From Taiwanofungus camphoratus (taxonomy: Eukaryota > Basidiomycota > Agaricomycetes > Polyporales > Taiwanofungaceae), in contig CP021220.1 of assembly GCA_003999685.1 (NCBI GenBank), positions 3,534,001 through 3,598,000 on the forward strand: a DNA stretch of 64,000 nucleotides, given 5' to 3'. Under the pieces are notes generated by a model, which did no database searches, was not told where the DNA came from, and worked only from the letters and a program-made list of their open reading frames with translations. The position numbers and the translations under genes are program-made. Shown piece by piece: positions 1-64,000 of the stretch. Position 1 is the stretch's first letter, and each line of letters opens with the position of its first letter.

Positions 1-1782
1 CACGCTCCAATAGCGCCGCTGATAACCATTGTCAGCTTCTTATGTCACAGTGCAGCATCCAGCCAGCAGAAGCCACTTACAGGAAGCCCTCGTGCCGGAG
101 GAAGAGCGCCCGCTTAGTCCCCTTACTCCAGAACCTTATAGCGTACGACAGTGTGCTGATAGTCGCCGCATGGCCTGGGGGGTTGAGGATGAACGATCAG
201 TCAGACATGGCACAGAGCTAGTCAGATGCAGGAGATGGGCCGTGGCGTACCGCGAATGTAGAAACCGCCGAAGTAGATTCGGTCTAGATTGTACTTCTCC
301 GCGTTCATGTAGCTGCACAACACTGTATCAGACCACACTCTTCTTCGCCAAAACGAGAACGCTCCGACGCACGCTATCTGCCCGATGTTGTTGGAGACGG
401 CATACAGAAGGCTCTTGCTGATGTCCTCCGGGGAGAAGGTGCCTTTTTTGCCACTCTTCTTGAACACTTTGCCGAACGAACTGGCAATTATCGTCGACTT
501 CAGTCCGAGCTTGCTGTAGTCTTGGCCATAGATGTCTCCCACGAGCATGTCCACCTTCGAATTGTCCCCCTTCTCTGACAGCGACAGAATTTCTTTGAAG
601 GTCTTCGTCAGTTTTCCAAGAACAGAATACATCGGTTGTGCTCCTCACCGTCGAACGTAGTCGCAGGTGTCAGCAAGCTCAGAAGACCCCACAACGTTCC
701 ACCACCCAGACTTGTCCCGCTGACTCGCTCAAATGACCCGTTCTCATCGACCTTGATGATCGACACGCCTGACCCGATGTTCACGAGCAGGCACGGCAGC
801 TGCGGTGTCGGATGCTGCACGAACGACACTGCATACTTTGGAGGATCCGGGCTCGGGCGTTCGAGCACGCCCGCCGGTGGCAGGTGCGACACCGAATGGA
901 TGAGCTCGTCGGAAAAGTAGTACACCTCGTCCGGGATGAGCGTGATGAACTTCAGCCCTTCAATGAGGCACTCCATCTCGTCCTCACGGTGCACCTCGAC
1001 GCGCAGCGACGACCCGAAGAGCTCGTGGAACCGGTGTGCGCCGCCGCCCGTCGCCATGATCTTCACGCCGCGGCGCATCTCCTCGAGCGGGACGCCGTTC
1101 AGCTTCGCGCTGCGCTCGATGAGCGCCTGGATGAACGCGACACATGCGTCGATGTGCTCCGTCTCGAAGCGCCCAAAGTTGAGCTGCCCGCCGGGGAAGT
1201 GCTGCACGGACACGCGCCGCAGGAGCGACTCGTGCAGCACGTTGTGGTCGAGCAGCGGGAAGCCGCCGGCGCCGCTGCTGGCGCCGTTGTGCCCGTTTTG
1301 TGCGTCGAGGACGGCGGGGGTGAGGGCGCCGTTGAGCTTGGAGTTGGGCTTTGCTGCGGATGGTGGGGAGTCGCAGATGGGCGCGTCTCTGGTGGGAGAG
1401 GAGGATAGGGGTGTAGATAGGTCGCTGACAGAGGTGGAGCCTTGGGTCGCCGCTATTGACGGTGACCGCGGTGGGTCGGGCGAGCGAGTAAAATAGACAA
1501 CCTTTGCGAGCGACCCCCCAATCTGGAACGGCGAAGATCAGCAACATGTGCGAGATGGCGTGCTAGAAGATGGATCGCACGTCGACCGCGATGTGTGATA
1601 CCGGCTCGATGTAATTGGGCAGGTAGATTCCTCGACTGTCGCGGGTCTATTGTAAGGTCAGAACCACAGGAACATTGGCCCGGGGAGAGCAGACGGACCT
1701 CGGGCGACTCCTCGTCCAGAATCAGCGCACCACGGGTATCGACCTGAATCGCCTTCGCAGCAGGCAACGACGGCCGCGACAT
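1..1782 (-). CDS. CAB1: Pantothenate kinase (eukaryotic type II, Fumble family), 3' end off window
   Basis: Phosphorylates pantothenate, the first step of coenzyme A synthesis, in the cytosol. Starting at the ATG at 1780-1782, short exons give IYLPNYIEPVSHIAVD, then IGGSLAKVVYFTRS after an intron, the start of the acetate/sugar-kinase fold. Further on are MATGGGAHRFHELFG, LLVNIGSGVSIIKVD, SGTSLGGGTLWGLL, then KVDMLVGDIYGQDYSKLGLK, SSFGKVFKK and DISKSLLYAVSNNIGQIA, all diagnostic of PanK. An intron at 313-372 joins QIA to YMNAEKYNLDRIYFGG, and a further one precedes GHAATIS. The coding sequence runs off base 1 within the last conserved segment (GAIGA), so only a few codons should be missing. 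A Ser/Pro-rich insert of about 90 residues lies between FTRS and the first catalytic block. The start is the first ATG of the exon; an upstream exon cannot be excluded. Confidence 0.93.
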
Positions 1783-2281
1783 GTCGAGGATTGGAAACGG
1801 GTGGTATGGGACTGGATGACTTCAGGGCTGCGCACTCGAGTCAAATACCGGGGATTCGATGAGAAGAACAACCCCACTGCGGGGAGATTCTCGTGCGTTT
1901 TGATCGATAGGCGTACGGCCGACGATGTATAGGGCGAACCTTGAAGTAGAGCAGACGTGGCGCCTGCGGCCCTCGTACGACAAACGCCGCCAGATGGGAC
2001 GTCCGTATCTTGGCAGGGAAATCCACATCGTGTGCTTTTGTGAAGTGACAGTGGAACGATCCAGCGGCCGTCTGGGCAGCATAGCCGACTCCCGGCGAGG
2101 CGCTGTTTCGCACCGATTGGGGGCTTCACAGGATGATGAGAAGCTGTTCCGAACATAAATCCTCCCGCTCTCATGCCGAAATAGATAATGAGAAATTCGA
2201 CACAGTCCGGAGCTGAGCCAACCAACACCCGTATGCACAGTACTAGTATAGGATATCTACCATACACACAAGGGCAGCCTC
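1783..2281. other. Intergenic: pantothenate kinase promoter / coatomer gamma 3' region
   Basis: About 500 bp between two minus-strand genes. A long minus-strand frame runs through it, but it is only a read-through of the coatomer frame into the kinase start and has no conserved motif. I see no RNA gene or repeat. Confidence 0.6.
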
Positions 2282-5200
2282 CTAGCCTCCGATGGCCGCA
2301 ACAACCAAGTTGCATGCCTGCTCTTGTTCCGCGCGCACCCCCAGCTCCAACGTGACGCCCTGCGCCTTGGAGTAGGTCATGCGACAGCGCACGAGCACTT
2401 TCCCTCCTCCGCCTGCTATCAGGCCAGACAGCTGTAGCGTGTGTACAGTCAGCGACTGAGGATCTTCCGTCCCGCCCAGCGGTTGCATGTTGAGGATCTC
2501 GATGATGGACACACACGCAGCTGCAGCCACAGTATAAGACATTTACGCGATTAGTCGCACGGTGAGACGTACCTTTCATAGACTCCATAGCAGACAATGA
2601 GAACGTCTCCGTAGCAGACGCACCGCCGCGCAGACGGTCCCATTCTGACGCGAACGTAACATAGCTTGGGAGAATGTAGTCCCCTGCGGCGAGTTCTGTC
2701 TCTTCCAACTGATACTCGTCTTCGTAACCCTCTTCCTCCGGCTCGCCAGTGGCAGGGTCGACCTCCTTGCTGACGAATTTGAGGGTACATTGGAAGGAGG
2801 CCATCGCGTATTCTTCGGCATTGTCCCGTGCGAAGGACACATAGACGGTGCCAGGAGAATTTGCTATTGACAGGCTGGCCAGAGGCATGATGAAATCTTC
2901 CGTCAACCCCGAGTCCGCTTGAGGCTGCAAAATAACAGACACCTGCTCCAGCACCGTATCTGGAATAGTGTTCGATACATTAAACTGTCGAGCACAATAT
3001 TGAGCCGAAGTCACGCTCTCACAAGTAGCACTACACCGACCTGGAATACAATATGCTCCTTGAAAATATGCTTGACACACGATACTTGGTATTCAGTTTC
3101 ACTCTCCGTGAGCTGTGCGGGCTTGACGCTGCTATTGAACACGGGGCCATAGGATGCAAATTCTGGGACATCTGCGAGCTGCTGCGCGTATGCAGACTGA
3201 GTTTCTGCAGCCGTCTGTGGTGGAGGTGTTGTTGCCTTCGACGTGGACGGGACTCCGATTGTCTCCAGACTGTTTGGCCCTGAGGATGAGGAATTAGTGG
3301 GCAGTGTTATTAGACAAAAGAGCGATTCGCTCACGAGCAACTTCTTTTGCCGCCTGTTCTCTGCTGACCTTGGGTATCGATGAGACGTCGAAAGGTCGGT
3401 CCATTGCTTCTGGTTCGCTCATGTATGAGACCAACTTGGACTCCAGGGCAGAAAGGGAGAAAATAGACTCTGAGGAGAATCAAGTCAGCTCAGTATCTCA
3501 ACCAAACACGATGGCCTGTAGTACCTTCTTTGATGTATATTGTAGCAAGTGGGGGCTCTTCATACACCTTGAGATACATGGCGGCGCGATCACGAACTTC
3601 GTCATCTACATCATCCAAACATCTAGGAAACCTCAAGATCGTGTACTCTGGCAGTATACGTGAACTCACCGTCTCAAGAGGACGTTGACGCTCGTGCTGA
3701 GCTTCTCGTCCAATCCATTCAGGCCAAACTTCGCCAAACTTGCTACAGCAGCAGCACGGACAGTAGCGTTCTCCAGCACAACCCGGTTGTATATGTAACG
3801 AATGTATTTCGTGGGCTGGGGCGCCTTCGGGCCTTCCGCACCCAGCAGATGCAGAATACGCACCGAGAGCTTGGTGAACTCGCAGTCTTCAATGAACTCA
3901 CAAAGATGCGAGAGCGCCTGCTCTTTGCACTCGCCAATGAACTTGATCATGTCAAACATTGCCTCTACCACCGCGCGCTTGAACTCGTATCCGCCCTCGT
4001 CGCGGAGGACACCAGATAGGAATGAAAGCATGGAGGCGTGCTTTGCGGGGAATTTGAGGCAGAGCGAGCGAATCGCATCGACGATGATGACTTTGAACTC
4101 GTCGCTGATTTCGCTCATGAAACCTGTAATCTGCTTCATGAGCCGATCCACTGAGGCTTCATTTCCGGTCTGCAATGAGGTCAGAATTATAGAGGTGCAT
4201 TATAACGAATTGCCGCCAACCTTCAAGAGAGTAGTGATCGCATATGTGGCAACACTCCTGTTCTGGTCCGATATTAAGTTCTCCAAATCCATATTACATG
4301 TAGCGACGCTAGATGGGTGACTGAGAGCAAGAGACGCAAGCGTGCGAGTTGCAGCGAATTTGAGTGTGGACTTCGGCGACGAGAGGAACAGTTGGAGCAC
4401 TACTCGAGATGTAAGAAACCAACTCGGACCTGATTGGGCGAACACAACTCACCTGCGATGGATCTAGTCAGCTGAGGCGGAGTGACGTTCTTCATTTCAC
4501 AGATTACGCGCGCGGCTTCGAGGTTGACCATGTCACTTTTATGCCGCAGCCAACCTTCGAGAAGATCAAACATTGGTTTTTGCACGCTGTCTGAGCGTCA
4601 ACATATTGCACATGTCAAAGTCTAACAACACATACTTAGGATCTTCTTCTATGACCTTCGCAGCATAACGTATAAGCATGCAGAGTGCCATAGGATTTTT
4701 CAAGGTTGTGGCAGCTCCTGACTTCCCACCGCCCAGCTGCTGAATCATCTTTGTTACCGCCATTCGGTCTTGTTGACGTATGAGATAGAGGAGACCCAGC
4801 GCATGATATTGTGTGATATAGCTTGTTGATGTGATGGGCTGGTAGCCATTGTTTGACGGTGCAGGAGTACTACCCCAACCGAGATAGGACCCAGAAGGAC
4901 TGTTACCAAAGTACGATCCTGACGACTTAGCATTAACAGCTTCCTGAGCCTCGTTCACCCATCTTCTGACGACATCTTTGGCCGCGGGGAAGAGGTGATA
5001 CGCGGAGACAAGCGCGGCGGACGAGATGGACGGATTTTTGTCGACAATAGCAGCCTTGAAGAACCGTTCCACACCTTGGGCCATGGATGGCTTAAAAGAA
5101 TGCTCGTAAGTTGAATGAAACAAGACGAAAACGGTCATGACATACATCTATAATACGGCAGAGCGCACGGATAGCATTTGGCCGGTAGATCACCTCTGAG

Positions 5201-5597
5201 TTTGGCTGCATGTCTTTCATGATACTGCTTGTCACCATGATTACATCTTCGGCGGTAGTCGCTAGCTCCTTGATCGTCAAGTATACCATCTGCCGCAGGG
5301 CGCTCTATACATCGAGTGGAACGGGATAAGGAAGACTCAGCGGTCACTGACGAGAAGGCGGCTTACATCTTTGTGCTGAAATAGCTTGGTCGTCCCAAAG
5401 AACAAGGTTGTAGCCTCTTGCGTACCGAATGTTTCGCCGACATAGAGCAAGTAGACAATACGTGTGAGCAGCGCTCTGCACTTCCGGGGACTTATTGGCG
5501 AGTCGTTGAAGACGCGAGCCTCCTGAATGATGGTCGTTTTGTTATTGTAGTAGGCGCTGAGACCACTTTCCTCGTCCTTTTTGGAGACCAAGGACAT
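2282..5597 (-). CDS. SEC21: Coatomer subunit gamma (COPI coat)
   Basis: Gamma-COP, an adaptor-like subunit of the COPI coat that buds Golgi-to-ER and intra-Golgi vesicles. The start ATG (5595-5597) opens [20 protein letters not shown]. Later exons read [92 protein letters not shown], and [19 protein letters not shown], the alpha-solenoid trunk. A linker ([13 protein letters not shown]) leads to the appendage domain ([17 protein letters not shown]) and the C-terminal exon ending [20 protein letters not shown]. Around nine introns; the one near 2545 joins SMK to ACVSIIEIL. All parts are in order and length looks normal for the family (about 900 residues). It is read toward the pantothenate kinase gene, which lies downstream on the same strand. 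Confidence 0.96.
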
Positions 5598-6837
5598 GAT
5601 TGCTTGTAGGTGCGCCCTTCAGCGCGACGTGGTCGGTTTCTTCGAATCGGGTACGAAGCGCCAATACGAAACAGTGCTACACGTGATCTAGACGCGGTCA
5701 GAATTCTTGGTCCTCGCATACTGTTGCAAGATACAATTGGTGTCGGAGTGTTTGCAACGAAATAAAGTACTTTACTTTCATACCGACTCAAAAAGTCAGA
5801 CTCCCACACAAGGTAACAGGGAAACACATATTATTACTGCGCGTATATATACTACGATCGACAGGGGGTTAAGTGAATACGAGTGATGTTAGACGACGCA
5901 TGAGGGAGTGCACAGTACAGGAAGAAAGTAGCGCGTCTGATCAATGAATGTCTGGCAGAAGGGAGGGTGGCATAGAGGTTATGTCGACAAATGGCAATCA
6001 TGAAGCTACTTGCACGATGTTTCCGATCAACGAGTAATACCCTTCCCTCCTAAGAACACACAACGCCAACACACCAAACCAGACGCGACGCCCTCTCTCG
6101 TCCTGCTCACCCTCATCGAGACACGACCACTGATGATCAGAGCCCGATAAGGTGGAGGACAAGAGGATAAAATGAAGCATCCATCAGACAAACCGGAGGA
6201 AAGGGAGGAATTCATGAAGGAAATGGGAATGTCAATTGTATGTACAAAGATGTGTGGTATGGATGGAAGTGATGGAATATACTGGGGAAAGCATTCATCA
6301 CATGGTACGGCGCAAGGGGATATCATCATGGCGATCAGGAGAAAGCAGTCTTTCCACATCCATTTCCAGAAGAAATAAGACACGAAGGAGACATGAAAAG
6401 AAATAAGCGTCCGTACGGAACAGAAAAGGAGGCGACGTGGCGTATGGCGGTAAGCGCGCGGTGAGTGTAACCATCTTCGAGGATTCTAGCGTGATTGGAT
6501 GGGTGCAGATGGGACCATTTGACCATGAACAGAGATAAGCTGAGTGCTGTGCGGATGAAGAGTCGTCGGCCAGGGTCCCAAGTAAAGCAGAATTATGTCG
6601 ACTTCATGCATTGCAGTCAACGGACCGGACCTGCTCCCACCGTAGAATCCTGCCCCAAACCAACTTGTCCTCCCCGCGCGCTTTGGACTAATAGAATAAA
6701 CCGACAATCATGGCTTCATACGCGATAGGCGACCAAACTGGAACCGAGCGAACCTCCCATCACCTGCCCTCCGCCCCCATGCTCGGTCGAACTCCGGACG
6801 TGCTCAGAGAACTAAGCACCTGCAATCAAGGAGCCGT
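5598..6837. other. Intergenic 1.2 kb: coatomer promoter and casein kinase 3' region
   Basis: Contains the promoter of the coatomer gene (right of 5597) and the 3' region of casein kinase I. Several ORFs of 60-118 codons occur on both strands (for example 6172-6378 plus), but they overlap one another, show no recognisable motif and have low-complexity composition. I see no RNA gene, repeat array or mobile element. Confidence 0.5.
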
Positions 6838-8120
6838 TTACCAATAGTCACCATCCCGACCCCTAGCACGCTGCTGGCCTACCGCACCAGGAGCACCGGC
6901 TGCCTGCTGCTGTTGACGAGTGTGAGAGCGAAGCCTGGAAGACTCATAAGTCACTCAACGTAAGCACAGCGACAAGGATTGACTTACATCCTGTCGCTGA
7001 TACGTGGTTCACCCTCCTCGTGGACGACCTTCCTCCTGGCCGCACCAGCCCTGGCGCTGGTACTTGCGCTGCCCTCGTCTTGGGTGCTCTTCTGGACGCT
7101 CCAGTCGAAAACGTAGTCGTACTGATAACCCTCACGGACGAAGAGGTCACGGAACAATTTGCGCAGGTACGAGTAGTCGGGCTTGTCGTCGAAGCGCAGC
7201 GCACGAGTGTAGTTTAGGAAGATTCCGAACTCGTTGGGGAAACCGCGGCACAGAAGGTCAGTCGGGGTGGTCATCTTCTTCTCCATGATGCGGTCATACT
7301 TCTGCTTCTTCGTCGCAGCCTTCAAGCCTTGCCAGGGAAGGGATCCACGCAGGAAGTACATGAGCACGTAGGCCAAGGACTCCAAGTCGTCACGACGAGC
7401 CTGCTCAACACCCAAATGGGTATTTATGGACGTGTATCGAGCAGTGCCTGTGAGATTTTTGTTCTCCCTGTATGGGATGTGGAGATGAGTCTTGGGGTCT
7501 CTATACTTCTTGGCGAGACCAAAATCGATGACGTTGACCTGGTTGCCGCGTTTTCCGATACCCATCAAGAAATTGTCAGGCTTGATATCACGGTGTATGA
7601 AGTTGCGGGAGTGTATGTACTCAATTCGCGAGATCTGACGTGGCGCACGGAAAAAATGTCAACGTCGACACTGCGGACAATGAGAAGTTCGATTACCAGT
7701 TGATCTGCGAGAAGAAGTACAGTCTTCAAGCTGAATTTGCGGTTACAAAAGTTGAAAAGATCCTCGAGGGAGGGTCCAAGGAGGTCGATGACCATGGCGT
7801 TGTAGTCGCATTCCGTGCCGAACCAACGGACAAACGGTACGCCGACTCCACCAGCGAGGGTCTTGTAGACCTTAGACTCATACTCAAGCTGGGGATGTTT
7901 CGCCTTCACGGACTCGAGCTTGATGGCAACCTCCTCCCCGGAAATGACGTTGATTCCAAGGTAGATGTCACCTATGTGAATCTATGTCAGCCGCGAAATG
8001 AGCGACACAGAGCTCGAGGGACTACTTACCAAAGGAGCCTGAGCCGATCTTCTTCCCGAGCCTATACTTTCCCCCAACCCTGAGGTCGAGTTTGTTCTGT
8101 TCCGCCTCATTCACGTTCAT
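6838..8120 (-). CDS. Casein kinase I (delta/epsilon, HRR25-like)
   Basis: Ser/Thr kinase of the CK1 delta/epsilon branch, which acts in vesicle traffic, DNA repair, ribosome biogenesis and meiosis. The start is the ATG at 8118-8120 ([20 protein letters not shown]). The glycine loop reads IGSGSFG; after an intron come [20 protein letters not shown] (VAIK lysine), the catalytic loop [12 protein letters not shown], the activation segment [12 protein letters not shown] and the CK1-specific [13 protein letters not shown]. The CK1 NLS-like [13 protein letters not shown] and the kinesin-homology region follow. A last small exon after an intron near 6935-6985 gives [17 protein letters not shown] and ends GRDGDYW at the stop 6838-6840. 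The tail is short and lacks a C-terminal Cys-Cys pair for palmitoylation, unlike membrane-bound YCK kinases, which supports the HRR25 assignment. Confidence 0.95.
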
Positions 8121-9691
8121 TGTAGTCTAGGTAAAAAGGAGGAATGGGGATCTGAAGAATGGATGGCTATGAGTAAGACAGGAATACACAAAGTGCAACG
8201 AGACGAGGCGGAACAGAAGGAGACAAAAAGTAGGACGGAAATAGTTGTTGGCAGTTGGTGTTCGCTGTCAACCGCCTGAGAACGTAAAATACAATGTGCA
8301 TTGCATCAGCCGACGAACACACTACCTCACACGTTAACGCCCAATAGCATTTCAGAAACCCGAGGTAATCTTTACGTCCGGTGTGGCATACACCGGTTGG
8401 ATAGGGACGGTGAGGCATCCTCGAGGCCAGGTGAAGATTATCCGATCCCTGGAGGAAATTGCGCGAGAAAGGACATGACAAGCTCACACTCACCAATGAA
8501 TCAAAAGACTAAAGGATGGAAAAGTCAAGTTGGAGGAAAGTGGGGTAACAGAGGTATTTATGTGAGCAGATGATGAGGACAAGAGAAGAAAGAGCGCGGC
8601 AAGGCTGGACGAAGGCAATGTGGCAGACTGGGCAGCGTGGGAAAACCTGGTTGACCACCGGCACGCAGATGGGGCACGCCACTTTTCTATCGATGCGTGT
8701 TGACGCTCTTGTTCTTCTAATGCCGTTGGTCTTTTGTCGTCGTCGCTTTCTTATTCTCGACGGGCTTGATCCCGGTGCTTTGTCCGCTTTGCTAGACGGA
8801 ATTTAAAAAAGGCCTTTTCGGCCCCTGAAATGCGGCGAGCACTGCCTCCTATTCGAAAACAGATGGGTGACATCGAGCTCTCCTGGCGTCCGAGGCATCC
8901 ATCTGATCGACGGCGACTGTGTGGAAATGTTCACATCCGCAAGCTCAGGCTGCTATGGCGGTTGTGCGGGCTGGGGACTCGTTGTGCATGAACGTGTCCC
9001 CCCTGCAAACACAGGGTCAAGCAACGGTTACTCCAAAGCGTTGTGCCCGAGTTTATGCCGACCGCCCAAAGTATACATACAGTGCCGGACCATATGCATG
9101 CGCGTGCGTGCGGCTGCCGCATAAGTCGAGCTTTCGGATCAACGTCAAAGGTCCTCTAGCACGGAAAATCGCAGTCAGGTTCTCGATTGGTAAATTTCAC
9201 AGCGTTGGAAATCTGTTCCCAGCTAGAAGCTATATATCGGTATTCACGTTATCTTCGAAGACGCGCAACGGCCTCCGGAACTTGTCCAATCAGCCTGTAT
9301 GCATTGGCACGAGCTCGTCCAAAGGTCTGCTATACATACGCGATGAATGCTGAGCCTGTAGTCTACGGATGTCAGCACTGCAATATGATGTTTAGGCCTT
9401 TGTTATGAAAGCCCTCTGCAGTAGAGATCAAAAACGTGAGTTGAATGAACTGCAAATAGAGCACCTGCCATTTCGGGAACTGGCAGTATGAGCGGATTGC
9501 ATGCAACAACGGACTCAGACACGACCACAGTGGTGCTGGCAACACACTGATACCATCTTCGAGTGCTAGTCGACACAGGCTCCCCTCGTGCACTTTTGCT
9601 GTCGCTGATACTTGAAGAACAGTCACTCTTTCAATCTCACATTCTCTTCACGTTCGTTCATTCCGGCGAAACGGCTAGTATTTTGTCCACG
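8121..9691. other. Divergent intergenic 1.6 kb between casein kinase I and chitin synthase
   Basis: Holds the two outward promoters. Small ORFs on both strands (for example 8919-9353 plus, 9372-9626 minus) have no family motif and no splice-compatible continuation. An in-frame ATG at about 9563 lies upstream of the chitin synthase start, but the extension looks non-conserved. Its length suggests a large regulated promoter or long 5' leaders; I see no tRNA or repeat. Confidence 0.5.
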
Positions 9692-12600
9692 ATGTCTTAT
9701 CGCCAACAACCGCACCACGATTACAGCCCTCACTCTGGCAACGCATATGCTGACTATCCACCTACAACCGCCAATGTCGCGCCAGACTATCCCCCTTCCC
9801 AACCCCAGCATCAGTATGTTTCTCCTGGCCAGGTCTACCAGTACCAAGACTACGACAACCAATCCAATTGGGAGACCAAATCCATCAAGTCTTACAAGAG
9901 CAGCTTCGCAGGCTCGCAAGCACATCTCAATCCTCAATACGAGATGAGCCAGGTCTCGCTGCACAGCAACATACCTCCCATACCCTCCATTCCCTATCAG
10001 CAGTACCCGCTAAATTACCCGTCCATGCATCAGCTCAGGCCTGGAGTAGGATGGTCGGACGCGCGCGAAAAGCTGCTGAAGCAACGAGCGGTCAAGCAGG
10101 TCGAGCTGCAGCAGGGGAATCTCGTGCTGGACATGCAGGTTCCGTCATTCATTGTTCCCAAGGGTATGGAACACATCGAGGAGATGACCAAGTTGCGGTA
10201 CACGGCAGCGACGTGCGATCCGGACGACTTCATGCGCTACAAGTACTCTCTGCGGCCGTATCTCTACAAACGTCACACAGAACTATTCATTGTGATGACC
10301 ATGTACAATGAGGATGAAATTCTGTTTCTGCGAACTATGAATGCGTAGGTCGTCGCCGGTTCTGGATTCACGCATTAGTTGAATAGCATGACAGTGTCAT
10401 CAAGAACATTGCTCATCTTTGCGGTCGGAGCAAGTCGAAGATGTGGGGTGCCGATGGTTGGGAGAAAGTCGTTGTATGTGTCGTCTCCGATGGCCGAAGC
10501 AAAGTCAACAAGCGTACCCTTCAAGTCCTTACGTTGGTAAGGTCCGACTTTATTTGATCCAGACGGAATATACTGAGTTCTTCCATGTAGATGGGATGCT
10601 ACCAAGAGGGTATTGCCAAGGACTCGATAGCAGGCAAAGACGTAACGGCACACATCTTTGAGTGTGTATGATTATCCAAGTTCATGGTTCATAGCTTATG
10701 GAAATTAGGTTCACATCGAACGTCATAGTATCCGAGAAAGGGGAGGTTTCCAAGAGTGCATGCCCAGTCCAGATTATTTTCTGTCTGAAGGAGCAGAACA
10801 AGAAGAAGCTGAATAGGTACGTGCAAAATATTACAGGACAGTCGTATTTGCTCTGTCTGAATGATATGTTTCTTGAAGTCACCGCTGGTTTTTCAACGCG
10901 TTCGGGCCTCTCATCAAACCAAATGGTGAGGGTTGTTTACTGAACCATATCAGCTGTGTTTTCACCAGTCTTACCCTTGAACAGTTTGTATTCTCCTAGA
11001 CGTTGGTACGAAGCCTACGGGTACTTCCATTTACAGTCTCTGGAAATGTGCGTTCCGACATTTTTCGGGCAATGGATACCCGATGTCCTCAACCTGTAAT
11101 CTTTCTACAGGTTTTGACAGACACTCCAACGTTGGTGGGGCGTGCGGAGAGTCCGTATTCTCAGATCCAGCTCATTTGGTCGCGTTTACGATGAGCCTTT
11201 TGTAGAATATGCGTCGACACAGGCAGAGCGTGCTCTCTGCTCCTCAAGAGTCCTCTAGCGGCTTCGCAGAACTTTGAGGTATGCTCTCTTGCGCTTACGT
11301 TGGTTATTTTCTCAAGTTGCTAGCGATCATAAGTACAAGCTATCCAATATTCTCGACAAACCACTCGAGGTCAGTTTCTGATTGACAAGTCCTATGCTAC
11401 CATGTTCATTCTCGTCCATTTTGACATAGAGTGTCTGTGGCTACATCAGCGTGCTACCCGGTGCTTTTAGTGCCTACAGGTACAGGGCGTTGCTCAATGG
11501 ACCGGATGGCAAAGGGCCTTTAGCCTCGTACTTCAAGGGTGAAACTTTGCATGCCGGTGCCAGTGGAGCTGGACTGTTTGGTGGGTCTCATTCTTTACAC
11601 GCCTTGTGCCCGTGCCCGCTAATGAAACTTCTGCTATACGAACAGAACGAAACATGTACCTTGCCGAAGATCGCATTCTGTGCTTCGAGATTGTCACGAA
11701 GAAACGTGAAGGCTGGGTGTGCGTGTTATGATCGGGTTCAGTTTTCCTGATTCTCACACCTCAATAGCCTGAGATACGTCAAGAGTGCTAAGGCATCGAC
11801 CGATGTGCCCACCACCGTACGCACTGAAGGGTGTATTAGTGCTCCTAGAGTCAACTAAGCATTTTTTGCAGGTCCCCGAGTTCATCTCTCAGCGTCGTCG
11901 CTGGCTGAATGGCTCTCTGTTTGCCTCGGTTCATGCCACCATGTTCTGGTGGAAGATCTGGACTTCCGGGCAGAATTTCTTCAGGAAGATTCTCCTCCAG
12001 GTTCGTTATGATACTCGCCTTTTATAACACGCGACATTTACTTCATATAATACAGCTCGAATTCATCTACAACGCTGTCCAGCTCATCTTCACATGGACA
12101 TCCTTGGCAAATTTCTACCTGGCATTCTTCTTCGTAAGCTTCTATGGCATATTCCATTTCATTCTTTTTATGGCTTACCTGTATAATAGCTGGTCTCCTC
12201 TGCTACGTCTAGCACCAATGACGCGTTCAACTTTCTCAGCAAGGGTGCCGGACAAGATGTATTCGAAGTCTTCCTGAAGGTATGATGGTTGATATTCAAT
12301 CAGGAATCATTTTACATAACTCTGTCCTCATGGCAGCTCTATATCGCCCTTCTATTCGTCGTGATTGTTTGTTCCCTCGGGAACCGTCCACAGGTGAGAT
12401 TTAATGCAGCGTCTGTACGAGTCATGAATCATGGCAATGCAGGGTTCGAAATGGATCTATGCGGCGTGCATGGTTTTATTCGGTTTTTGCAATTGCATCA
12501 CTATGTGGTGCGCCGGGTATACGGTTTATCTGGCGGTTCCCCATACCGTCAAAGGTTGGGAGAATGTCCCACAGTGAGTGTCTTTACTTGCCGACTTGCA

Positions 12601-13546
12601 ATCTTCTACTAACATTCATACAAGTCTGATCGCCACGAATGCTACGTTCCGGGACATCGTGATTTCCCTTGCAGCCACTTATGGCCTTTACTTTATTGGA
12701 TCGTTCATTCATTTGGAACCGTGGCACATGTTCACGTCGTTCATACAGTATATGTTCCTTCTACCCAGCTGTGAGTTGGTGGTCTATCCTGTCTGCTGAG
12801 ACTAAGCTGACTGGTTTTTGATTGCAGACGTCAACATTCTAAGTGAGCATTTCCGACTGCAAAAACTCATAGGTTGGTTTGCTGACCGCTTTGAAGTGAT
12901 GTATGCGATGTGCAACCTGCACGATGTCACTTGGTGCTTTATTTATCTCGCTTGTACGCCATAATTGTTTCTAATGTCCAAAATATAGGGGTACCAAGGG
13001 TGACAATGGTGCTGCCAAAGACCTTGGTGGTGCCAAGAAAGTGCAAGGTCAGAATGGGAAGGAGCTTATGGAAGTCGAACTACCTACTGCTCGCGAAGAC
13101 GTCGATCAACTTTGGAACGCGTCTCGTTACGCCCTCTCGGTTAAACCGCCCGAAGAGAAGGAACACAGGGACGCAGCTACGAAGCAAGCGGACCACGACC
13201 GCAACAGCAGGACGAACGTCGTCCTTGCCTGGGTCGGAACTAACATGTATGTTCTTCAGCCGTCGGAGTCGGGTTATGTGTTCTGATGTAGAACATTACA
13301 GGCTCATGATTGTTATTTTCACTTCGAACTTTTTCACCAACTGGGTAGAGAAGCATGTCACAAGCGGCAACAATTCCACCTTCAACCCATACCTTAGTTT
13401 CTTGTTCTACTGCCTGTGGGTGCCATTGGTATTAATATTCTGCTCCAAACCTGTCTGACATGTATCGTGTCATCAGCGCTGGTCTCTCTGCTATCCGTTT
13501 CTTGGGGTCCACAAGCTACCTGATACTTCGACTCTTTGGTTACTAG
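9692..13546 (+). CDS. Chitin synthase (division 1, classes I-III type)
   Basis: Polytopic plasma-membrane glycosyltransferase that polymerises UDP-GlcNAc into chitin. ATG 9692 opens a Gln/Tyr/Pro-rich cytosolic N-terminus ([16 protein letters not shown]). The chitin-synthase N-terminal block [20 protein letters not shown] follows, then the catalytic domain: [70 protein letters not shown] and the hallmark [12 protein letters not shown] at about 11890. The C-terminus has several membrane spans ([39 protein letters not shown]). The last intron, 13417-13475, joins FLFYC to [17 protein letters not shown], ending LRLFGY at TAG 13544-13546. About 20 short introns; about 900 residues. Division 1 is clear, the exact class less so. 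Confidence 0.95.
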
Positions 13547-13971
13547 TGGAGGAGACACCCTTTTTATTTCTCTGTATTCATATGGTCCGACTGGGATCGA
13601 GTCTTCGCTGGTTCGGTAGATAGTATGCTAGCGGATTTGTTTCAATAACTTGTTCAATGGTTGTACTCGGAAATATACCCCGGATACCAATGTTCTCATT
13701 TTGTTCTGTATTTCCGACATTGTGAAGTATAAGTAGACGGTGCAGTCAAGCATCTGAGTGGGACTTGCAGGCTGATGCGTAAACCGCGATCATGGTCTCA
13801 CGTGCGACGACGCGACTGCCCTGACTGTCGGCGCTAAGTCGCGGTGCACGTTCACGTCCCCATAAGTATCCAGTCGCCGGTCTGCTCTGGCATGCGCCTG
13901 TTTTCTATAGACCTTATGAAGCGCTGAATTATTCGTTGTTTCGACCATTGCACCTTCAAGTCAGTTCTCCT
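13547..13971. other. Intergenic: chitin synthase 3' region and NTE1 promoter
   Basis: About 425 bp between two plus-strand genes. The stretch ends in a pyrimidine-rich leader just before the NTE1 ATG. No ORF or RNA gene seen. Confidence 0.5.
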
Positions 13972-16900
13972 ATGGACTCATCGGACCATGCGACAGACGG
14001 TGGTCGGCACCCTCTCATCCTTCTCTTGTCCGCCTTCTTCTGGGTAATACGTGCGTGTGTCTATTAGCAAGACCGGTGCCGGTCATGATTTAAGACTTCT
14101 TCAGTATGGATACTGTCCTGGATCAAGGCCCTCATTGCATTTGCGACGATTACTGTTCCGAGACTTATCTATGCTATACTGTCTTATTCCATGACACTGA
14201 CGGTACGGCTGCTCTTATGCTCCCTTTTGATCAATTTGATGGGCTGAGATGCTGCTCGCGATAACTGCAGCTTAACTTTTGGTCATTTGCTATCATTTTT
14301 GCTTTGTCTGCAGTTGCTTTGAACTATTGGATACGATTCCGATATCTCTATACCTACACGAAATTGAAAGAACCTCCCTTGCCCAAAGCAGATGCCCAAG
14401 AACTGCACCCTGACGTAAATACTCCGGATCAAATGCCTGCTTTTCATAACTATCTAGATGAGTTTTTGCAAGCTATCCGAGTTTTTGGGTTCCTCGAGAA
14501 ACCGGTATGTCTGTCAATCCTGCCCGTTTCTTGCTTGAATCCTTCTTAGTCAATAACCAATTAGGTCTTCCATGAACTCGCAAGACATTTACAAACACGT
14601 AGGCTTATTGCAAGTGATAGTTTGTCGCTCGACCAGGACAAAAGCTTCTATTGCGTCATCGATGGCACCGTTCAGGTATATGCCCGAACTGGGAAACCTA
14701 AACGGGGGGGCGAACGCGGCATATGGGACGAGGAAGAACTGAATGGTTACCAATTACTCAACCAAGTTGGGACTGGAGGGACGCTATCCAGTCTCTTCAC
14801 CATTCTCAGTTTGTTCACAGAGAATGTCAAACTTAGTTGGCAGGACGAGGATAGGCCTGACGATGAACTAGAGTCAGTCGGAAGACCTCCTTCGAGAACA
14901 ACTTTGCGTAATCGTTCTCACCGCTCGGATTCTGATGTCTCGAATCTCGATTTAGAGCCTTCACGGTCGGGTAGTCGTCGACCGTCGATTTCTTCGTCTG
15001 GGTCTACAGTCCACCCTGTAGGCGTTACCTCTCCTGGGGTCAGATCCTCTTCTATAGGCAGAGAGTACCCCGGAACAGCTGCAACCCAGTTCCCTACTAT
15101 GACCCGTCAGACGGCAAGTGTATCGACAGACAATGAAAGTCATTATAGTGTCATTGCCCGTGCCACTGAGGATAGTACTCTGGCCGTAATACCTGCCGAA
15201 GCATTTCGTAGACTGACCAGGAAATTTCCGAAAGCCACTGCTCACATCGTTCAGGGTAAGCACTCTGTTTGGGAACCCCGTATGAGATGATGACGAGTTG
15301 GTCAGTGATCTTGACCCGGTTCTCTCGAGTCACGTTCAATGCCGCACACAATTATCTTGGCCTGACAACCGAGGTCCTCCGCACTGAAAAAGCCATCAAT
15401 GACATTGCATGTCATCCGCTTCCCCCGTCGTTCTACGAAAGTGGTCTAAGGCAACTTCGACAACGATTTGACGGGATCACTATATCGGGTGACTCCGATT
15501 CGGAAAGTGACTACTTCAGCTTCGCAGGTCCATCCCAGGAGTCGCCAAAGATAGCTCTTCACACTGGAAGTGTCAAAAGCACAGTTACAGACAGTCCTCC
15601 CATGATGTACCAGTCTCCGTTCAAAGGCCAGACACCCCGTCAAACGGTGCAGGCTGGTGACCTGCATACTTCTACAGGTCGTACAAGTGAGTCCTACAGG
15701 CCTATCGCTCATTCCGTGAACACTAGCTTCGCTACTCGTGTCTCTCGAGAAGTCACACCTTCAGTACGTAAGGGGAATGCCCATGGAGCAAGACGCATGT
15801 CTGCGGATGATTTCGATCTTCGGGACGAAGTTATGTCATGTATAGCCAAGTCAATTGGTCTTATACAGCCTCCAATAAGTGGGGAAGAGTCCGTTGAAGC
15901 GTCGCCGGCTTTTCCTCCTAGCGACTCTAGGAGCCCGGTGTTCAAGTCCTCTTTCGGCTCTCTCTCGCTGTTGGAAATGGGCGACGACAGTGCATCAAAT
16001 GTGACCGGTACATCGTCATCGATCTTGACTGACGGCTACATGAGTGGGCTCGACAATGAAGTCGAAATTCTGTTTTTCCCCGCTGGCTCTATTCTAGCAC
16101 AAGCGGGAGAAAGGAATACGGGTACAGCGTTCTTCATTCGAGATTTGAATACACTTCTGACGAGGTGTTCCAGGTCTCTTCTACGTGATAGAGGGTTTCC
16201 TTGACATTCTATTGCCGTCGGAAAAGACTTCAAATTTTAGTGGTGGCAAGCCAAAATCCGCGACTGCAAACACGAGTCCTCATCAAGCCAAGACTGGTAG
16301 CTGTGGAGCTTCTACCACGCGCCAGAGGAAAGATTGGGACCAGAAACCTCTATTCACTGTAAACCCCGGTGGCATCGCTGGCTACTTATGTAAGCCTCCG
16401 TTCCAGATGATTCATGAACTCTTGTTGATATTGCTCTGCAGCATCGCTTTGCCAGACGGCGTCATATGTAGATATTGTCTCAAAGACTGATACGTATGTC
16501 GGATTCCTTCCATCACCTGCACTGGAACGTCTACTCGAGAAACGCCCTATTGTTTTGCTGACCCTTGCTAAGCGACTAATCTCATTACTGTCACCGCTTG
16601 GTGAGTCATCTATTTGAAGTAGTATGTGCCTTTCAACGCCAACTGACTTATCGCAGTCCTTCATATCGATGGCTCCTTAGACTGGGTGCAAGTGAATGCA
16701 GGTCAAGTCTTATGGCGTCCGAAAGACGTCAGTGACAGCTTCTACATAGTCATTAATGGTCGTCTTCGAACAATCACCGACAAAGAAAGTGGCGGAGTGC
16801 ACATTCTTGCAGAATACGGTCAGGGTGATACGGTAGGAGAACTTGACGTTGTCACTGGTTCTCCGCGCAGAAATACCGTGCACGCTATTCGTGACACAGA

Positions 16901-19430
16901 ATTGATCAGGATGCCACGGACATTGTTCAATGCTATATCCTCTGGGTAAGCTTCCTGTCGTGTTGTATCGAGAAATCTCACTGACGTGCTTTTCAAGGAA
17001 TTCTCGAACGACTGCACAGTGAGCTGAGCTCCCGATATTCGCAATATCTACTCCACTCACAGTTTCTCCCAGATTGCTGCGTATGATTGCCTCGCGGGTT
17101 AGGGTTGAGATAGACTCTTCTTCAAGGAGTCTACCGTCTGAGGCTTCCCGCAGTAATATTAACTTGAAGACTGTCGCCATCCTACCTGTGTCACGTCATA
17201 TTCCGGTAGACGTTTTCGCGCGAAAGCTATATGCGGCTCTAGAAGGCATAGGCGCACCGACCTCTTATCTCAATCAGGCCTCAGTATCAGACCACTTGGG
17301 GCGCCATGCATTTACGAGAATGGGAAAGCTCAAGGCTGCGGGCTGGCTGGCTGAACAGGAGCAGCGGTATAGAATAGTTCTTTATGTCGCTGATTCTCCT
17401 GTTAGCAGCTCTTGGACCCAGACATGCATTCGACAGGTAAGTACGTCTCGTATGCATCGTGCCAGCCTAACTGTACATCTTAGGCAGACTGTGTGATGGT
17501 CGTGGGAATGGGTGATGACCCCAGCATTGGAGAATATGAACGATTAATGCTTTCCCTCAAGACCACTGCTAGGAAGGAACTTATCTTACTTCATCCAGAT
17601 CGTTCCGTCGTACCAGGGTCCACCCGTGAATGGTTGAAGGTAATTCCTGGTTCTCAGATTGAAACCTACATCTGAGTTTCATCTTAAGAATCGCCCCTGG
17701 GTACATCAACATATACATGTCGAACTTCCAGTACGCCCCCCACCTACTTCAACTATCGATACATGCTCATACCTTCTGTAGGGCATTGTTGCGTCTGTGC
17801 CTCGCGCTGTTGCTGTGCCGCAAGATCCAGCAGCTGTTGCTGCTCTCAGAAACCTCAAAGACAAGGTGCAAAGTGGGATACAGAAATACAGGGGAGGGTC
17901 TACGAACGTGCGCCCTCAGCGGACCCCACACATGAGCGACTTCGCACGGCTTGCAAGGAGAATCTGTGGCAGGTCCATTGGCATAGTCCTTGGGGGTGGC
18001 GGAGCGCGCGGTATCTCACATTTGGTGCTTTGGAACAGCTGAGAACCGTGAATCGATCCTGACTTTGTTCCAGGGTGTTTTGCGCGCATTGGAAGAATAT
18101 AACATACCTATCGATCTTGTGGGAGGTATGACGATCCCAATTTGTGGTGAATGCCTTGCTCATTAGTCTTGTTCAGGTACCAGCATGGGAGCCCTTGTTG
18201 GCGGTCTTTATGCTCGTGAAGGGGATATTTTGTCCAGCGCTGGCCGAACAAAGCAGTTCAGTGGCAGAATGGCAAACTTCTGGAGAATGCTGTCCGATGT
18301 CACATACCCTATAGTTGCTTATACAACCGTATGTGGTAGTGTTTCTGTGAAGAAATCTGTTTAGCATCTCACAAAAATTTCTAGGGCCATGAATTTAATC
18401 GATCGATTTATAAGGCAAGAAAACATGCTCAAGGTTTTCTATCCGGGTTACCTAAACCTACTTCCACAGGCATTCTACGATCTCCACATTGAAGACATGT
18501 GGCTTCCGTATTTTTGTAATACGACGAATATAAACACTTCTCGTATGGAAATCCACGAGACTGGTTATGCGTGGAGATTCATTCGTGAGTCAGTAAGTTA
18601 ACTTACTCACACGTCATACCAAATCAATCTATAAAGGGGCATCAATGACATTGGTGGGACTGGTTCCTCCCTTGTGTGATAATGGGAACATGCTCGTGGA
18701 TGGTGGTTACAGTGAGTTGTCGTCGATGATTACTTGCGCTTCGTTGATTAATTATTCTCTAGTCGATAATCTGCCGGTGTGTGACTTTGTATTGTGCTTA
18801 GATAACAGTTAACTGCTTTCGCTAGGTCTCTACTATGATGTCAATGGGAGCCAGTGCGGTCATTGCCTGTGACGTCGGATCCGTCAGCGGCTTATTACAA
18901 TTTCTTTCACGATCCTATGAACTGATTCATTGACAGATCGATGACAACTCACCTCGGAATTTTGGAGATTCAGTATCGGGGTGGTGGCTTTTCATGAACC
19001 GTTGGAATCCCTTTTCGAATGCTCGAAGCGTCCCAGCAATCACAGAACTTCAGAGTCGTCTCGCCTAGTAAGCATCCTGTTCATTCCTACAAGACTTGAT
19101 GTGGAAGACTCGTCTTCATGACAGTGTGTCGAGCGTGAAGACCTTGGAGGAAGCTAAAGTTGCCACAGGCTGTCTGTACATGGGTATGCCTGTGCAAGAG
19201 GTTAGCAATCTTCTACTTTAGTCATACAACCATACTGATGCCCATCCCAGTTCAGTACTTTACAATTTGGAAAGTTTGAAGACATTCAGAAAAAGGGCTA
19301 CCATGCGGCCATAAACTTTCTTATGAAGTGGGACGAGGAAGGGCGTTTGCCATCTGCATTCATTGGAGATGGAAGCGCCTCTACGACAAGCAAGACACGA
19401 GGGAAAAGTGCACGTCGAAATTCAATATGA
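13972..19430 (+). CDS. NTE1: Lysophospholipase NTE1 (neuropathy target esterase, patatin family)
   Basis: ER membrane serine hydrolase that deacylates phosphatidylcholine to glycerophosphocholine. ATG 13972 ([16 protein letters not shown]) starts an N-terminal membrane anchor over three exons ([45 protein letters not shown]). Cyclic-nucleotide-binding-like domains follow ([49 protein letters not shown]), separated by long Ser-rich linkers. The patatin domain has the glycine-rich oxyanion loop [12 protein letters not shown] (about 17985), the nucleophile elbow [10 protein letters not shown] spliced across 18127-18178, and the DGG catalytic aspartate (MLVDGGYIDNLPV, about 18700). It ends [10 protein letters not shown] at TGA 19428-19430. 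About 20 introns, estimated 1,450 residues, the usual fungal size. All catalytic elements are present. Confidence 0.95.
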
Positions 19431-19658
19431 TTAGGTGGCAAAAGTTTGACGGACTAATGCTACATCGCTTACACCAGGTTAGACCTGACGATGACTCGGA
19501 ATCTTACCAAAGTTCATAGAATATTATTATATCTAGCTGCCCCAGAAACCAAACCATCGATACAAAGACATGTGAATGCGATTTTATTGGACTAGTCCAC
19601 TGTATATTAGATTAAAAATAGATATATTAAGTTGGTTTCCAAGAATGAAGCACTATGG

Positions 19659-21070
19659 TCATCGCGTTGACAAGGTCGTTGCGATATACCGTAAAATAGG
19701 CCAAAGAATGCACTTGGTCGGACTTAACCCCTCAGGAATGATAGGTGCACCTACTATTGTGATGCCTCTGCTATACCAAGCATCGGCTATCGAAGGTGTA
19801 GACGGATTAATAGTTGTCCAAAAGGAAGAGAATATGGGACGTACTGAACATCTGCCCTAGACCGAGAACGAAAAAAGCTGTCCATGCTCTCCCTGCCAGA
19901 CCTCCCACCCTCCTACCAGTTTTCTGTCTCCATACTCTCTCCATGATCATGCCAATTCCCTGTAATACAAACCAGACTGTAGTGCGATGGTCCAAACCCT
20001 TGCCATAAGTGTAGGTTGTCACTTCGTGAAATAAGCCTGAGACTAGAAAAGTTCCCATGACCATCCCAATATCCCCAGCAAGCCACCGCCCAGGATATCC
20101 CCCGAATACCAGACATGTCCGTTTTAGTCCTTGATGCCATCGCTTACCCCAGAATTCGTGAAGCGAACAAGATTCCCAAGGACTATCGGAGAACGGCGGC
20201 CACGCTGACGGAGAGTGATCCAAGGCTGCAACTGCGAACAGGGCGAAAAAGTCGTAGCACAGATCAAGGCACTTTATGAGAAAAATGCCCGTGGCAGTGT
20301 GGACGGTAGTTGAAACCGTGTAGCGCCAGAAAAAAGGAAGGTCGGATCGAAAGATTGAACCACCCTGTACGGTCCCGATGCCAGGAAGAAGCCGTATATA
20401 CGCATCACAGAAATCGACGATAAGAATATGTTTGAGTAGGGAGGTCGCAGTGGCTTTGAGAAAGGCTTCCCGCTCTGCTGGGCGATAATTGCGTGGGACA
20501 TAAACACCTCGGCCAAAGTCCCACCCTAAACCTCTCAGAGCGAGACCTGCTTCCAGTCCGTCTGACATCCATGCGGGCAGAAGACGATAAACATGAGGCT
20601 TGATGTCGGTTTCGACCACTGGGGCAGACCCATCCTCAAAAGGAATGGTTACTACATCATCCATCTGCCGTAATTTCTTCTCGCCGACCTTGAATATACC
20701 GTCTTTTGCAAACGCAAATTGACAAGAATGAGCTATCACAATGAGAGCCAGCATGCCTTGACAGAGAACCCGAACTTCAGTTAAAATATCAAAGGAAAGC
20801 ATTGACACCCACATCTGTCTCGATCAGTGATGTAGTGTTCAGTGTTCTGTGACTTGTAACGATAAGCGCAGTGAATGGCCATCACGACGACAACTGGGAG
20901 AAGAAATAAACGCAGCAATTGCGTATTTTTCCTTCGCGCGAGGTATGACATGAGAAGATATGGTATTATATAAATGAAGGCATCGGGGAGGGTCTGCACT
21001 GTCAAGAGCTCGCAATCTTGCGGAAGCGGGACAAGTTTTCTAAAGGCACGATGCACGACATAATACAACC
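19659..21070 (-). CDS. Wax-synthase-like membrane O-acyltransferase (MBOAT relative)
   Basis: Polytopic acyltransferase of the fungal wax synthase domain family; substrate unknown. The main exon carries IPFEDGSAPVVETDIKP, LRGLGWDFGRGVYVP and the signature SPWESCSLHEFWGKRWHQGL, followed by the presumed catalytic histidine in SGLFHEVTTY. An open frame stops at 19807, but a canonical 58-bp intron (19787-19844) joins GLGQMF to TDAWYSRGITIVGAPIIPEG, matching the family's usual DAW segment and extending the protein about 40 residues to TGA 19659-19661. Several hydrophobic spans are visible (DAFIYIIPYLLMSYL; LLPVVVVMAIHCAYRY). The 5' end is not resolved: the exon starting near 21070 has no in-frame ATG at its left end and follows a good acceptor, so an upstream start exon is likely. 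The junction near 20815-20850 is also uncertain. Confidence 0.82.
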
Positions 21071-21557
21071 TGCAGAAAGGATGTCAACACTTCACAATGG
21101 CCATAGACACGAAATGCGTCTACGTAACTGGCCAAGGGATGTCGACATCCTCTTTCCGAGGACACCAGGGTAGTGATTGCTTCTGTCCGTTCAAAGTTGA
21201 AAGAGAGTAGGGTGAACGCTGTCAAAGTATGTTGTATGTTCCGCAGAGACAGTCGTAACAAGCATCAGGCAGCATCGTAATAAATATCGGAACCGGTACA
21301 ACAGCCGCCTCTTCTCCGACATGCCGGGCTAGTGCTCCGCGATGGTCACAGTTCCCGCAGCTGATAAGAAGCTCCAGGCGCGAAGGAAGGATGCTGGCTG
21401 TTAAGCTTCTCTGAGGGGAGGCGCATAGCGAAATTCGACGAATTAGATGTTTACACGAGTCACTTGAGCTTGATTGTCTTGCACCACCACACCTCGGAGG
21501 TGGCGTTCGTCAAACGCGTCGACGCGTGCGGTGACCAGACGGCGACTGTACATACGC
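21071..21557. promoter_or_regulatory. VPS33 upstream region with a tight ACGCGT pair
   Basis: Divergent spacer between the acyltransferase gene (whose unresolved 5' exon may lie here) and VPS33. Two ACGCGT hexamers sit 2 bp apart at 21514-21519 and 21522-21527, about 30-45 bp upstream of the VPS33 ATG. ACGCGT is the MluI cell-cycle box bound by MBF-type factors in yeasts, but this position is close enough to the ATG to be transcribed leader, so a regulatory role is only a suggestion. Confidence 0.35.
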
Positions 21558-24314
21558 ATGGCTACTCCCTCCTCAACGTCGGAGGATCCAACAAATCAAG
21601 GCGGCAATGGAGAAATAATTTTGGATGTTTCTGTCTTGAAAGAGCTAGCAAAGAAAGGTCTCATTGATGCATTCAATGCGGTATGCTTGTCATCTCGCGC
21701 GGTTGCCACCAGCCCGAGTATTCAGACGACCGTTTTCACTTACTAGGTCAACGGGGCAAAGACCCTCGTCCTTGATCCTACATTGGCTGGTCCCCTTGGT
21801 CTTGTTACAGAAGTGGCACTCCTCAAGGTTAACACGTCGTCTAGTAGTCCTTACCATATTGCTGAATAGTATCTGATAGCACCATGGAGTTGACAAGATG
21901 TTCTGGCTTGAGCCCGGACCTCTCTCTGCTACAACAACCAACATCATCTACCTGTGCAGACCACTCGTCAAGTGGACTAAGATCATAGCTGGTCAGTCAT
22001 TGATTTGGAAGCGACCCTTGTCACATTGAACGGTTTCTCGCATCGCCAGACCAGCTAAAGCGACATTCGAGGGAATCTCAGAAGCACATATATACATTGC
22101 TGCTCGTACCCAGAACGTCAACGCTAGTCACTCGAATACTTGAAGAGGAGGGTGTCCTGGGGGACATCACCATTTCCTCCTACAACCTTCAATTCATTCC
22201 CCTGGCAGATGATGTCATCTCATTAGAAAATGGCAATGCGTTTAAGGAGTTATGGGTCGTAAGTGGCAATATTCTGAACCTCAAGCACTAGTTTGATACT
22301 GGAGACTTCTAGGACGGGGATGAGACAGTCATATATAACTCCATGCAGGCGCTCGTTACGCTCCAGAAATTGTACGGTCTCTTCCCTCGTGTAGTGGGAA
22401 AGGGTCATTACGCAGCAGTAAGCGTTTCCCTTGATAGTCATGCGTCTTCCTTCACAAATAAGTAGCGTTTAGCAGCCCTGATGACTCGTCAACTCCCTCA
22501 CGTCTCTATCGATGACAACTCCAGCTCCCTCCTCGGTGCACATTCAGAACGAGTGGATTCGCTCATCATCATAGACCGAGCAGCCGACATGATAACCCCG
22601 TTGCTCACCCAGCTTACCTATGAAGGACTCATAGATGAGCTGATTGGCATTAAAAACTGTACCTGCCACTTTCTTGTCCTAAATTTTTGTCTTCTGACGA
22701 GCGACTAGCACATGTGGAACTACCGGCTTCCTTGATAACTCCACCGATCGCTCCTGAACAGCCAAATGCGGCAGCTTCTTCGACAACTCCAGCTCCCACA
22801 CCTGTGCCGACCCTAACGAAGGAGAAGAGGAAGAAGCACCATCTGACGACTTCTACAGACCCACTCCTGTCAGAACTGAGGGACCTCAATTTCTCTTCTG
22901 TAGGCAGGAAACTAAATCAAGTAGCTAAGCGACTCGATAAAGACTACAAGGTCAGCTTCATCAGACATGTTTAAGATATCGTCTTATCCCCGCTTTAGCT
23001 TAGGCACCAAGCGAAAACGGTGGCGCAGCTACGAGATTTTGTTGGTAAATTGGGCGGTCTGCAGTCTGAACATCAGTCATTGAGGCTTCGTGAGTAATAT
23101 TCAAGTTTATGTGGACCAAATCCTCATATCAGACTTCCAGATACTGGTCTATCTGAGATGCTGGTCCCTCTGACTCGCACCGAACAATTCAACAGATCTC
23201 TCGAAATACAGCAGAGTAAGTCAACAGCACAGCTCATATTCGAAGGCCAATAATGCCATCATTCTTGCTAGACCTTCTTGCATCGTATGAGATGTCAGCG
23301 CAATTAACCGCAATCGAAGAGATGATTGCTCAAGGCGCCGACATGCAGATGGTAGTTAGGCTAGTCTGTCTAGCGAGCATCATCACGGGAGGTATCAAGA
23401 GCAAGACCCTCGAGCATCTCAAACGAGAAATTCTGCAGGTCCAGTGCCATGCTCCTGTGTATTTGGCAACGTCTAATTCCGTGTTTTTCACAGGCATACG
23501 GTTATAACCTTTTGCCTTTACTTCTCTCGTTATCATCACCGCCATTGTCCATTTTACTCCCTAATCCCCTTCCGCCGTCCACGCCACCGTCCGTGGCGGC
23601 TTCGAAATACCCATATGCATCTCTCAGAAAGTCACTCCGCTTACTCATTGAAGACCAAGATAACCTGGATGATATGGAAAACGACATCAGCTACGTGTAC
23701 TCTGGATATGCACCCATCAGCGTTCGACTCGTTCAATGTGTCGCGCAGAAGGGTGGCGTTTTGAGCAATCCTGCCGCGGAAAAGGAGAAGAAGTCAAATG
23801 AAAATCCTAATGGAGGAAAGATAAAGGGATCGTCCGTTGGGAAGGTTCAGGCGCATCCCATAGTCGGGTGGAAAGGTTTTGAGGACGTGGTCGCGAACAT
23901 TCCCGGAGATACTATCGATATTGTGCAAAACGTGCCAGGACAGCTGGACGGTGCTGGTTCACTAGCTACTTCATTGGGTATGTGCTTGACGTGACTGGCT
24001 TGTGTAATATGTCGTTGACTTCCCACTTTCTATTTTCAGCCATGTCGAGGGAACAACCAACAACGACAGTCGTATTTTTCCTGGGCGGTTGCACATACAC
24101 CGAGATCGCTGCTTTGAGGTGGGTCGGCCGGCAGAGTCGAGGTAAGAGCAATTCATCATTGGCCGCGGAATACCGTACTCAACGCCCACTGCCTTCCGTA
24201 GGTCGCAAAATTGTGGTTGCCACGACCGGTATTATCAGCGGAGCTAGCCTGATAGAGAGCCTAGCGGGCGTCGAGCGCACAGCCACCAACTCAAAGGATG
24301 CTGGGTTGTCGTGA
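21558..24314 (+). CDS. VPS33: Vacuolar protein sorting 33 (Sec1/Munc18 family, HOPS/CORVET subunit)
   Basis: SM-family protein that templates SNARE pairing inside the HOPS and CORVET tethers at endosomes and vacuoles. ATG 21558 ([16 protein letters not shown]) is favoured over an in-frame upstream ATG at 21474 because the extra residues are Arg/Thr-rich and look like leader. Exons give [75 protein letters not shown], and [20 protein letters not shown] (the SM-typical [23 protein letters not shown] block, spanning about 22540-22655). Later are [31 protein letters not shown] and [17 protein letters not shown], ending [14 protein letters not shown] low-complexity Pro/Thr/Ala insert follows the TPLLTQ block. 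Length and order are complete. Confidence 0.95.
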
Positions 24315-25066
24315 AGGAAGGCATGTCGGGTGGTCCGAAGCCGTCGCTGGGAGTGGGTGCACTTCTTGGCTGCCTATATATGTAGTGAGACACCGTGCGT
24401 GGGTTTTTTTTGGCAGACTATAAACACCAGACGCAGATCGTTGTATTCTCCCACAAATCTGTTACAAATCTGCAAACTATACTTCTTATGATGCTTATGA
24501 TGTCGTTGGAGACGCGCCTAGGCTAGATTTGTGACTCCGTGTAACGCGACGCACTGCTGAACAGAGGTCTGGAGACTAGGACCTCAGATGTGGGTCCCAA
24601 TGAAGAAAAAAATGGAAGAAAAGTCCAGGGCTAGATATTTTGTTGAACTTGCATTCTAGATGTGTTTTCGGGTCATGAAGTGTTAGTCTTGTCATACATT
24701 TTCATATCATGTGGGGAAATCAAGGAGCTACTGGTGGTGATCTTTCTATTGGTAGTCTACCAGTAGTACTGGTAGACCAAGAACTTTCTGTGAGTACAGA
24801 GTGCCCGGGGGAACGGGACGTGCGGGGAACTGTGATCGAAGCGTGCTGGACGAGACTAAACCTGTCACTTCAATTTCTGGGCACGTATAAGGCCCCTGAC
24901 TTCGAGACTATGCGTCACCATCTTTCCCCCCTCAACTATATCCTTCGCTCCCCCAGCAGGAGGATAAATTTTGACTAAATTTCAGATTACTTGGTGAGCT
25001 ATTTATTATGTGGATTTCTTCAGGGGTCGCAGTCTCATGATATTCACGTTACCATAGCTATCATTC
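24315..25066. other. Intergenic with a 9-bp-arm palindrome
   Basis: VPS33 3' region and the promoter of the small YABBY-like gene. A perfect inverted repeat lies at 24755-24777: GTCTACCAG, 5-nt spacer TAGTA, CTGGTAGAC. The 89-codon ORF at 24709-24978 shows no conserved feature. Confidence 0.45.
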
Positions 25067-25381
25067 ATGGTCGTTAATACGCAGAGCGGCAATCGTGATG
25101 CGGCCAAGAAATCAAAGAAGAGTATGTCCCAATTTCTACGAGAATTCAAGTCGGTGCTAAATCGGTATTTGCAGGAAAGTCCACTGGGGGGCGCAAAAAG
25201 CTCACGGACTTCAACAAGTTCATGCAAACGGAAGTTGCTCGGCTGAAGGAAGAGAGTCCCGATATGCCTCACAAGGATAGGTACGTGCGTAGCACTCAAT
25301 GCAACGTGGGCACGCTAACCCGAGGATCCGCACAGGTTCAAGTTGGTCATTGAGAATTGGAACAAGCAGAAAGAGAAGTAG
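25067..25381 (+). CDS. Small YABBY/HMG-box-like protein, three exons
   Basis: A 68-residue basic protein too fragmented for simple ORF finding. Exon 1 is 25067-25121 (MVVNTQSGNRDAAKKSKK), intron 25122-25174, exon 2 25175-25280 (TDFNKFMQTEVARLKEESPD, then MPHKDR), intron 25281-25335, exon 3 25336-25381 (FKLVIENWNKQKEK, TAG). Both introns are canonical (GTATGT..GCAG; GTACGT..ACAG) and keep frame. The pattern of a lysine-rich N-terminus, YNKFM-like helix, KxxxPxxxHKxRF and a tryptophan in the last helix matches the HMG-box-like YABBY domain found in small fungal proteins, presumed DNA-binding and nuclear. Family assignment is by motif memory; the gene model is well supported by splice sites and frame. 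Confidence 0.78.
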
Positions 25382-26249
25382 AGCCATCAACTTCTCCATA
25401 TTGTTTTCTCTAGTGTTATGGTTGACTCGACAAGGCTTGCACTGACCTTTACCGCGTGTTCTGTACCTTTATTGCTTCCTGATGCTTCCACTGCTAGCGT
25501 GACCAGGTGCACTGCCTGTAATTAAATTGCAGCCTCTCTTCTCCTTCCCTGCTTGGACCTTTCTAGGTGACATTCTTTGACCACGGTGTATGAATATTAC
25601 ATGAAGTAGTATAGCCCCTCGCACGTTAATGCAGAGTCGTTTGAGCATGGTGTATATTTGGGCAGTGGTCACAAGCCATGAGCTGAGATACCAGATGACA
25701 ACATATTCAATAGGACTATGCATGTGCACTGAAGGCACCCAGAGTTTGGTGTGACTGACTACAGTCTGGTGATAGGTAAGGTGAGCAGTGAAATTTCACA
25801 TCAGCACCACGTTCATATTTCGACAGGGAAACTCAAATTCCTGCTGCCCCGTCGACAGGCGAGTCTGGCTGATGAGTAGGTTTCAGCCCACAAAATATCA
25901 CTCCAGAACAAAGTAGTGACATCACAAACCACACATCAAATCGCACGTTGACTACATTCCATGAGGGATTACGGCACTCAGATTGCCGCAATGGTCATGT
26001 CTAGGGAACTACCCACTGCCACCGCAATGTCGTGAGAAGCAGCAGAAAGATGGCAATGCATTCACCAAGCTGTCCCCTTGGGATAAAAATGGTCATCTTA
26101 CAAACATACCTTGTTGTCACCGGGCGGTCTGCCGGAGAAGTGCACCTCGTAAGCACCAGAACTTTTCGCCGTTCGATGGACGCCAATGAATCAAAGGATC
26201 ACAATCTGGCATGTGAACGCTAGCAAAATTCAAGGAGGAACATGATTCA
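25382..26249. other. Intergenic, no gene recognised
   Basis: Downstream of the YABBY-like gene. Contains only overlapping short ORFs without motifs. No RNA gene, repeat or element terminus seen. Confidence 0.45.
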
Positions 26250-27270
26250 TAGACACCATAGAGGACAAAGTTGTTTGAATTCCCCTCTGACGCGACCAGC
26301 ACGAAAAGAAAACCAGTCGAGCGGAGGTTCAGGAACGAAAGGCGCCCAGAAGTTGACAAGGATATGTAAAGCGAACATTGTCGATTCGTAGGCCAAAGGA
26401 ATGCTGATCGGAGAAGGGAGCTGAAAACAACAGTGATGCGATGTGCACTTAAGAGTAGTCACTGGATACGAGCATGTGCAGGTTACGTGCCCTGAATAAG
26501 TACAGAACATTCAGCCCAGACATTTTCCCTTTGCTCTCGTCACAGACCCGCGAAGTACAGCTGGCCTGCCGGCCGACAGATCAGCTTCGTCGTACCTGAG
26601 ACGCATGCCATGATAGGCGTTTAGCAAGTTCCTCTTCGGTAGCTTCTTACCAGCGATTTTTCAACCATGAGTTGAGCGCATGGCAGAAGACGACGTTGGA
26701 ACAGAACGTCGCGTAGATCACGACAAAAGCGCAACGGATGAAATCGATGAGTTCCTCCAAGTACTGAGTGAAGGTGCAAGAAGGTAGGTAGGTACCTACA
26801 TAGGATCACTGCTGGAACGCCAGTTTTCTGTGTCGAAACCTTTAATCGGAGACGCATGCCCACAGGCGAGGTCAATGGCACCTCGGGTCGCTCTCGGAGC
26901 TCTGCAGGTAAGTAGGTGTCGATGCTGCTTCCATCAGAGCTTCGCAGAACCGATGGACCGTACTTGCATGCACGCCCATAAGTACCATGTAAAGGCTCAA
27001 TGTTAGAGGATATTGTACCGCCGTAGCCGTCATTTTCGAGACTTCGAGCTCGACGTTGCCAAGTGTCAGGCTAGACAATAGTTGTACACTCGTACTGTAG
27101 CAATTGAAAGTGTAACCAAGCCTATGAAGGGCATCTCTGGTTGAGCTATGAGCCGGAGATATACACCAGATAAGATTAGTTTGCAATAGCATGCCTGTGC
27201 CGGATGGAGAACTGCTTACTGTGATGTTACATATGACTCTGCTTGTCCCTAGACTACATGCTTTAGGCAT
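26250..27270 (-). pseudogene. Possible decayed or lineage-specific multi-pass membrane protein
   Basis: On the minus strand several hydrophobic stretches with plausible exon ends appear in order: TAVQYPLTLSLYMVLMGVHA (about 26950-27035), YLEELIDFIRCAFVVIYATF and SNVVFCHALNSWLKNRW ending at a GTAAGA donor (about 26650-26765), and SIPLAYESTMFALHILVNFW (about 26340-26410). Spacing and residues resemble the seven-span fungal membrane proteins common in agaricomycetes (an RxxxxW helix end and a P-x-AYES-x-MF helix). I could not join these into one intact frame, so it may be decayed or a model I cannot solve by eye. No function is claimed. Confidence 0.25.
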
Positions 27271-27393
27271 GTCTTAGGTACCCTCACCAAGCCGTCCTTT
27301 CTAGATTCTGTCTCCTTCGTCTCTCTCTATCTACTTTCCATCTGTATCTGTTATCTTGCATCGCTCTTCCTCTGCCAACGGCAGGCTCTCACT

Positions 27394-30300
27394 ATGAGCC
27401 GTGCGCACGACATCGATAACGAAGAGCCCCTCTTCCAATTTGACCCTTATGAACCGCTTAGTGGGCTTTATCACCTCGAGGAGTCTGCGAGGGAGCCTCA
27501 GTCTTCCCCCTCGCGCGCTGTGGACCTCACGGCCGCGATATCATCTATAACTCCAGGCCCCTGCCTGGAAGGACAGTCTTCGTACGACGCCATGGAGCAC
27601 GCCGACACACGCAACATTAAAGGCAAAGGAGTCTCCCAGCCGATGCATATTCAGATGCAAAGTCTCTCGAGTATGCCTTCTAATAATGCAGAGGACCTGT
27701 TTTCCATCTCTCTGGATAGTGCAAAGGTTCCTGCCCATGGTTACGATAGCCCAACACCGGACATGTCGTCGTCTCCATTTACCCCCGACTTAGAACCGTT
27801 AACAACCCCTGTCGATCCATGCCCTGATGTCGGGGATGTCATGATTGAATTGAATGACGATGTTCGAGGCTCGTCTGGAAAGGGGAAAGCTCCAGAGCTG
27901 CCTCCCAGCCTTCCCCCTTTGTCCTTTTTCACTACTGAGCTCAACTACGAGAGCTCAGACTGGCCATCGTTCGACAGTTCTTCTCCAAATCCTGGTCCCT
28001 CGTCGTACGGGTCAGTTTTTACGTCTAACGGAGATTCCGAACCCAACCCTGGCGACTCTCTCATAGATCGCATGAGCGCCCCACCGGAGCTGCAGGAGGA
28101 AGCTGGCACCATCACGCTCGTACCGTCCCGCCGACGGTCCCTGTCGAACCTCTCAGTCCGGTCAAAACGCTCAATCTCAGCGCTCTCGTTATCGAAGGTG
28201 AAAGTGAAGCTCACAGGATCGAAGGGACCGGGAAACATTGCGCGTAAGCTTCTGTTCAAGAAGCAAAGCAGTCCCTCGGAAAGTATAGCTAATATACGGG
28301 ATCTTGGTGATATAGTGGTGGACACCGATGTTCCCGGGTGTATTCATGGGCAGGCGAATTGTCTGGTCCCATGGTCGTGCGATGTCAAACCTCGAACGAG
28401 CCCGGCAGTAACTCCCGCACGAGAACTTGATCTGGATCTTAGCAGCGGTGACCCACTGTTTCCTATGTATTACGCGGGCCGCTCATTTGACAACTCAGCA
28501 TTGCGAACGAAGGGTCGATCTTATTCGTCCCCGCTCCCTTTACCTTCCACCGCGCTTGATCTCATCCCTGTTACTACCACTGACATTTTCAAACCCGTAC
28601 CGATCATAATTCCGAACTACTTCGACGAATTTCTTCCGCGTGAGCTGAGATTGCAGGTTTTCATCGCACTGGTGGAACTTTATGGAGCTGAGCACCAGAG
28701 GAACGTACGTGATGGTAAATGGACCGTTCGCAAAGCCATATGGTCGAGAAACAAATGGGTGGGTAGAGAGAATGGCGTGCGAGAGCTGTTCAAGCTTAGC
28801 GGGGTTGGTATATTTTATATTGTCACTTACGTCGAAGTCACATATTGGCTACTATAGGTTTCAAAGTCTTGGCGAACGCTCGTTTTCGATGGCCAACTAT
28901 GGACGCAGCTGGACCTCCGTTCTTTCCCGAACTTGCCGCAAGGTGTTCTCACTCAGCTTTCCGAGATCGCGGGTGGTTTCATCAGGCATATCAATTTCAT
29001 TGGACATACCGATCTCTCTCCTTCAACTCTAGAAGACTTCACGAATAACATCTGCATTGAGCCTTCTCTGGCGGGCGACTTGTCTCCCACGCATCTTATC
29101 ACCATCAACCTTCAGGGTTGTTCGACACTCACTACCCGCTCCCTGCACTATCTTTTGATACGATCACCTTCCCTTCAGGATCTCTGTTTGAAGGGCTTGA
29201 CAGCTGTCACGAGCACAACTTGTGACATCCTTGCGGTGTATTGCCCAAAGCTGGTCTCCCTCAATTTGAGCAGATGCCCGAATGTTTATGGAGACGGGAT
29301 CCATTCTCTGGCATCAGCCATACTTGCTCGTAAAGAGCCCTCATCTTTGAAGGAGCTCAGGATTGCTGGGTTGAAGCATATCACGGATGAGATCATGGGG
29401 GCTTTGGGCAAAGCTGCACCTAATCTCGAAGTATTGGATCTCAGCCATGTCCGCGATTTGCATAACTCGGCTGTAGAAGCTTTTGTGTCCTGCACGGACG
29501 TGGACGCGGCTAAATTCGAGACGGTGGAGCTATCGTCTCGGGAAGCAGGACGTGATCCAACTGACTCAACAAAGTATCGCAGGCGAGTGACTCGCCTTCG
29601 GCACTTGTCGCTCTCTTCTTGCATCATGTTGACAGATCATGCATGTTCACATCTGGCGCATGCGGTGCCAAACCTCGAGTTTCTCGAGATGGCTGGAATA
29701 GGCGCGGATCTACGAGATGGTGGACTCGTTCGTCTGTTGGATACTACACCTTTCATCCGAAGATTGGATCTGGAGGACGCGTCAGAGATCACAGACGATG
29801 TATTACTCGCGATCACGCCTGAACCTGTCACGAGCGGTCCTCGCTCTCGTGTGCCCCCTCTCCCGCGGCCTGGACATGCACTTGAACACCTAATCATCTC
29901 ATACGCTACCGATGTCACCAACGAGGCCCTGTTGGAACTGATTGAGAACTGCCCTCGCCTGCGCGTTATTGAGGCTGACAATACACGCATGTCGAGCACA
30001 GTTGTAAAGAAGTTCGTGCGACTGTCTCGTGAGCGCAAGTTTGTCGATTCGAAGATCGTGGCGATCGACTGTCGTGGTGTAGGCGAGCAGACCGTGAAGG
30101 ACCTTACTGAAGAAACACGACCTCGGATAGGGTCGCGTTCGTTTGAGGCAAGGAAGCTCGGTTATCTCGACGCAAGGGACGAAGAAGGGTTGATTGTAGG
30201 GCAAGACGAATGCGATGAGCTTCGGGTGGCCCTGAAGACATTCTATTCGTGGCAAACGGTGGATGCCGTGCGAGCTGCACGAGAGAAGAAACGCAAGATG

Positions 30301-30468
30301 ACGAGGCGTAACACAGATGTGTCGTCGAGCAGCGGGACGGATGAATTTGTTGGGACCTCCGCTGGCCGCGCCAGGTGGTGGTCCCCGGGTGGACGAAGGT
30401 CATCGGGGCCGAGTTCCCCATTACTGTTGGATCTGAATAATGATCGAGAGGGATGTACAATCATGTAG
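27394..30468 (+). CDS. F-box / leucine-rich-repeat protein
   Basis: Likely substrate receptor of an SCF ubiquitin ligase. Exon 1 from ATG 27394 encodes a long Ser/Pro-rich, probably disordered N-terminus, with a basic block (SRRRSLSNLSVRSKRSISAL). The F-box-like segment IIPNYFDEFLPRELRLQVFI follows at about 28605, interrupted by an insert (KWTVRKAIWSRNKWVGRENG), and continues after a short intron near 28803-28858 as VSKSWRTLVFDGQLWTQLDL. The C-terminal half is a run of AMN1-type LRRs: LITINLQGCSTLTTRSLHYL, LVSLNLSRCPNVYGDGIHSL, LEVLDLSHVRDLHNSAVEAF and RRLDLEDASEITDDVLLAI. It ends GCTIM at 30468. The donor of the single clear intron is GTTGGT, weaker than its neighbours. The substrate cannot be told from sequence. 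Confidence 0.88.
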
Positions 30469-30935
30469 GAAAGGTCTGTATCACTGCTGCTGTGTCGTGC
30501 GTTGCTGTTCTTGTTGTATATTTGACTGTATTGCTGCAATTCCATAGACTTATTTTGTACAGTGACTTTGTATGTACGTATGTAATCTCATTATCAATTC
30601 ACAAGACTGGACATGTTTGTCACTTTCACGGATAACAAACACGGTTTGTCATGAACAAGAGGAACAGACAACCCGAGAACGTGGAGCATCATGCGAACAG
30701 GTGACTTTGTGGTTATTTATTGGTTTCACTTTGAAAGATTAGAGACCTCGGACCTCGTCGTGCAATCCGACTATTATGTCACGCCTTACATGCATAGCGT
30801 CAGGACCGCCAAGCATGATGGCGTTACACGAAGAATTGCAGTCTTAAGATGCAAGAACAAAATTAGGTTGGGAAATAATCCCAAAATGAGGGCAATATCC
30901 ATGGCAATCAACAAAGATGTAAAAGGAAAATGGAT
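30469..30935. other. Convergent intergenic
   Basis: 3' regions of the F-box gene (plus) and LRP1 (minus). AT-rich with short ORFs only; no RNA gene or repeat seen. Confidence 0.5.
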
Positions 30936-32034
30936 CTAGCCTATCGATTCCTTGCGTTTTGCCTTTTTCTTTGCCTTCTTCGCCGACTTCTTGTCTGTAG
31001 AAGACTGTGGCGTGGTGCAACGGCTTTCATTCCTGGAGCCAGCTATGGTATTGTCCTGTTCCATAGGTTTAGGGGATGACTTCTGTCTCTTGGCAAATTG
31101 TACAGGCGTAGGCTCCGTTGGCTCGTCACCATAACCTAGTTCATGGCATGAACAATGGTGCAATTCAATGAGGCTAGCAGGAAGACGCATACCAGCGAAG
31201 GGATCCACTGTAGGTCGTCTTCGTCTCTTTCGAAGTCCAGTTTCGGTGGGATTATGATCTTCTACGGTAGCTTTGCCTTTACCCTTATCAGTAAGGGAAA
31301 CCCTTGTCTCTGTCTCATCTTCTGCGCCATCCGCGATGATTTCTAGATCATCTTCTTCCCCACTTCCAAGTTCAGCCAGTTCTTTTTGATACTGCGCACG
31401 GGCTATCATCTTGCTCGTTACCTAAATGGGTACACGAACATCGTCGTTGTCATCTAACCGTATGTGAGACGGGGTTTCGTCGTCGCCGGGCGGGCGTTGT
31501 GCCTTCACCTGAGCGATGGCATGTTTGATGAATCGGTTTGCTGCTCCCTTGTCTACTGCAATGCTTCCTGAGAACCAATTAAGTATGCGGTCAAACATTC
31601 AATGAGTGAACAGCTGAGGCGCACTCTTCGCGGGATCTTCAGCGCTCTTGATTTTATCGAAGTATTGCCGCACGCGATCCTAGTCGAAAAATTCAGTGAA
31701 GAGTTGGAAAATCCTGTGGTGATCTGATGCACACCAATTCAGCTACGACGGGGTGCGTTTTGGGATCAATTCCTCTTGTCCTTAGGTAGACTAATAACGG
31801 TTTTGGTGGTCGTTAATCCCACCTTGACGAGCTCGATAGCAGCAAGAACATACTGAAAACTAGATCGTAGACAAGATAGGGGAGTACCACTTGCAGCTTT
31901 GCTTGCTGTATTGTTTCTAGGGCGATTACGGATTCGGGGAGGGTTTGCGCGAGCAAAGGTTCCAGATTAGCCTCGAGATCGTCCAGGGCGTCGTTCAGTA
32001 AAGAAAGTTTGGAATGCAGCTTGTTCGTGTCCAT
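30936..32034 (-). CDS. LRP1: Exosome cofactor LRP1/RRP47 (C1D, Sas10/Utp3 family)
   Basis: Nuclear RNA-binding partner of the RRP6 exonuclease in the exosome, needed for 3' processing of 5.8S rRNA and sn/snoRNAs. ATG 32032-32034 opens MDTNKLHSKLSLLNDALDDL, and the Sas10/C1D helical core continues with SVIALETIQQAKLQVVLPYL. After a GTATGT..TTAG intron comes IYLRTRGIDPKTHPVVAEL, the family signature. Further exons give AVDKGAANRFIKHAIAQVKA and SKMIARAQYQKELAELGS. The C-terminus is acidic, then strongly basic (GLRKRRRRPTVDPFAG; KKSAKKAKKKAKRKESIG), typical of the RNA-binding tail. Stop TAG at 30936-30938. It is divergent from the SF3B5 gene by 217 bp. Confidence 0.9.
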
Positions 32035-32061
32035 GTCTATGGCGTGGTTGAGTTAGGCCTC

Positions 32062-32200
32062 GAAAATAGCGGAAAATAGCGGATTTGCCGCGCTCTGCAG
32101 AGGGCTGCCAATACTTATGCCAGTCCCGGTATGTGTTTATGGGCTGGGTAAGTATCTTGGTCAGTATCTTGGTCCTGGTTTTGCAGATCTAGACTAGATC
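32062..32200. promoter_or_regulatory. Shared LRP1/SF3B5 promoter with tandem repeats and a palindrome
   Basis: The 217-bp divergent spacer carries a 10-bp direct tandem repeat (GAAAATAGCG twice, 32062-32081), a 12-bp direct tandem repeat (AGTATCTTGGTC twice, 32151-32174) and a 15-bp palindrome (GATCTAG-A-CTAGATC, 32186-32200). These are the only such repeats I noticed in the surrounding 4 kb and lie where factors for a bidirectional promoter would bind. No named motif is claimed. Confidence 0.45.
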
Positions 32201-32251
32201 CAAGATTTCCTATCCAGAGCCGCATAAATAAAGGTAAACAACCCTCTTACT

Positions 32252-32803
32252 ATGGTCTGTCACTCATTCAGGTCATGCGAAAGGAGCAAATGGTACTCAT
32301 TTTGTTGCTTTAGTCGTCAGAACTTAGGTACACTGCGAATACGCAATTAGAACACTGTGAGTCTCTTTCTTCCTGGCAAGCCTGTGTCTGACGTCGATCC
32401 CTTATACACGTCCAACAGTACACGCTCGCTATACTGGCACTGGTAAGCCGTCACCACAATCGGTGTATTGAAATCTTTGTCTGACAATATCATGGATATG
32501 AAGGTCATGCTGACCTAACAAAATAGTGAGCTACAATTCCTCAAACATATAGATCGCTCCTAAGTACCACTTGCAGCGAATGGCTCACACACCATCATCG
32601 TGATACACTCGCATCCATCGTGGGCCACCCAACTTTATCCTCATATCTAGCTATTGCGGATGGCGAAGCAGTTGGAAGGGTGAGGTTTGAGATGACTGAG
32701 GTATGCTCATATAATTCACTCGGAATTGTGTTCCCATACGTGTGATAATTTTACACAGCGCATGCTCCAACCCTGCGGGCCTCCTCCTGCGAAGGACGAT
32801 TAG
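32252..32803 (+). CDS. SF3B5: Splicing factor 3B subunit 5 (SF3b10), six exons
   Basis: Smallest core subunit of the SF3b complex of the U2 snRNP, which clamps the branch site. No exon exceeds 124 bp, so it does not show as an ORF. Exons: 32252-32254 (ATG only), 32314-32356, 32419-32442, 32504-32525, 32577-32700, 32759-32803. All introns are GT..AG and 50-62 bp. Joined segments read SSELRYTANTQLEHLHARYT, GTGHADLTKYEWLTHHHRDT, SYLAIADGEAVGRVRFEMTE and RMLQPCGPPPAKDD, matching human SF3B5 along its whole length (RYT..QLEHL, TGHADTTKWEW, MLQPCGPP). The total is 86 residues, the same as the human protein. The start exon is inferred: the ATG at 32252 gives a 59-bp intron, whereas the ATG at 32290 would need an impossible 21-bp intron. 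Confidence 0.92.
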
Positions 32804-33427
32804 GATATATTCATTCTATGACTGCACGGATAGGACGACGGATTGCTGTTGCAGGGATGAATGGGGACCACTCGATTACTGTTCCTGTATTTTTTACTAG
32901 TGTCTCCAACTTTAACCAATGTAAGCTTCTGGACGTAGGATGTTTATCTGGATCTTGAGAGAATTGTTGTGTGTCTGTCGAGCTACGTACTTGTCGCTGA
33001 TCGCATGATCTTCTGTCTACATAAGGCAGGTGTGAAGGATAGACGCTTTTGACCGTCTATCAGTCGACCACCACCACCTATGTACTTGTACAAGCGGTCT
33101 TCAAAGCCATGCTTAGTCTGCTGTTGCTTGATGAAATCACTCATGGACGCCAGTACCCAACTGTTCGAATGTCATCCTCCGCGCGTCGAGGTCATCCCAG
33201 GCCGAATGTGTCGGTCTTGTCAGCCGTCGGGTGTCTGGGAGCTTACGGAGCACCTGATGTTGATTTGTCGCAGCAGCAGCACTTTGCCCTTGTCTTTCAG
33301 GCTAGCTGAGGGTAGCGCCATGCCTTGTACCACTGGGTGAAGTCGGCATAACGCTTTGTCCCAAGGTGTACAAAGCAAATCCAAGCCCGCCACTCCACCG
33401 CATTTCATATCTTGCTTTGCGTTTACA
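32804..33427. other. Intergenic: SF3B5 3' region and methyltransferase promoter
   Basis: About 620 bp. Short ORFs at 33049-33340 overlap one another in two frames and show no motif. An in-frame ATG at 33356 precedes the chosen methyltransferase start. Nothing else seen. Confidence 0.5.
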
Positions 33428-35780
33428 ATGGCGTCCACGTCCACACCCAAAGCGTCTCTAATGTCGTCTCCGTCTTTGTTCGCAGACGGTCTTGATCTTG
33501 ACTTTGACGACTGTCGCAATTCGCTGTCACCTTCCTTTTCGTCAGAGTATTCTCTCGACTCTTCTGTTGGTTCCACACCCTCTTCAAGCTCCGTAAGTGA
33601 CCTGTGTCAACACGACATCTCCTCAAAAATGAACTTTAAAGACTATGTACATACCATTGTACCTTTACAAGAAAGCGCGTCACAGCGAACAATAACAGCA
33701 TCACCTAGCAAGCGAAGACCAGCGAAACTGAAGAAGAAACGGTCGCTTGGTCAGACCATACTGGCCGAGTTCTCTCCACCAGTCTACTCGTCCCTCTCTT
33801 CGTCGCCAGAAGAGAAGACTGTAGTTCTCTCCCCAACACCGTATAATGACAATACAAAACTTTCTGGCGACACCATCACACCGAGAACGATAAAGCACGC
33901 TGAATCCCCGCAGGACACTTCGGATGGACTTACCGTTGAGAGCGAAGACGAAGATTCATTTGATGATCAGAACCGGACAGTTCGACGGCGGAACATGCCC
34001 CACCATCCGTTCCGACGCGAGGATGCACCATACATGCAAGCGTACAGTCCCGCCCTTCTCGAAAAGTAAGTAAGTGATCACTATCAATTTGCACGGTGAG
34101 CTAAAGCACAGCAGCGACTATCATACATTCGATTTATTGCGTCGGCTGAGCCCTGATGGCTCTCCCACCTTTCACGCCTATGGCAGGAAACCGCCATCGA
34201 ATGTGCTCGATCTCGGGTGTGGCGAAGGATTCTGGGTACTTCATGCTGCCAAAGTGTGGAAATCTGCCGGAACGAAGGTAACCGGTTTGGATTTGATTGA
34301 CGTCCATAACAACCATGCCGGAGAGGTTTTGCCGCAGCTCGAAGCGGCCTCGGTGCCAAAGAACGTGACATGGACTCGGGGAAATTTGTAAGTGTGTTTG
34401 AGCTCCTTAACTTAACAACTAACACTTTTGCGGACAGCGTCAAATACGACCTGCCATTTCCTGATAATTCCTTTGATCTGGTCAGGATGGCCAACCTATC
34501 GCTCTGCATTCCATATGATCGTTGGGAATTTGTTATCACCCAGGTTCGGCGAGTCCTCAAGCCAGAAGGACGGCTTGAACTTATCGACGATCGCTTGTTT
34601 TTTCCTGATATCCCACCTTCTGCGTCTTCATTTCATCGATCTCCCTCCTTCAAAGCTCGCCGTGTCCACTTTGAGGATGATTCTGACGAGGAAGATGTTG
34701 TGATTGATCTAGCTGACCCAGATGACTCAAGCTCTTTGCCGATCCCAACCTTTGCGAGTAGCAAAGATATAAAACAGACGTCGTCGGAATTACGTAAAAG
34801 GCACACTCGGTCTCGTTCGCAAGTTGAATACGAAGTGGACGCGGGTATCGCCAGGCATCTCGAAACCATCTTTGAGAATATGCTTATCGACAAATACGGC
34901 ATCCTTCCTCGGCCCCGGGAATATATACATGATGTGCTCCGTGATATCTTTGGGGGAACGGCTAACGTCAAGTCGCGTACTCTGCAATTGGCTGTTCCTC
35001 CTCGGGAGCTCTTCGAGAGTGGCTGCGACGGGACGAACCTCTCGGCCTCTAGTCAGAGATCCGATGGTGATGCATGGCCTTTAAAGATCGTGTGGGACAA
35101 GAAGGAAGCAAAAAAAGGCAAAAATGCAGTCGATAAAGCAAATCGGTCAAGTCAAGAAAGCATAGATGAACAATGCGTCCTTGGCTCGCTTAGTCCCAAA
35201 GCCGTCCGACTTCTTCTTGGCGATAACCAAACGAAGTCTTCACGCGCAAACCTACCATTTCAGCCTCCTGGTCTGCTTCTGTTGCCTTCTACACTGGTTC
35301 CTTTCTCGCCTCTAGAGCTCGAAATGCATGCTTGCAAGAACATGAATGTATTACTGGGCTGCAGGAATGCACTGACAACTTTTGTGCTTGACCAGACGGA
35401 TGAATGTGGTGTTCCTTTGATACCAGAAGAGGAATTCGATGATTATCTCTGGGATTACGATCGGCAAGGCATTCACCATAGGACTGTGTCGCATACTGAC
35501 CTATGTCTTGGCATGTAGTTTTAGGCGCAAAAGATTCAACTGGCCTTTGGACTATCCTGGGATTCGAATGGAGGAAGGGTCGGATGATCCTTTCGTTTCT
35601 CCAAAAACCCCATTCTTTCGTTTTAGTTCTAGCAATCCAAACTCGCCAAATTCTGGACGCGAGCGCGCACTCTCAACAGCTAGCCTCCCGTCCCTGCCCA
35701 CTGAGAATCATCGTCTGATAAATGTGCGCACATTTCATGTCTATGAGGCGATCAAAGTTCCCGAGGGAGATACTTCCTGA
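33428..35780 (+). CDS. Class I SAM-dependent methyltransferase with long Ser-rich N-terminus
   Basis: Probable S-adenosylmethionine-dependent methyltransferase; substrate unknown. ATG 33428 (MASTSTPKASLMSSPS) begins a disordered Ser-rich region of about 200 residues. After an intron near 34066-34110 comes the Rossmann fold: motif I VLDLGCGEGFWVLHA, the acidic motif VTGLDLIDV, then, across an intron at 34389-34438, RGNFVKYDLPFPDNSFDLVR, ANLSLCIPYDRW and VLKPEGRLELIDD. The open frame stops at 35518, but a GC-AG intron (35464-35518, 55 bp) joins DYDR to FRRKRFNWPLDYPGIRMEEG and leads to the end VRTFHVYEAIKVPEGDTS at 35780. This R-x-F-x-VYEA ending is what I expect of the basidiomycete family. 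It resembles velvet-linked LaeA-type enzymes only in fold. Confidence 0.85.
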
Positions 35781-36079
35781 CACCCTGGAGCAAATATACC
35801 GTGTATATTTTTCTTTTGCCTAGATGAGTCACCTGTGCTCATACTTTGGCCTGTCATCACGTTCCTTTCCCCTTCTCAGAACCGTGTACCTATTGACATG
35901 CCAATGTCAAGCTACCGTCACTCCTTACGACTCATCATCCTTATCTAGATGTGATACTGCAATCTGATACACCATCTAGACCATACATCTAACACAATGT
36001 TACTGCACCCTGTGGCTGTTTACAATATTATCCAATGCATTATCCCTCATAGTTTTTGAACTACGGTTGGCCCGCGGCC

Positions 36080-36121
36080 GACGCGTGTCCCGATCGCAGG
36101 TTGCGATCACGCGCACGCGTC
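36080..36121. promoter_or_regulatory. Two ACGCGT boxes in a nested palindrome upstream of WSS1
   Basis: Within the 412-bp spacer 35781-36193. ACGCGT occurs at 36081-36086 and 36115-36120, as part of matching outer arms GACGCGTG / CACGCGTC (36080-36087, 36114-36121). Between them is an inner palindrome GATCGCA-GGT-TGCGATC (36092-36108). It lies 73-114 bp upstream of the WSS1 ATG. ACGCGT is the known MBF target of G1/S replication and repair genes in yeasts. The rest of the spacer shows no gene. Confidence 0.55.
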
Positions 36122-36193
36122 ATACACACTTGCATGCGTGAACTATCAGTACAACAAACATTCTCTGACCATCCACACGCACATTGGCCAGAC

Positions 36194-37511
36194 ATGTCCC
36201 AGACTTTTGTCAAATCTTTCACTCACCTCAGGGATCGTCCACAAGCGGACCGGGCGCTTCCATTGCTACAACGGGTAGCATCACTTGTCAAACCCATCAT
36301 GCGCAAGCATGGTTGGGTTCTCCCCGTACTTGCTGAATTCTTCCCCGAGAGTCCAAACCTTGTAGGTAGGTAGAGCTCGAATCATAAGGCTGCAATTTCT
36401 CACATGGTGTGTCACAGGCCTTAGTGAGCAATGGAGTCTGTCTGGAGGTTGTAGACTAACCACTCTACATAGATATCAACGGAGGCCAGGAGATTCTCTT
36501 GAGACTTAGGCCGGCATATGCCCCAGATTCATTCTACGACATAGAATTTATCGTGCATACGATGCTACATGAAGTATGCGTCATATACCTTCCTTCATAT
36601 TTGTAGCTAATACACCGTGAGCAGCTCACGCATAATATTTGCGGCCCGCACGACGAGAAGTTCTACAAATTTCTAGCGGTACTTGAGCAAGAATACGATG
36701 CTTTGCAGCGATCAGGCTACGCAGGAGAAGGTCTCTTCTCCGAAGGACATAGGCTCGGCGCCAACGTCTCACACAACCTGCCACCGCATATAGCTCGGCA
36801 GAAGGCCCTCGAGGCTGCCGAGAAGCGAAGGCACGCCAACCTCATTATGAGTGGCGGCGGTCGTCTTGGAGGGACCAGGATTAAGAGCAACAAGTCACCC
36901 CGCGAACTGGCTGCAGAGGTATGCACCACGTCTGGCCTGCAGACAAGTAGTCTTGCCGGAACTCATAAATTATGGTTGTCCAGGCCGCTGAGAGGAGGGC
37001 ACGCGACGAAAAAGCCTGTGCGTCTGGGGCTGTTGCGCAGAGAGAGGCGGAAAAAGCCGCGAAAGAGAGCGTCAAGAACGAAGTCATCGACCTTACTCAC
37101 GACTCAGACTCGGAAACGGATGCTATTCTTGTGGACCAATCATCTTCCATAAGCCGAACCTCAGCAACGATAGTGCGGCACGTCACTGGAAAGGGCGTGA
37201 AGCGACCGAGAATCGGGTCCATGTTCCACAATGTTCTGCAAGCCGGCCCCTCTCGTGGGGCGCCGATCGCTGCATGCGCACCGGCTCGTGATGGATTAGA
37301 AATATCCCCAATGGGACAGTGGTCTTGTTCCCAATGCACATTGCTCAACGACCCAATAAATCTTCAGTGTGTCGCGTGCGAGGCGATACGTCCGTATGTC
37401 GGGGAACAGTCGGAAGCCGAAGGATGGACTTGCACGGTATGTCTGGAGCCGGCCATACCGCTTGAGTTTTGGTACTGTAGCTTTTGTGGTACCATAAAGG
37501 CTCAGAGCTAG
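36194..37511 (+). CDS. WSS1: WLM-domain metalloprotease for DNA-protein crosslink repair (WSS1-like)
   Basis: DNA-dependent metalloprotease that degrades proteins trapped on DNA and works with SUMO and Cdc48. ATG 36194 (MSQTFVKSFTHLRDRP) opens the WLM domain: VASLVKPIMRKHGWVLPVLA, then after an intron (about 36364-36472) INGGQEILLRLR. The zinc-binding catalytic motif HELTHNICGPH is rebuilt across the intron at about 36573-36625. EGHRLGANV and ARQKALEAAEKRRHAN follow. A SUMO-interaction motif VIDLTHDSDSE lies at about 37080. Two RanBP2-type zinc fingers end the protein: WSCSQC..C-V-A-C (about 37318-37380) and WTCTVC..YCSFC (about 37425-37485). The two-finger C-terminus plus SIM fits WSS1 rather than a bare SprT protein. 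The first intron boundary is the least certain. Confidence 0.92.
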
Positions 37512-37649
37512 ACTGTCTGATGCGCCCTTATTGATCCTTCAATTCTCTGACTTCACTGGTTTCATCTACCTGGACATTTTTGCAAGATGTGAGTTATGAT
37601 CTGCACACGTATCTCGTATGTATTAGTACAGCATTATCTGATTAGTCTG

Positions 37650-39135
37650 TTATGAAACGTCTTGCGACATTATCTTGAGTAGTTTGACTCGTTGCCTGGA
37701 TTCAACAGTCGAGGCAAATAGCCATTCTTCCTTCCCGAAGTCCAGATCACACTCTTCAACCTTCAAGCAATTTTCTGTCGACGTGACTAGATCAGGGTGG
37801 GGCGGAGGATGTTCTAACATAATTATATGCACCTGCAGTTCGCAAAAGCTCTCCGAACGTCGCCTCGTTCCTGACTGTTAGTGCAATATACGCTACAGTG
37901 CCCTTGCTTGAAACACCTTTGTTTGTCTTCAGGGCTAAGTACAAAGTACTGATCAAGGCAGGGATAATGCTGGGCTCATAGACCTAGTGGCCACATAAGT
38001 CAAAATAAGATGATATACCATTGCTCTGACCCACAAGATCCGTTCCAATGATAATCTCGGCATTGATTCTCCTGAGCAAATCTTGTAAGATAGATTGTCT
38101 CAGGGGATCGACGGCATCTGACCAGTCGAACAAGTAACAACTGAGGCTCGGATGTCGGGACGACAAGTCTGAGGTGACTTCCTCAGGGTGAGTATGGATC
38201 ACAACAATAGGAACGCATACTGCAGGACAGTCTGACATTGTCTTGACATCTTCTTAAAACCGCGTCATTGGCATCCGTCAAACACAGAGCAGGCGACGGT
38301 TGACCCGGTTTTTCAGGTGCTTCTGCCAATAGCTGAAGGGTCGCTATCACGATACCAAGGAAGCCGACACCGGCACCAAGTTCGAGGATCCGTCTTCCTT
38401 GTACTAAGTCTATCTGGTTTGATCAGCTGAGAGTGATGATATTCAAATGTGGATAAGCTGTCACCTGGATGCAAGATTAGATGTTGAGCCATAACAAGGC
38501 TTGCGGTCCACGTCCTCAGACCAGTAGTCCCGCTTTCGATCATCATCCGAGATTCCAGAAGAGTCGCTTTTTGGACGCACGAAAATTCTACTGTATCGCT
38601 GGCTCTTTGAGGAGTCTTCCAAAAATACGTCACATAGCTCTCCGTGGGCGGTGGTACTGCAAGGTTCCCTCTTTCTCGAGTTAAAGACATTTGAAAAGTG
38701 ATACACCAGTAACGTACGAGCAGGATAGAGGCATAAGTGATATTAAATGAGAGTAGATGCGTTCGTCGATTTCGGTGTCCTTAGGGAATACCATGAGCAA
38801 GGTGCTGCCAGAGGCATACAGCAGACAATGTCGCGTGCCTCTGAAGTGCAGCGTTCCTCCAACTGCTGTATAGCCCACTTCCAAAAAGATATCTGATACT
38901 GCTGAGAAGGAGGGTATACTTGAAGATGCGAATTGAATAAGACCAAATTCAGTAAGAAGTCATGGAGCTCGGTAAATGGTAATCGAGACGGCACTGTAAG
39001 TAACTTGGGCGGAGAGAGGGCAGCATATCCCCTTAAAATATAGAATAAATGTGCTGAACGGTCTGACATGTGGAAGCCTGAGTTCTCGGGAAATGAGCTA
39101 CAGACTTCGACGGAATTTGAGGTGTCCATATTCAT
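37650..39135 (-). CDS. Elongation factor 2 lysine methyltransferase (EEF2KMT/FAM86, EFM3-like)
   Basis: Seven-beta-strand protein-lysine methyltransferase of the FAM86 branch, which modifies eEF2. The ATG at 39133-39135 leads to FYILRGYAALSPPKLLTVPS and QYQISFWKWAIQQLEE, the FAM86-type N-terminal region; a later exon has TEIDERIYSHLISLM. The family block ESRMMIESGTTGLRTWTASL precedes motif I, RRILELGAGVGFLGIVIATL, and PSPALCLTDAND. Then come DLLRRINAEIIIGTDLV and YEPSIIPALISTLYLALK. A 47-bp intron near 37832-37878 joins ELLRTA to VTSTENCLKVEECDLDF, ending MSQDVS at 37650. The exact joins near 38780-38860 were not solved. It starts 75 bp from, and divergent to, mS45. Confidence 0.86.
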
Positions 39136-39210
39136 TCATGGCGAGGCGCGAGCGGACTTGCCCTAAATCAACTTCCCACTTTTCTCCATTTTTTCGCCAG
39201 CGCCGCTCAA

Positions 39211-40761
39211 ATGCTCGCCCATCTGCGCCATACTCACCTACGGCGAACATCTTGCTCATCATGGCCTGCGGCAATTCGTAGCCGTAGGCTAGCTTCTGCT
39301 TCTGTTGTACATGAAGAAGAAGTCGAAGAAAACGATGATACTAGAGGATCCCGAGGCGATGAGGGTGTTGGGTCCAAGGACCCGAAGTATGGGGTCTGGC
39401 TAGAAACCGAGGGTAAGAAGTATGAGCAGCCTTACCGACCACGAAATTGGCTGGGCGGAGAAGTAGTTGAGTCCGTCTTTATATTAAGTATGTGTCCGGC
39501 AATCTTACGCAGTCAGTACACATTCACAGCCTTTTCCGTTGAATCGCTCGTTCAAGCCACCTACTCCTCTCTCGGACCAGCTTCGCACAATCATTTACAA
39601 CGAATACATGTCAAATCCTGCCGTTTACACTGTGCGGAAACTGTCCGAGCGTCACAGTATTAGTTTGAAGCGTGTGGACGCGATCTTGAGGCTGAAGGGC
39701 CTCGAGGAGCACTGGAAAAAGGTTAGCAATGATTTCATTCACTTCCCATTATCGCTGTGGCGCGATATGTGATGAGTCAAAATCGATTAGTCTTTAAGAC
39801 ATACAGTTATGGTTATAAAAACTTCACATGCATGGCTTTCTGATACGCTTCATACATATGTGCGCTTGATATGTCCAGTCTACTGACCTATCTCTAGGTA
39901 AAAGGATCTTACTGGTATCCTATATGCCCCTGATGCTTGAGGAATATTACTGATTTGTACGCCCTCATTCGTTTGTCAAATTTATGTTGTCAGGAGGTAA
40001 GTCATTTTTATCGTAATGTTGTGACTTAGCGCACATGGTTATGATGAGACATCTTTCTTCATTCGCGAACTGAAAGACTTCCGTGGTGCCTTACATAGCC
40101 CGGATCCTGGTTCCAACAATTTCAACCCCATCTGATCCCGTTGTCTCATTCATTGCCCTTGTAAAGTGGATCGTATGACGAACTAATCACTGTCCCCTTA
40201 CCAGAACAAACCTGTGCAGACAGGTTTTCTTGCAGGCATGGAGGAAATCTTAGGCATCTCGCAGGACTTTACGTGGGAGAGGCGTACTGCTGTGGATATG
40301 CTGGGTGAGGATGCTACTGAAGCCGACATGCAGATGGATGCAGACGAGCATAATCGTGCTCGTGAGCGGTATCAGCGTTTATTCTGGGAGCCTGTTGTCG
40401 AGGGCCAGGTTTGTTTTGATGTTTTATCGCCCATAGCTATGTTCTCATTAATCACATTTCTGTTTAGGAACCAATCCTCCCTAAGGAGCTAGAGAGTCAC
40501 CGTGCTGAAGGACGGAAGAACGCTAGAGCTGCACAAGGAATAAAGGCCGCACATGCATCATTACCTCCACGTACGCATGAAGAGAGGGTAGTTGATGTCT
40601 CTGGTAGGCCGTCCGTGACATTCGTGGACGTTGGTGGCAAGTTTGTAGATGTGGATGATTCTGTGCGAAGGCTCAAGGAGGCGGGGCGAAGGTCAAAGCT
40701 CAGGATGCAAAAGAGGCAGCGAAAAGAGGAGGCATCGCGCAGAGCCCGTGCGGTCAACTAG
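39211..40761 (+). CDS. Mitochondrial small ribosomal subunit protein mS45 (Bot1/MRPS35 family)
   Basis: Eukaryotic mitochondrial regulator / mS45 family, a fungal mitoribosome protein required for respiration. ATG 39211 opens MLAHLRHTHLRRTSCSSWPA, Arg/Ser-rich without acidic residues as expected of a mitochondrial presequence. PYRPRNWLGGE joins PFPLNRSFKPPTPLSDQLRT through an intron at 39463-39529; the alternative donor at 39490 breaks the frame. EYMSNPAVYTVRKLSERHSI and KRVDAILRLKGLEEHWKK follow. An unusually long 483-bp intron (39722-40204) then precedes NKPVQTGFLAGMEEILG, a junction continuous in the family. A last intron near 40408-40468 leads to EPILPKELESHRAEGRK and a basic C-terminus (KLRMQKRQRKEEASRRARAV). 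Stop TAG 40759-40761. Confidence 0.88.
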
Positions 40762-40956
40762 TGTTTCATATTTTAGGAAATAATATGGATTTTTCTTCGG
40801 CATGAGTTCGAGATGGTGCCGTAGCTCCTGGCGTTTCGACCCTGTTATGGCCATATAGACTTTTATCGTATTTTCGTCGCTGACGTTCTGTTATGAATAG
40901 TTTGCATCTATATTACAAGTGACTACGTATTCGTAAGGGTCGGAGCGCTACGATGC

Positions 40957-43325
40957 TCAATAGACAAAGCGGAAGTTCAGTTTTTGGTTGCCCTGCATGA
41001 TATAGTGAGTTTTCCTCAAGTTGAGTACGAGTCATATATATAACATACTTGATCCGCTGTCGTGTCTAGATATTCTTGTTGTTCCTACCCAAAGATTTCA
41101 GTGATCAGCTCTTCAACGCCTGATGAGGTGTGTAGACACTTACTTTCGGGGTCATTGCGCTCCATTTCGCATCCCTCCGCTTGTTTATCAAGCGGTAAAA
41201 GAAATATGTCAAGACATACAAGACAATGTTCATGACGGTGATTGCTATCAGCTGCATATTTCCCCGCTTATCTGGATGGCAAGTTCAATGATTGTTATGA
41301 AGCTAGACAGGAACACGTACAGAGTGGCTACAATAAAATCTGAGTCAGTCTCAGGCACGTTTCACGAAATGTAGAGTACGCACTGCATCATCAGATCGGT
41401 ATATATTGGCCTTGCAAATGAAATTAGCACGGGACTCAAATTGGCTAGTAGTTGACTACTCACTGATATGATGCCACCGGCTTGTACAAACATGTTATAT
41501 AAGGAAGCTGATACTGTGCGCGTCCCGACACTGTAAGAATTAGTCGAAGCCCAAGCGACTTGCACAGGATGGACGTATGGATAGCCGATGAGAATAGAGA
41601 CAACAGCGAAGTACACCCAAGGGGAGGTCTTCTCCGTGAACGTATAGAGTGCGATGAGAAGAGGGAGAGCCCAGAATTGTAGGATGATGGTCGCTCCAAC
41701 ACGACTATTTATGATCTCGCTGAGATAGCACGAGACCAAGAGCATAATGGTACCAAGTGCAGTAGCAGGAATGCTGAGCAAGTTAGATTGGGTGGTATCA
41801 TATCCGAGCTCGCGAAGGGACAGAGTTAAATATGTCTGTGGGGGACTGACGGGAACTTGAGATGGCATCCGATTCGCGTGAACCAAAGGTGCTCTGAAGG
41901 TAACAAAAAAGACCTACTCAAATGTGTCAGGCCTAGGATATATAGAGGCCACATCCTCCAGTCCTTCAGAATTTGGAAGATTTTCATCGGCGTCAGGCCT
42001 TGACGATTATGCATGTTTGATTTAGACGGATCATCGCGAAGAACTCGATTGACCATAATGATCTCCTCCCTGTCAACGGCCACCTAATTAGATCTTGTTG
42101 ATGAACTACCAGAACTCATCTTACCTCTCGGTAAACCAGCCGTTTGGTCGGAACCAGGCTTTCGTCTGAGTCGGACTGGGAGGCATCATGAAGAACGACG
42201 CGAATCCCACCACCAACGTTAATACCCCTTCGATAAGGAAAAGATACCGCCAGCCAGCCTTTCCATTTGTACCATCCAAACGAAGAATCCCTGTAGCCAT
42301 GAAGGCGCCAATAATTGTCGCCATGTAGTTTGAGACCCAGAACCAGGCGAGACGTATGGGCACTGTTATAACCGTTAATGGATCTCAAATGTATGTCAAA
42401 GTACATAACTTACGTTCAGTTCTGGTATAAAAGTACGAGAGGTATAGAATAACGTCTGGTATAAATCCGCCTTGCATGAATCCGAGCAAGCATCTTGGAT
42501 CCCATAAGAAGATATATCAGACGATAGATCTTGAATCGTACCTAGTGGCGAGAAAAGACCCGCGTCCAGACAACCAAAACTGACCAAGAGAAACGAAGCT
42601 CCACAGACACATCTGGCACACGTAATCAAAGCTTGGAGGATGCATAAAAACTTGATCCTTCATACCTGACTGGGAATCCAGAGATCTGGACCGATCCTCT
42701 TCGATACCAGCTGTGAAGGAAGCTCTGCAATCAAGAAGCACAACTATTGCGCCCGCATCATGCTTCCGCATAACAAAGTCATAACGATGAGGGCACACAC
42801 TTTAAACAGGGTATTCCCCAGATTGAAATCATCCGTAGTCATATGCAGATCCTGCAAGAAATTGTCGGTGTTGGCTTGAGATATATTCGAACGGTCCAAG
42901 TCCAAGCTGAAGAACATGAGGAAAGCCCAGACCATGATGAGAAGATCTATTTTCCGGACTATGCGCTATTCAATATCAGTCAGTTGATTAAACTCGATTC
43001 CAAACGTATACCAGTGGTTTACATATTCCTCGCGCCAAGTCCACCGTGCATCAGGATCGAAGCGATGAGCATTCTCGTATACTGGCGGGGGCCGATATAT
43101 TTCAAGAGTGATGGGATCATCAAATACAGAAGGCTGTGTCGCAATATTGTCCAGTTCTTTCTTCGGTCGTCCCCAAAAGTACCGTCGAGACTCCTGTTCA
43201 GGTGGTGCACCCAGAGAAGGAGCCTGCGTCAAGCTGACAGTCGGACTGAGTTTTCCATCATCCTTGGATGATGCATCCGAATCGGGAGTCTCTTTCAAAG
43301 GGACGTTGCGAAGAATAGTCGCCAT
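40957..43325 (-). CDS. MFS transporter, allantoate permease / anion:cation symporter family (DAL5-like)
   Basis: Twelve-span plasma-membrane permease related to fungal allantoate, nicotinate, vitamin and dipeptide transporters; substrate not predictable. ATG 43323-43325 (MATILRNVPLKETPDS) begins a cytosolic N-terminus, then MVWAFLMFFSLDLDRSNISQ, a family signature of span 1. LYLSYFYTRTELPIRLAWFW, GWRYLFLIEGVLTLVVG, PLLIALYTFTEK and VSASLYNMFVQAGGIIS follow. The C-terminal exons were assembled from splice sites: MQLIAITVMNIVLYVLTYFF, NKRRDAKWSAMTPK, then EQQEYLDTTADQ, then GNQKLNFRFVY ending at TGA 40957-40959. The last two match the conserved E-YL-TT-D-GN--L-FRF ending of the family. A simple open frame would have stopped near 41362. 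About 12 introns. Confidence 0.9.
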
Positions 43326-43682
43326 GGTCAAAGTCCAGAGAGACGGAGGAGACTCTGATCCACCATTCTTACAAGAAGCCTTTATATAACGAAGGGAGAA
43401 ATAGCTTAAAGATAACATACGGCTAGGACCATAGGAACGCGAGGGCCATTCCCATATCCCGAGATGGTAACGGCATTGCATTGAATTGCGTGTATAACCC
43501 GCTGATGGCGTTATAAGAGAAGTCGTGCTTTTAGCGCGTTATACGCCGCGGGATTACTGGTCACATGACACCGGAATAAAAGGCCTTGTAAACATACAGA
43601 ACAGATCGAACGCCCCGTTAGTATTCTTCTGTCTAGGAACAAGTGATATCGATACGCTACACTTCGCAAGATGGCGTCATCG
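43326..43682. other. Intergenic: transporter promoter and CCT7 3' region
   Basis: About 357 bp between two minus-strand genes. The ORF at 43525-43788 overlaps the antisense of the last CCT7 exon and has no motif. Nothing else seen. Confidence 0.5.
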
Positions 43683-45643
43683 TCACCGTCTTGGCATGCC
43701 TCTGCCTCTGCCTCTCATGGCTCGCTGGGCAGTGCCTGGAGGCGCTTTGGGTCCCGTATTCGGCTGTCAGATTAAGCGCAATCGGTGAGACATGCAACAA
43801 ACGACATAAGAAATGAAGAACTCACAGCTTCACTCTGCGGGCCGCGAACTGTCTCGTCAACGCTGAGAATCAGACACGCTGCTTCGGTGGCGCTACTAAT
43901 TGCGTTGACCTTCACAAGACTCGGTTCCCAAACAAAGGCGTCCATGTTATTCCGAACCCCATCCGCACCATCCACATCAGCACCAAACCACTTTTCACCA
44001 TTTGCATGCTTCATGCGTAGCTTATTCAAGATGTCAGTAGAGTCGAGACCCGCGTTGTCGCAAATTTGGCGAGGAATGATCTCAAGAGCCTTGGCAAATG
44101 CGATCATAACAAGCTGAAGCTTTCCAGGAATTGATAAAGCATGTTTGCGGATGTGCGCCGATAGTTCCATCTGTGGCAAAGGTAGTAAGAAAGGTACAAG
44201 ACGCGAAACCATTTATGCGCGGTACCTCGATGGCGCCTCCACCTGCTACGACATCGCCATTTTTCACAGCCCTCTTCACGACCATGATGGCGTCATGTAA
44301 ACTCCGTTCTACCTCTTCGATGAACTGCTCCGCGCCGCCTCGAAGTAACAGGGTACAGGTCTTGGCCTTCGGGCATTCTTCGAAGATGTTGTATCTCTCT
44401 CCACCTATTTGCCTCTCCTCGAAACGACCACATGTCCCTAGATGTTCACGTCTTACGTCGGAGCAGGTGGACTGGATGGAACCACCCACAGCTTGTACTA
44501 CTCGCTGCAAGTCGCCGACTGGTACACGTCCAGCGCAAAAGATGTCGCGGTCTGCAAACCATTGAGTCGCCAAATCTCCAATAGGAAGTTTGCTGAGAAC
44601 AACTTTCGCTCCTGTTTTCTCAATGGCTTCCAATTTTCGGTAGATGATCTCCCATTCGGCGTCCACGATAGCCTGGTAGTCAGATACAGCCTCTACTCGA
44701 ACTTCGGCATTGTCCTTCTCAGCCTTGAGTTCTAGTTCGACATTGAGACTGAGAATCAAAGGATCATGGAATAACTTGGGCTGTTGTTCGGCTCCAGCAT
44801 AAGTGAATGTTTTTTTGAACGCGACTCCGCGGACTAGGAGGGAGTCCTGCATGCCTCCACCCGGGATCTTTTTGACCCCGATCAGAGACTCGTCCAAATC
44901 GTCTTGATCCAGGCGTTGAACGGCATCTACAACCATGGTAGAGAAAAACGGCTTTTCTGAATGGATTAGCTTAGAGGACATAGATGTTGAAGCACATTTG
45001 AGAAGCAGGGCACGAAATCGTCTGCATATGGTTTTAGTAGATACATCTGATATACGCTTGAGATATAACGCACTGTGGATCTGACTTGTCGACCGTAACC
45101 TCAATAGCCTTGATACGGTCGATCGCCTTACGAAAAATCTCATTTCAGAACTTCACTTTAGTTCTCACAAAGATATACTCACTAGCTGGGCCGCCTGTCG
45201 GAAACCCTTCATGATGACCTGCGGACTAACCCCTTCCTCGATATACCCTCGCACCTCCTTTAATAATTGTGCAGCTAGGAGAACGACGCTTGTCGTACCG
45301 TCGCCGACTTCGGCATCCTGAGCTCGTGCGATGTCAACTAGTGTCCTAGCTGCCGGGTGCACGATGTCCAATAGTTTGAGAATCGTCGCGCCATCATTTG
45401 TGATCTGGGCCTCCCCACGCTCCGAGACAATCAACTTGTCCATTCCCCTGGGGCCTAGAGTGCTTGAAAGTGTCTCCGCGATAGCCAGACATGCTGATAT
45501 ATTCGAGAGTAGTTGAGGTTTCCCTTGCGATGTGTCTGTCCCCTCTTTCAGGAGGACTACTGTAGGTTGCTACAAAAACAAGCTCATAAGTCAGCCTATA
45601 GTACACAGCAAAGATGACTTACTATAGGTAGACCACGCTGCAT
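43683..45643 (-). CDS. CCT7: T-complex protein 1 subunit eta (CCT7 chaperonin)
   Basis: Subunit of the cytosolic TRiC/CCT chaperonin that folds actin, tubulin and WD-repeat proteins. The first exon is ATGCAGCGTGGTCTACCTATA (45623-45643; MQRGLPI). Then [40 protein letters not shown] and [20 protein letters not shown] carry the group II chaperonin nucleotide motifs. [35 protein letters not shown] and [20 protein letters not shown] follow, then [13 protein letters not shown] and [21 protein letters not shown] last exon after an intron at about 43768-43829 gives [17 protein letters not shown], the eta-specific RGRGMPRR tail, at TGA 43683-43685. About six introns. It diverges from RAD5. Confidence 0.96.
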
Positions 45644-45730
45644 GTTGTGTTCGATACTTGCGCAGAGTCGCTCGTACCTTGGACTTTGCAGAGAACTGCA
45701 AGATCTTGGTTTGCGGTTGTTTGTGCCAAG

Positions 45731-45757
45731 ACGCGTTGGTGGCGGGCCCGGACGCGT
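45731..45757. promoter_or_regulatory. Two ACGCGT boxes in the CCT7/RAD5 divergent promoter
   Basis: ACGCGT occurs at 45731-45736 and 45752-45757, 99-125 bp upstream of the RAD5 ATG and about 90-115 bp upstream of CCT7. The hexamer is the MBF/MluI cell-cycle box known to drive G1/S expression of replication and repair genes in yeasts. The pairing and distance resemble those at WSS1. Confidence 0.5.
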
Positions 45758-45855
45758 CTCAACGAGTATCGCCAATACTGTGACTGTGATTTACTTTCGG
45801 CTTAATAACTTGAACGACCCTAGAGGTGACAAATCGCGCAGAAGGAAGGCCGCCA

Positions 45856-48800
45856 ATGTTCTTTGCTGGTTCGGATGATGAAGGTGAACCCGGTAGTGCT
45901 CTTGTTGACAAAGAGCAGCCTCCAGTGCCAGTCGTGGAGAGCGGTCGGGACCACCAGAAAGCTCTATTCTTCGCTGACAGTAGTGACGAAGAAGAGAATT
46001 CAAGAGTTGTCCTTTCTCGGATACCTCTAATAGGAGATACCCTTGAGGATGATGCAATGGGTCTCGTTGAGGGCGTTGAGCTTCCGCAGCCCGAGGAAGT
46101 TCCTCGAGCATCCAGCATCTCCAGTGTGTCTTCTGGCCATGTCCAACGACTACCTTCGCCTGCTTCACTTGTCAGATCTGACGAACCTCCTCAGAAGAAG
46201 CGACGGCTCTCTCCTGCTGGTACTGACTCACAAGTTCAATTTTCATCAACATACCTGGGGTCCTTCCTCGTTGGGAATGCTTGGAGTACGGTCCGGGGCT
46301 CAGGCTATGTCAAACCTGGAGACGAGATATATATTGAGCGGGACACTTCCGAGGGCCTGGCGCCGAACGATTCAAAAAGGTCGAAGACCAAAGATACAAA
46401 GGGCAAGGGTGGCAAGAAGCAGCTTAACATAGCAACAATGTTGAGAGTTCAGCCCTCAAAGGCTATAAAAAAGAAGCAAGACCTTGTTGTCCGGTTGACC
46501 AACAAAAAAGGATTTGGTAAAGTTATCTTCTTCACTGTTTCAAGTATATCTCACATTGGAGGCAGAGTTTGGTCGGCTGCCTCAAGATGTTTCAACATGG
46601 GTCTCAAAGCTCCTCGATCTTGGTCAGTTTTGGCAGATCAAAATTGAAGCCCACCCTAATGAATATTTTAGACATCGTCGATTTCCGTGGTAGCACCATG
46701 ATAGATTGCCCTGCTACGCTTCACTCTGGTGCAGATCTTATTGTCTCTCTCTCAGTGTACATCAAAGCATCCGCTTTTAAACCTTCGGGCACTTCATCGG
46801 ATGAAAAAGTGCGAGTGATGTTCAACGAAGGCCAGGAAACGGCTTCTGAGCAGTTGCTGCGCGAGCGTAAAGCTTCTTTGCTCAGTCTATTTGACATCGT
46901 CGGCCTGAAGCCTAGAAAAGGAAATGGCTTTGCTCGAAAGCCTCATGGCGATTTGGACCAGAAAGATCTGGAGCTACTGACTCAACGAGCTGCGACGAGG
47001 GGGAAGAAACCCATCAAAACAGAAATTGTCGGCGATGGTGAAGAAGTAGAAGTAGAAAGCGAGGGAGAGGAACTATCTGACAATGAACTGAATCTCATAT
47101 ACAAGAGGTGTTCTCGCTTCTGCTATTTCTTGAATCCTATGTCTCATCTGAGTTACCAGAGCGCAGCAGAACGATCAGCAATTAGGCGAAATGGAGCCAG
47201 CTAACACGTTCACCCTGAAGCTCCGAGGGTACCAAAAGCAAGCACTGCTGTGAGCGATATCCCCACGTCGTCTGACTTCTCTAGTCAACTAACAATATAT
47301 TAGCTGGATGCATTCTATCGAGATGGGTGCAAGGTCCGCCCGCGGTGAGCAATCCATGGATCCATTGTGGAAAGAGTACGACCATATCGGCTTCATATCA
47401 TGCCGGATTTCTCACCGTCTTCAGATATTTATTTCCACCAGAACCAAGTCAAGGCATTGTTGACTTAACTACTGACGATAAAGTATTCTATTTCAATGAA
47501 TATTCTGGCGAATTAAGCCTTGAATTCCCCAAGGCTGAGAGGAAATGTCGAGGCGGAATACTCGCGTATGTGACACCCTTCTTTTCATCTGTGACACCAA
47601 ACTGACTCTTTTTTTCAAAGTGATGGTAAAACCTTATCAGATTTCTGTTGTCCAAGCTTGCGCTAATTGCAGTCGTCCCGTATGGCGTGCCTGTCTAGAA
47701 AGTGCGTGCATTGTTGTCTAGTGAAATCCCGGCATTGAATGGCTGCGATAGTGGGTATGGGTAAGACAATAATGTTGTCAGCACTTATACAGACTGCTCG
47801 TGGTCGGGAAGAGCCCAGTAAGGATCCAAATGTCAATGGATCATCCAAAAAGCGCCAAATGAAGCTCAACAATGCGTTCCGTTCGATACCCAAGAATCAA
47901 ATCCAGCTGTCCAAAGGACCTGCCGCGACGCTTATTGTAGCCCCCACTTCTCTCCTCTCTCAGTGGTCAGAGGAACTCCAGCGGTCGAGTGAGCCAGGAA
48001 CATTGAAGGTACTCGTCTGGCACAGTCAAAACCGTGTGGACATTGAGGCCGCTGTCGAGGGCGATGATCCCGTCGATGTCGTCATTACATCTTATGGGAC
48101 CCTTGTATCTGAACATTCGAAATCAGAGAGATCGGCTAGCGGTCCAATGTCTCCGGTCTTTGCAAGTGAGTGTTTTACAGTTGCTCTTTTCAAGTCTCAA
48201 TAAAACGTCTTGTCAGTTGAATGGTTGCGTAAGTAGTCGAAGAAACTAGAAGTAGAGTCGCACTTCGTTCAGTGAATTTCTTACTTTATTAGGGGTTGTC
48301 CTGGACGAGGCCCATCACTGCAAATCCAGGCAAAGTAAGACTGCTCGGGCAGTATATGCCTTACGTGCAAGGAGGCGATGGGCAGTTACAGGTGAGTATG
48401 GAACCGCTCTTGGCTCTGTCGTCCATAACCTCTGCTTAAAGGAACTCCGATCGTCAACCGGCTAGAGGACTTGTACTCACTACTGTCAGTCGCAAACAAC
48501 AGCGCTTTTGTTCTTTATGACGTCATTAATATACATCATCGCAGTAAATTCCTCGATTTCACACCTTGGTCGAATTATACATTCTTCCGCTCGTAAGTAT
48601 GTTGTTGTTCTAACTTGGTGACCTGAAGCCCAAGTCTCCATAGATTTATTACCTTACCTTTTCTTGCACGAGACCCCAAGGCTGTCGAGGTAGTGCAAAT
48701 CATCCTCGAAAGCGTGCTACTGCGACGCGAGAAGGATATGCGTGACACAGATGGCAGGAGGATCGTAGAGCTCCCCCCCAAAGAGGTATGAAAGAAATAT

Positions 48801-50381
48801 TTTCCTCCAGAGTGAGGCACTAAATACTGGTGGCATTAGGTGGCCGTAGAAGATTTAGAGTTTTCGCCGTTGGAGAGAAAAATCTATGACTCCTTGTACA
48901 CTGATGCGAAGAGGAACTTCGACCAGTTGAATGAGAAGGGCCTCGTAAGCAGGAACTACACCCACATCCTGGCCATGCTTATGCGGTTCGTATCTAAAGA
49001 CACATATTAAGTTTCAAACTTATCATGTCCGTCTAGATTGCGACGAGCTGTTCTCCACCCGAATCTGGTGCTCTCCAGTGATGATGGTGGCTCTAGTCAA
49101 ACCAGCGATGGGACGGTGGACGTCAATGTTCTGATCAAAAGATTCGGCCAAGGAGATAACACAGCGGGCGATAGCAAGGTCTTCGCTGAAGGTGTTCTTG
49201 CCAATATTGGGCAGGACGAGCCGATGGAGTGTCCTATTTGCTTTGACGTGATGGATACGCCTACCATCATCCCAAACTGCATGCACCAGTGGTATGTACT
49301 CTCGCTATTATGTGTCTTCATGGCGCTGCATCATGCCTTGTATAGTTGCAAAGACTGTATTGTCGCATTTATCGAGACATGCCGTGAGAAGGGCGAAGAC
49401 GGACGGTGTCCTACTTGTTCACGAGGTCCAGTGAAGGTCAGAACTATCCCATTCTGTCACGAGAATTATGTGCGAATGTTATCACCAGGAGAGTGATCTC
49501 CTTGAGGTTGTCCGGACAAAACGAGAGAACGGTGACGCTCCCAGCACCGCGCAAGCATCTCCGTCTACGGTCACACTCCGACGCAATGACTTCCGTTCCT
49601 CAACAAAGTTAGAAGCCTTGATGCAGAACTTGCGTATGTGGTCATTCTCGATTTATCGTACGCCCTCTCAACAACCATAGGACGCCTGAGAGATGAAGAC
49701 CCATGTTTTCGGGCCGTCGTGTTCTCCCAGTTCACTAGTTTCCTCGACTTAATCCAGGTGGTCTTGGACCGTGACTACATTGCGTGGTTCAGGTTCGACG
49801 GCTCGATGGACATCAAGAGGCGCAACGAAGCAGTGTCTGGGTTCAAATCGCCGTCTAGGGAGCCCAAAGTCTTCATTGTTAGTTTGAAAGCAGGTGGTGT
49901 CGGCCTCAATGTCAGTACGTTTTGGTTTCTATAGCTCGAAACGTGCTGATTTGGATCGGCTAGTTAACGAATGCCAATCACGTCTTTATGGTAAGATGAT
50001 ATGGATCTATTCTAAAATATGCTGACGTTATAATTTAGATGGATTGCTGGTGGAATGCAGCGACCGAGAATCAAGGTGAGCCTCGCCGCGCTCCAGATGC
50101 CGAGAATTCTGCATAATTGTTTTCTTAGCAATCGATCGCGTGCACAGAATTGGGCAAGAAAAGACTGTATACGTTAAGCAATTCATAGTCAGTAGAATTA
50201 GCTGCATCTGCGAGTGATGGATGTCTCATCGTGTCTATCGCAGATTTCGGACACAATAGAAGGGCGTATACTGCAAATACAGAAAAGGAAGACCGCTATA
50301 GTCAAGGAGGCATTCCGAGGTAAAGGCGAAGGGGACTCGGAGAGCATTGAGAACCTCAAGATCATGTTTGGAGATAACTGA
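45856..50381 (+). CDS. RAD5: DNA repair ATPase/ubiquitin ligase RAD5 (HLTF homologue)
   Basis: SNF2 translocase plus RING E3 ligase that polyubiquitinates PCNA with Ubc13-Mms2 and reverses stalled forks. ATG 45856 ([16 protein letters not shown]) is the first ATG; the frame upstream opens only with GTG. A short acidic, disordered N-terminus precedes the HIRAN domain ([20 protein letters not shown]). [15 protein letters not shown] leads to the helicase. Motif I, ADEMGMGKTIM, is restored only with two microexons (47621-47625 and 47699-47701). Then come [40 protein letters not shown], the RING finger [22 protein letters not shown] between helicase lobes, [25 protein letters not shown], and [20 protein letters not shown]. 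It ends NLKIMFGDN at TGA 50379-50381. About 18 introns, estimated 1,150 residues; domain order is that of Rad5. Confidence 0.95.
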
Positions 50382-52599
50382 AGACTGAGAGCAGCCAGGT
50401 ATCGGATGCGCACTCTGGTATGTTTTATTATTCTTCGTAATTAATACTACTAATGCACCATCTTAGGTGAATTGACCACTAAAACAACCACGCTTTCTCA
50501 GGAATTAACCCATGTACATTGCTACAAGTCAATGGAGTCAGTTCGAGCATACTGTAATCTCTATGGGCATAGCCAATTTCAAGGCCGAGTTGACTTCTAT
50601 ACAGTTATCAAAGTCCAAAGCATACTGATTCGTCTTGATTACAACTTACCCCCTGTCATCCTTTACAATGTGATAGTTCACCGGTGCGTATTGCCATGAC
50701 AGAATTCTTCGGCGTGGGACGTTACGCCGCGAATAGCTTGGGGGCATGTCCAGTCCGATCCATGTCCACCACTAATGTCCTGGCATCGCCAATTTTCTGC
50801 GTAACTCTCCGCCAGCAGTAGATTATGGAGTGTAGCCCCTACAACAGCATCCACGCAAAAACAGAACCGTGACTCGTTATTTGGGTTTGAACTGCATTCC
50901 ACTCGGTAGCGTTTCCAGGCTTTGTCGCTTTTGTCAACCAGCTGAGCCCAGTTCATGAACTTGCTTGACTTGCAGCAGGTCGAGCTCTAGGAACTCACTG
51001 TTTCGCAGGACCAAACGAATCGAGCTGAGTGGAAGTAAGCGAACCAGCACGCGAACTCGTTTGACTCAAGTGCTACAGATCAACTTGGCTCGACTCCGCT
51101 CGCGATAACAATTATCCAGGCCATGTTGAGGAGCTCGCCTATGATGGAGGTATCCTTTGAGCGAGTCTTACCGGAGTCTGTGACGGACGCAACAGTAATT
51201 CGGAGAGGATCCCTATTCTAGGACGCGTGTCGCGGTCATCTGACGCTCAAGACACGCTTTCATCTCCGTGATAGACGATTGGCATTGTCCCGCAACAGAC
51301 GCCTCCTCTAAAAAGGGACAATCGTGTCTCGAGCTACGAAATGGTTCAGGAAAGTGCCACGGGTATAAAGCTGTGTCCTTGCGCCATGGTTTTGATATAG
51401 GCGCGATCGCATTGACGGCGTGCTCTTATAGACTGTATAAGTTGCTTCGAAGTCATCAAGAGGTTCATCTGACATTTGTCTGGAAGATTCAACGCTACTG
51501 ATGTTACTCTGGACCTAGACGCTAAGGGGTCAGGATCAGAAACGCTCAAGTGATGAAATTGCTGATGGGGAAGGATTACAAGATTAGCAGGTAAATGTTG
51601 CTCTCCCATATTTATGTTATGTGTGATCTGAGTTGTCTGCTGTAGCCTCGGTCGTTGCGACGGATTCTGAGACAGAAGCGATCAAATGAGACAGATATTA
51701 GCGAGAAAGCGCTGTGGTATGACTGGGAGCTTGTCGATTCCTTCAGCGAACAGATTGGATTGATTCAATGATTGATTCTAAACACATTTACTAACGAGAT
51801 TGTGGCTGTAGACTTTGCAGCGATCTGAATGACGTGTTTGACGTTAGAGCGAGTCGCTTCATCTGGTGATGCATAGGCGCAATAAGAATTTCTGCGTTGA
51901 CTAGAAATTGACCATGCGGAATTCTATGGGCCATTTTGGCAGAACGATGACATCATCAATATACCGCGCGTCGCTGTCGTCTAGTTGCCACGAAGTTCAA
52001 CGGATCTGATAAGTTTGACAAGTTTGACATTGTACAATTTGAGCAGCAAACCGCGACGAAATCTCCGGTCAGTGCCTGTCTCATTCACCCAAGCTGCCCG
52101 CTGAAATAGCGCCTCTTCCCTCTTATGCTCCCTTCACATCACCACCACATCCTCCCCCCCTTTTCGCCTACCTTCACCGCAGCTACAAGACTACTCCGGG
52201 ATGGAAAACAGATTCACGAGTCACAATGTCGCCAGTGGGTGTGTTAGAGGCACAAAAATGGCACCGCTCGCAGAGAAGGTACGATCATTGCACCGGCCAT
52301 AAAGAACAGTGTCTTTTTTTGTTCTGAGGTACTGATGTTCATAAAGATGGCAGCAAGTTTCCCCATGGCTGTGTCCAGTGCTTACTCTCACGAAGTCGGC
52401 ATTAACGTTGCCGTCGGCAAAGATGTTGCGGCGGTAAAGATACAGAATGGCCAAAAAGGCCGAGTGATGCCGTAGCTGGTTCGACTGAAGCACGGCAAGA
52501 ACAGGTGATTGAGACGTCTGTATATCTATGTATGCGTTGAAATACAATTACCTCTGATAGTCGAAGATAAAGCGGGACGCAGAACCTGTTAAATCGACA
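50382..52599. other. Gene-poor stretch, 2.2 kb
   Basis: Right after RAD5. ORFs of 70-108 codons lie on both strands, none with a motif. Around 50960-51110 there are several near-repeats of GCTCGA/GAACTCG words (for example GGTCGAGCTC, AATCGAGCTGAG, GGCTCGACTCCGCTCG), giving the look of a decayed repetitive insertion, and AAGTTTGAC is tandemly duplicated near 52010-52030. I could not identify termini, a polymerase or a transposase. Confidence 0.35.
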
Positions 52600-52759
52600 G
52601 GAAACAATTCGTTGAAAGCTTCTGTTGAGGTACGCCGCTCTCGTGAACTTAGCTGCCTACGGATTGTCATACTCAGAACGAGTCCAATGGTACCGGAAGC
52701 CTCGGAACCCCAGAGACACTCCGTCAAGGCCCCGCACCTTACGCATATAGTCACATCAG

Positions 52760-53219
52760 TGAACCGGTATGTTGTCCCTCCATTAGAAAAGGACGAAATT
52801 AATGATACTTCGAAGTTTCCCTTTGAAGTTGACCTTGAATATCTTCGATCGCTGGCGGAAGACGGCGAACCGGGCGGATCGTTTCGCTCCGGCTACCCGG
52901 TATGTAAATATACAATTCTTGTCCTGAACTCGATGCGACCTCAAAGTGTCTCCAAGCACCCCGCTGAGATTGAGATCGAGCGTCTACGACTGCAAGCCGC
53001 CCAGGTCAAATTCCAGGCGGAGATAGACAAGCGCCGTCTTGAACTCGAGGAGCGCCGGGTCGAAATGTAGATCCGCCTTAATTACGCACAGGCCGCCAAT
53101 TACGAGCAGAGTGCGCAGCTGGTACACCTTCAAGCACTACAGCTGGCCGCGCAGATGAAGACTGCAGGACAGCTGGATCCGGGTTATGTTGTCATGCCGC
53201 TCCGCTTCTTATGTATATG
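52760..53219 (+). pseudogene. Unrecognised coiled-coil ORF, interrupted
   Basis: One plus-strand frame reads RYVVPPLEKDEINDTSKFPF, EVDLEYLRSLAEDGEPGGSF, and a coiled-coil-like segment AEIEIERLRLQAAQVKFQAE, IDKRRLELEERRVEM, then an in-frame TAG at 53068-53070. The same frame continues with coding-like IRLNYAQAANYEQSAQLVHL and QALQLAAQMKTAGQLDPGYV to TGA 53217-53219. A possible intron (GTATGT at about 52903 to AAG at about 52957) would remove a poorly conserved stretch. A 33-bp intron could remove the TAG but is shorter than any other here, so I think the gene is broken, or a recent fragment. No ATG near its left end is convincing. No family recognised. Confidence 0.3.
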
Positions 53220-53866
53220 AGCCCCAGACTGTATGGCTAACCATTTTCGTTGTGGGTGTTCCGACCCTGGTTCTATCCTCCAGGCCTCTCGTCATTTTGT
53301 TACCGCATGAACGGCTCTTTCGATCTTGATCCCGGCCCAGCTCTAAGACCAAGCCGTGTTTACTCTTCTACATGCTGAACCGATCCATGTTCTTACGTTG
53401 TCCCGCTCTCCTCGCACGATGCAATTACAACTGCTCTCTGTTGTCCGCTCATGTCTCAATGATCATGTAGAGTTATGGAGCATTGATGGACTGTTGAAGT
53501 CCAATTAATTGATCCATTCATTTTTAAGTTTGTCCCAGTGGCAATTCAAAATTAGGATGCAAGCTTCATAGTTCTGAAAGACAATTTCTAGCTCAAGTCA
53601 TCGGACGTCGTTAGTCATTACCGGCGTAACAGTCTTCAGTATACGAAACATGTACAGGTGTCCTCGCGGCCATGAGTGTCGCGACCGTTATTCACCATAC
53701 ATACCTTTCTCGGCGCTCACTGAGTGGCGATCGACATTTGATTGACAAGTTGTTCCGCATTTACTTGTCCGTACTCCAGCACTTCTCCAGCTTCATATAC
53801 CAGCCTCCATTCTCCTGTTTCCAACCTCAGGCAAAAAGAGAGCAGGAACTCGTACCACGCAGGTAA
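53220..53866. other. Intergenic, nothing recognised
   Basis: Between the coiled-coil ORF and the tRNA. The 64-codon ORF at 53672-53866 has no motif and ends near the tRNA terminator. Confidence 0.45.
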
Positions 53867-53867
53867 G

Positions 53868-53871
53868 AAAA
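53868..53871 (-). terminator. RNA polymerase III terminator of tRNA-Leu
   Basis: Four T residues on the transcribed (minus) strand begin 6 nt after the tRNA discriminator base, the usual position for Pol III termination. Confidence 0.75.
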
Positions 53872-53876
53872 TCAGG

Positions 53877-54040
53877 TGACGAGAGTGGGATTTGAACCCA
53901 AGCCCTTTCGGACCAGATTAGTTCGCGACTGCGCCTCACCCTGTTGGATCTGAACCAACGCCCTTCCGAATCGTGTTTACGTCAAGACTGCGTCGCGGCG
54001 TGCCTTAGTCTGGCGCCTTAGACCGCTCGGCCATCTCGCC
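53877..54040 (-). tRNA. tRNA-Leu (anticodon AAG) with an 84-nt intron
   Basis: The 5' exon (54040 down to 54003) reads GGCGAGA (acceptor stem), an A-box-like TGGCCGAGCGG, and the anticodon arm CCAGA-CTAAGG with anticodon AAG. The 3' exon (53918 down to 53877) supplies TCTGG (pairs with CCAGA), a short class II variable arm, the T arm with B-box GGTTCAAATCC, and TCTCGTC-A, which pairs with GGCGAGA with one G-T wobble. The mature RNA would be 80 nt. The intron sits after position 37, the standard nuclear site. The T stem has one outer mismatch (T opposite C). The intron contains a diverged second copy of the variable arm and T arm (T arm at 53943-53959, offset 58 nt), so the 3' half is present twice. 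Only the outer copy pairs with the 5' acceptor stem. Confidence 0.88.
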
Positions 54041-54187
54041 GTGCAGAGATCAACAATAATATATTTATAGATCTAAACGTCCCCTACAAATACTTACTCT
54101 TAATGTACAGTATGACATACGACAAAGCAAGAAGGCAAAACAAAAATACAGATCGGACCGATGCACACACTATACATACACGCAGGC

Positions 54188-55002
54188 CTACACCATGGCC
54201 TCCCCAATAGTGAAATGGACTTGGTCGCCTTCCGCCAGGGTGAGTCGGACGGGGAGACGAGGATCGATGCGCACCGGGGCGCTCGTGCCTACGAAAAAGT
54301 CACCGCGGGTGAAATTCCGTGTGATGGCCGCTGCTTCCTCCTCGGTGAGGTTGCGTGGCCGCTTGCTCGGGCGGAAGGTCGACGTGGACGTGCCCGCAAA
54401 CGCGTTGTTGTAGTCATAGTAATGCGGATGACCGAGGTTGTGCATCGGCGGGGGGTACGCCATGGGGGGCGGCGCGAACGCGACTGATAAAGGTACGGGA
54501 GTCAGGACGTGCGCTGATTGCAGAGGGGTAGCATCTTACGTACTGGGCTGAGGCTGCTGGTTTTGCTGCGAGCTGTCGGCGTCCGGGTCGGGATACGCGC
54601 AGGCAGCACCCAGGCCCCGCTTCAGGCAGCTCTGCGACGTGCCAGGTGTGAGGAGCGATGAGGACGCATGCGAGAGGGGGCACACCTGGCAGGGAAGGAC
54701 TTCGCTGCATCTGGTTTTGCCCGCATGGCAGGCGGTGCAGGCCCGCCGCACGGACGGCGCTTTCGCTAGCGGACGCAAATTTGAGCACGCGGTGCGGCCG
54801 GTCAGCGCGCGACGACTCGGTATAGACGGCGCAGCTACGTACGTTTGCGGGTGCCGTCGCCGCTGATAGGGGCGGAGCCGTTTTGGAGACCCTGCTGGGA
54901 CTGGAGGTCGTTGGCGAGCTGGGGCTGCTGGAGCTGCTGGGTGTCGATGGACGGAGGGGCCGTGTCTTGGGCCGGCGTAGAGGCCTCGCTGAGGGCCGAC
55001 AT
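54188..55002 (-). CDS. Zn2Cys6 transcription factor (small)
   Basis: Fungal binuclear zinc cluster DNA-binding protein. The ATG at 55000-55002 opens MSALSEASTPAQDTAPPS with a Gln-rich stretch (TQQLQQPQLANDLQSQQGLQ). An intron (GTACGT..AAAG, about 54760-54845) joins TRK to SVRRACTACHAGKTRC. A second intron splits the cluster after SEVLPCQ, and the 3' side gives SCLKRGLGAACAYPDPD, so the spacing C-x2-C-x6-C-x5-C-x2-C-x8-C is complete. A third intron (about 54484-54542) leads to MAYPPPMHNLGHPHYYDYNN, RPSKRPRNLTEEEAAAITRN and the end TIGEAMV at TAG 54188-54190. Only about 220 residues: there is no fungal-specific middle homology region. The Tyr/Pro-rich part may be an activation segment. It starts 242 bp from, and divergent to, the bHLH gene. 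Confidence 0.85.
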
Positions 55003-55244
55003 GGAGGTGATGGGCGGTGCTTCGGAGCGGACTCGCTAAGGGCGGTTTTTGACTTATCATGCGCCGACGCGTGCCGCCTGTGCGCCGCCCATTGCCGTCC
55101 GTAGGCGTTCTCCGTTCCCACTGCCTGCCGCCTGCACCGGCCCGATCCGGGCGTTGTCCAGCCTCGTCCCGGCCGCCCGGGGAGGTTGCCTTCCGGATGT
55201 CTGCCTCTTTGGGCACGGGCATCCACTGGCACCAGCGGGCAGCC

Positions 55245-56015
55245 ATGTCGCATTCTCCTCACACTGGCACGCCCACCGTTCATCCGCCCGTCCATCTCGA
55301 CGACTATCACCTCTACGGCCATCCCACACACAACAGCATCTTCCCCTCCCCCCCATCGCTGCCACCCTCTGCAGAGCTCTTCTCCCAGTCCGAGACCACC
55401 GACTTTCTCGGCTTCCTCGACAACTTCAGCTGGGAATTCGACATCGACGCCCAGAATGCAGCCATCGAGCCCGCACATTCGTATCAGAGCCCGCACATGG
55501 GCACACTGCCAGGGCTGTCGTCGTCCCAGCGGCCGGCGACCATTCCCCCGTCGTCCAATGGCACAGGCTCGAATACATCCCCCGGTGCCGTGGGGACCCA
55601 GGGCGATTCGAGGCTCGGCCATTCTCGGAGCACCACATCTTCTGCCTCGCCGTCCGCCTCCCCGCCTCTTCCCCAGGGACTATCAGAAGGCGCGCTCGCC
55701 CGCCCAAAGTCCCTACTTTCCACGCCCCAAAAGCGGCAGAACCACATCCTCTCCGAACAGAAACGCCGGAACGCGATCCGCGATGGCTATCTGCAGCTTA
55801 CATCCCTGCTGGCTCCAGCTGGCGCACCACCGGGCACTGGCATGCCCACGAGAGGACGGCCGAAGGGCAGTGGTAGCCGAGGGAGAGGGAGCAAGGGCAA
55901 GAGCGGGATCTTGTTCAAGGCGCGCGAGTACATCCACTTCCTGGAGGAGGGGAACGGAGCGCTGCTAAAAGAGGTGGCGAGACTCGAGGCGGCTGCAGGC
56001 ATCCGACATTCATGA
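55245..56015 (+). CDS. bHLH transcription factor with an AT-hook-like loop insert
   Basis: Single-exon gene. ATG 55245 has the best context (GCAGCCATG); in-frame ATGs at 55197 and 55059 would extend it. The N-terminal half is Ser/Pro-rich with an acidic-aromatic patch (TTDFLGFLDNFSWEFDIDAQ) that looks like an activation segment. The basic region plus helix 1 is KRQNHILSEQKRRNAIRDGY-LQLTSLL, with the E-box-reading H-x3-E-x2-RR pattern. The loop is unusually long (about 30 residues) and includes RGRPKGSGSRGRGSKGK, resembling an AT-hook. Helix 2 is LFKAREYIHFLEEGNGALLK, running into a short zipper (EVARLEAAAG). Targets cannot be told. Confidence 0.85.
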   Translation: MSHSPHTGTPTVHPPVHLDDYHLYGHPTHNSIFPSPPSLPPSAELFSQSETTDFLGFLDNFSWEFDIDAQNAAIEPAHSYQSPHMGTLPGLSSSQRPATIPPSSNGTGSNTSPGAVGTQGDSRLGHSRSTTSSASPSASPPLPQGLSEGALARPKSLLSTPQKRQNHILSEQKRRNAIRDGYLQLTSLLAPAGAPPGTGMPTRGRPKGSGSRGRGSKGKSGILFKAREYIHFLEEGNGALLKEVARLEAAAGIRHS

Positions 56016-56407
56016 TTCTCTCTGGCTTATACGTATCTCCGCGCAAGGGTTGAGTCCCGCGGGCCGTTTCGCAGGCTTGACGATGTAACGTGCCGACTGT
56101 ATCACTAAGTACCAGTACATGTACATGTATATATACTCCCGTAATGCCTTTATATTCCGTTGTCATTGAGTGCATGTCCATTTGTTCGATCCTTGCGTGA
56201 TCTGTGCACCAAGATGGCATCTGGAGATTTGTTGAGATCGGTCATGTTGCGATCACTTGAGATCTCAGCGTTCCCATCACAAAATTGATCTGTGAGACGG
56301 AGACTTGCTTTCTTTGCGTGCATGTTTCATCAGGTGAGAACCGTGGCTGAAAGCAATATCGCCCGCGCTCCTCACAGCACACGCGTCTGCTGACGGTCAT
56401 CGGTGTT
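56016..56407. other. Intergenic
   Basis: 3' region of the bHLH gene and promoter of the secretory-protein-family gene. A TGTACATGTA-type alternating stretch occurs near 56112-56132. No gene seen. Confidence 0.5.
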
Positions 56408-57399
56408 ATGCCCCCTCCTCCCATTCCCCCACCCCCAATCCCGCCGCGGCCTAACGATGTGCTCTATGCCCCCGTCTACATACCATACATCACCGACCGC
56501 CCCTCATGGCCAATACCCACGTTTGAACTCAGAGCGGAAGATATCTCCCACCCTGGCGCAAGAATATTCTTCGAGAACGTCCAACCCGCAGATGTGCTGC
56601 GAGATGCAGTGATCGCTGTCTGCAGCTGGCTGTACACGCCACAGGACGTGCCCACGAAGTGAGTGTGTCTCGACCTGTCAGCTCGGGCGCAGTCTGCAGC
56701 TGAGATGCGGTCCGAAATGTACATTGGGTTGCTATGCATCGGCCGTATGATGTGCAACGTTGTGCAGCCAACCTACAGAGGTCTACGCAAAACATCCGTT
56801 CCCCGGTGCTGACGACACGCTACTCACCCACAGCGTCCAGTCCGTGCTCCTCGTGCTCCGCCCCGGACTCGCCTGCTCCGCGTACGCGACCGGCTCGCAC
56901 ACGCACAAAGAGATCCACCTCTCACTCGAGCACGTCCGCAGCTGCGCCGCGCGCGCACGGGACGAGATCCGCGGCGTGCTCACGCACGAGATGGTGCACT
57001 GCTTCCAGCACGACGCCAGGGGGACGTGCCCGGGCGGCCTGATCGAGGGCATCGCAGGTGCGTCGTGCGGTGCTCGGATGGGACCTGCGGTACGGACGAG
57101 TGACCGTTCCCTCCTTTTTGGGGGCTGCAGATTGGGTCCGCTTGCGCGCCGGGCTCGCTGCGCCACACTGGAAAGAAGGCCACGGCGACAAATGGGACGC
57201 AGGGTACGAGAAGACGGCGTACTTCCTCGGCTGGATCGAGGAGCAGTGTGGGAAGGGGACGATATGGAAGCTCAATGCCGGATTCAAAGACAGGGAGTAC
57301 AACGAGCTCATATTTCAGGATCTCACAGGGAGCACCGTGCAAGATCTATGGAGGCTGTACCAGCTCGATCTCGAGTCAAGGCAAGGACAGGGACAATGA
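56408..57399 (+). CDS. Basic secretory protein family (putative zinc peptidase)
   Basis: Plant/bacterial/fungal basic secretory protein family, a presumed metallopeptidase fold. ATG 56408 opens a proline run (MPPPPIPPPPIPPRPND) rather than a signal peptide, so secretion is not evident. The domain reads FELRAEDISHPGARIFFENV; after an intron (about 56659-56767) PTEVYAKHPFPGADDTLLTH and SHTHKEIHLSLEHVRS; then GVLTHEMVHCFQHDARGTCP with the HExxH zinc site at about 56989-57003. A second intron (about 57057-57130) joins LIEGIA to DWVRLRAGLAAPHW, the conserved EGIADWVRL motif. KTAYFLGWIEEQCG and the end LESRQGQGQ follow at 57399. Both catalytic histidines and the glutamate are present. Confidence 0.88.
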
Positions 57400-58162
57400 G
57401 GGCCCTCTTCACCTTCGCGCGCATATGAAGCTAAGGCGGGACACTGTGATCTAGGACACCAGAACTACGTGGAGTACATTAAATTGCTACCTTTACCGGC
57501 ATGCGCAGTGTATCGTCCTAATTTATGTTCTGTTACAAGCATCGGGAAGCAAGGTATAAAAGAGAGTAACGGCGCGGACAAAGGAGGGCTGAACGCGGCC
57601 GGCATGCGATCCCGCTTCCCTACTCTTCTTCAGTTGTGGAGCAAAGGAATTGGTTCTCATCGTCGTCCATAGCCACGTGCATATCTCCCCACCGTCTTCG
57701 TCAATGAGTTTCGCATTCTCGGTGGCAGCCACTCCCCAGGCGAGCTCACCTCCTCAGTGAGCCTAGAAGTGGGATCAGAGTAGTCCATAACTAAGGTGCT
57801 GTTACTTTGCAATCTATCGGTCTTTAATGCTGAGTAAGCAGTCCGATCAGAAAGTAGCACCGTGCATATACGTCAGAATGCATTTCGAACTAACAGACTC
57901 GATCAGACACTTCAATCTGTAAATACAGCAATGGGCAAAACCAAAATTAGACTCGGTCCGCGAGCGAGGTCGAGCAGCCCGGGAACACTCCCAACTTTAT
58001 ACGAACATTACAGAAGTTAAACGTATGTAGTTTTCACATGAGTGGCTAGGTCCGCCGGAAGTCATCTGTATTAGATACAACAAGGACCGGCGGACTTGGC
58101 TATGTGGGCCAAAATGTTCCACTCGTCACTTAGATCAGTCTACATAGAGTTGACGTGACATG
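57400..58162. other. Convergent intergenic with a GC-rich inverted repeat
   Basis: 3' regions of the peptidase gene (plus) and WBP11 (minus). A perfect 9-bp inverted repeat GTCCGCCGG / CCGGCGGAC lies at 58050-58058 and 58087-58095, spacer 28 bp, about 70-110 bp beyond the WBP11 stop and probably inside its 3' UTR. No gene found. Confidence 0.45.
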
Positions 58163-60131
58163 CTAAGCTTTGGGACCCAAGATGTCTCCCATCTCTTCTA
58201 CAAACTTCTCATAGTCATCTTTTGGTTTTGCCCGGGCGCCATTTGTGTTGGCCTCTGGTTTCTTGGAAGGACCACTAGTAGCACCAACAGCCGGACCGAA
58301 CTGACCCTTCAAAGTGCTCAACAGATCCGGTCTGACCGCAGTGGGGACAACTTCAGGCTCTTCGGAATCAGCATCAGGTCCCAAGGAAGGTGCAGCGTTG
58401 ACTTTGGGAGCAGTGCTAGTCCCTGCACCAGCCTTTCTGCGCTTCAAGGTAGTCGGCACGAACGCCGTGCTCTCTTTTTTGAAATCGCGCAGTTGCGGAG
58501 CTGCCTCGACGGTGGCTGCTGCCGGCGTTGTTCTCGCGGGTGTAGAGACTGCAACGCCGCCCGAGGTTGGCGCACCGGGTTGCGCAGGATGAGGCGGGAG
58601 AGAAGGGTGAGGAGGCGCTGCAACCCTGGACGCACGATGAGCCTGGTAAGTCTGGTGGGGCACAGACGACAATGGATCCTGCATCGAGGAAGCGGACTGA
58701 GAACGACGAGGAAAGAAACCTGGAGGCGGGGGAGGGAATTGAGGGCCCGCAAATGCTGGTGGCAGATGTGGGAAACCAGCGGGTGGGGGAGGTGGAGGGA
58801 AGACTGGGAACCCGGGAAGCGGTGGTGGTGCAGTAGGGAATCCAGGAAGTGGTGGTGGTGGTGTATTAGGGAATTCGGGAGGTGGTGGTGGTGCGACAGG
58901 GAATCCGGGAGGAGGGGATAAAGGTGTAACGGGGAATCCTTGGAGTACAGGCCCAGTCTGAAAACCTGTTCCAGGTAAGGCGAGTGGAGGTGAAGCTGAG
59001 GCGAATGGCGCCACTGGAGGTACACCAGGTAATGGCGATGAATTTGAAACAAATCCTGGATGAGGCGATGGAAGACTGAGATCCGAACTTGAAGGAGAGA
59101 ATGTACCAAATCCGGAGGGAAGCGGGGGTTGCGGTGGAAAATTCGAAGGAGAGGCTGAAAGTATGTAAGCTGAATAAGTATCGCACAAGCATTGATTATA
59201 TACAATGCCGGCAGACCTGGAGGAATCCCATCTTTGGGCGGAGGAGGCCCTTCAGGCATCGGAATGTCATCATCGCTATCTTCTTCCTCAATTTCTGCCA
59301 CTCCCGGGGGCGGTCCTTCTGGCATGACAATATCCTCATCTCCACGTACGCAAAAAGGATGTTAGTAATGTATACTTCCGGTATAGGCATGTTGTGACAA
59401 ACCTGCTCCTTCATCGTCGCTTGCAATTTCATCTGGTCTGAGAGCTAAGTAAGCCTTTACGTTAGATTTCCTACCTATAACAAATGGGAGGATCACGCTT
59501 ACGTCGTTCCATGTAAGGCATCCCAGGAGGCGGCACACCATAAGGGTTGAGAACAGGGTCGTAATAAATACTCCTTTCTGGATGCCTTGGCAAACCGTGT
59601 TTATTGAACAGATTTCTGGTCACCGGGCCTGGTGCCTCGTCTTGGTTCTCCTCTCGGTTGTCTTGCCTTCGAGATTTATAAACCAGCTTGCGATGTTCAG
59701 GGTGCTCCGCGACATATTCCTCCTTCTTCTTGTTAATCTTCTCTAACTCAGCCTTCAGTCCCGCAAGGCGCGCTTTGTCGGAAGAAGACAATTCTGATGC
59801 TGCTTCGAGTTTCTCAATGTCTTCCTCAAGATCTGACAAAGCATCCAAGGGGAATGAGCAGCCGAAGCGCAATCAAGATCTCATGGCTCACCTCGCGTGT
59901 CCTTCTTGACCAGCGCGAAATCGCGAGCCTTGGCTCTTTCAGTCTTGTTCTACTAGAAGAAACTATAAAATGAGTTAGCAGAAAGGTACTGTAGCCTGAG
60001 GCACCTGCCTTCCTGAGCTCTTTTTTCCTTTCAGCCTTGCCTGTAGAGAAGCTTAGTGCTACACAAGCATAAGGGACTAAACATGACACACGGAAAGCAT
60101 CCGCCGGATTCAGATTCTTGCCTTTGGCCAT
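58163..60131 (-). CDS. WBP11: WW-domain-binding protein 11 homologue (splicing-associated)
   Basis: Nuclear proline-rich spliceosome-associated protein (Npw38BP family). The ATG at 60129-60131 opens MAKGKNLNPADAF, the strictly conserved start; the next exons give the KAERKKELRK block and VKKDTR. An exon at 59500-59840 reads DLEEDIEKLEAASELSSSDK, ARLAGLKAELEKINKKKEEY and HPERSIYYDPVLNPYGVPPP, a family signature. Acidic repeats follow (DSDDDIPMPEGPPPP; a second MPEGPPP copy). The 58163-59190 exon is a long Pro-rich tract of PPPPxFP-type repeats, the WW-ligand region, and the protein ends DDYEKFVEEMGDILGPKA at TAG 58163-58165, again conserved. At least six introns. It diverges from RNF10 by 282 bp. 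Confidence 0.9.
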
Positions 60132-60413
60132 GGAGAAACAACTTGGTTCTACTGTTCGGTGACAGCTATATGGCAGTATGGAATCGTCGAGAGTTGGTCT
60201 ACTTGAGTATATCACACTTATGCGGTTTCGTCGCGAATATCATGAGAGGCACGTGCGCAGGAGTCACTCGCTCCCGCGGACGAGCGCTTCACTCTTCAAG
60301 AAGTGGTCAGCGGCTTCCCTCATCTGGGAAGCGTTCGCCCTCCCTCACCGTCGAACACATCGTACGCGGCAGTCGAAACAGCGAGGACTTCATCGTCCTA
60401 TCCTGTTCGTGCC

Positions 60414-62514
60414 ATGACTACCCAGACTCAGCCCACGACTCCTCAGCCAGCCAAACCCAAGCGGCCGTCCAAGATGGCTTCAAGTCAGTCTTTAAACCAT
60501 CTGCTCAACTTCACCCTTCCTCCGAGGCAGTCTCATCAACATCAGAACCTGCCGAGAAGGACTAGGAAGTCAGGTGCACATCCAGCGGTTTGGAACAAGG
60601 AGAGTAAGTTGCTCCGCATCTCTATCTACCTGCAGTCAGTATCGACAATAGCTCTCTGCAGGGTTTGTCAATGCCCAGTATCGCTTCGTTATGAATCCAA
60701 GTGGTGATTATACTGTACATTTCGCGGATCCGGACATGTAAGTCCTGCTCTCGAAGTAATCGTGTCATCGCTGAACTTGGGATCGATGTACAGTTTCTTC
60801 CAATGGCACGATATTCTCCAAGTAATAGTCCCGCGTACTTCTGCGGTGGCATCTGCTGCTGGCTCAGGAGAGCATGCTACCCGGGAGGAAGGCGTTATGA
60901 CATGCCCCATCTGTTTATCACCGCCTACGGCGCCCCGAATGACCAAATGCGGACATGTAAGCGATTGCGATCAGTTATCTTTCCATTGACATCTCATTTC
61001 AGTCCTAGGTATTCTGTTTCCCGTGTATATTGCATTATCTCAACACCTCAGATAATTTGAAATGGGTACGGTGTCCAATCTGCTTCGACTCGGTCAACGA
61101 ACGGCAGCTCAAGAGCGTCAAATGGTTTGATGAAGTTCCATCGGTCGATGACACCGAGGAAATACCAGCGGAAGCGTCTTCCTCGTGTTCCATAGATAAC
61201 GGTCTTGTTTCCACACCCCGTCTGGGCACGACCCTGCGTATGCGGCTTATACAGCGACCCCAGATCACTACCCTTGCGCTACCCCGTTCGCAAACTTGGC
61301 CATCTGATCTACTTCCCCCGCATCAAGCACCGTTTCATTTCTTGCCAGATGTCTTCGCCTTTGCTAAATTCATGCTTGCGACGCCGGCCTACCTCATTGC
61401 GGACCTCACTAGAGATCTAGACGAGCTCAATAATGAGAGACGTACGCTAGCCAGCATGGGTGACGAGCTGGGAGTTAACTTTGTAGATGCTGCTGATGCC
61501 AAGTTGCGGCAGCAGATCGCGAAAGCCGCTGCGCTGGAGACACCGCAATTGCAGGAAGCAGTGGATAATGCTTTACACATCCAGCAACAGATCCATGACC
61601 GTTTGTCACTGCATGACCGACGTAAGCGAGAAGAGGAGTCGCAGTCTCTGCAGCAAGAAGACATTCCGCAAGATTTCCTTGCTCTCCAGAATATTGGCTT
61701 CAACCCCTCCTCCCTCTCCAAGTCTCCCGTGTCATCCACTCATCCTACACGTTCGTCTACGCCAACCCGTAATCCTAGGCAGCGGCGGAACCTCAATCCA
61801 CCCCCACCCTCCACATCTACATATTATTACTACCAGGCAGCGACAGGCATGTCGATATTTCTGCATCCGCTCGACATACGGATACTTTTTTCTCACTTTA
61901 ATAGCTATGCAGCGTTTCCAGACTCGATCACCGTGCGTGTCGAGTCCTACGCAGAGAGCACGGTGAATGACGACCTGCGGAAGCGGTGCAAGTACCTTGC
62001 GCACTTCCCGGAGGGGGCGGACGTCGTGTTTGTCGAGGCCGATCTCGAAGACGTTGTTGGGCAGGAGGGCCTCAAGAACTTCGAGGGTCCGCTACGGATG
62101 CGGCGCGCAAGGCGCAAGGAGAAGGAGCGCAAGGACGACAAGGCGCGTGCCCGTGCGGAAGAGCGCGAGAAGGAGAAGCTCGCGCAAGCGGAGCCCGGGC
62201 ATTTCGTAGTGCCCCTTTCGACGGAGAGGTCGCCGTCACCGGCGGAGGTGGATGAACGAGCAGGCGAGCAGCCTTCAGTGCAGATGCAGCAGCCTGCGGG
62301 GGCGTGGGGCTCGAGGAGCTTTGCTTCTGCTGCTCATGCGGCTCAGGGCCGCCCGACTGGACAACGTCCTGTGCGACGCGAGCGTGAGAGGGAAGAAGAT
62401 GAGTGGGATCTCGATGTGGCGTTTCATGAGCTGGAGCAGAGAGGTGGGCGGGGTGGGGGGAAGAGGAGCACTAGACTGGTCGTGTTGGGAGGCGGTGGGG
62501 GACGGCGACGTTGA
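60414..62514 (+). CDS. RING finger E3 ubiquitin ligase, RNF10 homologue
   Basis: RNF10-type E3, implicated in human cells in ubiquitinating 40S ribosomal proteins. ATG 60414 (MTTQTQPTTPQPAKPK) leads to SLNHLLNFTLPPR and, after an intron, RFVNAQYRFVMNPSGDYTVH, the RNF10 signature. FFQWHDILQVIV and the RING domain follow: MTCPICLSPPTAPRMTKCGH, interrupted by an intron at about 60957-61018, then VFCFPCILHYL and VRCPICFDSV. The long last exon includes YYYYQAATGMSIFLHPLDIR, a C-terminal block conserved in the family, and DLEDVVGQEGLKNFEGPLRM followed by a highly charged helix. It ends in Gly/Arg residues at TGA 62512-62514. The second RING half matches C3HC4 spacing. Confidence 0.9.
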
Positions 62515-62952
62515 TCTGAGCATATTATCATTAGGATGCCAGGATCTTCTCATGTTGTGTGTTAATACGGTGTTCAGCAGGATCAATCAATCTTTGTAGC
62601 AACAGTGATTCAAGCAAATACATCATTCACGTCCAGCTACCTCGAGAAAGTTTTGCTAAGTTACATCATGCAGAGACGACCGTTGGAGGTACGAATATAC
62701 TCGTTCGCATAGTCTACGAAGCGGGAAAGAAAGCACTGGTCCAGAGGGCAAATAGAGACAGATCGGCACTGAAGAGAAGACGGGAAAGCAAGAATGGCTG
62801 GTACGCGCGTAATCCACTTCACCATTAGGAGAATGTGATGTGGTCGGCCTGCAGGAATAAAGGGATATACGTGTGTTGCGCACTGATAGCATGTCATGAC
62901 TGTTCGTGGCGATTAACACGAAAGATAGGAAACAAGATAGGTATCCACGACG
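62515..62952. other. Convergent intergenic
   Basis: 3' regions of RNF10 (plus) and SHO1 (minus), 438 bp. Short ORFs on both strands, no motif, no RNA gene. Confidence 0.5.
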
Positions 62953-64000
62953 CTAAATTACTTGTAGATAATTTGATGGCGCAACTGAAATTAAAATAGA
63001 AGCAAGCGATCACTACGTCTGCGCAGAAGGGGAGAAGAGCGGAACCTACTTCCGATAGACCCATCGGCCCTTTTTGCTTGCCACCACTTCCCCTGCTTGT
63101 CAAGAATCTCGAGAATTTCGCCTTTCGTAAAGGAGATCTCGTTTGGATCGTCAGCCGAAGCACTGTCTGAAAACAATGTCAGAAAACAATGTCACTACGT
63201 AGCATCAATCGGACAGGAAGATGCGGAACTCACAGGAATACAATGCTTTCGCCCTGGTTTCTGTAGTGCCATCCGCAGCTCCTGGACCACCCTGCACACC
63301 TGGCCCACTTCCCGCTCCAAGACCAGCAGCACCACCCATCAACGGGGAAGAGGCGGTCACGTTGTGATCGCCAGCACCCAATGAGCCAGGCCCGCCACCA
63401 ACAGGAGTATTGTGGACACTATTTGTAGCAACGCTCCTTGGGGGACCCTCAACACTCCCAGCATTGAGGCTGTTCCCGCTCCCAATCGGCCCTGCGAGAC
63501 TGCTGGCCATTTTGGCGTCGTAACCGGGGCCAATTCCGCCGCTCGGCGAAGTCGCATAGCCTGCCTGGTAACCGTTACCGGCGCCCATTGTGTGCATGGA
63601 AGTCGTGCGCGTTGCCCGGCGACGGCGCGATGGCGGAGTTAGGCCGCCTGTGCCCAATGAGTTGAAGATGTGCAGCATGAGCGAGTCCTCTTCCGAGGTG
63701 AAGTATAGCACCCAAAGAATGTCGACGATGGCGAGGATGAGCCAGCCGGCGGCCATCGCGTCGAGCGAGGCGAAGCCGGAAAAGATGCCCTGGTTGACGC
63801 CGATTACTGCGAACACGACTGCGACTGCGCCGAATACCGATATCTGGAAGCGGTGCATGGCGATGGAGTCACTCGCCAACGTGTGTAAGACACCGAGGAT
63901 GAGGAATAGCTGGAGGAAGATGGAGAACCATAGGACGCCAACGGAAGCATGGCCGTCTGGGGGGGGGTAGTTGAAAGTGGACTTCAACGATGCACAAGTT
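62953..64000 (-). CDS. SHO1: High-osmolarity sensor SHO1 (four-span, SH3), 5' end off window
   Basis: Plasma-membrane osmosensor that recruits Pbs2 in the HOG MAP-kinase pathway. The visible exon encodes four membrane spans (GVLWFSIFLQLFLILGVLHT; ISVFGAVAVVFAVIGVNQGI; AAGWLILAIVDILWVLYF), then a Gly/Ser/Pro-rich linker. After an intron at about 63159-63229 the SH3 domain begins ALYSYSASADDPNEISFTKG, continues EILEILDKQGKWWQAKRADG and, across a second intron (about 62987-63049), ends IGIAPSNYLQVI at TAG 62953-62955. The ALYxY, WW and PSNYL residues that bind PxxP ligands are all present. Reading upstream of LKSTFNYPPPDGHASVG gives no ATG before base 64000, so the N-terminus lies beyond the window. 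The first intron contains a 13-bp tandem duplication next to its acceptor. Confidence 0.93.

Follow-up and report, generated by a model that had tools for sequence, protein, structure and literature searches.

Putative consecutive microexons of 5 and 3 nt in ATPase motif I of a fungal RAD5 gene, and the frequent interruption of the same motif among SNF2 genes of one genome

Ultra-short exons are already known. In Fusarium, the CYP621A gene is reported to contain a 1-nt exon with RNA support, which the available text of that paper calls the first for a fungal gene (PMC12940212), whilst a 1-nt exon in the Arabidopsis APC11 gene is described with RNA evidence from both cDNA and reporter constructs (PMC4674806). 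An earlier note on the DNA analysed here had held a 3-nt exon to be about the smallest known, a view that these two examples render outdated. The P450 genes of the basidiomycete Phanerochaete chrysosporium are described as having microexons that encode 2–10 amino acids, the shortest being 6 bp, with introns of 45–55 bp frequent (PMC1184071), and the Drosophila homothorax gene is described as having a 3-bp microexon that is alternatively spliced (PMC7392893).

The locus studied here is a RAD5 gene in a 64,000-nucleotide stretch of a Taiwanofungus camphoratus contig (the window, to which all RAD5 coordinates refer), in which motif I of the SNF2 ATPase would be assembled by way of consecutive exons of 5 and 3 nt. 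As in CYP621A, the ultra-short exons lie in a conserved motif of a fungal gene, are accompanied by short introns and were deduced from phase and motif; CYP621A, however, is an ascomycete P450 gene whose published account has a single microexon, 20 orthologues and RNA reads (PMC12940212), whereas the RAD5 microexons are two in number, consecutive and predicted from the DNA. As in APC11, they are needed to keep the reading frame, although the plant gene has a single microexon demonstrated by cDNA and reporter (PMC4674806) where RAD5 has two predicted ones. Small introns, microexons and a basidiomycete host are shared with the P. chrysosporium P450 genes, but in the available text of that report the microexons are not shorter than 6 bp and lie outside SNF2 motif I (PMC1184071). 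The RAD5 AAA exon has the same size as the homothorax microexon, which differs in belonging to an animal gene and in being alternatively spliced (PMC7392893). By title or start of abstract, we found no report in the open-access literature searched of an SNF2 or P-loop intron hot spot, or of tiny exons of the RAD5 type.

The gene model across the site encodes 1116 amino acids (1116 codons plus stop):

45856..50382, plus strand: RAD5 gene model from start to stop codon, 23 exons joined by hand into a single open frame

Its domain order according to Pfam is that of Rad5. An N-terminal HIRAN domain (PF08797, residues 139–266, E 1e-9) is followed by the SNF2 ATPase (PF00176, residues 409–800, E 5.4e-60), and a RING finger (PF00097, residues 855–899) sits between the latter and Helicase_C (residues 945–1060). 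The closest solved structure is that of Kluyveromyces lactis Rad5 (PDB 6l8n, E 2.7e-140), which, compared at the protein level, aligns over the SNF2, RING and helicase parts and in which motif I (GGILADEMGLGKT) reads LADEMGLGKT. With HIRAN, SNF2 and an inserted RING all present, the predicted product is a complete Rad5/HLTF-type SNF2 translocase; the intact gene model, the Pfam domains and the match to K. lactis Rad5 thus bear out the RAD5 identity that had been proposed for it. No RAD5 orthologue was found in the viral contigs or the prokaryote genome contigs searched. Introns in the gene are dense and about 50 nt long, and presumably resemble those of mushroom-forming basidiomycetes; the 19 that lie outside motif I measure 47–64 nt. 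Five hydrophobin matches in the genome are likewise in keeping with a fungus, whilst a GH7 search gave no match either in it or in any control genome.

Motif I is spread over four exons, with three introns falling within eight of its coding bases:

47561..47768, plus strand: motif I, LADEMGMGKT, across four exons (gene model and motif table)
47425..47565, plus strand: exon 6, ending ...GGA ATA CTC GC (motif I enumeration and gene model)
47566..47620, plus strand: intron A, 55 nt, GTATGT..AAAG, with a branch-like CTGAC beginning 19 nt before its end
47621..47625, plus strand: exon 7, the 5-nt microexon TGATG, part of the sole motif-restoring structure
47626..47698, plus strand: intron B, 73 nt, GTAAAA..CTAG, with its sole CTRAY (CTAAT) beginning 36 nt before its end
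47699..47701, plus strand: exon 8, the 3-nt microexon AAA, part of the sole motif-restoring structure
47702..47751, plus strand: intron C, 50 nt, GTGCGT..ATAG, with no CTRAY/YTNAY branch-like site
47752..48165, plus strand: exon 9, beginning TG GGT ATG GGT AAG ACA (MGMGKT) (gene model)
47761..47766, plus strand: GTAAGA, a decoy resembling a 5' splice site within the GKT codons, with the top donor score in 47540–47775
48217..48228, plus strand: exon 10, a further microexon of 12 nt just upstream of motif II (DEAH) (gene model; aligns with K. lactis Rad5)

When the sequence was rechecked, the three introns and the TGATG and AAA exons reported in the earlier note were all recovered unchanged in letters, position and length. 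A gap of 186 bases separates CTC GC (to 47565) from TG GGT ATG GGT AAG (from 47752). Within it, TGATG finishes the alanine codon and supplies aspartate and the first base of glutamate, whilst AAA provides the final two bases of glutamate and the first base of methionine. The exon string is CTCGCTGATGAAATGGGTATGGGTAAG with both microexons kept and GCTGATGTGGGTATG with AAA skipped.

How far the motif constrains this structure can be seen by enumerating all structures of up to four introns over 47540–47775 against the target G-[ILVM]-L-A-D-[ED]-x-G-x-G-K-T. The motif is restored by one of 839 structures with GT–AG introns of at least 40 nt, by one of 1510 when GT–AG introns of at least 30 nt are admitted and by one of 2607 with GT/GC–AG introns of at least 40 nt. 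The sole restoring structure in every set is the one with TGATG and AAA, in agreement with the earlier statement that no other junction tried gives the motif. When the outer ends are fixed and up to three introns allowed, there are 57 joins, 11 of them in frame without a stop and one with the motif; skipping of TGATG alone is absent from the 11. Dinucleotide shuffles of the gap offered some in-frame join in 18,628 of 20,000 cases and a motif-restoring structure of any kind in 8 of 20,000, so that an in-frame join by itself is no proof, whereas the restored motif is.

The same structure is preferred by the Pfam SNF2 profile, which was applied to it and to three of the ten other in-frame joins. 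It scores 207.3 bits, the three others being 10–19 bits lower: 196.9 with a second candidate 3-nt exon (TGC, 47703–47705), which keeps frame and length and reads LADVLGMGKT, 192.3 with AAA skipped and 188.7 with a 29-nt exon. The seven remaining joins give a motif I with insertions or lost residues. In the protein, the joined DEMGMGKT is identical to the motif of a relative discussed below (L034), and the fourth residue of motif I (E in RAD5) is acidic, D or E, in 20 of the 21 SNF2 genes, under a pattern that also permitted K, H, T and S. Given the unique join and the drop in Pfam score without AAA, both microexons are predicted to be required. The observation that two microexons spell the SNF2 motif I is confirmed at the level of predicted gene structure, being borne out by the join, the gene model and the profile score alike.

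The splice signals were compared with those of 48 other introns (19 in RAD5, ten at control motifs and 19 at motif I of relatives), a small, hand-made reference set that includes relatives picked by motif and in which lengths range from 47 to 93 nt, with a median of 54, a 95th percentile of 63 and a maximum of 93. All three motif I introns are GT–AG and their lengths (55, 73 and 50 nt) fall inside this range. They had been described as the size used elsewhere here, which is true of introns A and C when set beside the gene's 19 other introns but not of intron B, whose 73 nt exceeds all 19; introns of 74 and 93 nt, longer than B, are predicted in SNF2 relatives. The donors of A, B and C stand at the 23rd, 15th and 46th percentile of the reference set and the acceptors at the 38th, 25th and 10th. 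All score within its range, and the splice sites around the microexons are mediocre, below the average. Intron B contains the two AGs that score highest in the region, the first at 47640 (15 nt from its donor) and the second at 47672. A CTRAY sequence occurs in the final 45 nt of 13 of 41 introns examined. Of the 13 distances measured between CTRAY and AG, one is 6 nt and the rest are 11–32 nt, the 32 nt of intron B being the greatest. The decoys, the weak sites and the positions of the branch sites all count against easy splicing.

To place the locus among its relatives, we turned to the SNF2 genes of the genome (33.2 Mb in 15 contigs), where at least 52 SNF2 matches were grouped by hand into 23 places among the matches listed. 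The 21 genes examined, RAD5 and 20 further loci (L042–L061; C4:2346856 and C6:888258 were left out), were picked by Pfam match and not by motif I. Only three of them (L048, L051 and L057) have a contiguous motif I; in the other 18 it is split by a total of 22 introns, which fall at 13 different sites inside a span of 30 nt. The search pattern was loosened after the first round of loci, and the shortest intron was chosen at L049 and L054, where more than one acceptor is possible. Two relatives are predicted to have tiny exons in the same motif:

L034:300-310 (G000:C2:571200-574200): an 11-nt exon (GATGAAATGGG) that holds part of motif I, in the only restoring structure of 208
L039:552 (G000:C12:819300-821500): a 1-nt exon, G, in an SNF2 gene reading GDDMGLGKT, between introns 459-551 and 553-605, in the only restoring structure of 762

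The gene at L034, which we take to be Rad16-like, has its upstream intron offset by 1 nt from RAD5 intron A; the two may be one and the same, shifted by a base. L039 and L060 are the same gene. For its 1-nt exon, 152 of 5000 mononucleotide shuffles also allow a restoring structure, and chance is thus not negligible; a one-intron reading of L060 as DDMGLGKS was rejected, as it leaves the KTIQVISF frame and hits a stop.

By hand count, the glycine codon before the lysine of motif I is GGT in three of the 21 genes, the first glycine being GGT in 12 of them, and donor-like GGTAAG occurs within motif I in RAD5 alone (47760–47765). The scarcity of GGT before the lysine may mean avoidance of false donors.

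We put at roughly 0.85 the probability that this is a working RAD5 gene in which three short spliceosomal introns in motif I leave constitutively included exons of 5 and 3 nt. Each intron (50–73 nt), being short and having its own complete donor and acceptor, could be recognised singly by intron definition, which is probable because exons so tiny leave scarcely any room for splicing factors at both ends at the same time. Their removal would be sequential, with each step fusing a microexon onto a longer exon, and the joined mRNA would encode LADEMGMGKT. Introns A–C would have been gained one at a time, at a place where all but three of the 21 SNF2 genes examined are interrupted. Constitutive inclusion is favoured because skipping of AAA needs an intron of 126 nt and because retention of intron A leads to an in-frame stop (CTC GCG TAT ... 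AAC TGA).

Two origins had been suggested for the AAA exon, an accident of intron gain or an on/off splice switch. If its inclusion depended on conditions, the Rad5 ATPase would be turned on or off accordingly: skipping does keep the frame, giving GILADVGMGKT (the predicted DVGMGKT was correct, and costs 15 bits on the Pfam SNF2 profile), the weak splice sites could permit alternative use and there is a precedent in the microexon switch claimed, in the available text, for Xlr2 in Trichoderma (PMC11121469). The 126-nt intron that skipping requires, however, is longer than the reference maximum of 93 nt (n = 48), and an interruption shared by 18 of the 21 SNF2 genes can be explained without regulation peculiar to Rad5. 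The idea of a switch gained no support here, and we regard it as very unlikely; an accident is closer to the evidence, yet, given those 18 genes, not an isolated one. It is very unlikely that the cell instead uses the 29-nt exon at 47673–47701 (introns 47566–47672 and 47702–47751), with an altered motif I or as a minor isoform. This join is in frame and free of stops, and the acceptor at 47672 outscores those at 47620 and 47698 (5.63 against 4.2 and 3.51), but its product, at 188.7 bits against 207.3, comes last of the four that were scored with Pfam, and its 107-nt intron exceeds all 48 reference introns. That the AG at 47672 is only 6 nt from the branch-like CTAAT is a weak argument against it, because one of the 13 measured distances is also 6 nt, namely that of the first intron, itself predicted, in the gene with the 1-nt exon.

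Odd gene structures can also stem from bad sequence, and the true genome might be simpler than the assembly. Such an error we judge highly improbable: the three introns have GT–AG ends and recover the exact motif, the remainder of the RAD5 gene is intact, and two relatives have predicted exons of 1 and 11 nt in the same motif. Barely credible is a reading in which B and C are nested as a single complex intron that is removed together with AAA. Stwintrons of this kind occur in fungi, according to the available text of two reports (PMC6616335, PMC9024468), and are recognised by an interrupted splice signal, whereas introns B and C each have a contiguous donor and a contiguous acceptor; without AAA, moreover, the motif becomes DVGMGKT and 15 bits are lost.

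Beyond RAD5 itself, the interruption of motif I in 18 of 21 genes was compared with that of motifs II, III, V and VI in the same 21 genes, 84 cells in all, in windows of 30 nt (33 for motif VI, and 24 for the DEAD-box genes below). The patterns resolved 56 cells, 41 contiguous and 15 interrupted (motif II 5/14, III 5/15, V 1/10, VI 4/17), and left 28 not resolved. Motif III of L054 was placed among the latter, as its one-intron solutions overlap motif II; motif II of L056 was scored as interrupted, its contiguous match holding a stop, and that of RAD5 was scored by the gene model. The difference between motif I and the controls gives a Fisher p of 4e-6, or 0.006 with all 28 other cells taken as interrupted, in a comparison drawn from a single genome, with controls partly scored by hand and with motif I inspected first owing to the RAD5 finding.

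DEAD-box genes provided a further comparison, their 36 matches being sampled as 20 loci, with six near-equal copies, C6:226846 and five further places left out. The P-loop is contiguous in 18 of the 20 (12 by the first pattern, six by a looser one), L080 was not resolved and L066 is the one interrupted among 19 resolved loci. These counts do not support a general P-loop hot spot, and because DEAD-box P-loops have similar G-K-T codons, their interruption in only one of 19 would point to a cause local to SNF2 motif I. The six copies left out are scattered, score from 83.7 to 79.7 bits over profile positions 28–166 and resemble copies of a helicase-carrying mobile element:

G000:C2:3108891, C3:2105946, C4:2081046, C10:1613400, C11:1211114 and C5:1697832: six DEAD-family copies

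We propose tentatively, at somewhat short of even odds, that in this lineage of fungi SNF2 motif I is a true hot spot of intron gain, with a cause local to the motif. As origins of the introns, introner-like repeats were considered and rejected, the 186-nt gap having no second copy in the genome at the search sensitivity used, as was birth by local tandem duplication, since the similarity of intron bodies to their own exon flanks is no higher for motif I introns (mean z 0.18, n = 22) than for controls (0.07, n = 29). If the hot spot is real, almost all SNF2 genes gained introns independently, at many sites within one span of 30 coding bases, splitting motif I into exons down to 11, 5, 3 and 1 nt; with the motif so fragmented, the ATPase of the whole family of chromatin remodellers and repair proteins would hinge on precise splicing at a single place.

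An ATPase active site encoded in part by successive exons of 5 and 3 nt would put exon recognition to one of the more severe tests found in nature, and exons so small are easily overlooked by automatic annotation. It is the hot spot, which may be new, that is, if upheld, more interesting than the microexons themselves. A single genome would thereby offer a natural set of replicates, comprising 21 SNF2 genes, 22 introns spread over 13 sites of motif I and predicted microexons of 1, 3, 5 and 11 nt, with which it becomes testable what draws introns to one motif and how tiny exons are spliced accurately alongside short introns.
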